DNA of 43,969 nucleotides from a virus. The position numbers were made by a program, and so were the translations under genes. Shown here piece by piece: positions 1 through 43,969 of this stretch (position 1 is its first letter; every line of letters begins with the position of its first letter). The stretch spans positions 1 to 43,969 of IMG/VR virus record IMGVR_UViG_3300009506_000065; one strand, written 5' to 3'. The notes beneath the pieces were generated by a model. The model ran no database searches. It was not told the origin of the DNA and saw only the letters and a list, made by a program, of their open reading frames with translations.

Positions 1-144
1 CAGATCGGCTTCGGATTTATATGGTCCGGCGACCGGCACTCGTTTGCCGTCACGATCGAGAAATATGAAATGGGCCTCAGCTGCCGGCGTTTCGGCTTTT
101 ATGGCCTCCATGCCTTTTACGCTGGGAAAATAAACATCTTTTTT
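1..144. repeat. Terminal direct repeat, left copy (circular overlap)
   Basis: Bases 1-144 are identical to bases 43826-43969; I compared them block by block and found no mismatch. The minus-strand giant reading frame continues in phase across the join. This is the usual sign of a circular or terminally redundant genome assembled as a linear contig, so the unique length is 43825 bp. Whether the 144 bases are real terminal redundancy or an assembly overlap cannot be told from the sequence. Confidence 0.97.
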
Positions 145-3100
145 AAGCCCGGTGGTGCGGTCCAGCCATCCATTGCTCAGGGCCCTTTCGAATGTCTTGT
201 TACCGTAGAGGCTTCTCAGATAACTCTCGGTCATTGTTTTAGATTCAGGATTGCGACTTAAATAATCCACCAGTTCCCGGGCCGTCTTGTCTAATTCCTG
301 GGTGGCTGTCTCGGCCGCTTTTGTTTCAGCCTCGGCTTCGGTGTCTGACTTCTGGCGCCACTCGATACCGGCCGTCTGGCTTTCAGCTGTGTCCTCGACC
401 TTCATGGCCCACTTGGATTCCTCACCGCTGGGCCTCAACTCCTCGATGCTGCCGGCGCCCTGAAATTTCCAAGGACCCTTGCCCTCTACCTGGACAAATG
501 AAAGGTGGCTAACTTCCGGATGCAGCTGCTGATATCTTTCCAGCGTCATATCCGGATCTCGCAGAGCCGGTTTTACATACTGCCTGAACAATTCCTCGGT
601 TATTGGCCTGATCCAGCTATAATTTCCCTTTTCCTGACCTGCATCCGCATTGGCTCTCCAGGCATAGGTCTCACCGATATCCAGCGGTGGGCGCTCAGCT
701 CCCGGGACCTTGGGCGTCTCAGTCTTTTCGCCGACCTTGATAAAATACGGATTATTATACGCATTCATCGGCCCGACCTTATCGGTGTCTAAATCCCGGA
801 TCTTACCCATTCCGCGTTTGTCGGGAACAATAATCTCATACCGCTTGGCGGTGTAAATATCACGGACGATATCCCCTGGCTGGAAATCCTTTGTATTCAG
901 CGCATTTTTTATATCCTCGGGGGATGGTTCCAGTTCTTTTGTGGAAAATTTATTCCGTACCTCGGCCAGCTTGAGCTGGACATTTCTCAACGTCAAGTCT
1001 TTGACGGCGAAGGTGGTATTATCAGATTGAGGGTCATTGAATAGATAGGCGTTTGGTTTGCCTGGTGGCATTGGTTGTTCACCGCGATATTCGATACCAA
1101 GTTGTTCGGCAACGGCTTTTGGATCAACTTCGGGTGTAGGCGGCGGTTCCGCTTCTGGCGATGGGGCTCCCTTAACGGGTAATTTCCCTGGTATTATATT
1201 CATTCTTTTAAGATATTGGCTAACGATCTTTCCGGTCTCATCTCTTGTAGAACCCAATGGACCATTATACAGGGATTTGCCGGTTTCTTCCTCAATTACC
1301 CCTATATAATTTTTGGTCAACTTATCAAATGCGACGAAGGTAGAAACCCCAGGATAATCATCAATGATTAGCGGAATTGCCCAAACCTCTCTTTCGGTTA
1401 TACCAGGTTCCTCTCCTCGCATTTTAGCTAATTCCGGTGGAATTGCCTCTATTGGTATCGTGGCTGTATGAGCCTCTACCTTATCCCACTTGAATTTCTC
1501 TATTTCCTTTTCCTCACCGCGGACCTCGGCGATCCGGTCCTCAATCGCCTTGATCATGCCCTTGCCATGAACGATATGATTATAGGTCAGCCAGAGACCG
1601 CCCTCGCGGTCCTGATACATTTTTTCGGTGTCCTTGTAACCGGGTTCGCCTTCGCCGGGTGTCGGGCCTTTCTGACGCCAATCCTCTGCCAGCTGGTTAT
1701 AATGCTCGATTTCGCGTTGTAGTGAGGCCTTCTCCTTTTCCAGCATGGCCTCTAATTTCGCAATATACTTGGCTTTATCCTTTACGGGTTTGGTGAATTT
1801 ATTGATCCAATCTCTGTCGCTCATATTTGCAGGCGCCGGGCTACCGGCCTTTATATCCTCGGGCTTTACTATATCGCCTTTTTCCTTATCCCACCACCTT
1901 ACATCGGTATCGGCTGGCGTTCTCTTACCGGTCGGTTTTTCTTCGGCATGATCATTCCAAACTTCATTGAAGATCTGATCGAGGGTCTTATTATAATTGC
2001 GTTCAATCTGAGGCCTGGTCGGCTGCATTTCTTCGAGAAACTCATCAGCAAGGTCGCTGGCTTCTTTATCGGGCATTCCACGGCGTTTGGCACGTTCATT
2101 AGCGGCTCGCCACATTTCCGTACCCATATTTTCGAATTCGCCCTCATAGTGGGCCAAGACGACGGCGCTGGCAGATCCGAGGTTCGAAATGGCCTCTTTT
2201 ATCTGCTTCCGTTGTTCATTGCTGGCTTTGTCCTTTTTACCTTTAAGTGATTCAAGCTCTTTGTTCAATCGATCGATATACGGCTGGACCATATCGCTCA
2301 GGCGCTGCTCCTGATCCATGGCCCTGCCCCAAACTTGCTCGATTTGCGTTACCGTCTGTTTCCAGAGCTGATCCGGTTTAGGCAGGGATTCCACCTTGTC
2401 ATATTCTGCCTCAATAAGCGGATTGGCCTCAGCCTCAATGGGATGGATGGGTGTTTCACGTGAAACTTCTCCGGCAATCTCTGGCGGCACTTCGCCTGGC
2501 ATACCTGGCGGCATCTCAGGTTCCGGTATCTTTTCAGCTGGTTTTTCAGGCGGCTTCTCTGCCGGTTTGGGCTTCGCCGGTTCCACCAGGATAAATCCGG
2601 GGAAATGCTTATTCAGGGTCATTTTCTCACCGGTCTCACGATCGACTACGGTGATTTCGCCGGTATCCCGCTTTTTGGAATCGACATAATAGTATGCGCC
2701 GGTGGCCGATTGAACAAGATCGCCGACCGCAAAGGAGCCGATCATGTGCATATCGCCTTCGCCCTCTGCCGGTTTTTCCATTTCCGGATACCTGGGCGAC
2801 CGCTGATGTTGTTCGGCCATAAATCCCATGACGCCCTCTTTGAGCTTATCGGCGCCGTGTTTTTTCAGGGTTTCGACGGCATTAGCAATGGCATGATCGC
2901 GGTCAACACCCCTACCGATAGCAGCTCCGCTGACGCCTTCGCTGACGACGACATTATTAGGCCTGACCGAAAGAAATAGGTCGAAATCTTCAAATCCTGG
3001 TATGGCGATCGGTTCTGATTCCTGGCTAACGTCGGTCCATTGGATTTTTCCATCCTTCATTTCCGATATATAGAATTTATCCGACTGGCTCGGCGTGATA

Positions 3101-4149
3101 CCCATGGCCGGTTTCGCCGGTGGCTGAAATTCGGTCTCCATGGTGGGCTGACGCATTATATCCTGAGAAGCACGGTATCTGTCTCGGATATAGGATACAG
3201 CCTCAAGAGGGTTGATTTCTCCACGTTGCATAGCGCCGGCAGCCTGACCGACCTCAGATATCATGCCGGTTATCTTCTGTTTGTCAGCTGTGGATAATCG
3301 CCTGAAATCGTTCAAAGCCTCTTTTACGGTCAAGCGGCCTTCACCTGGTATCATCATGAGCGATCCCAAAACAGATTGGCCGAACACTTCCTCGGCCGGC
3401 TGGCCTTCAGCTGCTGCCAGACCGCCAAACATACCGGCTCCCGCGGCCATCCTGGACGGCAGGGCCAATGGCGATACGGCATGAAGACTATGCCCGAGAA
3501 AATATCCCTGAACCACGGCGCTGAGAAATGTCGGAAAATCCTGGTCAAGCGCACCGATGCCGCTATAGGTGGCCAGACCGGCTCCGGTTCCACCGGTCAC
3601 GGCCGATATTCCCATGATTACCGGAAGGTCGAGGCCCAGCCTGGTAGCGCTTTCCAGCATTCTATAACCGATTTCGGGCTTTTGAGTCAGTTGTTCGGGG
3701 GCCTGGGCTTCGGCTGCGCTATATAAAAAATCTTCGACGCCGGTGGCCGCAAAGGGTTCGGCGCCGAAGATCTCGGGTACCCGCCTGGACGCCTGCATCA
3801 GATTACCGAGCATCCGATAGAAATTTGAGACGAATCCCTGATAGCCGCGGCCAAGGGCTCCGGCCGTTTGCTCGGAATGATAATCCAGGGCTCCCTCGAT
3901 TCCGTTTTTCATCTGATATTGCAGTTCGGCTTCAACGGCCGTCATTTCGGCCGGCATCGGTAATCCTGCAATGGTGCCGGTACCACCGGTTATGAAATCA
4001 TAGGCCTGATCCCATGGTATCTCGGGCGGTTTCCATTGGCCGCTGGATTCATCGTAAAGATAGCCCTTGCTTTCCAGGCCGGTTCGAATCCGATTGCGGT
4101 ATTCAGCCAGTTTAATCCGGCGATCAAGTATTTGTTCAGCGGCCGTCAT
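1..4149 (-). CDS. Giant polyvalent phage protein, N-terminal part (residues 1-1383 of about 3842)
   Basis: This is the first third of a giant protein whose frame runs off base 1 and continues at 43825 on the circular molecule (see 36446-43969). It starts at ATG 4149, which overlaps the TGA of the upstream gene in an ATGA. The frame is open to base 1, with no in-phase stop. Residues about 100-300 contain several Gly/Ala-rich hydrophobic stretches, such as PVIMGISAVTGGTGAG and MAAGAGMFGGLAAAEGQ, which could insert into or cross a membrane. Residues from about 520 hold Pro/Glu/Lys-rich linkers and charged helical segments with no motif I recognise. Its position directly after two ejection-like proteins suggests a virion protein delivered with the DNA, as known for P1 DarB and N4 gp50. 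That role is inference. Confidence 0.9.
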   Translation of the reverse strand, partial: MTAAEQILDRRIKLAEYRNRIRTGLESKGYLYDESSGQWKPPEIPWDQAYDFITGGTGTIAGLPMPAEMTAVEAELQYQMKNGIEGALDYHSEQTAGALGRGYQGFVSNFYRMLGNLMQASRRVPEIFGAEPFAATGVEDFLYSAAEAQAPEQLTQKPEIGYRMLESATRLGLDLPVIMGISAVTGGTGAGLATYSGIGALDQDFPTFLSAVVQGYFLGHSLHAVSPLALPSRMAAGAGMFGGLAAAEGQPAEEVFGQSVLGSLMMIPGEGRLTVKEALNDFRRLSTADKQKITGMISEVGQAAGAMQRGEINPLEAVSYIRDRYRASQDIMRQPTMETEFQPPAKPAMGITPSQSDKFYISEMKDGKIQWTDVSQESEPIAIPGFEDFDLFLSVRPNNVVVSEGVSGAAIGRGVDRDHAIANAVETLKKHGADKLKEGVMGFMAEQHQRSPRYPEMEKPAEGEGDMHMIGSFAVGDLVQSATGAYYYVDSKKRDTGEITVVDRETGEKMTLNKHFPGFILVEPAKPKPAEKPPEKPAEKIPEPEMPPGMPGEVPPEIAGEVSRETPIHPIEAEANPLIEAEYDKVESLPKPDQLWKQTVTQIEQVWGRAMDQEQRLSDMVQPYIDRLNKELESLKGKKDKASNEQRKQIKEAISNLGSASAVVLAHYEGEFENMGTEMWRAANERAKRRGMPDKEASDLADEFLEEMQPTRPQIERNYNKTLDQIFNEVWNDHAEEKPTGKRTPADTDVRWWDKEKGDIVKPEDIKAGSPAPANMSDRDWINKFTKPVKDKAKYIAKLEAMLEKEKASLQREIEHYNQLAEDWRQKGPTPGEGEPGYKDTEKMYQDREGGLWLTYNHIVHGKGMIKAIEDRIAEVRGEEKEIEKFKWDKVEAHTATIPIEAIPPELAKMRGEEPGITEREVWAIPLIIDDYPGVSTFVAFDKLTKNYIGVIEEETGKSLYNGPLGSTRDETGKIVSQYLKRMNIIPGKLPVKGAPSPEAEPPPTPEVDPKAVAEQLGIEYRGEQPMPPGKPNAYLFNDPQSDNTTFAVKDLTLRNVQLKLAEVRNKFSTKELEPSPEDIKNALNTKDFQPGDIVRDIYTAKRYEIIVPDKRGMGKIRDLDTDKVGPMNAYNNPYFIKVGEKTETPKVPGAERPPLDIGETYAWRANADAGQEKGNYSWIRPITEELFRQYVKPALRDPDMTLERYQQLHPEVSHLSFVQVEGKGPWKFQGAGSIEELRPSGEESKWAMKVEDTAESQTAGIEWRQKSDTEAEAETKAAETATQELDKTARELVDYLSRNPESKTMTESYLRSLYGNKTFERALSNGWLDRTTGLKKDVYFPSVKGMEAIKAETPAAEAHFIFLDRDGKRVPVAGPYKSEADL

Positions 4150-4853
4150 TTCTTATTGCCGAAGCCTAATGAATCCCAAAGGTGCAGGAGCTGATCGGAT
4201 GGCATATTATTTACGGCGTCCTGATCAGGAATTTCCATGCTCGGGACTTGCAGCATTTTGAGGATCTCGAGGGCTTGAATTAATCCTTCAACCGTGTACG
4301 ACCCCTGAGTTTGCTTGGAAAAGCCTGAAATGACGCTGTTGAGGTAACCCATTTTATCTTCGCCCATCGGTGCGCCCTTCAGGATATCGGCAACCTGTTC
4401 AATGCTGACCTTTGGTCCCATCATCTTCATAAGATAATCAGAGGCAAATTTTCTGATGGCTTCATCGGCATAATCTCTCGATCCGGCACGACCGCCAGCG
4501 GTAGTGGTGGATATGGTCTCCCGACTTATTCGATCCAGAGCATTTTCGGCCGACAGGAAATTTTCCTTTCCGGTACGTTCTGAAGTCTCGAAGGTTCTGG
4601 CCTTATCGGTTTCGCCTGCTTCGAATTTTTGGGTAGCTTCTCTTTCGCCCGTGCGCCAGGTCCGCATGGCTCCCGGTTCGGCGATCGAGGCTTCCGTTTT
4701 TGCCTTTTCCAGAGAAAAGAGCCTATCCAGCTGCGCCTGGGCACTTCGTTCCTTTTTCTGCTGGAGAATGGAGCCGACAATGGCCTGGAGTATTCCAGCT
4801 CCAATGCCGAGCCCAGCGGCTGAATCGCTGCCATAACGCGCTATATTCGGCAT
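4146..4853 (-). CDS. Probable internal virion/ejection-like protein (235 aa)
   Basis: The protein starts with a short hydrophobic Gly/Ala/Ile segment (residues about 12-32, LGIGAGILQAIVGSIL). A long charged helical region rich in Glu, Lys, Arg and Ala follows (about 33-115), then a mixed C-terminal domain. This make-up resembles ejection or core proteins of short-tailed phages, but I recognise no family. I chose ATG 4853, one base after the TAA of the upstream gene and behind a GGGG site, over an in-frame extension to 4937 that would overlap the upstream gene. Its TGA overlaps the ATG of the giant gene, so translation is probably coupled. Function is inferred from composition and position. 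Confidence 0.8.
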   Translation of the reverse strand: MPNIARYGSDSAAGLGIGAGILQAIVGSILQQKKERSAQAQLDRLFSLEKAKTEASIAEPGAMRTWRTGEREATQKFEAGETDKARTFETSERTGKENFLSAENALDRISRETISTTTAGGRAGSRDYADEAIRKFASDYLMKMMGPKVSIEQVADILKGAPMGEDKMGYLNSVISGFSKQTQGSYTVEGLIQALEILKMLQVPSMEIPDQDAVNNMPSDQLLHLWDSLGFGNKK

Positions 4854-4854
4854 T

Positions 4855-5433
4855 TTACAACCCCATATATTTGGTTCGTTTGAGCTGACTGATAATCTCC
4901 AGAGCCGACAATCTTTTCCGCAGATCCATATTCTCAAGCTCTGGAATTATCTGACCTAAGATATTTGATCGGGCCTGGCTTTCGGTCTGCATTATGGCTT
5001 TCTGTGCAGCTCCCGAATCGAGGCCCAACCTGGTGGAGACGCCTCTGGCCCTGCCCTGAATGGCCGGCTTCAGATTCTCCATGGCCAGACCGGTTCGCTG
5101 TCCGATTCGGCCAGGTGAAACCATAGACGGTTCGTTGAAAACATCGGTGGCCATTTTCTCGACATCTCTCATGCCCTGCCGGGCTTCGGAACCGCCCATA
5201 TATTCAGACAATAAACCGAGCCCGGTAGATCCAGCCTGAGCTGCAACTTCGAGCCAGTTAATTGGCGGTGTCGCTGTCGTCGCAGCTTTATTTGCTGACT
5301 GATTGTTCATGATATCTTCGATACTACCCTGTTTACCGAGAAGATTCCTTATGATAATATCGAGTTCTTCCGGAGTAACCGGTTTAGGTCCCAAGAGTCG
5401 GCCTCCGAATCCGTATGCTCTTTTCTCGGCCAT
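4855..5433 (-). CDS. Probable internal virion/ejection-like protein (192 aa)
   Basis: A predicted mostly helical protein with a Gly-rich start (AYGFGGRLLGPKP), an Ala/Gly-rich middle (VAAQAGSTGLGLLSEYMGG) and an Arg/Gln-rich C-terminal half (RARGVSTRLGLDSGAAQKA). No known domain is recognised. ATG 5433 has a good AAGGAG site inside the end of the neck gene. It is the first of three tightly packed genes (this one, 4146-4853 and the giant gene) between the neck protein and the tailspike cassette, where short-tailed phages usually encode ejection proteins. That assignment is inference from position. Confidence 0.8.
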   Translation of the reverse strand: MAEKRAYGFGGRLLGPKPVTPEELDIIIRNLLGKQGSIEDIMNNQSANKAATTATPPINWLEVAAQAGSTGLGLLSEYMGGSEARQGMRDVEKMATDVFNEPSMVSPGRIGQRTGLAMENLKPAIQGRARGVSTRLGLDSGAAQKAIMQTESQARSNILGQIIPELENMDLRKRLSALEIISQLKRTKYMGL

Positions 5434-5439
5434 TGCAAA

Positions 5440-8001
5440 TCACTCTCCTTTCGGATAACCCCAAAGATGATAATATATATACATCGCCTCAATTAAGAGG
5501 CTGTCAGTTAATGAATCAACGACAATTTCAAACTGATAGGCCGGTGATGGGTGGCCAAATTTAAGAGGATAATAGGTCATGCGATCGGCCAGATTGGTGA
5601 TGATGGTGCTATCGACCAGCTGATCAGCAGCGTCATACCAAAAGATCGTAAACCAACCATCCTGGGTATCGGCGCTATCGACAAACAACAGAAGGCCGTC
5701 GATATCCTTCAGCCCGTAACCGGTCAGTAATTTGCCAGATTTATATGTGGCAAAATATCCAGTTCCATTGTTGTTGGTCGTATCGCCATAATGATAGGCC
5801 AGGTCACTTGATCGCTTGCAGAAAATCAGATTCTCAGGCGTATGCAATTCATAATCGGCATCATCTTCGTAATAAGTAGCGGCCAGAAAAGAGAAGTCGT
5901 ATATGGCCCATGGCCGGCCGGGAACATCGAGGAAGCAAACCAGCGTGGTATCGGTCCCGGGGAAAGAAAGCAGATATTTACTTTCGAATAAGGCGGCAAC
6001 CGCCGATTCCTTTTGCAATCGGCTGAATCGATCGAGTACGGGTTTAATTTGCTGCCCAATGGTATCGAGTTGATCACCGGCTTCATAGAATGGCGATCCT
6101 TGCTCGAAATATACGTTATCGATGCCGAGATAAATTCGACTTCCCCTCCATTGGCACATCGTTTTTCCAGAGACGCATCCTACCCCACCGGAATAATACG
6201 GTGGACTCTCGCGGCTGAAATTGCCGTTGGCATCTTCAAAGACCTTATGCCTGGAAGTCGGCTTATAGATATAAAGCCGGTTGCGACCGCCGACGACGGC
6301 TGTTATCGGTTCTCCGTCATCGGGACCAAGGGCGATATAGTCAAGGGCTTCGAATTTCGGCGTATCCGGCGCGGTGTAGTAAAGATTCGGTCCGCGGTCC
6401 CATCCGTATAGTCGATCGTGCCAGACGGTCATACCGGCCAGCCTGGGAGTAGGATAGGGCGGGTCAAAATCTACATGGATATCAGGATTGCTGTCCAGCT
6501 GAGCCCGGGAGAAGGTATCGACAAAAATTGTATCGTCGTTCAGCATGGTTGTCAAATATCGTGGGAATTCGCAGCCAGCGCCGCATCCATCTTGCCAGCT
6601 GTATAAAAGGCCATCGAGGGTAACCCGATAAATTCTCCTGACTACATGATTGAGCATATCAGGCACTTTGGGCACCAGCAGAGTTATCAGGCTGTCGGTG
6701 GTTCCGAAATAAACGGTCTGATGCCAGGAAGTATCCGATTCGACGTTTAATATCGTGTCATAATAAGTTACCCAATACCAGTTAAAACCTCTTGGACAAT
6801 AGGTCCATGGGGGATCATCGCCATCACCGCAAATGGGATAATAACGATGAATCGCGGTATAACCGCCAGCGCTGCTGTCATTCGAATACTCCATGCTAAA
6901 AAATCTCGGGGCTCCGGCGTGATAAAAGCTGTCAATTTCCGCTTTGCGATCGAGAAGGAAATTATCAGGACGGCTCTGAAAATATGGAGCAAAGCCGCCT
7001 GCTGTATCCATGTCTCCCCATCCGGAATCGATGATATAGAAACTTTCGGCATCGGATACCGCCACTTTGAATGGCTGGCCGACGAAATAAAGGCTGTCAG
7101 GGCTGGCTTCATTCAGAGAATCGGGCGGGTTTATCGCATTTTCACCTGGCCTTGTTCTTACCAGCTGAAACTTCATTGAATCGTATGGCGCCGTGCAAAG
7201 CGAATCCGATACCGGTTGACTCCATAGATGAATCATGACTTGCTGAAAACGGATGGTGACGACATCGGATAGATAGGCCAGGTGGCGGGTCATACAGAGC
7301 GCATGAGGATCGCCCGTAGCCCATGAACCCGAACATAGATCACCGGTGGTATCGCAAGGTGGCCATTGAACAAGACCCCAGCGGTATTTCCCGTTTAATT
7401 CGCTGATCGACGTATCGCCCTGGTTGTCGAGGATCTCGAGGAAGAATTCGCCCGGTGCCTGGATATGAAGCGGAGCCGAAAATTCACTATAGCACTCGGC
7501 CATGGTGTCGGTGTTTTCTCCATCGGTGTACCATGGGCGGTTATATCCATCGCAAATGAAGGCTTTGTCCTTCCAGGTGGTGTACCAAATATCAGCCGAC
7601 CGGTAGAACCAACAGCCTTTTCGATAGCTGCCGGCCAGGTTGCCCTGATAAAGATCGGTCCAAGGATAATCGATGTTTTCGAGCATCTCGAGGATAAATT
7701 GCCGACCGTCACGGCGCCGTAATCCATAAAGCGAAATCATAAAGGTAGTATCGCCATCAATGGTATCGGTGACAGCGTAATAGCCTGGCCTTTTTCCCAT
7801 TGACGGTGGCCGAATAGAGAGATCCAGATTCAGCACGGTTACGCCCTGGCTGGTTGGCAACCCGAGGTCTGACCGCCAGAGGTTGAGACCGCCCGAAAAG
7901 TTAGATATCGGCAGCTCCTTAATTTCCGGATTCGGATTCTGAGAAAACGCCAGGGTAAAGGCGATTAATAGAATTCCCAATATGCAAAAAAGCTGCTTCA
8001 T
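5440..8001 (-). CDS. Neck/tail-hub-like structural protein with N-terminal signal peptide (853 aa)
   Basis: The N-terminus reads MKQLFCILGILLIAFTLAFS and then QNPNPE: a Lys, a hydrophobic core and an AFS-type cleavage site, which makes a good Sec signal peptide. Mature residues about 30-65 contain the pattern NFSGGLNLWRSDLGLP, then LNLDLS and GKRPGYYAV. This is the typical start of a large beta-rich phage neck or stabilisation protein (GGLNxxD, then NxDL and a KRPGY-like motif). The rest is rich in Tyr, Trp, Asp and Thr and probably forms beta-propeller or beta-sandwich domains. I chose ATG 8001, which overlaps the upstream TGA in an ATGA, over an extension to 8025. A signal peptide on such a protein is very unusual. 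Confidence 0.85.
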   Translation of the reverse strand: MKQLFCILGILLIAFTLAFSQNPNPEIKELPISNFSGGLNLWRSDLGLPTSQGVTVLNLDLSIRPPSMGKRPGYYAVTDTIDGDTTFMISLYGLRRRDGRQFILEMLENIDYPWTDLYQGNLAGSYRKGCWFYRSADIWYTTWKDKAFICDGYNRPWYTDGENTDTMAECYSEFSAPLHIQAPGEFFLEILDNQGDTSISELNGKYRWGLVQWPPCDTTGDLCSGSWATGDPHALCMTRHLAYLSDVVTIRFQQVMIHLWSQPVSDSLCTAPYDSMKFQLVRTRPGENAINPPDSLNEASPDSLYFVGQPFKVAVSDAESFYIIDSGWGDMDTAGGFAPYFQSRPDNFLLDRKAEIDSFYHAGAPRFFSMEYSNDSSAGGYTAIHRYYPICGDGDDPPWTYCPRGFNWYWVTYYDTILNVESDTSWHQTVYFGTTDSLITLLVPKVPDMLNHVVRRIYRVTLDGLLYSWQDGCGAGCEFPRYLTTMLNDDTIFVDTFSRAQLDSNPDIHVDFDPPYPTPRLAGMTVWHDRLYGWDRGPNLYYTAPDTPKFEALDYIALGPDDGEPITAVVGGRNRLYIYKPTSRHKVFEDANGNFSRESPPYYSGGVGCVSGKTMCQWRGSRIYLGIDNVYFEQGSPFYEAGDQLDTIGQQIKPVLDRFSRLQKESAVAALFESKYLLSFPGTDTTLVCFLDVPGRPWAIYDFSFLAATYYEDDADYELHTPENLIFCKRSSDLAYHYGDTTNNNGTGYFATYKSGKLLTGYGLKDIDGLLLFVDSADTQDGWFTIFWYDAADQLVDSTIITNLADRMTYYPLKFGHPSPAYQFEIVVDSLTDSLLIEAMYIYYHLWGYPKGE

Positions 8002-8744
8002 TTCTGACCCATATCCAAATACCATGTTCGGGGATTATCACGGCGCCGCCAGATCATCGTTACCCGCCGCCAGTATTCCCCTTCAAATTCAGTTGAACGG
8101 CCATTCTCAAGCATCTGTGATGCCAGGTGAAGGCCCCATAAAACAGCCAGGTGGCGATATTCCTGGGGTAGATTGGTTGTGGCGGTGCTGTCGGTCGATA
8201 GATCATCCCTTTTCCATCCGATTACAAAAAAGGTATCGGCATCGGAGCTGACTGGCGCCAGATAGACAGAATCGAGCCCATCGGGATTATTGTAATGGGT
8301 CGCGTTTATCTCGTCGCGCACTCCATTTCCAGATTGAGCAACGTCCAGAACGGTATCCAGCGGAGCTGAGGTTAATTGCCGAACCGGTATCAGATAATCG
8401 TCGTCAACAACACTATCGATCGCAATGTAATCGATCTTGATCAGGGCGGTATCGATCAGCATGGCCATAACGCCAGCGGTCGAAATACAGCGTTTGGCAA
8501 AGGCAACGCCGATATCGGTGCCGGCCTGGGCCAAACCGTCTCTTGCGAAAACAAGTGCTTCAGCCCGGGTGCAGGCATCGACGCCGTTGGTATCGACCCG
8601 AAGTTGACGAAGAATGGAGTTGGCCACTTCCACCTGGTTGCTATTTATGCCGCCATGGGCATCCTGCGAGACGCACAAAATTACCGCGATTGCCGCCAGG
8701 AATGTCAGCCACATGAAGAATCCCCATGGATGCTTAATTTTCAT
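7998..8744 (-). CDS. Connector-like protein with N-terminal signal peptide (248 aa)
   Basis: The N-terminus is MKIKHPWGFFMWLTFLAAIA followed by VILCVSQDAHG: basic residues, then about 18 hydrophobic residues and a possible cleavage after AHG. The mature part (SNQVEVANSILRQL and onwards) lies between the adaptor gene 8741-9442 and the neck gene, where short-tailed phages encode a second connector or tubular protein. The C-terminal segment YRHLAVLWGLHLASQMLENG, then YWRRVTMIWRRR, resembles the end of adaptor proteins that start with helices against the portal. ATG 8744 has a GGGAGG site and overlaps the adaptor stop in an ATGA. The family is inferred from position; the signal peptide is seen directly. 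Confidence 0.75.
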   Translation of the reverse strand: MKIKHPWGFFMWLTFLAAIAVILCVSQDAHGGINSNQVEVANSILRQLRVDTNGVDACTRAEALVFARDGLAQAGTDIGVAFAKRCISTAGVMAMLIDTALIKIDYIAIDSVVDDDYLIPVRQLTSAPLDTVLDVAQSGNGVRDEINATHYNNPDGLDSVYLAPVSSDADTFFVIGWKRDDLSTDSTATTNLPQEYRHLAVLWGLHLASQMLENGRSTEFEGEYWRRVTMIWRRRDNPRTWYLDMGQK

Positions 8745-9442
8745 GAAACATCACCTCCCAACAGATTATGACTATCAGGACGAACCCGGCGTTTTGCCCG
8801 TTGGTGACTGCGCCCGAGACCCCAGGGATCGCCTTTGGCTCTTTTACCTTTCCATCGCCTGAATCCCTTGGAATATAGTTTATTTATAGCGGCAACGCCT
8901 CTTGACCAATTTTTATCGGCCATGGCCCAGCGCCTCGTTTTATCGTCAAGTACCTGGATCAAGGCTCTTTCGATAACGAGATCCGCAATGTCGGCCGGGG
9001 CTTGCTCAATCTGATCGAGGCGATAGGTGACCACCGGCAGAATATCATAATTCTGATCAGGAGTCGGCCATACCTCTATGGTTAGTGGATTGCCATAGGC
9101 GGTGGCCAGCTGGGGTTTTCCGGATGATGAATCGCCCCGGGCGATTCTGGAGAATTCGTTATGAGTCTCGAGATCTATGTAATCGCCGGAGTTATCATCA
9201 AGATATATCTTCTGATCGATCCGACGAACATCTAAACCTTTGAAAAGGATGCGGCTGGTATATTTGGAGACGCCAGAATCCAGGGTAACTGACATTTGAA
9301 CCCGATTATATTCAAAATCACCAAGACGATTGATTGCATTCAGAGCCGCCTGAAGCGCAGCTGAAGCCTCCTGAGTCTTTTTCGGCGATTCGGCTTCGGG
9401 CATTTCAATCTTTATCAGAGCAATAGCTTCATCGGTTGTCAT
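8741..9442 (-). CDS. Head-tail adaptor-like protein (233 aa)
   Basis: Helical N- and C-terminal parts flank a beta-rich middle. Notable segments are AALNAINRLGDFEYNRVQMSV, LTIEVWPTPDQNY and VVTYRLDQIEQAPADIADLV, followed by a long basic C-terminal tail (RRWKGKRAKG, RAKRRVRPDSH). The phrase 'evWPTPD...y.l.v.Yrl' with a helix ending near VIERALIQVLDD is common in phage adaptor proteins that bind the portal ring. ATG 9442 sits eight bases after AGGAGG; the upstream TTG at 9448 would be too close to that site. It lies between the major capsid/zinc-ribbon genes and the connector gene, as expected for an adaptor. Confidence 0.75.
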   Translation of the reverse strand: MTTDEAIALIKIEMPEAESPKKTQEASAALQAALNAINRLGDFEYNRVQMSVTLDSGVSKYTSRILFKGLDVRRIDQKIYLDDNSGDYIDLETHNEFSRIARGDSSSGKPQLATAYGNPLTIEVWPTPDQNYDILPVVTYRLDQIEQAPADIADLVIERALIQVLDDKTRRWAMADKNWSRGVAAINKLYSKGFRRWKGKRAKGDPWGLGRSHQRAKRRVRPDSHNLLGGDVS

Positions 9443-9453
9443 TTCCAAACCTC

Positions 9454-9837
9454 CTAATTGTCAAGAGGATGGCCATTTTTATCGTAATCATTGGTGCGCT
9501 TGCTCTCCGGCAAATTCTTCAAATGCTTGATCTGAGACTGAAGTTGAGCCGTCATTGCCGGATTATTTCTAAGCCTGCCCTTTTCCTCCATGAGTTTGGC
9601 GCACCTGGTAACTTCCTTCAAGGTATCAGGTCTTTCGAAAACAGATTCAGTAGAGCCGGAACCTGGGCCCCTTTTATGACCGCGGATTCCCGGAGCCGCG
9701 ATAAATACCCTGGTGGCGGGATTACCGCATACCGGGCATGGTGTACCGTCGCGGCCGGTTTCTTCGTATTTTTCCAGAGTCATTTGTCTCTCAAATGTTC
9801 GATTACAGATCCGGCAATCAAAACTATAATTTGGCAT
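9454..9837 (-). CDS. FmdB-type zinc-ribbon protein (127 aa)
   Basis: The N-terminus PNYSFDCRICNRTFERQM with CPVCGNPATRVF about 20 residues later is the classic CxxC...CxxC zinc ribbon of the FmdB/CxxC_CxxC_SSSS family. The remainder is charged and probably helical (LKEVTRCAKLMEEKGRLRNN). Zinc-ribbon proteins of this kind are often found in phage head cassettes next to the major capsid gene. A role in binding nucleic acid or regulating expression is likely, but nothing here shows it directly. ATG 9837 has an AAAGGA site. Confidence 0.85.
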   Translation of the reverse strand: MPNYSFDCRICNRTFERQMTLEKYEETGRDGTPCPVCGNPATRVFIAAPGIRGHKRGPGSGSTESVFERPDTLKEVTRCAKLMEEKGRLRNNPAMTAQLQSQIKHLKNLPESKRTNDYDKNGHPLDN

Positions 9838-9922
9838 ATCGTCCTTTCAGTCGGTGGCGAACCCCTCACACAAGATTCGCCACCGGTCCAGAGAAATCGC
9901 GGAACCGCTAAGTATCCGCATC

Positions 9923-11131
9923 TTACGTCAGAATGCCGCCCACCGGCAATCCGGTAGCTCCGGTCAGAAGGCCGATGATCGAGGTTGACCGTAAAACGGT
10001 CATAGCGCAATCACCCTGCCAGCCGATCCAGTTTCTCATTCCCAAAAGATTCTGAGAATCCGGACGATCGACAATCTGCCAATCAATACCGAAGATGTTG
10101 TTATTGGCGCTGCCTGAACCCCAATGGGCCACGAAGTATGAATGCCGCCCGAAGATCAAGGCCGCATAGACATCACCGGTGGCGCTATAGGTACCATCAG
10201 TACCCATCCGGTAGAGTTCGGAGCTGATCATGAATTCGATATTGAACCACCGGCCAAGGACATAATTCTGGAAACGTCTCGAATTGTCATAGATGGCGCT
10301 GTTCTGGAAGACTGAATCGCTCCAGAGATCATTTTCCTGGTCGGCGTGAATAAAGGCCCGGTAGATGCCGCCGCGGAAAGGCTCTGTTTCCAGAACCCGT
10401 TCCATACCGGCAACACGGATCAGGGCCGCGGTCGAAAGCGTATCGGATGAGGTCAGCCCGCCCGGCGAAGTCAAATGATAATGACTGTCGGTCGTCAGGT
10501 TATGATTAAAAGCGGTGCCAAATGTCGCCTTATCGCTGGCAGCGGTAAAGGTCGAAACCTGGCGGCTCTGATCATAGTTGGGACCATCGGCATTCGGCAC
10601 GGTAAACATCGACCCATTCCAATAATTATCGGCCTGAGTCAAGGCATCATCTACCGCATTTCCGGTATCCGAACCGGCATCGCATGATCCGTTGACCTCA
10701 TAGTTTGTATCATAGTCAACCCGATGCCAGAGGGCTCCCAGGGTCATCATCTTGATTACCTGGAATTCCATGGACCTGGCAAAATGGTTGGCTATTACAT
10801 CACGATTATCCTTGTCCTTGATAAAACTGGCGAATTTCACCTTCTTGGAGAAACCGAAGCTATGACCCCATTCCTGGAGTTCGCAATCGATATAGTTGGT
10901 GAAAAGTTCGCCGGCATCATCAGGCCCGTAAAGCTGGCCCTCGGACAACGGGGAAGTGGTTTTTCCCGGCCGCAGGATCTTATTGGCGCGAATGGTATCG
11001 TAACCCTTTGTCTGATATTTTCTATCAGCAAATTTCGACGCCACAAGGTATCCTTCAGCCGTCTTGAGCAAACCGGGCTCATAGTAATCCATGACGGCGC
11101 TATTGTAGTTTGACGATCCTGTATAAGCCAT
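9923..11131 (-). CDS. Major capsid protein, N4-gp56-like (402 aa)
   Basis: The N-terminal arm (residues 1-45) is followed by a region that fits the N4-gp56 major capsid family: KGYDTIRANKILRPGKT, then TSPLSEGQLYGPDD and LQEWGHSFGFSKKVKFASF. The family has a K-G-x-T/D...R.......L.EG pattern followed by a segment ending G-x-x-x-x-x-S-x-K. The C-terminus (LGMRNWIGWQGDCAMTVLR, then STSIIGLL) fits the last strand of an HK97-like fold. The gene lies directly downstream of the acidic scaffold gene, as is usual. ATG 11131 has a GGAGG site. The 402-aa length is normal for the family. Confidence 0.9.
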   Translation of the reverse strand: MAYTGSSNYNSAVMDYYEPGLLKTAEGYLVASKFADRKYQTKGYDTIRANKILRPGKTTSPLSEGQLYGPDDAGELFTNYIDCELQEWGHSFGFSKKVKFASFIKDKDNRDVIANHFARSMEFQVIKMMTLGALWHRVDYDTNYEVNGSCDAGSDTGNAVDDALTQADNYWNGSMFTVPNADGPNYDQSRQVSTFTAASDKATFGTAFNHNLTTDSHYHLTSPGGLTSSDTLSTAALIRVAGMERVLETEPFRGGIYRAFIHADQENDLWSDSVFQNSAIYDNSRRFQNYVLGRWFNIEFMISSELYRMGTDGTYSATGDVYAALIFGRHSYFVAHWGSGSANNNIFGIDWQIVDRPDSQNLLGMRNWIGWQGDCAMTVLRSTSIIGLLTGATGLPVGGILT

Positions 11132-11166
11132 CGATTATCCTCCAATCGGCCGCCAAATAGAAATGT

Positions 11167-12174
11167 TCATCGGGCGCCAGCACCTTCCATGTTCTTAATA
11201 TGATAAGCCAGAATTTTCTGCCTGGTTTTGAAGGTTATCTTCTTGGCCCTCACATCGGCATCAAGTTTGGCGGTGTTGACAGACCCATCCGGACTCATAT
11301 ACTGCTTTGACAATCCAATGACATCGGTGGCGCTGCCACCGCCGGAGCCTCGGCCGTATCGGGAAGCCGTATTTGACCGGCGCACTTTATCGGCGCCCTG
11401 GGCCTCCATTCGCTTTACGAGGGCCTTGATTTTCTGAGGCTGGGTCCTGGCCGCGAAATAGGCAGCTTCCTCATAGGAATCTGCCTTACCGGCATTGATT
11501 ATCTTATCCAGTTGGGGCCTGGTGAACATTCCGCGTATGTCGCCCTTGTTAAAATCGTTCCACTCATTGTTGCGGAGATATTTGATAATTTCTTTGCTAT
11601 CCCCGCTACCGGTATGGGCCTGAAGTGCCAAAGCCGAAATCAGTTCCTGATTCTGCTTCATCGGAACCCCAAAGGCATCCAGAATTTTAACCAAGGGTCT
11701 CAGTTTAGCGGCTTCATCGGGTGAAAGTTCATCATTTTCCACGAAGCCCTCAAGCATTTTCGCCGCCGATGGGATATCGGCAAAGGCAGATTTGTTCTGA
11801 GGACCCGCGGTCTTAATTACTCCCTGACTTACGAGTTCGGCCACGATCGCTTTCCCTATGGCGCCTGGGTCATTTGCGGACGGAGTATTAGTCGAATCGC
11901 CTTTTTTAAGCAAAGGTAATGTCATACTTATATAATCCGCCAGATTTTCGACACCTTCAGGCAGTTCTTCGCCAGTTACATGGGAGAAAAACGAGGCATC
12001 ATCATCGAAATCAGATGGTTCATCTTGATCACCGGCGATTTTGTCATCATCGGGGTTATCATCGTCAAGATGATCTGTATCATCCTGCCCTTCGATTGAT
12101 GCCATATCGCTTTCAAGATCCGAGTCCGCGCTCGGATTATAATCTTGATCGGTGTTGGTTTCATTTCCGGCCAT
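11167..12174 (-). CDS. Scaffold protein (335 aa)
   Basis: The first 80 residues are extremely acidic (DLESDMASIEGQDDTDHLDD, then more Asp). The middle is a predicted helical region, and the C-terminus is basic (RRSNTASRYGRGSGGGS, then KITFKTRQKILAYHIKNM). A strongly acidic start, helical middle and basic end immediately before the major capsid gene is the common plan of phage scaffolds. The basic end usually binds the coat protein. No protease domain is visible and no prohead protease gene is recognised, so it may leave the head uncut, as in P22. ATG 12174 has an AAGGAG site. Confidence 0.85.
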   Translation of the reverse strand: MAGNETNTDQDYNPSADSDLESDMASIEGQDDTDHLDDDNPDDDKIAGDQDEPSDFDDDASFFSHVTGEELPEGVENLADYISMTLPLLKKGDSTNTPSANDPGAIGKAIVAELVSQGVIKTAGPQNKSAFADIPSAAKMLEGFVENDELSPDEAAKLRPLVKILDAFGVPMKQNQELISALALQAHTGSGDSKEIIKYLRNNEWNDFNKGDIRGMFTRPQLDKIINAGKADSYEEAAYFAARTQPQKIKALVKRMEAQGADKVRRSNTASRYGRGSGGGSATDVIGLSKQYMSPDGSVNTAKLDADVRAKKITFKTRQKILAYHIKNMEGAGAR

Positions 12175-12200
12175 AAAAAATTACTCCTTATCTAATTCAA

Positions 12201-12518
12201 CTACGGTATTTCCAGAGTCTCACCAGTCTCCATGATATACCTTTCAAAGACAATGGGTATCGCTCTGAATTTTGCCACCGCCCGGGCCACGGCACAGACG
12301 CCACCATTTGAAGCGATAAGCCGTTTGGTATGATTTTCAGAGTAATCAGCCCGGTGCATCACCTTCATTTGGTTGCCTATTTCTGTCTGAAGATAATAGG
12401 TAATTGCATCACCCAGGTCCGGATACTTTTTTAGCAGGGTCCCTAAAATCATCAGGTGGGGTTTTTCTCGGTAGCTGATATTCAGCGGCTTCTCATGCTT
12501 CGGTTTGTTTGCAATCAT
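12201..12518 (-). CDS. Uncharacterised protein between portal and scaffold genes (105 aa)
   Basis: A small alpha/beta protein (KPHLMILGTLLKKYPDLGDA, then a YYLQTEIGNQ helix) with several Lys, Arg and His residues. I recognise no family. It sits in the head cassette between the Lys-tailed protein (12533-13231) and the scaffold. ATG 12518 has only a weak site (CGGAAT), which suggests low expression or coupling to the upstream gene 14 bases away. Confidence 0.7.
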   Translation of the reverse strand: MIANKPKHEKPLNISYREKPHLMILGTLLKKYPDLGDAITYYLQTEIGNQMKVMHRADYSENHTKRLIASNGGVCAVARAVAKFRAIPIVFERYIMETGETLEIP

Positions 12519-12532
12519 ATTGATTCCGCGGT

Positions 12533-13231
12533 CTATTTCTTACCGGCTTTGCCGGTTTTTTTCTTACCACCGCGGCCCTTTCCACCTTTCTTTTTTCCGG
12601 TCTTTTGTTTACCACCGGCGCCAACTTCGTCTTCATCGGCAGCGCCGCCGCCAACTTCCTCACTTCTGGCAGCAGCCGAATCGCTCATGGCATCTTCGGG
12701 TTTCAGTTCGGGCAGGATATCGGCTTCGTCAACGCCATCCATGGATTTACCGATCATTCGCATTTCGCTTTTGTTGATCGTCTCCCGATATCCGGGATCG
12801 CGTTTTTTATAGGGTTCCGAGGGAAAGGGATCATCTTCCTCGGCAGGGTCCCATTGCCGATCGGGATCGAGCCAGTCAAGGAATTCCTTGACGGTCATGG
12901 TCTCCTGGGGATCGGTTTTGATCTGTTTGAATCGATCGCGTTTCAGCGGAATCGGAGTACATACGATCAACTTACAATCGGTTCCGACGCTGAACGGCGT
13001 TTCATATAGATAGCCGCCGCCTTTTTTGGGCGGGATTTTTCGGCCCCGTTTGCTAAACCAGGTCTCGGCACCAAACGGAACCCACATCTGAAGGATAGCT
13101 TTTTTCTCTCCATCAGGATTGGCATACAGACGACCGACATCGAGGCGATAAAGGTCGATGTTGATTAGATCTTCTCTGGCGGTTTTCTTGAAGCCAAGAT
13201 GATGTTCGTCCGATGATTTGAATATGGCCAT
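12533..13231 (-). CDS. Uncharacterised head-cassette protein with Lys/Gly-rich tail (232 aa)
   Basis: Residues 1-110 look globular and beta-rich (LQMWVPFGAETWFSKRGRKI, KLIVCTPIPLKRDRFKQI). A charged middle (about 110-195) contains DPAEEDDPFPSEPYKKRDPG. The end (about 205-232) is almost pure Lys, Gly and Arg (KTGKKKGGKGRGGKKKTGK). Such a tail would bind nucleic acid or an acidic partner such as the scaffold's N-terminus. No family is recognised. ATG 13231 has an AGGAG site. It is read directly after the portal gene and probably belongs to the virion or its assembly. Confidence 0.75.
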   Translation of the reverse strand: MAIFKSSDEHHLGFKKTAREDLINIDLYRLDVGRLYANPDGEKKAILQMWVPFGAETWFSKRGRKIPPKKGGGYLYETPFSVGTDCKLIVCTPIPLKRDRFKQIKTDPQETMTVKEFLDWLDPDRQWDPAEEDDPFPSEPYKKRDPGYRETINKSEMRMIGKSMDGVDEADILPELKPEDAMSDSAAARSEEVGGGAADEDEVGAGGKQKTGKKKGGKGRGGKKKTGKAGKK

Positions 13232-13242
13232 ATTAACTCCTA

Positions 13243-15111
13243 TCAGGTACTCAACTGTTTGACCGGTTGACCGCCGCCGCCTTCCATAACCTCACCGGTT
13301 TTCTGAAAATTGGTAGCAGCCATTTTGGCCTGATCCTTTAACTGTTTCAGGCGCTCGGCCTCATGTCGATCATGAATTATCCGAGGCATTGCAACTTCGA
13401 GCTGTTCTTCGGTCGGCATATACTCCTCGGTGTTTTTGATTCCGTATTTGCGGTAAACCATTTCGGTAATCGCCCTGATATAGACGACCCCCAACGGTGT
13501 CGCCGCATAAATCGGATTGGCTTTTGCAGATTCAAGGAAAGCCAGCCAGATCTGTTGTTCCAAAGCGGCCGGGTATAAATTTGTCAGAGCCGGAACATCA
13601 AGCGTAATATCGATTAACCATTCAGGACGACCCGCGGCCTGGTAGAGATAGACAAATTGCTGGGCGACATTTATTACCATATCGCCGATGTTTTTGAATA
13701 TCCCCCTGGCGCGTGTGGCTACGCCTTGGGCTCTCTGAAGTGTCTTGGTGGCCTTTTCCTGCGGTGATTGAGGTATTCCCTGGGCGATATCGGGCGCATT
13801 TATTATTTGCCTGATACGGTCGGAAATCAGTTCAATCATGCTTATCAGGATTTTGAGATCGCCAAGTTCAACTCTGACTACATTCAGGTCTTGAGGATTA
13901 TCCATGGGCCAGAAGGCGCCGGGAAACCATTCCGGTTCTTCCTCAAATTCGGTCAGGGTAGGTATGGCGATAACGGGGAGAACGCCATAACTGAACGCAT
14001 CCGAGAATATATTGAAACAATCGTTCAATAGCCGGGCCATTCCTTTGATCTGAGTAACCCACGGCAATCCCTCTATTTCATTGAATTTCCGGCCGGTCCG
14101 ATGAATCACGAAAGGATATTTGAGCCGGCCAAAATGGCTTTGAATGCCGAATTTCTCTTTGAATAGCGGGATCTTGTTGTTGCCGAGTGTGTAAACTCGA
14201 ATCCATTCCTGGCCCTTCTTATCTCGCACAGGAAGCCAGAATTCACAGACCATGTATTTGCCGGTGGTGTACGGCGATCGATGATAACGGTCCAATTCAT
14301 CGTCGTCTGAGTCCAAGGCCTCAGCTCCTTCCGAATCGGTACCGTATGGGCCCATTTCTTTTAATTGGCTGACGGCCGATTTCTTCCATCCCTGCCTGGC
14401 GCCTTCAGATTCCAGCTCGGAAGCCGTCAGCCAGTTCCGGAAAATTACACCTTGACCTTTTCGGAAATCTGCTTTCGATTTATCGTAAAGAAATTGATCC
14501 CAATTAAGGACATCGGCATAGGGCCATTCGCCAATAACACCATATTCCTCGGCTACCGTCTCCGTTTTCATGCCCAGCATTTCATATATCCGGGCAAGAT
14601 GCTGAGACAGCGGCAGAGATTTCTTGACGAAATGGGGGCCTTCCTCGATATGCCAACCGGTTTTGACCGCCGCGATCGGCTGGCAGGCCGCGGCCAGAAT
14701 TAAATCCTGGGCGCCGCTGGTCAGAAATCCGGCACGGCGAAGATCCTCGTTAAGCTCAACTTCTCGCTGCCGGATCAATTCGGGATCATAATCCTGATCA
14801 TCGGCCTGGATTATTCTAACAGGGTTAGGGCCCTGGGTGATATTATCGACGAAATTTGCCAGGATGGTATCAAGCGCCGGCTGGATCTCTGGAATATAAC
14901 TGGCCGACCTGACGACACCTTCATCCATGGCGCGTTCATCGAGGATGGAGTCATGGCCGTAGTAATAATCCCAATTTTCCTGAACCTCGGTGGCCAGCGC
15001 GTTATTATGTTCCTCATACTCCGTAAACATCCGTTGGCAGTACAGGATGGGGTCTTCCCTGAAGGTTACCTGAGCTGCCGCCTGCTGTTGATCTTTTTCT
15101 TCCTGGCTCAT
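13243..15111 (-). CDS. Portal protein (622 aa)
   Basis: Length, position and sequence fit a short-tailed-phage portal: a helical N-terminus (YCQRMFTEYEEHNNALATEV), a Trp/Tyr-rich clip/stem region around residues 190-330, then the conserved late segment NAPDIAQGIPQSPQEKATK followed by TLQRAQGVATRARGIFKNI, a long helix typical of portals. The N-terminal QxxFxExxE pattern and the interior YPFVIHRTGRKFNEIEGLPW also match P22/N4-type portals. The C-terminus is flexible and Gly-rich (GEVMEGGGGQPVKQ). ATG 15111 has an AAGGG site. The portal forms the 12-mer ring through which DNA is packaged and released. Confidence 0.88.
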   Translation of the reverse strand: MSQEEKDQQQAAAQVTFREDPILYCQRMFTEYEEHNNALATEVQENWDYYYGHDSILDERAMDEGVVRSASYIPEIQPALDTILANFVDNITQGPNPVRIIQADDQDYDPELIRQREVELNEDLRRAGFLTSGAQDLILAAACQPIAAVKTGWHIEEGPHFVKKSLPLSQHLARIYEMLGMKTETVAEEYGVIGEWPYADVLNWDQFLYDKSKADFRKGQGVIFRNWLTASELESEGARQGWKKSAVSQLKEMGPYGTDSEGAEALDSDDDELDRYHRSPYTTGKYMVCEFWLPVRDKKGQEWIRVYTLGNNKIPLFKEKFGIQSHFGRLKYPFVIHRTGRKFNEIEGLPWVTQIKGMARLLNDCFNIFSDAFSYGVLPVIAIPTLTEFEEEPEWFPGAFWPMDNPQDLNVVRVELGDLKILISMIELISDRIRQIINAPDIAQGIPQSPQEKATKTLQRAQGVATRARGIFKNIGDMVINVAQQFVYLYQAAGRPEWLIDITLDVPALTNLYPAALEQQIWLAFLESAKANPIYAATPLGVVYIRAITEMVYRKYGIKNTEEYMPTEEQLEVAMPRIIHDRHEAERLKQLKDQAKMAATNFQKTGEVMEGGGGQPVKQLST

Positions 15112-15123
15112 ATCACAGGGCCC

Positions 15124-15708
15124 TTAATAATCGCCTGGACAAACCGCTTTCCGGATGAAGGCATAGACCCTCATGGTCAAGTCGGTGGTTTGTGCCGGTC
15201 CGTCATTTGGAACGATTGAATCGGTGGCGATGGTCTCGATATAGAAGGCATTCCCAAGGTATTTTCGAATTGAATCCTTGTGGGTCGCAAACGGCAATCC
15301 ATATCCCGTGGCCAACGATGCCGCACTAAGGCGAATACTGTCAATTTTCTTATAAGGTCCTCCATCAACACCGATATATAGTCGGCATAAGAGATTAAGC
15401 GAATCAGCCAGGGCACTATCGGCCAGAGTGATGGTTTTAGCATAAACCCACCAGTTGATATCATCGACCTTCACCGAATCAGGCAAGACGACGATATTGG
15501 TCACGAAAGTATCAGTTACCCGGGTAGCCGTGGCCAATGATCCCACAGCCATTTGATCGGTGGCCAGATCTGCCGAGGTAGAATCAAATGTGAATCTGAG
15601 GCTTCCTCCACCGGTATAAACAATCGTTTTCTGAGATCCGCCCAAGGCAATGACAGCCGCGACAATCAGGGCGATCAGCCATCCGATAACAAGAAGTTTA
15701 CTTCTCAT
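15124..15708 (-). CDS. Signal-peptide protein next to the portal gene (194 aa)
   Basis: The N-terminus reads MRSKLLVIGWLIALIVAAVI followed by ALGGS: two basic residues and a 19-residue hydrophobic run, which is a signal peptide or membrane anchor. The remainder is beta-rich with many Asp, Ser and Thr residues (SVKVDDINWWVYAKTITLAD) and no recognised domain. ATG 15708 has a GGAGG site, and the gene overlaps the upstream stop by 11 bases. I rejected the extension to 15792 because it would run deeper into the upstream gene without a better site. Position between the terminase block and the portal suggests a head or decoration role, but the export signal is odd for that. Confidence 0.75.
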   Translation of the reverse strand: MRSKLLVIGWLIALIVAAVIALGGSQKTIVYTGGGSLRFTFDSTSADLATDQMAVGSLATATRVTDTFVTNIVVLPDSVKVDDINWWVYAKTITLADSALADSLNLLCRLYIGVDGGPYKKIDSIRLSAASLATGYGLPFATHKDSIRKYLGNAFYIETIATDSIVPNDGPAQTTDLTMRVYAFIRKAVCPGDY

Positions 15709-16036
15709 TGCAACCTCCGGTTTTAAGAGTGATGATTTTTCGACCCTGACTGTCACCTGGTAAGAACAGGTGGTCGCTACCAGGTCGAACAATTAGACTA
15801 TTGGAATCGGCGCCGCCGAGTTGTCGGATATTTTGCACGTATCGCCTTTCAGCGATTTCCTGACGGCGCCGATCAATTTCATAATTTGCAGCCTGAGCCT
15901 GGCGCCTGGCCCGGGCGCCTATCTTCGAGTGACGGTCCTGCCTTTTCGGATTGAATTGGCCACGGCCGCGATCGCGCCGGATACGCAGACGTTCAGGCAG
16001 AGCTGCTTCAATTTCTTCTCGGGTAAAAAACTTCAT
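15698..16036 (-). CDS. Small basic protein (112 aa)
   Basis: A very basic, Arg/Gln-rich helical protein (RIRRDRGRGQFNPKRQDRH, then ARRQAQAANYEIDRRRQE) with a more hydrophobic end. I do not recognise a family. ATG 16036 overlaps the TGA of the 54-aa gene in an ATGA, which selects this start over an extension to 16111. Basic composition in a packaging/head block suggests nucleic-acid binding, but this is inference. Confidence 0.7.
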   Translation of the reverse strand: MKFFTREEIEAALPERLRIRRDRGRGQFNPKRQDRHSKIGARARRQAQAANYEIDRRRQEIAERRYVQNIRQLGGADSNSLIVRPGSDHLFLPGDSQGRKIITLKTGGCNEK

Positions 16037-16197
16037 TTGCCGCCTTTCTTCCTTTTCTTGGTGCAGACGGTATGACCGCCGCGTTTGCCGGGCTTCCGGA
16101 CAATGGCACATTTCAGGTAGGACCCGGGGTGACCTTTGATCGGCTTATTTCGCCACCGCTTCGCACCGCCCCGCTTTTTGATTGTTTTCTCCGGCAT
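16033..16197 (-). CDS. Short very basic protein (54 aa)
   Basis: The reading frame MPEKTIKKRGGAKRWRNKP... contains about 20 Lys/Arg residues, with Cys 30 and Cys 45 and a His 42 (IKGHPGSYLKCAIVRKPGK, then GGHTVCTKKRKKGGK). Its ATG lies seven bases after GGGAGG, next to the TAA of the large terminase, and its TGA overlaps the next ATG. These junctions make it a convincing real gene although it is short. It resembles small phage structural or DNA-binding basic proteins, but no family is assigned. Confidence 0.75.
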   Translation of the reverse strand: MPEKTIKKRGGAKRWRNKPIKGHPGSYLKCAIVRKPGKRGGHTVCTKKRKKGGK

Positions 16198-16201
16198 ATT
16201 A

Positions 16202-17758
16202 TTAACCTCCCATCAGGCGTTTACGCCTACTCTGTTTTTCAACTGGCGACTTTGGCATTTTCTCCCTGGACCGCTGATCATCCTTTTTGAGATCTGCACC
16301 GCCACGGGCATCAAGGGCACCAGCGATCGAGTATTCCAGGGCATTTTGGCAATGATCATACCAGCCATCTTTAAGCGGAGTATCCAGAACAATGTCCATA
16401 TTTGCCAGGCGTTTGGTTTCCCGGACATATCCACCGGTGAAGCCGTCGATAAGAACATTTTCATATCTTGGGGCATCCTCGTAGAACCGCCGAGTATGAC
16501 AGCCGCATTGTTCATCGATAATGAGACCGCGTTTTCCATCCGGACGGCGCCGCAGCGCAGCGCGAACCATGTCAACCAGGTCCTTTTTGCGCCGCTGCTT
16601 ATAATGCGGATGAATGCCATGGCTTTTAAGTACCTCAATCGACCGCTTTTCGTTTTTCTCGGTGACAAGATCGGATCTCTGGACTCCGGCAGCATCAACC
16701 CAATCGACCCAGCGCAACTTCTTTCCAAATTCGGATTCGCGCCATTCGATAGCCGCGGAAGTGAAATCGTCCAGGTTAATTTCCGTGCCCATGAACTCTC
16801 GGAAAATCCGTATCTGGCCATCGAGGGAGAATTGCCAGATAACAACGGCCGGGTGCATATATCCGAAATCCCATCCGCAGTAAACGGCGCGGTCGGGCAT
16901 GAGCCGGATGCCAGCGGTCTCGAAATCGACAACGTGATCGGATCTGACGAAGGTGGGGTAAACTCGGCGTCCACCGGCCACAACAAACGACAGCTCTTGC
17001 TCTTGGTCCCAATCCTCCTGGCTGAGATACGCCCGGCGCATTTCCCTTGCCCATGAATCGTCTCGATCCGGATGGTCGGACCAATGGAGCTTAATCCGAT
17101 GGTAATTGCCGCCGATCCAGACTTCGTAATAGGCATTGAATTTCCCGTTAGGGGTGGAGACGATTGCGATCCGGCCGGTATGGCCAGCCGTCGCGGCCAT
17201 GGCCTTGAGGGTCTGATAGCCGAAAGGATGAAAGGCAAATTCGTCAAGCAGGGTTTCGGTAACGGTGAAGGCGCGGCCAGCGTGTTGGCCGGCAGGAATC
17301 GCTTGGAAGATGCCGCCTTTGGCGAATCGCATATACGTAGCGCCTTTGGCCACGACAGGATTATGTTGTTTGTACCTGTCAGGCATACTATCGTACATGA
17401 ACTTGGCCCGGGTGATAACTTCTTTGGCATTGTCCAGGCGCTGAAGGATGATATTGCCGCCAAAAACTTCGCCAAGTTGTTCATCGGCTCTCCAGGCCTT
17501 ATGTAGATAACGGCTGGCCCAATAGTTTGTGATAAACAACTGCCGGGCTTTGAGCGTGACCGACAGCCGGTTTTCTTCAATATCACGATGATACCGATGC
17601 AGATAATCAAAACGGGCTGGGTACGGCTCCACCTGGCCGGTGGCTTCGTTTCGGGTTTTAAGGTCTTTTGCAAATTCCCAGAAATCATCCCTTGCCGCCA
17701 TTAGCCAATGATTAGGGGCTCGCGCCCGCATCGCTGTTATTGTTTCGTCCCTGGTCAT
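16202..17758 (-). CDS. terL: Terminase large subunit (518 aa)
   Basis: The packaging motor ATPase/nuclease that pumps DNA through the portal. With ATG 17758 as residue 1, a degenerate Walker A-like stretch lies near residues 69-76 (LKARQLFIT). Walker B with the catalytic Glu is near 169-173 (TLLDEFAF), and the coupling motif VSTPNG is near 200. The nuclease domain begins near 294 with YCGWDFGYMHP (first acidic residue D297), then VDWVDAAG near 355. The glycine-rich Walker A loop is not classical, which is common in phage terminases. The start is uncertain: ATGs at 17758, 17731 and 17701 and a TTG at 17797 are all possible and none has a strong ribosome site. It overlaps the small subunit gene by 47 bases. 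Confidence 0.9.
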   Translation of the reverse strand: MTRDETITAMRARAPNHWLMAARDDFWEFAKDLKTRNEATGQVEPYPARFDYLHRYHRDIEENRLSVTLKARQLFITNYWASRYLHKAWRADEQLGEVFGGNIILQRLDNAKEVITRAKFMYDSMPDRYKQHNPVVAKGATYMRFAKGGIFQAIPAGQHAGRAFTVTETLLDEFAFHPFGYQTLKAMAATAGHTGRIAIVSTPNGKFNAYYEVWIGGNYHRIKLHWSDHPDRDDSWAREMRRAYLSQEDWDQEQELSFVVAGGRRVYPTFVRSDHVVDFETAGIRLMPDRAVYCGWDFGYMHPAVVIWQFSLDGQIRIFREFMGTEINLDDFTSAAIEWRESEFGKKLRWVDWVDAAGVQRSDLVTEKNEKRSIEVLKSHGIHPHYKQRRKKDLVDMVRAALRRRPDGKRGLIIDEQCGCHTRRFYEDAPRYENVLIDGFTGGYVRETKRLANMDIVLDTPLKDGWYDHCQNALEYSIAGALDARGGADLKKDDQRSREKMPKSPVEKQSRRKRLMGG

Positions 17759-18392
17759 GTGATTTCTTAGCCGCTGGTGGAGTACATTTCCAGCCAAGGT
17801 TTCTCAGCCAGCCGGCATATATTTCCTCAACTTCACGGTCGGACATATTTTCAACTGCTTCCGCGGATCGACTGCTATTTATGAATGTCTTGGGAGCTGC
17901 CGATTCGGCCAGCATCCGAGCTGGTTTGCTCATGGAAAGGTAAATCCTGATAGCCCGGTGACGGTCCCGAGGCTCAGGACAGGTTTTTAGATCCTTCGAA
18001 AGCACGTTGCAGGCCTCGATGAAATCCCGGTAAACATATAGCGGAGAGTATTCTTCGATGGCTTTCAAAATATCCGGATCTACCCTTAATCGATGGTAGT
18101 GGCGTTCCGAAATTCCGCAAATGTCAGCCTTCTCTTTAACGGTGGCAGTATCTAAATCGGCGCAAATCATTGTAGCCAATACTTTTCGGCGGGTATCGTC
18201 CAGCGACGTTTCCGTGAATAATTTGCAAATCTCTGACATCAAGCCCTTAACGGTGTCAGTCAGCCGTGCATGGCGGTCTTTTGGCTTCTCAGCGGGTTTG
18301 GCTTTCTTTGCCGGTCGCCTGTTTGGCGTCCGACCAGGCTTTTTTCGGAATCGTCCGTCTTTATTGCGGGGTTGTGATTTTTTCGCCGGCAT
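17712..18392 (-). CDS. terS: Terminase small subunit (226 aa)
   Basis: The first 45 residues are Lys/Arg/Pro-rich (AKKSQPRNKDGRFRKKPGR). A helix-turn-helix follows around residues 85-115 (VKEKADICGISERHYHRLRV), then a helical oligomerisation region and an unstructured Asn/Ser end. A HTH protein directly upstream of the large subunit is the normal place for the DNA-recognising small terminase. I chose ATG 18392, nine bases after GGAG, over ATG 18407. The stop lies inside the large-subunit gene, so translation is coupled. The nested inverted repeat at 18413-18488 just upstream could be its binding site. Confidence 0.8.
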   Translation of the reverse strand: MPAKKSQPRNKDGRFRKKPGRTPNRRPAKKAKPAEKPKDRHARLTDTVKGLMSEICKLFTETSLDDTRRKVLATMICADLDTATVKEKADICGISERHYHRLRVDPDILKAIEEYSPLYVYRDFIEACNVLSKDLKTCPEPRDRHRAIRIYLSMSKPARMLAESAAPKTFINSSRSAEAVENMSDREVEEIYAGWLRNLGWKCTPPAAKKSHDQGRNNNSDAGASP

Positions 18393-18412
18393 CCTTGCCG
18401 TCTCCATGGATG

Positions 18413-18488
18413 GTAGTCCACCCGATTACCGGGATCGGCCGCGGCAACTTCCCTGTCACCGCGGCCGATTGCATCAACCATGGACTAC
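18413..18488. repeat. Nested inverted repeats upstream of terminase (candidate packaging or leader element)
   Basis: An outer 8-base repeat, GTAGTCCA at 18413-18420 and TGGACTAC at 18481-18488, encloses a perfect 11-base G+C-rich repeat, ATCGGCCGCGG at 18434-18444 and CCGCGGCCGAT at 18459-18469, with a 14-base loop. A smaller hairpin CCCG-ATTAC-CGGG sits between them at 18421-18433. As RNA, this would fold in the leader of the late transcript; as DNA, it is a good candidate for the terminase recognition (pac/cos) site because it is adjacent to the small subunit gene. Neither role is proved. Confidence 0.6.
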
Positions 18489-18493
18489 GTTCC

Positions 18494-18523
18494 ATTGGAA
18501 AGCACGAAAATTGGGCTTGTCAA
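18494..18523 (-). promoter_or_regulatory. Candidate late promoter
   Basis: On the minus strand a perfect TTGACA (18523-18518) is followed after 18 bases by TCCAAT (18499-18494), which matches four of six bases of the -10 consensus. It lies just after the early-unit terminator hairpin and about 100 bases before the small terminase gene, where a promoter for the ~36-kb late unit is needed. The spacing and -10 are not ideal. A phage-specific or activator-dependent promoter is also possible. Confidence 0.45.
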
Positions 18524-18543
18524 GCGATTTTTTATAAATATAT

Positions 18544-18571
18544 AAGCCCCAGCCATTTCTGGCCAGGGCTT
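18544..18571 (-). terminator. Candidate terminator of the early unit
   Basis: Read on the minus strand, AAGCCCTGGCC (18571-18561) and GGCTGGGGCTT (18554-18544) form an 11-base stem with two G-U pairs and a six-base loop. An A/T-rich stretch with TTATATATTTAT follows. The U tract is interrupted, so efficiency is uncertain. It stands between the last early gene (18605) and the late promoter candidate. Confidence 0.45.
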
Positions 18572-18604
18572 TGGGTTGGTTATGAATCCGATCAATGTTA
18601 GCTC

Positions 18605-18877
18605 TCATTGGGATAAGAGTACTATGTCATGTTTCAGCCGATCGGGGGCCCTCGTATGAAGGGCCACCATCGTGGTGATAACGTCGCCATCCCTGACTTT
18701 CTCCGGCAGGAAATTGGTCCGCAGTACGGACCTGACAACCTGGCAAATCTCGCTGGCTCCCTGAGAATACATAGCCAGGCGAACAAAGCCTTTCTTCCTG
18801 GCGAACCGCGCCGACCCCTCAAATGCGACGATTTCCCGGCTGAGGAAATCTTCGAAATCGTGCAAGTCTCTGAGCAT
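18605..18877 (-). CDS. Uncharacterised protein, last gene of the early unit (90 aa)
   Basis: A compact alpha/beta protein (LHDFEDFLSREIVAFEGSAR, then FARKKGFVRLAMYSQGASEI) with a charged C-terminus. No family is recognised. ATG 18877 has a strong GGAGGAG site. It is separated from the next upstream gene by 66 bases and followed by a terminator hairpin. Confidence 0.7.
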   Translation of the reverse strand: MLRDLHDFEDFLSREIVAFEGSARFARKKGFVRLAMYSQGASEICQVVRSVLRTNFLPEKVRDGDVITTMVALHTRAPDRLKHDIVLLSQ

Positions 18878-18943
18878 AACTCCTCCTGGTTACTGGTTAT
18901 GCTCGTAGGATCGGCACCTTTACCCAAAAACTTTAGCGGTCGA

Positions 18944-19171
18944 TCAGGAAATATCATTTTCGATAGCTTTCCACATATACTCAATGGCTTCGTCTGATTC
19001 CTTGGACAATATTCTGTACCAATATATTACTCGGCGCCTGATTAGTTTAATGTTCATTCCTAAATACCGTCCGCCGTTGCTCTCCGTAAGGGCAAATAAG
19101 CAGGAAAGACGGCATCGGATTTTAGGTCCGTAATACTTGCGAATGGCATCGTTGAAGGCACTATCCTTCAT
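18944..19171 (-). CDS. Uncharacterised small basic protein (75 aa)
   Basis: A small protein with a basic first half (IRKYYGPKIRCRLSCLFALT) and an acidic helical end (KESDEAIEYMWKAIENDIS). ATG 19171 overlaps the methyltransferase stop in an ATGA, so it is probably translated with it. It could be a partner of the methyltransferase, but there is no family evidence. Confidence 0.65.
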   Translation of the reverse strand: MKDSAFNDAIRKYYGPKIRCRLSCLFALTESNGGRYLGMNIKLIRRRVIYWYRILSKESDEAIEYMWKAIENDIS

Positions 19172-19872
19172 AAGCTCAGCTCCAATTCGAGGTTATCACC
19201 GATGCCCCATGGCACCCGGGCCAGTTGGTGAAGGGCAAAATCGGTGAAGGTGGAATCGATATCGATGCCGATATAGTGCCGCCCCAGGGCTTTGGCCGCG
19301 ATCAGGGTTGTGCCCGATCCGCAGAACGGATCGAAGATAAGCTGGCCAGGGCGACTGAACCGCTTGACCAGCCATAACAAATGCGCCAAGGATCTCGGGG
19401 TTGGATGAACCCGGTTGTTTCGATGATTCGTCATATTGTCGGTAAGGACCGGTTTTCCGGAAATACAATGGCAGACAGAGCCCAGCACTTTGGTCCCATC
19501 GGCCGGCAGCTGCTTATGGCCGAAAACATAGGCCACATCGCAGTCAATCAGGACCGGGCCTTTGTATTTCGGCGGCACCCAGCGCAGCCGGCAGGATTGG
19601 ACAAATTTCATGCTCGAGGGAATAGCCGACAATATCCGCGGATCGGTATCGAGGCCCAAATGGATTATCAGCCGCGGGGCGATCCGAGCCAGAAACGGCG
19701 CCGCGGTCTCAAAGATCTCTGCCGCCCGATCAGAGCCCGGAAGTTTGGCCTTGGCCCCTGGCCATACCGGATCGGTGATAACGGCATCGCAGAAATTTTC
19801 CGGCAGGACCGGCAGGATCTCGAGGCTGTCAGCGGTGTAAACGTGATCGAGTTTCAATATCTTATTCTTCAT
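19168..19872 (-). CDS. DNA methyltransferase, N4-cytosine/N6-adenine class, with a DPVW motif (234 aa)
   Basis: The motif order is catalytic motif IV first and AdoMet-binding motif I last, as in beta-class amino-methyltransferases. Motif IV is near residues 33-37 (AVITDPVWPG). A HPTPRSLAHLLWLV segment near 158-171 corresponds to motif X. Motif I is FDPFCGSGTT near 183-192, followed by RHYIGIDID. The catalytic motif reads DPVW where DPPY or SPPW is normal, so the second Pro is replaced by Val. There is no clear target-recognition insert of usual size and no partner nuclease, so this is probably a solitary anti-restriction or regulatory enzyme. ATG 19872 has GGAG five bases upstream. Confidence 0.88.
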   Translation of the reverse strand: MKNKILKLDHVYTADSLEILPVLPENFCDAVITDPVWPGAKAKLPGSDRAAEIFETAAPFLARIAPRLIIHLGLDTDPRILSAIPSSMKFVQSCRLRWVPPKYKGPVLIDCDVAYVFGHKQLPADGTKVLGSVCHCISGKPVLTDNMTNHRNNRVHPTPRSLAHLLWLVKRFSRPGQLIFDPFCGSGTTLIAAKALGRHYIGIDIDSTFTDFALHQLARVPWGIGDNLELELSL

Positions 19873-20227
19873 GAATCTCCAATTCTATTTGCTCAGCCTG
19901 GCGCCCGAATCGCCTTTTAATCCGGCGCAGCTCAATCATCATCGTTGCCCGGTCAGCGAAGATCATTTCCGATGGTCTGGCTCCCGGCCTGCGAAGCAGG
20001 ACTCGGATCGCCCTGGCGGTCCGGCCGAAACCGCGGCTGGGAAGTTTCAGGCACTCAGATATATACCAGCTGGCCGATTGAGCCATTTTCGGATGATGTT
20101 TGAGCCAGACCATGATTTCATATCTCAGGCGAACCTCGTATTCAGATCGGAAAACCTTGAAGATCACCAGGTTTTGAAGATATTCAATCTGTTTCTGACT
20201 GGCGTGTTTCCAGATGTTTTTGGCCAT
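19862..20227 (-). CDS. Uncharacterised helical basic protein (121 aa)
   Basis: A basic, helical protein (AKNIWKHASQKQIEYLQNLV, then a YEVRLRYEIMVWLKHHP segment, and an Arg-rich end RRIKRRFGRQAEQI). No family is recognised. I chose ATG 20227, with GAGG about 12 bases upstream, over the frame's longer extension to 20374, which lies inside the upstream gene and has a different, frameshift-like composition. It overlaps the methyltransferase start. Confidence 0.6.
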   Translation of the reverse strand: MAKNIWKHASQKQIEYLQNLVIFKVFRSEYEVRLRYEIMVWLKHHPKMAQSASWYISECLKLPSRGFGRTARAIRVLLRRPGARPSEMIFADRATMMIELRRIKRRFGRQAEQIELEIHEE

Positions 20228-20447
20228 GGTGAATGCATACCTCAATAAACCAGCCGCCTTTTCGGCATAGGCTAATCTTTGCCGTCCCTGTAGCGCCATC
20301 CTCAAGCGGGTGGCCGAGGCACCGGTCAAGCGATTCGGGAATATGGAAACAGAGCTTCCGGAGCCCCGGCGCAAAGCTGGTTACCGTTTTTCCCGGCAGG
20401 AACCGGAAGCGCCTGCCCGGCTTCCTATTTCTTCTCTTTACCGTCAC
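20184..20447 (-). CDS. Uncharacterised basic protein, GTG start (87 aa)
   Basis: The protein has an Arg/Lys-rich start (VKRRNRKPGRRFRFLPGKT) and a second half that reads like a beta-rich domain (GTAKISLCRKGGWFIEVCI). The GTG at 20447 overlaps the end of the upstream gene by 23 bases; its ribosome site (AGGAG, 13 bases away) is weak. It competes with a longer frame of the next gene over the same bases; this reading gives more protein-like sequence. Moderate support only. Confidence 0.45.
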   Translation of the reverse strand: MTVKRRNRKPGRRFRFLPGKTVTSFAPGLRKLCFHIPESLDRCLGHPLEDGATGTAKISLCRKGGWFIEVCIHHGQKHLETRQSETD

Positions 20448-20673
20448 CGAGGCTCATTTTCTCCTGATTAGGGTTCTTTTCAGCTTCGTAGTGGCTCAGG
20501 ACCGTATCCATGGCCGATACCAGGTCGTCATAGAGCTTGGCCCATCGGCCAGAGGTCGGGCTTTTGGTGTCAGGGCATACCAGCCGAAAAGAGAATCGGC
20601 CTTTTTCATTACCGATCGGTATATCGGTGCCACCGGTCAGTATCCGGCTCATTTCACGCTTTATTTTGGCCAT
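20425..20673 (-). CDS. Uncharacterised protein (82 aa)
   Basis: A small protein with a plausible beta-strand core (GTDIPIGNEKGRFSFRLVC), a helical part (WAKLYDDLVSAMDTVLSHYE) and a charged end. ATG 20673 lies in the 3' end of the upstream zinc-ribbon gene (20-base overlap). No known family. Confidence 0.65.
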   Translation of the reverse strand: MAKIKREMSRILTGGTDIPIGNEKGRFSFRLVCPDTKSPTSGRWAKLYDDLVSAMDTVLSHYEAEKNPNQEKMSLGDGKEKK

Positions 20674-21022
20674 GGCCTTTGCCTTTCCGCCATTTCTCAG
20701 CCTGGGGACAGGTCGAAAAATGGCTTGTCAGAGTATCGACGTTTACCGGCATATTCCGGCCGCTTTCGGTTTTGATCCAGAATATCTTGGCATTACAGGA
20801 TTTACAATGCGTCACCGGTTCGCCGTGGTGTTGGAATTTAATCTCATGGCGCTTCGGCAATCCGAATATCATACGAAGCGTATCCTCAAACCACTGGGTC
20901 AGACATTCCAGCTGGGTGCTGTCGGGCTTCTCTGGAATGTTGTAAAATTCGTCTCCGTAGGTGCCGTAATCAATCTGACCGGTGGAATTTTTCCTTGTTA
21001 TTGTTATTTTCAGACGCTGCAT
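20654..21022 (-). CDS. Uncharacterised protein with C-terminal zinc-ribbon-like motif (122 aa)
   Basis: The first part is beta-rich (MQRLKITITRKNSTGQIDY), the middle is helical and contains LECLTQWFEDTLRMIFG, and the C-terminal third has CKSCNAKIFWIKTESGRNM followed about 20 residues later by HFSTCP. The CxxC...HxxxC set fits a small zinc-binding knuckle seen in many phage hypothetical proteins. ATG 21022 has a GGAGAAGGG site; the longer extension to 21106 was rejected because it overlaps the upstream gene without a better site. Confidence 0.7.
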   Translation of the reverse strand: MQRLKITITRKNSTGQIDYGTYGDEFYNIPEKPDSTQLECLTQWFEDTLRMIFGLPKRHEIKFQHHGEPVTHCKSCNAKIFWIKTESGRNMPVNVDTLTSHFSTCPQAEKWRKGKGHGQNKA

Positions 21023-21269
21023 CGGACCCTTCTCCTTCCGGCGATTTGACAGATTGCGGCGCCCCGCGACCAGGGCGCAGAAAACGAATGCCGCCAGACC
21101 GCGCAATTTGATTCATGACAAAATCGGATAGATCTCCGAAATCCTTTACCGGCCAATAGACCTGGCCGGTTTTCCGTTTGTTGGTGAAGACCAGCGCGAT
21201 CGGTCTCCCCTGATCATCGGTGGTGACCTCGACGCTGGCGTTTCCGGTTGAGCTAACGAGCTTTGACAT
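20970..21269 (-). CDS. Uncharacterised protein (99 aa)
   Basis: A beta-rich N-terminal half (ASVEVTTDDQGRPIALVFTN, then GQVYWPVKDFGDLSDFV) and a low-complexity Asn/Lys/Glu end. No recognised family. ATG 21269 lies 17 bases inside the upstream zinc-finger gene, with GGAG at about 13 bases. Confidence 0.65.
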   Translation of the reverse strand: MSKLVSSTGNASVEVTTDDQGRPIALVFTNKRKTGQVYWPVKDFGDLSDFVMNQIARSGGIRFLRPGRGAPQSVKSPEGEGSDAASENNNNKEKFHRSD

Positions 21270-21462
21270 TGAGTTCGCCCTTTCTCCATAGGGGAATGCT
21301 TAAATGACAGGCATCGCAGTAAACCTCGGGCTTCGGGCTATGTTCCCCGATCAGGCGCATAATCTTGCCGCAACCCTCGATCGGGCAGATACCCGGCCGA
21401 CCATGGGTGACTTCTTCATAGACCTGATCCAATGCCGCTTGAGGCAATTCACGATAATTCAT
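21253..21462 (-). CDS. Small zinc-finger protein (69 aa)
   Basis: Two Cys pairs, CPIEGCGKIM and YCDACHLSI, form a CxxxxC...CxxC zinc ribbon in the middle of the protein. The ends are charged. Such small zinc-ribbon proteins are common in phage early regions and may bind nucleic acid or host proteins. ATG 21462 has GGAGG seven bases upstream and overlaps the upstream stop in an ATGA. Confidence 0.75.
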   Translation of the reverse strand: MNYRELPQAALDQVYEEVTHGRPGICPIEGCGKIMRLIGEHSPKPEVYCDACHLSIPLWRKGELNVKAR

Positions 21463-21704
21463 TTAGACCTCCATGTTTTTGGTTCTTTATAGTACATCTG
21501 ATCGCATTCCAGTCCGGATCTCTTTGAAAAATGCGCGTCAAGGCCTCTCAGGCCTTCTACGCTATACATGAAAGTATCTGGCCACCATCGGATAATGTAA
21601 TTGACCGTCTCGGCGAATTTCTCGGGTGTCATTCGCATCAGCTGGGTATGCGTGAAGGCCATCGGTTTCAATTTGAACCCAAAAGCACCTGGTGTGATAG
21701 CCAT
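21459..21704 (-). CDS. Uncharacterised protein (81 aa)
   Basis: A small protein with a helical middle (MTPEKFAETVNYIIRWWPDT) and charged ends. No family is recognised. The start is uncertain: ATG 21704 and ATG 21662 both lack a good ribosome site. It overlaps the upstream gene by 37 bases if the longer form is used and the downstream gene in an ATGA. Confidence 0.55.
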   Translation of the reverse strand: MAITPGAFGFKLKPMAFTHTQLMRMTPEKFAETVNYIIRWWPDTFMYSVEGLRGLDAHFSKRSGLECDQMYYKEPKTWRSK

Positions 21705-21982
21705 TTAATGAATTCATATATGTCATGCTCCCGGGCGGCGGCATATATGCCGCGTCCATTAGGACCCGGGTTATGAATAATCAGCCAGAAAAATCCGTCA
21801 GAGCATTTCCGGAGCCATGGATAATCGGGAACGCCAAGGGCGATCCAGGGGATCGATAATAGGCTAAGATTTAAGCGTTTGAGAATATCGGCGACCGTGC
21901 CGTATTCGCTTTTACGAAGTTCTTTGGTAATGAGGCCCGGCCGAAATGGCGGCTCAGGGCCGAAAATGCCGTCGTAGTGCAT
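21668..21982 (-). CDS. Uncharacterised protein (104 aa)
   Basis: A soluble alpha/beta protein (MHYDGIFGPEPPFRPGLITK, WIALGVPDYPWLRKCSDGF, GIYAAAREHDIYEFIKWL). No family is recognised. ATG 21982 lies behind GGAG (spacing about 6-7) and is better than GTG 21994. It is the first gene after the nested palindrome at 22039-22107, so it may be read from a promoter in that gap. Confidence 0.7.
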   Translation of the reverse strand: MHYDGIFGPEPPFRPGLITKELRKSEYGTVADILKRLNLSLLSIPWIALGVPDYPWLRKCSDGFFWLIIHNPGPNGRGIYAAAREHDIYEFIKWLSHQVLLGSN

Positions 21983-22038
21983 GGTGTTCTCCACAGGGTT
22001 ATCAACACATAAGTTCTTTGTCTTTCAATCGGTTAATG

Positions 22039-22107
22039 CACATTTCCACAAATCCACATCGGTTGTTATTATATATTTTAAATAATAATAACCGCCGTGG
22101 AAATGTG
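22039..22107. repeat. Nested palindrome with A+T-rich core (candidate replication origin or control site)
   Basis: The outer arms are CACATTTCCAC (22039-22049) and GTGGAAATGTG (22097-22107), a perfect 11-base inverted repeat. Inside lies a 12-base A+T-rich repeat, GGTTGTTATTAT (22061-22072) and ATAATAATAACC (22082-22093), with one mismatch. Close DnaA-box variants flank it: TTATCAACA at 21999-22007 and TTATTCACA on the minus strand at 22112-22104, each one base from TTATCCACA. The 130-base gap holds no convincing gene. The design (A+T-rich, palindromic, DnaA-like sites, next to a small winged-helix-like protein) fits an origin, but a promoter/operator is equally possible. Confidence 0.6.
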
Positions 22108-22112
22108 AATAA

Positions 22113-22505
22113 CTACAGGTCCAGCCTCGATTGTTTCTCAGCCAACTGGAGCTTCTCTAAAGCCTTAGCTCGCCGCAAAATAGCGTTTGCCCTGGCGTAC
22201 AGATTGTTGATAGTGGCGTGGATATCTTTTAGGCTCAGCCAGACGCCTATGGCTCCGGATTTCTTCGCCTGGGGAATGCAGTTGACGGCTTCGCCCTGTC
22301 CGAAATCGTTGGCCAGAGCCAAGACCCGTAAACATTTCCGGACAACCGGACCGCTGAGGGCCACTTGCTTCGAAATCTTATCAACCGTCGAGGCATTGTG
22401 CATCCCGCGGCAATGGCCTTTCAAATAGCTCCGAACCGCCTGGACCGTATCGGCGTTGATCTTTTCCTCCTTGCATAGCTTTATGAAAGGATCGGAGTGA
22501 TTCAT
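22113..22505 (-). CDS. Small protein with winged-helix-like segment (130 aa)
   Basis: The central part (NASTVDKISKQVALSGPVVR then KCLRVLALANDFG) looks like a helix-turn-helix or winged helix: a helix of the type 't..is...alsg..Vrk.lr.L'. The C-terminus is a basic helical region (NNLYARANAILRRAKALEKL). The adjacent palindrome with DnaA-box-like sites suggests it could bind there, as an initiator or regulator. This is inference from position. ATG 22505 overlaps the upstream stop in an ATGA. Confidence 0.7.
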   Translation of the reverse strand: MNHSDPFIKLCKEEKINADTVQAVRSYLKGHCRGMHNASTVDKISKQVALSGPVVRKCLRVLALANDFGQGEAVNCIPQAKKSGAIGVWLSLKDIHATINNLYARANAILRRAKALEKLQLAEKQSRLDL

Positions 22506-22780
22506 TGCCCGGACATTCCGAAATGAATCATGTAAAACTTCTGATTGAGGCCAGCCAGCCTGATCGAATCCAGGTGCGTATTTCCCAGGGTATCGCCCGG
22601 GATCGGCGATCGATAGATTGGAAAAAGAACCTGATCCTGAACGTAAATATGGACGACTTCAAATTCGTCCTGGTGAACAATATAGGGATCGGTGTAACTG
22701 CCCTTGGTGGCAAAATATACCGCGCAACCGACAGCTACGACGACCGCCAGGATAATAAACAGCTTAGCAAGATCCGTCAT
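22502..22780 (-). CDS. Small membrane-anchored or lipoprotein-like early protein (92 aa)
   Basis: The N-terminus MTDLAKLFIILAVVVAVGC has a hydrophobic core that ends in AVGC, which fits a lipobox with Cys 19; otherwise it is one membrane helix. The remainder (TDPYIVHQDEFEVVHIYVQ) is a small soluble domain that would lie outside the inner membrane. Early small membrane or lipoproteins in phages often act in superinfection exclusion; that is inference. ATG 22780 has AAGGAG six bases upstream and was preferred to the extension to 22807. Confidence 0.7.
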   Translation of the reverse strand: MTDLAKLFIILAVVVAVGCAVYFATKGSYTDPYIVHQDEFEVVHIYVQDQVLFPIYRSPIPGDTLGNTHLDSIRLAGLNQKFYMIHFGMSGQ

Positions 22781-22913
22781 TTGACTCTCCTTGTTCAAAT
22801 GTGACACCGCCAGATATCAGAGAAATTAAGACGGCCAGAAGCAGACCGCCGATAAATCCAATCAAAATGCCGATCGCCTGATCCGCGACCAGCGAAACGA
22901 TCCAATCAAACAT
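22764..22913 (-). CDS. Small membrane protein (49 aa)
   Basis: MFDWIVSLVADQAIGILIG is followed by FIGGLLLAVLISLISGG: a long hydrophobic stretch enough for one or two close membrane helices, with a short acidic end (FEQGESNDGSC). ATG 22913 has GGAGG five bases upstream; a longer in-frame extension to 22985 has no site. It overlaps the next gene by 17 bases. It could be a holin-like or exclusion protein; the early location argues against lysis. Confidence 0.65.
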   Translation of the reverse strand: MFDWIVSLVADQAIGILIGFIGGLLLAVLISLISGGVTFEQGESNDGSC

Positions 22914-22914
22914 T

Positions 22915-23016
22915 CTACCTCCACCAAATCCAAAGGACAATTTTCCCGAAATGAACCGATATAGGATTATTGCCGATAATTCCAAAGCCCCATACTGAAT
23001 CTTTTCTAAAGTACAT
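22915..23016 (-). CDS. Possible small protein (33 aa)
   Basis: A 33-codon frame, MYFRKDSVWGFGIIGNNP..., with many aromatic and hydrophobic residues, fills the gap between 23019 and 22914 almost exactly: its ATG is two bases after the upstream stop and its TAG sits inside the next gene's ribosome site. No ribosome site at normal distance is present (GTGAGG is directly adjacent), so it would depend on re-initiation. Confidence 0.4.
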   Translation of the reverse strand: MYFRKDSVWGFGIIGNNPISVHFGKIVLWIWWR

Positions 23017-23018
23017 CC

Positions 23019-23300
23019 TCACGGTATATCGCTTGTCCTCACGACCTGAAATTGAATATGGCACTCCCTGGCCAAATCTTTGACAATTTCCAGGTAGATA
23101 TCATTTGCACCCTTCAACACCTTCCAATACCTCTTTTTATCGTCATACCTCCTGATTCTCGACTTCCCACGGTATTTCTTTATCTTCTGCTTGAACTCAG
23201 ATAGAAATAGAAGGCACCAATCCCGGCCGGTTCCCTGCCAATCCGATGCCTCTAATTTGAACCCGAAGTATTCGCCGTCTATCTCTACCTGAATGATCAA
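23019..23300 (-). CDS. Uncharacterised protein, probable TTG start (93 aa)
   Basis: A small basic protein (VEIDGEYFGFKLEASDWQ, then a WCLLFLSEFKQKIKKYRGK segment) with no recognised family. The first 36 residues of the longer reading from 23408 lie inside the upstream DUF6166-like gene. A TTG at 23300, nine bases after GGGAG and four bases after the upstream TAG, gives normal operon spacing, so I prefer it. Confidence 0.55.
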   Translation of the reverse strand: MIIQVEIDGEYFGFKLEASDWQGTGRDWCLLFLSEFKQKIKKYRGKSRIRRYDDKKRYWKVLKGANDIYLEIVKDLARECHIQFQVVRTSDIP

Positions 23301-23304
23301 TCGA

Positions 23305-23673
23305 CTATTCTCCCGAAAAATGCAGGCACCTATGCCCGTTAATTTCCAAATGCTTAAATGTAAGTGGCGTCTCAGGATAATCGTCTGGAAGATCAAATTC
23401 AACTTCAAAAGATGGTCTCGGACCGCTACCCTGCCTTATGCGAGCAATCAGGTCCCATTTCAACGTCTGATAAAAATCAGACCTATCTCTTAATTCGAGC
23501 ATAATAGCCAGGGCCAGCTGAGCCGGGCCTGAGCCGCCGTATCCCCAATTAAAACCGGTGGGCGAGTGATTGCAATAGTTTATACTGCGCTCAGGCAATA
23601 ATTCCTTGCCATCCAAGAAGAAGGATAAATTTTCGCCGCCGTAGTGTCCTGCTTTCAGATTATGCTTTGCCAT
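23305..23673 (-). CDS. DUF6166-like protein (122 aa)
   Basis: Residues 1-60 contain HYGGENLSFFLDGKEL and the conserved block NHSPTGFNWGYGGSGPAQLA followed by LAIMLEL, which I recognise from DUF6166-type phage proteins (NHSPTGFxWGYGGSGPAQLALAIL). The C-terminal half (EVEFDLPDDYPETPLTFKHL) is acidic. The molecular function of the family is not known to me. ATG 23673 has GGAG six bases upstream and follows the structured region. Confidence 0.8.
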   Translation of the reverse strand: MAKHNLKAGHYGGENLSFFLDGKELLPERSINYCNHSPTGFNWGYGGSGPAQLALAIMLELRDRSDFYQTLKWDLIARIRQGSGPRPSFEVEFDLPDDYPETPLTFKHLEINGHRCLHFSGE

Positions 23674-23690
23674 GGTTACTCCAAATTTTC

Positions 23691-24180
23691 GGTGGCCGCG
23701 GCCGGGCTGGGATCGACTTGCGAGGGTCGATGAGGGAGAAAGGCCGCGGTCACCTGGTTAGCCTGGACCACTTAAAATGGGGGATGGGAAAAAGCAGGCC
23801 AGGCACAAATTTACGGGGCGGCAGTAATAACCTCGGTCCGGTGACGTACAGCCGCCCCATTCGCCGTTGGACCGACCCACCGGGAAGCAGCGGAATTTAT
23901 TCGGCAAATCCCGCCTCATAGCCGATGGACTACGGGTATATTTTAAGGAACAACATGACGGGTTTCGCCTTAGCCCGTACCGGTGGTTTTGAGTACCACA
24001 TCAACCCGCAACGGTTTTCGCCGAAGGCTTCCATGTTGCTCCGACATACAGTTTTCAAAGATCAAGTGCGGTCGGAGCCGATCGGGCGACCGGCTCCAGA
24101 CCGCCAGCGGACGGCATCAGATCCGCTGCCTTCCACCGCGGCACGTTTGGGTAGAGTAGCCGCGGTTGTCCAAGGGAAGG
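23691..24180. ncRNA. Candidate large structured RNA (gene-poor region 23674-24195)
   Basis: About 520 bases without a convincing gene in a genome otherwise packed tightly. It holds a series of complementary arms: 23691-23703/23742-23754 (13 bases, one mismatch) enclosing 23712-23717/23726-23731; 23815-23822/23851-23858 (8 bases); 23983-23987/23995-23999 (5 bases); 24068-24080/24091-24104 (13 bases, one bulge); 24105-24111/24122-24128 (7 bases); 24135-24142/24159-24166 (8 bases). CGGTCC in the loop at 23834-23839 is complementary to GGACCG at 23869-23874 outside that stem, a possible pseudoknot. It lies in the minus-strand early unit, so the minus strand is the likely transcript. Short minus-strand frames exist (23758-23919, 53 codons, Cys-rich; 23930-24034, 34 codons) but lack ribosome sites. 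Family unknown. Confidence 0.5.
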
Positions 24181-24195
24181 AGATATGAAACCATG

Positions 24196-24939
24196 CTACG
24201 ATTTACCCCCTTTGAGCTTTTCCAAGTGAGCTATCAGGGCGCCAGCCTGACCTTTAGTCATGCTCGATATCTGCTTTTTCCAGATTTCCTGCAAGGCCAC
24301 CTTGTTACCCTTAGCGGCGTCCAGGTCAACTTTCTTGGCTCCCATCCGAGTAAGAACGTCGTTAAAATCGATGGAATCGCCAAGCTCATGAACCATGGTC
24401 GAAATCTTCTGCCTTTGGGGCAACGTAGCCAGGTCCGATCGACCCGAGGGCTGATCGCCGGGAGAGGATGCTGTCCGTGTTCCCCGACTACCCGTACCCT
24501 TGCCGCCCGGGTCGATTACCGGAACCTGGAAAAACTTCTGATAGAAATTCTTATTGGCGTTGGTCTCAGCCTGGCCGACCGCATGATCCGATACGTCCAG
24601 AGCAACACCGCAATTTTCCACGACAACGATATCGCTGGGCTTATCGACATTAAACAATTTCCATTCCACCACGACCTTAGCCAGCATCCAGGTTTTTGAA
24701 GTTATAACCCCCTGTTTGTCGATCGATTCCATTTTCCATGGTTCGACCAGGGTATTCTTGACGGTTCGAACAATCAAGACGCCGTGTTCGAATAATAGAG
24801 GACGGATAGCATTGAGAAATCCGTCCTCGGTCGCATACCAAAATCCAGCTTGCTTATGCTGGGCATTGCGTTCAATGACCCCAACGCCCTTTTGAACCGC
24901 CAGAATCCGCTGATAGATGCTGGGGGGCTCATTATCCAT
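24196..24939 (-). CDS. erf: ERF-family single-strand annealing recombinase (247 aa)
   Basis: The N-terminal domain (residues about 5-140) carries family features: IYQRILAVQKGVGVIERNA, GFLNAIRPLLFEHGVLIVRT, and VALDVSDHAVGQAETNANKN then FYQKFFQV, matching ERF's '...D..DkA.gkA.T...K......F'. A Gly/Ser/Arg-rich linker (DPGGKGTGSRGTRTASSPGD) leads to a small helical C-terminal domain. ERF proteins anneal complementary strands and promote phage recombination or circularisation. It follows the Gp157-like gene, a usual neighbour. ATG 24939 has AAGGG nine bases upstream; GTG 24948 is too close to it. Confidence 0.85.
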   Translation of the reverse strand: MDNEPPSIYQRILAVQKGVGVIERNAQHKQAGFWYATEDGFLNAIRPLLFEHGVLIVRTVKNTLVEPWKMESIDKQGVITSKTWMLAKVVVEWKLFNVDKPSDIVVVENCGVALDVSDHAVGQAETNANKNFYQKFFQVPVIDPGGKGTGSRGTRTASSPGDQPSGRSDLATLPQRQKISTMVHELGDSIDFNDVLTRMGAKKVDLDAAKGNKVALQEIWKKQISSMTKGQAGALIAHLEKLKGGKS

Positions 24940-25906
24940 TGGAATCACCCTTGAAATGCGTCACGGCTTTGGCCTTGAGGCTGATTTCGCGCTGGATATT
25001 GGACCGATCCTCTTTGCCACGCCAGAAGGGCTTCGGGTCTCCCTTGACCAGCTTGGCAAAGGTCGCCAGGAATTCTACCGGATAGCGATGGTCACCGGCA
25101 ACCTCAGCTTCCTCGATTTCAGCCAGGGCTTTTTTGATCGCCGCCTTATCGGCTGAAATGGTCGTTTTCCTTATGTAAAGACCAGCTGCAATCAGGTCCT
25201 CGATATCCGGATCATCCTCGGGGTTATAATCGGAGCTGATATCGACGCTTTCGCGGCCTTCGGCAAAAGCGTAACAGCCCATGCCGGGTACCTCGAATTT
25301 CTCGATATCCATGATGTTCATATACCGGATAGCTTCGCTATTGATGCGGTCGAGCCAGTCACGCAGCATGGCGATCAGTTTTTCATAGGTACGGCCGACA
25401 AAATCCAGGGCCAAGCCCATGTGAAGCTCCATGCTGCTGATTTCGCCGTAGATATTGTTGGCCCACAGCAGGGCTTTGGATAAATCATCCTCACCCTCGA
25501 TCGTAAAATTTTCGGGCGGTATCGGCAATTCCTGAGTTACCCCGGCATCGATCGACATCGAGGCGGCTCTCATTCTGGCCAGGGCTCTGGCCAGATCGTT
25601 ATTCTGCTGAGTAATGCCCGAGGCGGTAATGAACAAATTCACGACTTCGTTGAATAGGCTGCTATCAACGATGGTCATGCCGTAGCTCCTTCTATTCATC
25701 AGCTGATAAATCGAGGCAGGCTTTTCCAACTCCTTCAGCGGTGGCGCTTCGGCTCCGGCATTGGCTACCGGCTGAGGCTTATCAAGGACTCCCGCATCGT
25801 CCTTTATGGTTTCGCTGGCTCCGACTCCTGCCGCCGATAGGGGCTGAGCCATATATCCAGGCTCGGCCGTTTGTTCATTTTCTTGATTGTCAAGATTTTG
25901 GTCCAT
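24932..25906 (-). CDS. Gp157-like helical protein (324 aa)
   Basis: Residues 1-65 are acidic, Pro/Ala-rich and probably disordered. Residues about 75-200 are long helices (SLFNEVVNLFITASGITQQN, ISSMELHMGLALDFVGRTYE, IAMLRDWLDRINSEAIRYMN). The C-terminal part, FEVPGMGCYAFAEGRESVDI and then TTISADKAAIKKALAEIEEA, resembles siphovirus Gp157 proteins: a helix pair and then a beta segment plus 'dK.aIk.alk'. It precedes a recombinase, as Gp157 genes usually do, and is likely a DNA-metabolism accessory. ATG 25906 with GGGAG is preferred to GTG 25912. Confidence 0.7.
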   Translation of the reverse strand: MDQNLDNQENEQTAEPGYMAQPLSAAGVGASETIKDDAGVLDKPQPVANAGAEAPPLKELEKPASIYQLMNRRSYGMTIVDSSLFNEVVNLFITASGITQQNNDLARALARMRAASMSIDAGVTQELPIPPENFTIEGEDDLSKALLWANNIYGEISSMELHMGLALDFVGRTYEKLIAMLRDWLDRINSEAIRYMNIMDIEKFEVPGMGCYAFAEGRESVDISSDYNPEDDPDIEDLIAAGLYIRKTTISADKAAIKKALAEIEEAEVAGDHRYPVEFLATFAKLVKGDPKPFWRGKEDRSNIQREISLKAKAVTHFKGDSNG

Positions 25907-25925
25907 GGTCACTCCCGGTTAATGA

Positions 25926-26126
25926 TTATTTGATTGGCGGGACCTCCAGCAAAAGAAAGCCTGGTAGATCCGCGTGAACGCAGATATTCAATCTTTGAGC
26001 CTCGGTGATGCCAGGAAAGCGACTATCGACAACGGCTTTGGGAAAACCGATGCCATAGTGCCTTTCTCCATTCTTATCGGTGACGACTCGAACCCTCGGA
26101 CTGGCAATAACGACCGGTTGACTCAT
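25926..26126 (-). CDS. Uncharacterised small protein (66 aa)
   Basis: A small beta-rich protein (PVVIASPRVRVVTDKNGERH, then YGIGFPKAVVD). No recognised family. ATG 26126 has AAGGAG and overlaps the stop of the 31-codon leader gene in an ATGA. Confidence 0.7.
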   Translation of the reverse strand: MSQPVVIASPRVRVVTDKNGERHYGIGFPKAVVDSRFPGITEAQRLNICVHADLPGFLLLEVPPIK

Positions 26127-26218
26127 TTTTTCAACTCCTTCAGGTTTGCCGGATCAACGATCAGGTAGATAGAACACTTTCCCCGAAATACGCCCGGCTG
26201 AATCTCAATAAACTCCAT
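26123..26218 (-). CDS. Tiny first gene of the early unit (31 aa)
   Basis: MEFIEIQPGVFRGKCSIYLI... is a 31-codon frame with AAAAGGAG six bases before its ATG and a TGA that overlaps the next ATG. It starts about 20 bases downstream of the -10 of the early promoter. The ribosome site and coupling support a real gene; it may be a leader peptide. No family is known. Confidence 0.65.
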   Translation of the reverse strand: MEFIEIQPGVFRGKCSIYLIVDPANLKELKK

Positions 26219-26236
26219 GAAGGCTCCTTTTGTCGA

Positions 26237-26265
26237 AAGGTACAATTTGTTGAAAACGGCGTCAA
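26237..26265 (-). promoter_or_regulatory. Early promoter
   Basis: On the minus strand TTGACG (26265-26260) is followed after exactly 17 bases by TACCTT (26242-26237), about seven bases before the ribosome site of the first early gene. This fits a sigma70-like promoter, with the -35 inside ACTTGACG. It is the only clear promoter in the 196-base gap between the terminator at 26347-26373 and the first early gene, so I assign it to the early unit. Confidence 0.65.
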
Positions 26266-26346
26266 GTAAAATCTTAACATTTTCTCAACTTTTTATTAAG
26301 AATGGATTGAATAGAGGCCCAATTTCAAAACAGGCATGAAAACATA

Positions 26347-26373
26347 CAGGCTGACCGAAGATCGGTCAGCCTG
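26347..26373 (-). terminator. Rho-independent terminator of the late unit
   Basis: A perfect 12-base inverted repeat, CAGGCTGACCGA (26347-26358) and TCGGTCAGCCTG (26362-26373), with a three-base loop. On the minus strand it is followed by TATGTTTTC, a T-rich tail. It lies 42 bases downstream of the last late gene (26415) and before the early promoter, so it should separate the two units. Confidence 0.8.
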
Positions 26374-26414
26374 GCTGAACGGTAAATGTAGGAGATGAGG
26401 TATAAAGGGCGGTC

Positions 26415-27005
26415 TCAGATCAGAATCGCCACCCCGAGGCCGAGGCCGCTTTTTTGCAAATCGCTGCCCTGGTCGAAATAGCCACCGAGCCAAATTCCCC
26501 AATAATTGTCGATTCGGAAATAAGCGCCGGCGCCATAGGTCCCGAGCAAATAGCCAATGGTTTCACCTTCAGCCAAAGGCGTCTCCGGATCAAAAGACTG
26601 CCAGAGAGGGCCCAGGCCGCAGATAAGAAAGAGGTTTACGCTACGATACGGTTCAGCGAAAAAATAGAGCAAGCGGACGGCGCCGCCATATTCCTTGCCT
26701 TCCTCGATCCCGGCCGCGTAGCCGTCAAGATTGAAATAGAACTTGCCGCCGAGCCAGGACGCAGGACCCGGGACATTTATGCCGAAATGCCCGGAGAAGG
26801 CAATCTTGCCGTTGCCGAAACTGTCGTAGCCGCCCAAGCCGCCGACCGTTATGGAACTGACCCGTTCCCAGCTGAATACGGGAGCCATGGCGGTCGCCGT
26901 TGCCGTTTTCTCAAGGCCGTAGCCGGTCTGGACCTTACGGGCCATGCCGAAAGCACTTCCAGCCAGGAAAATGGCCAGAATGGTTAAAAAAAGTAATCGT
27001 CTCAT
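26415..27005 (-). CDS. Outer-membrane beta-barrel-like protein with signal peptide (196 aa)
   Basis: MRRLLFLTILAIFLAGSAFG is a clear Sec signal (Arg-Arg, hydrophobic core, SAFG end). The mature part alternates Gly, aromatic and polar residues in a way typical of outer-membrane barrels: VGGLGGYDSFGNGKIAFSGH, WLGGKFYFNLDGYAAG, LLGTYGAGAYFRIDNYWG and IWLGGYFDQ. The C-terminus GLGVAILI lacks the usual aromatic last residue. It is the last gene of the late unit, with a TGA overlap from the holin-like gene. A phage-made outer-membrane protein here could help lysis or block further infection; neither is shown. Confidence 0.7.
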   Translation of the reverse strand: MRRLLFLTILAIFLAGSAFGMARKVQTGYGLEKTATATAMAPVFSWERVSSITVGGLGGYDSFGNGKIAFSGHFGINVPGPASWLGGKFYFNLDGYAAGIEEGKEYGGAVRLLYFFAEPYRSVNLFLICGLGPLWQSFDPETPLAEGETIGYLLGTYGAGAYFRIDNYWGIWLGGYFDQGSDLQKSGLGLGVAILI

Positions 27006-27244
27006 GGGGTTACGGTCTCCTTTCCGTTTTTAATCCCCTTGACAAATTTCACCAGCTCCAGGATCTCTTTGCCGGCATAGAGGATCAGAAGCGCCAGAAA
27101 GCAGACCACGAAATTTGCCTGATCCAGAGAGCCGGTCCGCAGTAGATCCCAAAGGATAACGAGTGCCGCCAGCGAGAATAAGAAGGTTTTCCAGGGGATT
27201 TTTTTGAAAACCGCTGGCAGATTTTTAATGTCGTCCAAGCTCAT
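27002..27244 (-). CDS. Holin-like membrane protein (80 aa)
   Basis: Two hydrophobic segments (about residues 20-36, TFLFSLAALVILWDLL, and 45-58, FVVCFLALLILYAG) with a charged N-terminus and a Lys-rich end (KFVKGIKNGKETV). Two-helix small proteins next to an endolysin are typical holins, so this is the best lysis-timing candidate. ATG 27244 has AAGGAGG six bases upstream. It lies 13 bases after the endolysin gene and couples to the barrel gene by an ATGA. Confidence 0.7.
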   Translation of the reverse strand: MSLDDIKNLPAVFKKIPWKTFLFSLAALVILWDLLRTGSLDQANFVVCFLALLILYAGKEILELVKFVKGIKNGKETVTP

Positions 27245-27257
27245 ATAACCTCCTTGT

Positions 27258-27641
27258 TTATGAGCCTTTTATACGTTTATCGCCGTTATCGAATTCAATA
27301 TGTAGGTGGGTGGCTTCCCATTGCCATTGAATTTGCGGCACGATCGACCGCCAGGCGATAAGAAGCCGATCCACGAATCGCCGAAAATGCTGATCCCAAT
27401 CCCAAAAGCGGATATCGACCGCCTGGCCAATCCAATGAAAAGACGGCCGGCCAACACCAAATTTCCGAATAAGCGAGGTAACGCCGACCCCGAAAAGCCC
27501 GGCCATGACGCAAAAGCGGTCCAGCTCAGCGACGATGAATTTAATCGTCTGATGCACGGTGAAGTTACCGGACCCGAGGTCCCATTGATTTTGCAGCTCC
27601 TCGTCAGGTTCCCAATTGCCGTCTTTGAAGAAACCGATCAT
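27258..27641 (-). CDS. Endolysin, peptidase M15-type (127 aa)
   Basis: The motifs SFHWIGQAVDIRFWD (His 69, Asp 76) and WEATHLHIEFD (Glu 109, His 112, His 114) match the M15 zinc peptidase signature SxHxxGxAxD...ExxHxH, with the three zinc ligands and the catalytic Glu. M15 enzymes cut peptide bridges in peptidoglycan (D-Ala-D-Ala or L-Ala-D-Glu type). It lacks a signal peptide, which fits release through a holin. At 127 aa it is a minimal single-domain enzyme. The start ATG 27641 overlaps the small gene 27638-27796. Confidence 0.8.
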   Translation of the reverse strand: MIGFFKDGNWEPDEELQNQWDLGSGNFTVHQTIKFIVAELDRFCVMAGLFGVGVTSLIRKFGVGRPSFHWIGQAVDIRFWDWDQHFRRFVDRLLIAWRSIVPQIQWQWEATHLHIEFDNGDKRIKGS

Positions 27642-27796
27642 GGCGCCAGAATCCTATTAACCCTGTAAATTTCATCGGCAATATACCGCCGCCATCCGAA
27701 CTCCTCAAGCAGATGTTTCCTCATGATATGGCCCGGGCTCGGTAATCCGAAATGAACGGCCACCAAGGGTTTCATCACCATAACCAACGGTTCCAT
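27638..27796 (-). CDS. Small protein before the endolysin (52 aa)
   Basis: MEPLVMVMKPLVAVHFGLPS then PGHIMRKHLLEEFGWRRYIA: a mixed hydrophobic start and a charged helix. The ATG at 27796 shares an A with the upstream TGA (TGATG) and its TGA overlaps the endolysin ATG, so it fits the operon exactly. GGAGG is seven bases upstream. No family known; a lysis accessory is possible. Confidence 0.65.
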   Translation of the reverse strand: MEPLVMVMKPLVAVHFGLPSPGHIMRKHLLEEFGWRRYIADEIYRVNRILAP

Positions 27797-28785
27797 CACC
27801 ATGCCTCCACCTGTAGGCGATAGGTCGAGCTGTCGGGAATGCTATCGGTGAAAGTTGTCGTCATGCGCGTTTTCGGATTGTATATCTGGAATTCATAAAT
27901 GCCGCCACCGGTAAGGCAATGGCTTTTAATCAGGATCATTTCAAACTGGCCCAGGCTGTCAGTCTTATCATCGTCAGAGTATTGAACGATGAATCTCTGA
28001 GCGCACGTATCGGTTACAATTTCCCGCGGACCTTTCAGCAGGGTTCCGGTTATCTTTGCCTTTTCGATTGGATCGCCGTTGACATCGCTGATATCGCCAT
28101 AAACCGTGCAGAGATCCGGAGCCGCGGGAGCTGCAATGGTAAAGCCCTGGCCGTCGATAGTATCGACGGCGCCGACATCGAGGACAAACAGCGTATCATA
28201 TTTTCGGCCGTAGATCCCGACAATGCTTTTGATTTCGGCCAGGTTGAAATAAAAACCGGGATAATAGACCGTCAGCAGCAGGGTATCAGCCGATTGAATG
28301 CCCAGCACGACATTGCCATCCGTGCCGGTGTATCCGGCCTGGTAGGGCGTTCCGTCGAGTTGATAAAGACTGATCAGGGCGCCTTGAAGCATTACCGAGT
28401 TATCGGTATCATAGACAAAGAGTTTGATTGGAAGCCCTGAAACACCCCCGGCCGCGACCGAATATGCGATATAGGTGTTGTCCTGCCAATCAAGCAGAGT
28501 ATCGCCGTCTTTAGAGTATTCCCAAAGGATATCCCAATCGCCCCATTCGACGGTAGCGAAGGTGTCGATATAGATTCCCCAGGCAAATGAATCGGCTACG
28601 GCCAGCTCGATGGTATCCTGAATCACTCCATTGAGAAACGGATAATATATGATATGATCCGGAGCCACGTTGGAGTTGCCCTTCTTGATTGAGGCCTGGG
28701 CATGGACATATATTGAATCCGCGGCCAAAGCAGCTGCCGCTATGGCCAGGCAGATCGCCACCAGGTAGAGAATTTTATTGGCCAT
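27796..28785 (-). CDS. Secreted protein with carboxypeptidase-regulatory-like domains (329 aa)
   Basis: A signal peptide (MANKILYLVAICLAIAAAAL, then AADS) is followed by beta domains. Residues about 120-185 (GLPIKLFVYDTDNSVMLQGA then ISLYQLDGTPYQAGYTGTDG) fit a carboxypeptidase-regulatory/PEGA-like fold: 'v.V.D..g..l.GA.v.l.....g......TG.dG'. A second such unit is near 240-300 (GDISDVNGDPIEKAKITGTL). These folds often mediate binding or stalks. It follows the glycoside-hydrolase-like gene (11-base overlap). A virion fibre or exported accessory is possible. Confidence 0.7.
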   Translation of the reverse strand: MANKILYLVAICLAIAAAALAADSIYVHAQASIKKGNSNVAPDHIIYYPFLNGVIQDTIELAVADSFAWGIYIDTFATVEWGDWDILWEYSKDGDTLLDWQDNTYIAYSVAAGGVSGLPIKLFVYDTDNSVMLQGALISLYQLDGTPYQAGYTGTDGNVVLGIQSADTLLLTVYYPGFYFNLAEIKSIVGIYGRKYDTLFVLDVGAVDTIDGQGFTIAAPAAPDLCTVYGDISDVNGDPIEKAKITGTLLKGPREIVTDTCAQRFIVQYSDDDKTDSLGQFEMILIKSHCLTGGGIYEFQIYNPKTRMTTTFTDSIPDSSTYRLQVEAW

Positions 28786-30361
28786 CGATTATCACTCCAT
28801 CTAAAATGATTCCATCCAAAAAGGTCGTGTCGGATGCCGATTCTTCCAAGGTCACGAAAAATTTCCCCTCGTATGGTTGTACCCACGTCGAATCAACGCC
28901 GACTTCGCTGGTATCAGCATAATAGCTGACTTCGTGCATGGTCTTTCCGAAAGTGATTTTGACCGAATCGTTTCTGCCTGAATAATCGGCGCTTGAAAAG
29001 CCTGTTCGGAAAACAATTAAAGAATTGCCCCCATTATACCATCTTTTATACCAATGGGAATTAGCATCGCTGCTGACTTCCTCTCTGGCTCCATCGAATT
29101 CTCCGAAATCGACCAAGTAAATATTGCCCCAAGCTCGGCGATTGCCGCCGTAATCTCCCATATCAACCGGAAATGGAGCATAGAAGCAGTTGGTATCACG
29201 GGTGATCAGCCAGAATGCGTACACGGCGCCCATTACCCGCCCGGTATCTGACAACCAGCCAGAACCCGAAAGAAGCAGAGTGCCACGATATTCGAGGACC
29301 GATTTCGTCTCAGGATGAATGACACAACTATCCATAGCCGCTATCCAGGCATTCCATTTTGCCCAATCTTTCGTATAATCTATCGGATGTTCAAACCAAA
29401 CGCCTCCCATATACTTCAATAAATTGTGGACGTTCGAGGCTGATGACATTTCGCAGTTTGCAATGCCGAATATGGTGTCAGGCATCCTTTCCATAATTGC
29501 TGAGTCTATGGCACAGGTAGAATTGACGAAATAATCAGACCAGTTCGTTGTCCAAACCAGGCCGGCCGACATAATGCAGTAGCCACCATTTTCCTGCCAG
29601 CAGAGGCTGTCACCGGTTCCGCCCCGGAAACTATCGGGAGAAATATAGGTGCCGTAAAATGTACCGCCCGGGCCATATCCAAGTTGATTATCAGCGAAGA
29701 AACAATCCCATTGTTCGGCCGGATAGCCGACCGCTTCAGGATCTTCGACCAGGGCCTTATAATAGGCATCTGCAAAAGCGGCTTTAACATCATCGTTCCA
29801 TCCGTTTGCGTAATTTACGTAACCATCGGGATAACAGAAAGTATCAGCCACCGTGTTATTCCAGTATTGGTAAGTGGCCCTTTTCTCAGAGTGATTCAAA
29901 GTCGAAATGTTATCCACTTTCCGGTAGCCGTCACCACCCTGAGTAATGGCCACCATTTCATTATCCCAATGGCAAACGAGCGATTCAGGGCTGATGCTGG
30001 CGCTGTCACAATAGCCCTTGGCATAGATATATGACCAATGGGTAGCTGTATCCAGAAGCCTTTCGGCGTAGGGAATGGTATTGTCGCCAGATTCATAAAG
30101 CGTGACTTCCTGCGGGGATCTATAAGGCCCCGCCCAAATTTGTGGAAGTGAGGTATCGGTTGTCCTCATGCTATCCAGCCAGGATATCCCGCCATTTATT
30201 ACCAGGTCGAACCTATCACTCAGCCACCGCATATATCCTACAGCGTGGTGATCGGTTCCAGATCCATAGATATTACCGGGCAAGGCCAGTCTGTACGGCG
30301 TTTTATCAGCTCCCAGAATTGAACTGGCCAGTAGTACAAATATGACCACCAATTTTTTCAC
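28775..30361 (-). CDS. Secreted glycoside-hydrolase-like protein (528 aa)
   Basis: The GTG start at 30361 overlaps the upstream TGA (GTGA) and gives a clear signal peptide, KKLVVIFVLLASSILG; the longer frame to 30553 was rejected. The mature part resembles putative glycosyl hydrolases of the GHL15 type: YMRWLSDRFDLVINGG, then IWAGPYRSPQEVTLY and WSYIYAKGY early, and YPAEQWDCFFADNQLGYGP and SVLEYRGTLLLSG further on, the 'DgiFaDN' style of a TIM-barrel hydrolase. It could act on surface polysaccharide. Family assignment is moderate. Confidence 0.6.
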   Translation of the reverse strand: MKKLVVIFVLLASSILGADKTPYRLALPGNIYGSGTDHHAVGYMRWLSDRFDLVINGGISWLDSMRTTDTSLPQIWAGPYRSPQEVTLYESGDNTIPYAERLLDTATHWSYIYAKGYCDSASISPESLVCHWDNEMVAITQGGDGYRKVDNISTLNHSEKRATYQYWNNTVADTFCYPDGYVNYANGWNDDVKAAFADAYYKALVEDPEAVGYPAEQWDCFFADNQLGYGPGGTFYGTYISPDSFRGGTGDSLCWQENGGYCIMSAGLVWTTNWSDYFVNSTCAIDSAIMERMPDTIFGIANCEMSSASNVHNLLKYMGGVWFEHPIDYTKDWAKWNAWIAAMDSCVIHPETKSVLEYRGTLLLSGSGWLSDTGRVMGAVYAFWLITRDTNCFYAPFPVDMGDYGGNRRAWGNIYLVDFGEFDGAREEVSSDANSHWYKRWYNGGNSLIVFRTGFSSADYSGRNDSVKITFGKTMHEVSYYADTSEVGVDSTWVQPYEGKFFVTLEESASDTTFLDGIILDGVIIDGQ

Positions 30362-30981
30362 TTCGATACCTTTCCCAAATGAACGGCACCGAGCTTTGTC
30401 GAAACCGGGGTTCCATCGGAAGTTGTGTACCAAAGGACGATATTGGGAGCATAATAAGCGGTATTGAAGGCTAAACTGCTCGGATCGTCCAGGGGCCAGG
30501 TATCCGTTCCGACACCACAGTTTTGCGAGCCAAGACCACCATCGGAGCAACATTCAGGTCGGCCATTGACATCGGTTCCCCGACAGGTGATACAAAGATG
30601 TAATGCAGTTGAAGCGCTGATGGATTCGCCACTCAGGGCCAAGGAAAAATGCTCATAACTGGCCGAATTAGTCGCCTCAATACTATCTGGAGAAAGGGCA
30701 ACCAGGTCTTTAACGGATGAATCCGTGTCCATCGTATATACGGCAACATAAAATGTATCGGCACCATTGGCACCGAAATCCCTGGCGGCAAAGACCATAC
30801 TATCAGCGGTTCCGGAAAATGCTGGCGTTTCGACAAGCAAACAGGTCGTATAACCCCGGGCATGATTAATTCCATCCGAGGCGCCAGCCGCGCATCCGCA
30901 GCTCTGATCACCGCCATAGATCGTCGTCGCGGCAATAAAAACGATCGCCATGGCGACCAAATATCTGATCATCTTCCACAT
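30358..30981 (-). CDS. Secreted Cys-rich beta protein (207 aa)
   Basis: The signal MWKMIRYLVAMAIVFIAATT, then IYGGD, precedes a beta-sandwich-like body (ADSMVFAARDFGANGADTFY, EHFSLALSGESISASTALHL). It has about ten Cys residues, some close together (CGC, CITC, ECCSD), that may form disulfides outside the cytoplasm. No family is recognised. It overlaps the upstream gene by 74 bases and uses ATG 30981 with AGGA upstream. Confidence 0.65.
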   Translation of the reverse strand: MWKMIRYLVAMAIVFIAATTIYGGDQSCGCAAGASDGINHARGYTTCLLVETPAFSGTADSMVFAARDFGANGADTFYVAVYTMDTDSSVKDLVALSPDSIEATNSASYEHFSLALSGESISASTALHLCITCRGTDVNGRPECCSDGGLGSQNCGVGTDTWPLDDPSSLAFNTAYYAPNIVLWYTTSDGTPVSTKLGAVHLGKVSK

Positions 30982-31801
30982 TTCTTTGTCCTATAAACAT
31001 CATTTGTTGAAAGCCAGTCTCTGCCTCATGGGCATAAACTATTACATAGGGTGTTGAATCGGCCTGGCCGGCCGCTTGCTCGGAAGAATAAAATTGATTG
31101 TAATAGACATCGACCGGACCGCCCCAATGATGCAGTTTAAATCCTTCATTGGCACCAGCATAATCTTTCCAGAGATCCATCATGACCGTATCGAGATAAA
31201 TATACAGGGAATCACCGTTACTCTCGAAATCGAATACCTGGTTGCCGCCATTGACCGTGCTATCCTCGGGTTCGCCGAGGTAGAGGCCCATGGTATCACC
31301 AGCACCATTGGCGCCGTCGCTATTCCAATCAAGGGCGCTGGCGCAACTGCCGCCGCCTATCTTTTGAGCTGAATCATAGCAGAGATCACAATCGCTGCCA
31401 ACGGCGCCGTTCTTATTGCCCTCCTCCCAGGTCATGTTTGTATCGATACCGACCGCGGCCAGCCAGGCCTGATCGTTGACATCATAAGCAGTCGTCTTTA
31501 TAAAAACGATCAGCTTGGCAGAATCAATAATCATGCCGGGATGGTTGTCGCAGCTGTCCTTAAAGGCGGGAATCTTGAAAAAGGGATAGTAAAAATTGGT
31601 TGATGCCGTGCCGCTGATCACGACCGGGTAGCCGGCAGCCAGGGCGCGGCCGTAATTACATTGAGCGTTGGTTCCACCGGATAGGATATGAGCATCTTCG
31701 ATTTGGGTCGAATCCCGAAAGGTGATGGTAAAGGGCTGAGCCAGCGATATATCGGCCATGGCCAGCACCAGGATAACCAGGGCAATCTTAATCATAGACA
31801 T
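30908..31801 (-). CDS. Secreted DNRLRE/CBM-like protein (297 aa)
   Basis: MSMIKIALVILVLAMADISL, then AQPF, is a signal peptide. The mature part fits DNRLRE-type beta-sandwich domains: FTITFRDSTQIEDAHILSGG, NYGRALAAGYPVVIS, YPFFKIPAFKDSC, then MIIDSAKLIVFIKTTAYDVN and TWEEGNKNGAVGSD, matching 'D..i......NyG...l......yffki......i.sA.L.v......v......W.EG'. Such domains occur in carbohydrate-active secreted proteins. ATG 31801 overlaps the tailspike stop by 14 bases. Confidence 0.65.
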   Translation of the reverse strand: MSMIKIALVILVLAMADISLAQPFTITFRDSTQIEDAHILSGGTNAQCNYGRALAAGYPVVISGTASTNFYYPFFKIPAFKDSCDNHPGMIIDSAKLIVFIKTTAYDVNDQAWLAAVGIDTNMTWEEGNKNGAVGSDCDLCYDSAQKIGGGSCASALDWNSDGANGAGDTMGLYLGEPEDSTVNGGNQVFDFESNGDSLYIYLDTVMMDLWKDYAGANEGFKLHHWGGPVDVYYNQFYSSEQAAGQADSTPYVIVYAHEAETGFQQMMFIGQRNVEDDQIFGRHGDRFYCRDDDLWR

Positions 31802-34800
31802 AGAGAATATCCACCCATAATTGAGTTATATTGTCGTCAGGATCGGCATCGAATTGAAAATAGATACACCTGGCCGCATCTACCGTCGCATCGTCAAAAC
31901 CGGAATTGACAAAGAGTTTACCGTTTACTGTAGTGGAAGCATCTATCTGAGTCGGCGTCGTCCTGGTGATGAAATTATCGGTATGATGAAAGCTGAATTG
32001 TACCTCGGTTGTCGGATCGGCATCACAGGTCACCCGATAGGCTATGATGGTAATTGCCTTCTCGGTGGAGTCGGTAATGCACCATTCATGATCCAGAGTA
32101 TATTGACCGTCCGGATTTGCCATATTGAATCTGAAATGAAGGGTATCCCTTGCGGCTGTAACAACGGAATCGAGGGTTCCGCGGGTAATAAGGGCGCTAT
32201 CCGCGGTTACGCCCTGGGCGCCGTCTCCGAGATAAAGCGGCCGATTGACTTCAAAGAGATCGCCGGTGGCGCTGTATCGGATCTGGCCGTCAGTACCGGC
32301 ATCGACATTGAACCATATAAAGCAGGAAGTATCGGTCGCACCGCGGCCAAGTTCCAGAATTGAATCATTGGTCAAGGTGGGATCGGTCTCCGAGCTGGCC
32401 AGCTCCGACGATTTTAGATAATCCTGAGTCGTTTCACAAAAGACATAGACGGCATTGGAGCTGATCACGGCGTATGATGCCGAGGCAACCGCGGCCGCAG
32501 TATCCGATAGTTGCAAAAAATCGTCAACATCTGACAGGGCCGAATATAATCCAGCCTCATTGACAAGCAGAGGCTCATAGGTCGAGCCAGCTTCGCTGGT
32601 CGTCAGATAATCCTGAGTCGTCTGGCAGAAATCATATACCGCATTGCCGGTAACAACTTTTGTCTCCGCATCGGCCACGGCATCAGCGGTATCCGATAGT
32701 TGCAAAAAATCGTCAACATCTGACAGGGCCGAATATAATCCAGCCTCATTGACAAGCAAAGGCTCATAGGTCGAGCCAGCTTCGCTGGTCGTCAGATAGT
32801 CCTGGGTAGTCTGGCAGAAATCATAAACCGCGTTGCCGGTTACCACTTTAATCTCAGCGTCGGCCACGGCATCAGCAGTATCTACGATTATGGATGATGT
32901 GTCAATGCCGGCCGAATCCGATGCGCCCTTATATGTCAAACCGTAATCGGCTCTTAGCTTCCAGGCTTTATCCGATGATGATTTGAAAACGCCGCCGCCC
33001 AGGTCAATCATTGCCGAATCGATGGTGCCGGTTCCGCTGACCGAGGCCAGGTATAATGTGTCAGCCTTGCCGGCTACAACCTTAACTTTCAGGTAATATC
33101 CGTCACTCCATGTTCGGCCGGTATCGAAAACAAGGGTATCGCCGTTGGCCATCAGATATTTCAGGACGCCGCCAAGCAGACTGTCGGTTGTCGTCAATCC
33201 AACCGGACCGATACTCAGGCTCCCATCATTTTCCAATTTGGCTACCTGGACATCTTTAAGCCTGAAGGTCGAATCTTCGGCGAAAACAAACCGGGCGTCA
33301 CCGGCGCCAGCTTTAACGACAACCGAATCGTCCTGGGTGGCATCGGGCATGGCATGATAGGTGGTGGAGTCGTCAAATATGCCGGAACCGCCAGCCGGGG
33401 TATCCCAGGTTGGCACTCCGGATGCCCCGGTCGATTTCAGATAGGTACCGCTGGCGCCCAGGGCCAGCTCCTGAATTGCAGTTGTTGTGGCATTGCTGTA
33501 AAAGAGCCGCCAGGCGGTCGCATTCAAGAGAGTAATCGACGAATCCGTTATAGCGGCATTGCTGGCCGGTGTATCCCAGGAAAGACTTCCGGAGCCGTCA
33601 CTTTTGAGATATTCGCCAGAACCCCCGGCCGTTGTCGGAAGGGTCAGGGTATAAGAAGCCGAAAGGGCCTGAGCCCTGATATGAATCTTATCGGTGCCAT
33701 CGTCAGAATCTTCGAAAATATCGATATATCCGGCGCTGTCAGATCCGGCTTTGCTGTAAAGGCCGTTATTGCCGATAAATAGTTTCACCGATTCAGTCGC
33801 TGAGCCTCCACCCGAGATGGTATCGGCGACGATTTTTAAGGTGCTGGTAGAATTATCCGATTGATTAGCGGCCCAAATGCTGGTATGTCCGGAGCCATCT
33901 GAGGAAATACCGAGGGCAGAATCGGCGTTAGGCGCTATCCAGAATAAGCTGTCAGCAGCTCCGGCGCCGTCAACTTCTGTCCATTCACCAGTCCCAGCCG
34001 GTGTATCCCAGGTCGGCACTCCGGATGCCCCGGTCGATTTCAGGTAGGTGCCGCTGGCGCCCAGGGCCAGCTCCTGAATCGCCGTCGTCGTAGCATTGGT
34101 ATAAAAGAGCCGCCAGGCGGTGCCATTCAAAAGCGTTATCGATGAATCGGTGACCGCGGCATTATCGATATATCCAAAGGTGTTGGAGTAATAATGACCA
34201 GCCAGTTCGGCAACGTGGACCGTATCGACCGTGCCCGTTAATTCGATATTGCCATTGGTCAGATTAAGGCTCTGATTGATATCCAGCTTGGCCGTGCCCT
34301 GATTCCAATGTATGTAAACACCATAGGGAGTTGTCTGATAAAAGTATATATAACCGTTGCCGGTATTATTGTAATCCAGGAGAATCGTTCCATTGGTGAT
34401 GACATCGCCGGTAATGACTTGAGTTCCGGCCAGCTTATAATAGGTATTGACTATATTATTTCCCGATCCATCCAAACCGGCCTTGCCGGCCGAGTCAGCA
34501 GCCAGAACGTCGAGCGTGACGACGGCGCCGTTTATATCCCAATCAACATCCGGATTGGTTGTAAATACCGGATCGGTGACATCATAGGTCGCATCGCCGC
34601 TATCGACCGAGACATTATCGCCGCCCCCGGCGCCTGGCGGATCATCCCAAATTATAGACCCATCCGATTGTTTTGTCGGGACCTGGCCATCGCTGCCACC
34701 ATAGGCAGAAATAAAGGACCGGCCGCTATCCGGCAATATGGCAATGCTGTCGATCGGAAATGTAGATCCGGCCGAAACCAGCGGCAGAGAATCAATATCG

Positions 34801-36242
34801 GATCGATTCGCAAAAAAAGCGACCGGCATAGAGTAAGTGCCTGAACCGCTGTCAACCCGAAGCAAGGCCGTGTTTACATGATTTTCACCACCAGCCAGGA
34901 CATTATCATAAATCACGGCGTAGCATGAATCCCATCCGGAAGCCATATATATACCGTAATAGAGGGTATCAATCGTGGGATCGCCAAAAGTGTTGCCGGA
35001 AATCGTCACATTGCGGACATTCAGAAGATAAATTCCGTTATAACCGATGATTCTGTTGCCGGTGATTCGAATATGATCGGGCTTGGGATCGGAAGAAAGA
35101 TAAGCCCCCCAATTATGATGCCCGTAAATATCAGAATAAAGGAGCTGAACATCGTGATAACCGGTGCCGCTAAGACCGTTGGTGTGATTATATAAACCGC
35201 CATGGTAAAAGGTCACATGGCCGCATTTTTCGAGGTCCAATGCATTGCCGACATCGCCGTTTCGACCATAAGAATAGCAATCGGTAAAGCTGGTCGCCAT
35301 ATCATAATTCGGGCTCCCGGGAGCCTCCGGAGCTTCACCTATAACCTGAAAGCCAACGCTGTCAGCGAAAGAAATCACGTTTGAAAAACTGGCGCCCTGG
35401 CCGGAAAATATCGCTGTGTCGTAAGCTGCCGGATCGGCGAAGTAATAGCCAAAATCCCCGGCATGGTGGCAAACAGCCTTAAACGCATAATCGATGGTGA
35501 CATTTTGGACGGAGAAATTATAACAACCCGAGAAATCTAATCCCCGAGATCCTGACCGCGGCAGGCTGTCAATATGCCAATTTCTCAAAACGAAGTTGTG
35601 GGGGTGATAGGTGATGGAATCACCGCTGATGCCCCAAAGCGAAGTATCCGCAGCTCCCCAATGAAAAAGGGCCCCCATCCCGGCCGAATCGGATTGTAAA
35701 ATTTCGATATTGTCGAATATGAAATTATTGCTATTCCCGGTTACAAAGATAGAATTGCCGCCAGCGCGATCGGTATAGACCTTGACATTTTGAACGGTGA
35801 ATCCGGTGGCGCCGGCACCGGTTCCATAATTGCCGGCAAATATGGCGGTTCCATATTCGCCCGAGCCGGTGAAGGTTTCTGTTGTGCAGGCTCTGACGGT
35901 GAAATTCGAAACATGGCCGTAATCACCAAGGCAAAGCCCTCGCCCATCATCGGATAGCATAAAGATCAATTCACTTCCCGCGGCACCACTCAATAGCCGG
36001 TGGCCCTCGATCGTCAGAGAATCGGACAACAGATATTTTCCGGAATCGGCCTCAAAGGTGTATCCCGGGAAGCTATCGATAACTGCCCGGAAAAGATCGG
36101 TCACATCGGTAGAATCGCCAAGGATGCCGTGTTCTGACAGTTTTATCCGATTTCCATGCAGATCCGAATCAAATTTTGCCAGGCCGGCGATTAAAACCGT
36201 TCCCGATAATGCCAGGGCCAGTATAATCAGCCATTTTCGCAT
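31788..36242 (-). CDS. Tailspike with pectate-lyase fold, repeats and signal peptide (1484 aa)
   Basis: MRKWLIILALALSGTVLIA is a Sec signal. Residues about 25-100 (GNRIKLSEHGILGDSTDVTD, then FEADSGKYLLSDSLTIEGHR) match the start of Pectate_lyase_3/right-handed beta-helix tailspikes. Residues 100-480 are helix rungs (IRITGNRIIGYNGIYLLNVR, NVTISGNTF). From about 600 on there are fibre-like repeats: ITDSSITLLNATAWRLF through GASGVPTWDTPAG occurs twice, and a 63-residue unit (VVTGNAVYDFCQTTQDYLTT...) occurs in tandem. The C-terminal 120 residues look like a beta-sandwich (QFSFHHTDNFITRTTPTQ). It likely degrades or binds host surface sugars. The signal peptide is unusual for a tailspike. ATG 36242 has AAGGAG; GTG 36248 is less likely. 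Confidence 0.85.
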   Translation of the reverse strand: MRKWLIILALALSGTVLIAGLAKFDSDLHGNRIKLSEHGILGDSTDVTDLFRAVIDSFPGYTFEADSGKYLLSDSLTIEGHRLLSGAAGSELIFMLSDDGRGLCLGDYGHVSNFTVRACTTETFTGSGEYGTAIFAGNYGTGAGATGFTVQNVKVYTDRAGGNSIFVTGNSNNFIFDNIEILQSDSAGMGALFHWGAADTSLWGISGDSITYHPHNFVLRNWHIDSLPRSGSRGLDFSGCYNFSVQNVTIDYAFKAVCHHAGDFGYYFADPAAYDTAIFSGQGASFSNVISFADSVGFQVIGEAPEAPGSPNYDMATSFTDCYSYGRNGDVGNALDLEKCGHVTFYHGGLYNHTNGLSGTGYHDVQLLYSDIYGHHNWGAYLSSDPKPDHIRITGNRIIGYNGIYLLNVRNVTISGNTFGDPTIDTLYYGIYMASGWDSCYAVIYDNVLAGGENHVNTALLRVDSGSGTYSMPVAFFANRSDIDSLPLVSAGSTFPIDSIAILPDSGRSFISAYGGSDGQVPTKQSDGSIIWDDPPGAGGGDNVSVDSGDATYDVTDPVFTTNPDVDWDINGAVVTLDVLAADSAGKAGLDGSGNNIVNTYYKLAGTQVITGDVITNGTILLDYNNTGNGYIYFYQTTPYGVYIHWNQGTAKLDINQSLNLTNGNIELTGTVDTVHVAELAGHYYSNTFGYIDNAAVTDSSITLLNGTAWRLFYTNATTTAIQELALGASGTYLKSTGASGVPTWDTPAGTGEWTEVDGAGAADSLFWIAPNADSALGISSDGSGHTSIWAANQSDNSTSTLKIVADTISGGGSATESVKLFIGNNGLYSKAGSDSAGYIDIFEDSDDGTDKIHIRAQALSASYTLTLPTTAGGSGEYLKSDGSGSLSWDTPASNAAITDSSITLLNATAWRLFYSNATTTAIQELALGASGTYLKSTGASGVPTWDTPAGGSGIFDDSTTYHAMPDATQDDSVVVKAGAGDARFVFAEDSTFRLKDVQVAKLENDGSLSIGPVGLTTTDSLLGGVLKYLMANGDTLVFDTGRTWSDGYYLKVKVVAGKADTLYLASVSGTGTIDSAMIDLGGGVFKSSSDKAWKLRADYGLTYKGASDSAGIDTSSIIVDTADAVADAEIKVVTGNAVYDFCQTTQDYLTTSEAGSTYEPLLVNEAGLYSALSDVDDFLQLSDTADAVADAETKVVTGNAVYDFCQTTQDYLTTSEAGSTYEPLLVNEAGLYSALSDVDDFLQLSDTAAAVASASYAVISSNAVYVFCETTQDYLKSSELASSETDPTLTNDSILELGRGATDTSCFIWFNVDAGTDGQIRYSATGDLFEVNRPLYLGDGAQGVTADSALITRGTLDSVVTAARDTLHFRFNMANPDGQYTLDHEWCITDSTEKAITIIAYRVTCDADPTTEVQFSFHHTDNFITRTTPTQIDASTTVNGKLFVNSGFDDATVDAARCIYFQFDADPDDNITQLWVDILYVYD
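32500..32877. repeat. Two tandem 189-bp direct repeats in the tailspike gene
   Basis: Unit 1 (32500-32688) and unit 2 (32689-32877) are nearly identical with few third-base changes, and each encodes a 63-residue fibre segment. A degenerate third version lies at the protein's downstream end (before 32500). The high nucleotide identity implies recent duplication or recombination. Confidence 0.85.
33399..34168. repeat. Dispersed repeat pair in the tailspike gene
   Basis: About 33399-33582 and 33999-34168 encode almost the same 57-residue segment (from AAxTDSSITLLN to VPTWDTPAG) and are very similar in nucleotides. They are about 600 bases apart and in the same orientation, so recombination could delete the 600 bp between them and shorten the fibre. 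Confidence 0.75.
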
Positions 36243-36244
36243 GA

Positions 36245-36442
36245 TCACTCCTTATGGGAATGCCCGTTAATATGTTTATTCAGGCGATTGTCGATATTGG
36301 ATATCCATTGATTATGATTTTTTTGGGTTATATGAAAGCAATCCATCCTGCTGCGGAGCTTCCAATATGCACCAATCACGGTTGCAATAATTACGATGGT
36401 CTGAATCGTCAGAATGATAGCCTGGATTGGGTTTACACTCAT
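36245..36442 (-). CDS. Small membrane protein, holin-like (65 aa)
   Basis: One strong membrane helix (PIQAIILTIQTIVIIATVIG) is followed by a hydrophilic, basic, His-rich tail (RSRMDCFHITQKNHNQW, KHINGHSHKE). This resembles small single-helix phage membrane proteins and class III holin-like products. It sits between the giant gene and the tailspike. ATG 36442 has AGGAG and follows the giant gene's TGA by three bases. Confidence 0.65.
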   Translation of the reverse strand: MSVNPIQAIILTIQTIVIIATVIGAYWKLRSRMDCFHITQKNHNQWISNIDNRLNKHINGHSHKE

Positions 36443-36445
36443 GAT

Positions 36446-39400
36446 TCAATCTCCTGTGAATTCCCCTCGGGAAAATGCGTATTTTGGATATTTGATATTC
36501 CAATGCCGAATTAGATCCATGGCCCGGGCGTTATCTTTCGCCCGGTAAGCATTTTTGATTCTGGCCTTTAAGAGCCGCCGTTCATACATGATATTTTCGT
36601 GGCGTTGTTCCTTGGTGCGCTGCCGGTGGAAAAGGCGCCCGACCAGCGGATAATCGGCCGGTTGCTTCATCCTGCTGACTTCTTTGCCGGCCAGAATATC
36701 TTCCATCATGTTGGAAATGTCGCCCACCGACCCAGCCAGGTAGGCTTCATCAAACTGCTGTATCTTTAACGGTGAAAATTGAAGAACCTTGCCCAGCTCA
36801 ACAAAGGTCCGAGGCGTCCATTCATAGTATTGCTCGGTTTCAGGCTTCAGCTGCATATATTCGGGAACAACCGGACGATCGCGGAAAGCGTCATAGTTAT
36901 AGACAACCTCGGTCACTCCCTTAATCGTCAGCGGCATCCATTGATCCCATGAAAGACCGACCTGATCAGCGACCTCTCCCATGGCATCTTCCAGCTCAAC
37001 CGGATCATCGTGATACCAATAATTCATGATCGCTTCCGGAATGGATGAAAAGACCGTGCCGATCGTAAAGGGCCGCGGCAGACGAATAATCTTATCACCA
37101 ATTTTGAAATTCCAGAAACCATATTTAAGCCAGGGCGGCATTTCCTTATACCATTCTTCATCCCGGTTCTGACGCCAGAGCAAATATGTTGGGATCGTTA
37201 AATAGGCCATACCGCGGAAGGTTGTTCTGGCTGGATGCGTAATCCATACCCGGGCCAGCTTAATCGGGCTTTGGACCATGGCATTCCAGAAAGGAACAAT
37301 CTGATTGACGACTGAGCCGATCGTGCCCATGCGGCTAAAATTCAGGGTTACTTCCTGAGCCGCATTGCTGGCCCAAATGGCAGCATCGGCAGATTCCTCC
37401 CCATACTTCTTCTGAGCCGCTTTGAGAATTCGCTTGAATTCGGTCAGCCTGGGAGCTGCTTCCATGACGCCGACCAGCTCTTTGGCCACCTCGATCGGAT
37501 GCTTGACGACATTAAGAGCTTTGGCCAATGGTTCGGTTCCCATCACCCTGTCAAGGGCCCCGGCAAAGCCCTGGCGGTCCATGCCGATATAAGTTGAGAA
37601 ATCGACGGCCGATCGCCTGAATTTATCCATAACTTCACCGCCCTGGATCTTCGTCAGCAGACCCTCGACGGTGGCGGCACCAGGCACATTGCCGATGATA
37701 TTTCTGGCTTCTGACTGAACGCTGTAGGTAAAGGCGTCACGGAGAGGATTCGATATCCAGGCAAAGCCCGGTCTCAGGCCGGTAGTGACCAGGCGAAAGG
37801 CTCGGGTCGGTTTTCCAAATAGGAAATCCATGGCCGGTCCCAGGTGAAATTGATCCATACCCTTGATTGCAGCCCATACCTCCGGATCGAATTGCCAGAA
37901 TTCCGGTTTACCATTCCTGACGATGGCGCCGATCGGTTCCTTTCCGAAGTAACGACCGGCGTTGATCCAGACGCTCAAAAATTGATCTTTTGAGTTTTCC
38001 GACATCTCAAATCCCATTTCGGCCAGCTGGGATTCAATCTGCTCGAGGGAGAAATTTATATGGCGCATCGGTGGCGTGACTTTATCGGCGAATTTGCCGC
38101 CTCCCTTGGTGGTCTTAGCCAGATCAACGAAACGGCGCATCACCCGCATCTTATCTGCCAGGTTGATCATCTGTGCCGTTTGCTCAATCATCACCCACCA
38201 CGGATTTCTTCTGGCCCTGGACGATCCTTTAACCCGCGGCAAAGCATTCGGGAGATCCAGAAAAGCCTTGCCGCCTGTCGGTAACCGGCCCATTCTCCCG
38301 GCTTCCTCAAAAACGACCTTCAGCGGTATATATATCGGATTGGCCTGACGGATCGCAATCCTGGCGTCGGGATCGAGGCCGGCAGCTTCGCCAAGATAAT
38401 CCAGAACCCTATCCTGAAAACCGGTCACTTCCTCGGCTATTCGGCGAAATGTCGGATTTTTGCCGTAGAGTTTATAATCGCCCGATATCCTCTGATTCTC
38501 AATGTTGCTGATCAGGAAGTTTACCTCAGCTGGCATAAGATTAGTTTTCATACCGCGTTTCAGGTACGATTGAAGGGATCGCTCGGCAAACATGAATACT
38601 GTCAGCTTCTCGAGATCTGCTTTGTTGTTGATCGGCTCCAGGGCGTCTCTCAGCGAGGCTCCGGTTTTAATCTTGGCATAATTGTAGGTGCCGTTCATCA
38701 GCATTTCAATCGCTTTACCCGTTGCTTTTTTGGCATCAGCCCGGGCCATCATCGTCGGACTGCTGGACGGTGGAATTGAAACCGGATCGAGCTTGCTGCG
38801 CCATTTCAGACCGCGGATCTTCTTTTCTGCATATTCGAGACCATAGATTTCATCGGTCCAGAGCCTGATATTCCAGCGGACGAAGCTGCCGATTTTCTGA
38901 GCAAACGGCAGATCGGCCATTTTGCCTTTCCAGTCGAAAGTCTGAAGGGCGTGTTCATAGGCGCCTTGTTCCAGCATCCGTTTATTCATCGATTGCAGCG
39001 TCCTCAGATTCTTCATCAGCTCCGGACTGTTTTTGAGAAAATCAACGTCAAAGGAATTGAAGAATATCGGCGCGATCTCTTTGGCGTGTTCATCCCCGCC
39101 AGTCATCCATTCCCTGAAATACTCCGCAAAGCCTTCGCCTATTCGCTGTTTCTCCGGATAATCATAATCGAGCTGCATCAGCTCGGCATTATCTTTGTAA
39201 CGCTCTCGAATTTTAAGATCATGGTCAATCTTGTGGGCCAGTTCGTGCATCAATGTGCCAAGATCATCCGCATCCCTCAATCTGATAACCTGGGACGGCC
39301 GCTTAAAAATTCCTCCCCGGGTCCTGCCGGCAAATTTCTTATGCCTCACCGGTACGTCAAAGGTTTTCCTGACCCACTTGGTTATCTCATAGGTTGATAT

Positions 39401-42400
39401 ACCTTTCTCCTGGTCAAATTCGGGCGGTGGCTCAATTTTGAATTTTCCAGCCAGCTGGCTCTTGATCACGGCATCGGTTTGCTGCCTCATTTTGGAAGCC
39501 TCAGTTGCTTCCGGCGCCGTACCCAGGCTAAATGTCTTTATCAGATCCTGAACGCCTTTATCACCGGCAGCATAGAAGAAAGATCCGACCGGTTGCCAGT
39601 TGAGGCCATATTTGAGTCGCTTTTGACCGGCAACCTCGTGAACGACATCTTTCATCTTCGGACCGGTGACGACATACTTGCCTTCTCTCGATCCGGATCG
39701 GCCATGGTGTATTGTCCAGCCGTTGCCGAGATAGATTTTTTCGCCAGCGCGAAGCTCAGCGATAGCATTATCCGGAGTGATGGCGGTTCCAAAGCCGCCG
39801 ACCTTAAACATACTGGCCAGAGGTTTAACTTTTGTTTTTTGAATCTCAAGGCCGGGAATAGTTTCGGTGCCGGTATCGAATTCCACAAAGCGAAAGCGTA
39901 CTTCACCTGAACGCTTGTTCACCGGTAGGAAATCTCTCAGCTTTGGCATATTCTCGCTGATAATGCCGGTCAAGACGCCATACTGGCTCTGATCGACCGC
40001 TTTTACTTCGTAAAGATGAAGATCATCATTCAATATGGCATCGCGCAGCACTTCGCCAGTTTCATGGCGTTGCTTTCTCAACTCCGTCCAATCGGCGCCC
40101 TGGGCGATAGCTTCTTTATATGGCGCAATATCAATGCCTTCATTCTGCATCGATTTCAATTCGGCATCGACGGCATCCCGATATTGTTCGGTATAGACTT
40201 GCTCGTATAACTTTGACAGTCGGTCGGCATCCTCGTATGGAATTGTCTGGAAGCTGCGCCAGAACCGTTTCAGATCATTGGCGTCGATTTCCTCAAGCTC
40301 CATCCGGCCTTCGCCCTGATTATCCCGGAAAGATTTAAGGTGCGTCCACCAATCCTTGTCGTCTCTCGGAAGTCGGCGCCAGAAGGCACGAAGCGTGGAT
40401 CGGTGGACGCTCGATGAAAATTCGAAAGAGGCCATGGACTCGGTGCCGGTCGATTCAGCCTTGCCCTTGGAAGTGGCTCCGAGATTTTTCATCCTGGACG
40501 AAAGATCACCCAGGAAACGACGTTCACCTGGTAGGCCGAAGTGCATGATTGAGATTTTAGGGGCTGATTTCTGATCGGCGCGATCGACACGACCCAGGGC
40601 CTGCTTGAAGCTATCCGGACTGTATTCTGGATCGGTATCAATCCAGTAACGACGGCGACCGTTGGTATCCTGAATGCTGACGCCGCGCTTTCCTGCTTTC
40701 GAAGCGACCGCCACCGGTCTCTTGCCTTTGTTGAAATCGGCCATGTGCTGCATTCGGACCTTTGAACTCACCCGGCCGGTCAGATTGGCTACCTGGTCAA
40801 CACCGAAGCGATCGGTAATTTCCTTGATCGGGTCGGACCATCCCTCACCCCACAATTCCCGGGCATCATCATAAAGCTCGGCTTTGGCAACCTCAGCCTC
40901 GGGAACGACCCCGAGCCGGTTTTCCTGGCCGGTCCATTTATCGACTTCCCAGGCTACGGTATTGACTTGTTCGATGGCGTTTGTCAGGTGCCGCGGCAGA
41001 CCGGTCTTGCGGTCCATTTCGTATCCTTCAACTTCGGCATCGGTTATTTTGCTGTCACCGCGGATATTCAAGACTGAAATGATCGGTTGTTCGCCGGCCT
41101 TAATGGCCGCTTCGGCTTCATCGATGGCCCGTTGAAGGCGCAGGCGGTAATAGTGATATTTCATGAGTGCCTGGACAGGCCCCTCAATGCCAAAACGTGC
41201 CCTGAGCTTTCTCTTGTCGATTTTGGCGTATTTTCGATAGACGGTCCTGAGTTTGTTATAAAATTCTGACAATCGATTGATATGGGCCTTTTCTTCGGGC
41301 GTCAGAGTATTCTGTTTGGTTTCGAATTCAATTCCCTCGCGCCAGAGATCCGCAGACATCATATATCCCCGGGCGGTCATTTCTCGAACAATTTGCTCGG
41401 TCTCGCTGGGGCTGAAATGGGTGGCCAGGCTCGATTTCGACGGTGGCTTTCCTTTGGCCAGGCGTTCCCGTTCTTTCTCGATGTCGCTGAGGCTCCCCAG
41501 GGTGTTTTTCTGGATCTGACCGAGCCGCTGCCGTTCCTTGATATCATCCTGCTTCTGGCCCTTCAATTTGCCGAGGTAGGCTTCGAATTCCCCTGGCTTC
41601 CATAGCCCGAGGCCAAAGAGATACTCCATTTCCTCAATGTTTCGGCCAATGGTGGCCGACAGGTAGTGGAATTTGGCGCCGCGCTCCAGGAGCCGAAGAT
41701 GGAGATCTATCCAGTCTAATCCGCGCTGGGAACCATAGATGTTCCGGAAAGAATCAGACTCATCGCATATCAGGCAGTCAAAATCGATATCTTTCAGCTT
41801 ATTATGAAATCGGTGGTAATTATTGGCGTCGATGAAATATACCGCTTTATCGAAACGAGGAATATCCTGATCTTTGGCCTTCCTGGCGGCTGAGGCGTCC
41901 GGATATTCAAGACTGACATCGACCATCCGATAGGGAAATTCGCCGTCACCGGCTTTCCTGAACATATCGAGAAGGCCATCGCCGCGTTCAATCAGATTGA
42001 TTCGACTGGCAGTCATTACCAGGATTCGATTCGACCGGCCAGACGCCAATTCATCATAGGCGGTACCTACAACGATCCGGCTTTTGCCTACACCGACATC
42101 GTAACCGTGGCCGAAACCGTGACCGGCATTGACGTTGGCATCTATTCCTCTGGCGATAAAATCAAGTTGTTCATCGGAAATAAAGCCCGATTTATTCAGG
42201 CTGTGGACTTCATCAGTAACCTTGACCGCCTTTGAATCGGGGATTCCCAGGGCGGCTGAAGCTCGGGTTAATACTATTCGTCGGGGATGGGGCTTTCCAG
42301 CTCTCCGTTCAATTCGAGGCTTAAATTCAGCAAACACTCGGCTACGTACCTTGCCCTCGGTTCTAACGATTCGGGGAGCTTTTCTTTCTCCGGCAGCTCC

Positions 42401-43969
42401 GCCAGGAGCAGGGGCAGGAATTCCTCTCTCCTCTCCTGGGGCCACCATTTCGGTACGTGGGGGGGCTTCGGGTCGAATTGGTCCTTGGCCAGTAGGACGC
42501 TCACCGGTAGGTGGCTCAGATTCTCCGGTAGGTCGTCTTGGTCCAGGGGCGGGTATCCGTGCCGGTCGAGGTAGGCCAGCAGATACTGGACCGGGTTTTC
42601 CACCTGTGACATCTTTCTCACCTCCTGGCGGGATTTCAGCCGTTCCCGGTCTGTCACCCACCAAATCTATAACGGATTTCAGGTCGTCAATGTTCCGCGA
42701 CTTTTTGGCGTTGCGGGACTCACCTAAAAATCGCTCCAGGGCGTGATGAACGTCGGCGGCATGGTCAAGCCCATATTTACTCTTTCCTTCACGGCTATAT
42801 AACGCAATTACATCAGGTCTGTCAAGCATATCAGGTTTGACCTTATCGGCCACCAATATCCATGAGCCGATATCGGTTCCGCGACCAGGGCCGTAGGCCT
42901 TTTCCGGCGATAATATGACAGCCTTTACTGTGTATTGATCGCCAAACTGTTTCCACCATTTTCCGGCATTCATTCGCTGACCGGGTAGCATGGTCGTCGG
43001 AAGCAGGGCGACCAGCCGTCCACCATCCACCAGGTCGCGCATCGCCTTATCAACGAAAAGCGCAGCCAGATCCGGGACCTCAGCCGCCTTGGCCAATTTC
43101 GCGCGGCCGGCGCCGCCCCAGGGTGGATTCATGATTATAACCGAGGCGCGGTTGGCAAAATCCGATTCCAGATAATTCTCCTGAGACGTATCGCCCCAGG
43201 TTTTCTTCATAATTTCATTTCTGCCCGGGTCCAGCTCATTCAATATCCAGCCATCGGGTTTATATCTGACCGGTGCGACTAATGAGCCGGTTCCAGCGGT
43301 CGGTTCTAAAACGATATCGGCATCGGTAATTCTGGCGGCATCGCCCATGGCCATCGCCAGCGTCAGCGGTGTAGAAAACTGCTGCTTCTCCAGGGAGCTG
43401 GCTTCAAGACTCCGTGGACGCCGCGGAATCCGTTCCTCGTATTCCTTTGCGACCTTGTAACGATCCTCGACATTTTTGAAGGCTCCGGTGGCGTCGGCAA
43501 ATTGCCTGGCCAATGCGGCCTCATAGGCATCGTAGATTTTGTCGATATCCTTCTCGGTCAGCTTTTCATCGAAGACCTGGGCTTCCTTGATCATTTCCCT
43601 GGCGTTTTCCGGTTGCCAATCTTCCTCAATCTGGCGTTTGAAATAATCGGCCAGGTCAACCGGCTCTTTGCCGCGGGGCTGACCCATGGGATTATATTTC
43701 TGAATGCGCCTGGTCAGCGCCTTGATCGTCTCCGGATCGGTGACCTTGCCAAATACCCTGGTATCGAAATGCGTGAAGGCGTCGCGTTCATGGAGCATTT
43801 CATCGACTCGGGATAGATCAGCTTTCAGATCGGCTTCGGATTTATATGGTCCGGCGACCGGCACTCGTTTGCCGTCACGATCGAGAAATATGAAATGGGC
43901 CTCAGCTGCCGGCGTTTCGGCTTTTATGGCCTCCATGCCTTTTACGCTGGGAAAATAAACATCTTTTTT
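36446..43969 (-). CDS. Giant polyvalent phage protein, C-terminal part (residues about 1336-3842)
   Basis: Continues the protein begun at 4149-1; the frame is open through both copies of the 144-base overlap, so the total is about 3842 aa. Domains (full-length numbering): an adenine-type methyltransferase with EPTAGTGS near 1556 and NPPWGGAGRA near 1615; a Pro/Gly/Arg-rich linker (about 1790-1880), which holds the overprinted gene 42274-42612; a superfamily-2 helicase with GVGKS near 1956, DESD near 2068, SAT near 2103 and QALGRVDRAD near 2457; a zinc metallopeptidase (LMHELAHKIDHD, near 2909, with downstream GEGFAEYF); and a long C-terminal region from about 3215 with a hydrophobic segment (AYLTIPTYLLW), resembling large polyvalent-protein-associated domains. 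Methylase plus helicase resembles DarB/strawberry-notch-type anti-restriction proteins. Stop TGA 36448-36446. Confidence 0.93.
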   Translation of the reverse strand, partial: KKDVYFPSVKGMEAIKAETPAAEAHFIFLDRDGKRVPVAGPYKSEADLKADLSRVDEMLHERDAFTHFDTRVFGKVTDPETIKALTRRIQKYNPMGQPRGKEPVDLADYFKRQIEEDWQPENAREMIKEAQVFDEKLTEKDIDKIYDAYEAALARQFADATGAFKNVEDRYKVAKEYEERIPRRPRSLEASSLEKQQFSTPLTLAMAMGDAARITDADIVLEPTAGTGSLVAPVRYKPDGWILNELDPGRNEIMKKTWGDTSQENYLESDFANRASVIIMNPPWGGAGRAKLAKAAEVPDLAALFVDKAMRDLVDGGRLVALLPTTMLPGQRMNAGKWWKQFGDQYTVKAVILSPEKAYGPGRGTDIGSWILVADKVKPDMLDRPDVIALYSREGKSKYGLDHAADVHHALERFLGESRNAKKSRNIDDLKSVIDLVGDRPGTAEIPPGGEKDVTGGKPGPVSAGLPRPARIPAPGPRRPTGESEPPTGERPTGQGPIRPEAPPRTEMVAPGEERGIPAPAPGGAAGERKAPRIVRTEGKVRSRVFAEFKPRIERRAGKPHPRRIVLTRASAALGIPDSKAVKVTDEVHSLNKSGFISDEQLDFIARGIDANVNAGHGFGHGYDVGVGKSRIVVGTAYDELASGRSNRILVMTASRINLIERGDGLLDMFRKAGDGEFPYRMVDVSLEYPDASAARKAKDQDIPRFDKAVYFIDANNYHRFHNKLKDIDFDCLICDESDSFRNIYGSQRGLDWIDLHLRLLERGAKFHYLSATIGRNIEEMEYLFGLGLWKPGEFEAYLGKLKGQKQDDIKERQRLGQIQKNTLGSLSDIEKERERLAKGKPPSKSSLATHFSPSETEQIVREMTARGYMMSADLWREGIEFETKQNTLTPEEKAHINRLSEFYNKLRTVYRKYAKIDKRKLRARFGIEGPVQALMKYHYYRLRLQRAIDEAEAAIKAGEQPIISVLNIRGDSKITDAEVEGYEMDRKTGLPRHLTNAIEQVNTVAWEVDKWTGQENRLGVVPEAEVAKAELYDDARELWGEGWSDPIKEITDRFGVDQVANLTGRVSSKVRMQHMADFNKGKRPVAVASKAGKRGVSIQDTNGRRRYWIDTDPEYSPDSFKQALGRVDRADQKSAPKISIMHFGLPGERRFLGDLSSRMKNLGATSKGKAESTGTESMASFEFSSSVHRSTLRAFWRRLPRDDKDWWTHLKSFRDNQGEGRMELEEIDANDLKRFWRSFQTIPYEDADRLSKLYEQVYTEQYRDAVDAELKSMQNEGIDIAPYKEAIAQGADWTELRKQRHETGEVLRDAILNDDLHLYEVKAVDQSQYGVLTGIISENMPKLRDFLPVNKRSGEVRFRFVEFDTGTETIPGLEIQKTKVKPLASMFKVGGFGTAITPDNAIAELRAGEKIYLGNGWTIHHGRSGSREGKYVVTGPKMKDVVHEVAGQKRLKYGLNWQPVGSFFYAAGDKGVQDLIKTFSLGTAPEATEASKMRQQTDAVIKSQLAGKFKIEPPPEFDQEKGISTYEITKWVRKTFDVPVRHKKFAGRTRGGIFKRPSQVIRLRDADDLGTLMHELAHKIDHDLKIRERYKDNAELMQLDYDYPEKQRIGEGFAEYFREWMTGGDEHAKEIAPIFFNSFDVDFLKNSPELMKNLRTLQSMNKRMLEQGAYEHALQTFDWKGKMADLPFAQKIGSFVRWNIRLWTDEIYGLEYAEKKIRGLKWRSKLDPVSIPPSSSPTMMARADAKKATGKAIEMLMNGTYNYAKIKTGASLRDALEPINNKADLEKLTVFMFAERSLQSYLKRGMKTNLMPAEVNFLISNIENQRISGDYKLYGKNPTFRRIAEEVTGFQDRVLDYLGEAAGLDPDARIAIRQANPIYIPLKVVFEEAGRMGRLPTGGKAFLDLPNALPRVKGSSRARRNPWWVMIEQTAQMINLADKMRVMRRFVDLAKTTKGGGKFADKVTPPMRHINFSLEQIESQLAEMGFEMSENSKDQFLSVWINAGRYFGKEPIGAIVRNGKPEFWQFDPEVWAAIKGMDQFHLGPAMDFLFGKPTRAFRLVTTGLRPGFAWISNPLRDAFTYSVQSEARNIIGNVPGAATVEGLLTKIQGGEVMDKFRRSAVDFSTYIGMDRQGFAGALDRVMGTEPLAKALNVVKHPIEVAKELVGVMEAAPRLTEFKRILKAAQKKYGEESADAAIWASNAAQEVTLNFSRMGTIGSVVNQIVPFWNAMVQSPIKLARVWITHPARTTFRGMAYLTIPTYLLWRQNRDEEWYKEMPPWLKYGFWNFKIGDKIIRLPRPFTIGTVFSSIPEAIMNYWYHDDPVELEDAMGEVADQVGLSWDQWMPLTIKGVTEVVYNYDAFRDRPVVPEYMQLKPETEQYYEWTPRTFVELGKVLQFSPLKIQQFDEAYLAGSVGDISNMMEDILAGKEVSRMKQPADYPLVGRLFHRQRTKEQRHENIMYERRLLKARIKNAYRAKDNARAMDLIRHWNIKYPKYAFSRGEFTGD
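42274..42612 (-). CDS. Candidate overprinted gene inside the giant gene (112 aa)
   Basis: In the +1 frame of the giant gene, ATG 42612 follows a perfect AGGAGG eight bases upstream and opens a 112-codon frame ending TAG. The protein reads naturally: VQYLLAYLDRHGYPPLDQDD, LPENLSHLPVSVLLAKDQF, PKWWPQERREEFLPLLLAEL, then ARYVAECLLNLSLELNGEL. It is acidic and Leu-rich, with predicted helices. In the main frame the same bases code only a Pro/Gly/Arg low-complexity linker (RRPTGESEPPTGERPTGQGP), as expected if the second frame constrains the first. No family is recognised. Confidence 0.55.
   Translation of the reverse strand: MSQVENPVQYLLAYLDRHGYPPLDQDDLPENLSHLPVSVLLAKDQFDPKPPHVPKWWPQERREEFLPLLLAELPEKEKLPESLEPRARYVAECLLNLSLELNGELESPIPDE
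43826..43969. repeat. Terminal direct repeat, right copy
   Basis: Identical to bases 1-144; it represents the same locus of the circle and encodes the same residues of the giant protein (around 1336-1383). It should not be counted as a second copy of the gene. Confidence 0.97.

Follow-up and report, generated by a model that had tools for sequence, protein, structure and literature searches.

What does a phage keep in 522 nt between two protein genes that encodes no protein of its own? The stretch in question (23674-24195, minus strand) lies in a 43,969-base virus record, analysed over its whole length and referred to here as the window, and spans exactly from the stop codon of its upstream neighbour, an Erf-family ssDNA-annealing protein gene (24196-24948, minus strand; PF04404 at 7.5e-7, phrog_155 at 3e-20), to the start codon of its downstream neighbour, a DUF6166 protein gene (23305-23673, minus strand; PF19663 at 1.3e-16). 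The minus strand carries most genes of the record, with head and packaging genes (capsid, portal and large terminase) at 9.9-17.8 kb. At 36446-43936 (minus strand) the record encodes a polyvalent protein of 2,496 residues that is akin to the DarB type. The N-terminal part of this protein is methyltransferase-like, whilst its C-terminal part is common to Vibrio, Thalassomonas and Pelagibacter podophages. The terminase large subunit (16202-17701, minus strand) is read in the frame of 16202-17797, which the 491-aa ATG ORF listed at 16213-17688 does not share.

An earlier note on this DNA described the region as gene-poor within a genome of almost no spacer. Codon bias in all six frames of 23674-24195 was -0.15 to -0.06 per codon, against +0.16±0.09 in phage genes, and its ORFs had no PHROGs match and no above-chance Pfam match, thus the region is gene-poor as described and no conserved protein frame was found across it. 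That the plus strand hides a coding frame, for which there were two candidate ORFs, was rejected on the same codon usage and family searches. The remark on spacers was somewhat too strong, as gaps of 100-300 nt are present elsewhere in the genome, but within the minus-strand gene block no clear gap is longer than this one of 522 nt.

The gap is strongly folded on the minus strand, which is the gene direction. Its minimum free energy there is -218.7 kcal/mol, against -183.1±7.0 for shuffles that preserve dinucleotide content (z=-5.1, with none of 100 shuffles as low), and the plus-strand fold of the same element reaches z=-3.6. Among 87 consecutive 500-nt tiles of the window the element ranked second on the minus strand, at 31 kcal/mol below its shuffles (tile mean -7.5, SD 9.0), and the structure proposed in the earlier note therefore exceeds chance. 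In 200-nt tiles the element is not unique, with some coding stretches scoring equally, so the case for structure rests on the half-kilobase scale together with the absence of coding. The top-ranked minus-strand 500-nt tile for structure holds a near-perfect long hairpin at 18396-18505 (minus strand, z=-5.9), which overlaps and precedes the start of a small-terminase-like ORF (17712-18407); this hairpin and the element both have CGTAGTCCAT and CCGCGG stems, a degree of sharing that is within chance.

About eight helices follow one another on the minus strand, most with a mean pairing probability (P) of 0.9-1.0, and the main ones hold probabilities near 0.99 after flanking sequence is added. The run of at least six stems of 7-13 bases previously reported is all present here. 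Reading 5' to 3', hairpin 1 (24129-24180, containing CCGCGGC/GCCGCGG) places 10 bp (24166-24156/24144-24135, P=0.91) inside 6 bp (24180-24175/24134-24129, P=0.63), hairpin 2 (24105-24128) is an 8-bp stem (24128-24121/24112-24105, P=0.98), and hairpin 3 (24068-24104) has 16 bp with one bulge (24104-24088/24083-24068, P=1.00); the last had been noticed before as a 13-bp hairpin, and is there but larger than claimed. Helix 4 (23936-24049) has 11 bp (24042-24032/23957-23947, P=1.00) and 6 bp (24049-24044/23941-23936, P=0.58). It is followed by hairpin 6 (23877-23928), where 7 bp (23928-23922/23883-23877, P=0.91) and 11 bp (23915-23905/23899-23889, P=0.97) are separated by an internal loop, by hairpin 7 (23813-23860), an irregular stem of 18 bp (23860-23840/23832-23813, P=0.92) with the 7-nt loop GGACCGA, by hairpin 8 (23761-23804), with 12 bp (23804-23792/23773-23761, P=0.95) and a pyrimidine-rich 18-nt loop, and by hairpin 9 (23691-23754), with 12 bp (23754-23742/23703-23691) and an inner 6 bp (P=1.00 and 0.98).

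A pseudoknot suggested between 23834-23839 and 23869-23874 is borne out as an exact complement and extends to 7 nt (TCGGTCC/GGACCGA, 23833-23839/23869-23875, minus strand), pairing UCGGUCC at 23875-23869 with GGACCGA at 23839-23833 and so taking up the entire loop of hairpin 7. By a rough estimate the chance of a comparable pseudoknot in such RNAs is about 5%, and the same pairing could equally join two molecules. A candidate second pseudoknot within helix 4 (24032-23957, minus strand), in which GCCUU/AAGGC crosses GCGGGUU/AACCCGU, was picked out by eye only. For a single sequence, the predicted structure is well supported, and 23674-24195 is best read as a large structured non-coding RNA, most likely on the minus strand.

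The resemblance drawn in the earlier note to the GOLLD and ROOL families, or in part to C4 antisense RNA, did not survive a search against Rfam 15. The window had no match at gathering scores, and at E<=10 the interval 23500-24350 gave just four sub-threshold chance matches, with GOLLD (RF02032), ROOL (RF03087), C4 and HEARO not among them, so that none of these families is supported; a group II intron was rejected, with no such match in the element region. The absence of a ROOL match is informative since the same Rfam model detects ROOL in other genomes, a positive control which covers ROOL alone. A GOLLD survey of Lactobacillaceae gave no match that could serve as such a control. Searches for homologues of the element by megablast, blastn and nhmmer in phage and plasmid collections, among IMG/VR kin and in the individual loci read found none, a structure model of the domain formed by the boxA (described below) and helix 4 found no homologue, and the element is therefore an orphan in every collection searched. 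The phage around it is, on sequence comparison, a near-orphan as well, with no close kin in the collections searched: none were reached through Erf, the neighbouring gene, the portal or the major capsid protein, and distant relatives were found only for the polyvalent protein (~25-30% identity) and TerL (~24%). The structured RNA is absent from the distant relatives found by these two routes.

A feature that the earlier note did not mention gives the element a more definite likeness. Hairpin 3 and helix 4 are joined by an 18-nt linker predicted to be unpaired, CACUUGAUCUUUGAAAAC, which together with the bases that follow includes GATCTTTGAAAACTG (24063-24049, minus strand), a 15-mer identical to the boxA of many rRNA operons; hairpin 3 is directly 5' of it and helix 4 starts right after it. 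The 12-mer core of this boxA occurs exactly once in the whole window, and about 4e-5 occurrences are expected on one strand of 522 nt, a figure that is not a formal p-value as the boxA was first recognised by eye. When the element is folded alone the boxA has a mean unpaired probability of 0.79, ranking 20 of 531 windows. Its presence in this linker moves the likely function of the element towards antitermination.

We scanned 84,980 species genomes for the 15-mer, which was found at more than 80 loci, and read 80 of these. Bacilli, Paenibacillus among them, account for most of the loci read, and Desulfobacterota for several. A 16S or tRNA motif lay near the 15-mer at 33 of the 80 loci, typically 80-200 nt downstream (a simple motif search, in which a few hits are perhaps due to chance), and in 49 of the 80 the contig ended within 450 nt downstream, assemblies being prone to break at rRNA. 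About 30 of the 80 were apparent chance matches inside genes. The evidence that GATCTTTGAAAACTG is an rRNA-operon boxA, and thus a putative NusB-S10 site, is strong but post hoc, and the match is to the boxA of other genomes, which may not be that of the host.

In rrn leaders a boxB hairpin is followed by boxA and then by boxC, which forms part of the 5' strand of the leader-trailer helix; boxA is required, and is enough by itself, to recruit NusB-S10 and form the antitermination complex (PMC10250234). The element has the identical boxA 15-mer, with hairpin 3 just before it in the position of boxB, the long helix 4 just after it in the position of the boxC/leader-trailer helix, and then structured, untranslated RNA. 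It differs in lying between two protein genes, in having no rRNA, a folded domain of 75 nt standing where 16S would be, and in lacking a clear boxC: the boxC consensus UCUGUGUGGG (PMC10250234) has only a loose match, and the boxC-like CUGUAUG is too loose to count.

Among phage systems, the nut sites of lambdoid phages resemble the element in combining a boxA with a hairpin in an early phage transcript; they sustain transcription through the N protein, and the element would likewise sustain it. However, the boxA here is of rrn rather than lambda type, the element is 522 nt long, hairpin 3 precedes the boxA and has 16 bp instead of forming a small boxB, the helix after the boxA is long and multi-branched, and no N-like protein was found among the neighbouring proteins scanned, thus a lambda nut site was rejected. 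The put RNA of phage HK022 provides a case of a phage RNA whose own fold can give antitermination, although put has two hairpins in ~65 nt and works without a Nus boxA (sequence likeness to put was compared via Rfam alone). In the suhB leader, too, a boxA occurs away from rRNA, in the untranslated stretch before a gene, but that leader is short and its boxA represses translation, leading to Rho termination.

Taken with the sufficiency of boxA (PMC10250234), the rrn-like order of hairpin, boxA and helix leads to an antitermination reading, and we give an even chance to the element being a structured non-coding phage RNA that carries a cis-acting antitermination site of rrn type. Such an arrangement suggests that the phage may borrow the rRNA antitermination machinery of its host. 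The 522-nt RNA would be transcribed from the minus strand together with the phage early genes, host NusB-S10 would bind the boxA in the linker that follows hairpin 3, and together with NusA/NusG (plus SuhB in hosts that have it) would modify the host RNA polymerase, which would then stay processive through the untranslated structured stretch into the downstream genes. Tethering of the boxA to the polymerase may also aid folding of the RNA, as in ribosomal RNA, ahead of any later role the RNA might have. Against the antitermination reading, the boxA is less open once flanking gene sequence is included (unpaired probability 0.36-0.39), it is situated ~130 nt into the element, away from the element start, neither a promoter nor a terminator-like site was seen adjoining 23674-24195, no homologue turned up in which conservation of the boxA or of any helix would show, and ROOL loci are mostly without a boxA. 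The sign of its effect is also uncertain, since the boxA of suhB acts to repress translation of the gene that follows it (PMC5725501).

Across scanned viral contigs, the boxA pattern TTGWTCTTTGAAAACTR had 69 matches. Twenty-seven of these lay outside long open frames, compared with 15% at random positions in the same loci (binomial p=7e-7 with related copies counted separately; there are ~12 distinct groups), and the non-coding copies were mostly oriented as the next gene. For example, TTGTTCTTTGAAAACTA occurs inside Bacillus-type group II introns, between the D1 and D5 matches, in four viral contigs (L282, L294, L299 and L300). In two Enterococcus prophage-like loci (L287:9495-9511 and L308:13000-13016), which have a conserved non-coding stretch in common, a boxA precedes a pemK RNA by ~150 nt and runs in the same direction. 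A further viral contig (L295:9437-9453) has a boxA followed by a non-coding stretch resembling the Enterococcus one (GGCCATGACCTA), possibly an uncharacterised boxA-linked RNA. In one Lactobacillaceae genome (L352:1498-1510) the ROOL RNA itself starts with a boxA-like TTCTTTGAAAACA, a few bases past a TATAAT; of five ROOL RNAs inspected this was the only one, the other four having no such start, and a general link between boxA and ROOL was rejected. A combination of boxA with a downstream TATG in viral contigs was also rejected, its four matches being coding-looking or unrelated. These sequence matches suggest that boxA recurs, without a rule, among the non-coding RNAs that phages and mobile elements carry.

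The element may alternatively represent a new family of ornate RNAs that act in trans, in the manner of ROOL or GOLLD, and its copies might pair with one another by way of the 7-nt loop complement; the boxA would then be incidental or would only aid synthesis of the RNA. ROOL and GOLLD are likewise phage-encoded RNAs of ~500-800 nt with many helices and pseudoknots, and the size, the helix number and at least one pseudoknot of the element agree with this, as does so much structure that has no other role and is not in Rfam; the complement between loop and linker could pair intermolecularly, and ornate RNAs assemble as homo-oligomers (PMC12286853). However, the element matches neither Rfam model, has no homologues in the collections searched and hence no covariation, and shows no promoter of its own in the adjoining sequence, whilst ROOL and GOLLD are often near tRNA islands and here a tRNA/tmRNA search found none. 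We consider such a trans-acting role rather unlikely.

Improbable, in our view, is a leader or intercistronic regulator of DUF6166, in which the fold would mask the DUF6166 start until ribosomes finishing Erf open it. The mask could be a weak possible closing helix (23671-24195, minus strand) of CAUGGUU (24195-24189), which begins right after the Erf stop, with AACCAUG (23677-23671), which includes the DUF6166 start codon, and repression of downstream translation by a boxA has its precedent in suhB (PMC5725501). The closing helix appears in both the minimum free energy and centroid folds of 23660-24205 (z=-5.5), but its probability falls to 0.01 with longer flanks, so no reliance is placed on it; moreover, 520 nt far exceeds the need of such control, and the DUF6166 genes of 60 other viral contigs have no comparably long leader, which led us to reject a link to these genes.

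The gap could also be a GC-rich relic, such as a decayed gene or insertion, with its structure arising from composition and chance and its boxA from chance. Its GC content is 57.7%, against 50.9%, and one plus-strand frame has just two stops in 171 codons, but no frame has codon bias or a protein match, the dinucleotide-preserving shuffles still fall 5 SD short of the observed fold and the boxA is exact and on the right strand, which makes a relic quite improbable. An element that works as DNA (a replication origin, or a site of recombination or packaging), through hairpins in its single-stranded form, would suit the palindromic stems and the adjoining single-strand annealing gene, yet is very improbable, as one strand folds distinctly better as RNA than the other, the short repeats present are not iteron-like arrays, and the CCGCGG palindromes, rejected as a DNA signal, are nothing special to the region, with 44 copies in the window.

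Beyond the cis-acting antitermination site, we tentatively propose that the element may belong to a class of large ornate phage RNA not described before, with an rrn-type antitermination module at its core; the phage would divert the ribosomal Nus complex to the transcription and folding of the RNA, as may be so for some ROOL. Such a class would amount to a mini-rrn operon without rRNA, of which this element would, on the same tentative footing, be the first example. The viral scan suggests that rrn-type boxA in non-coding RNA of phages and mobile elements is commoner than the searched literature mentions. If the reading is true, this phage uses the ribosomal antitermination signal of its host, rather than an N-type system, inside a non-coding RNA that is both large and structured. 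Two separate subjects, the still unexplained ornate RNAs of phages and Nus-dependent RNA folding, would then be joined, and mutation of the boxA would provide a simple handle on how ornate RNAs are made.
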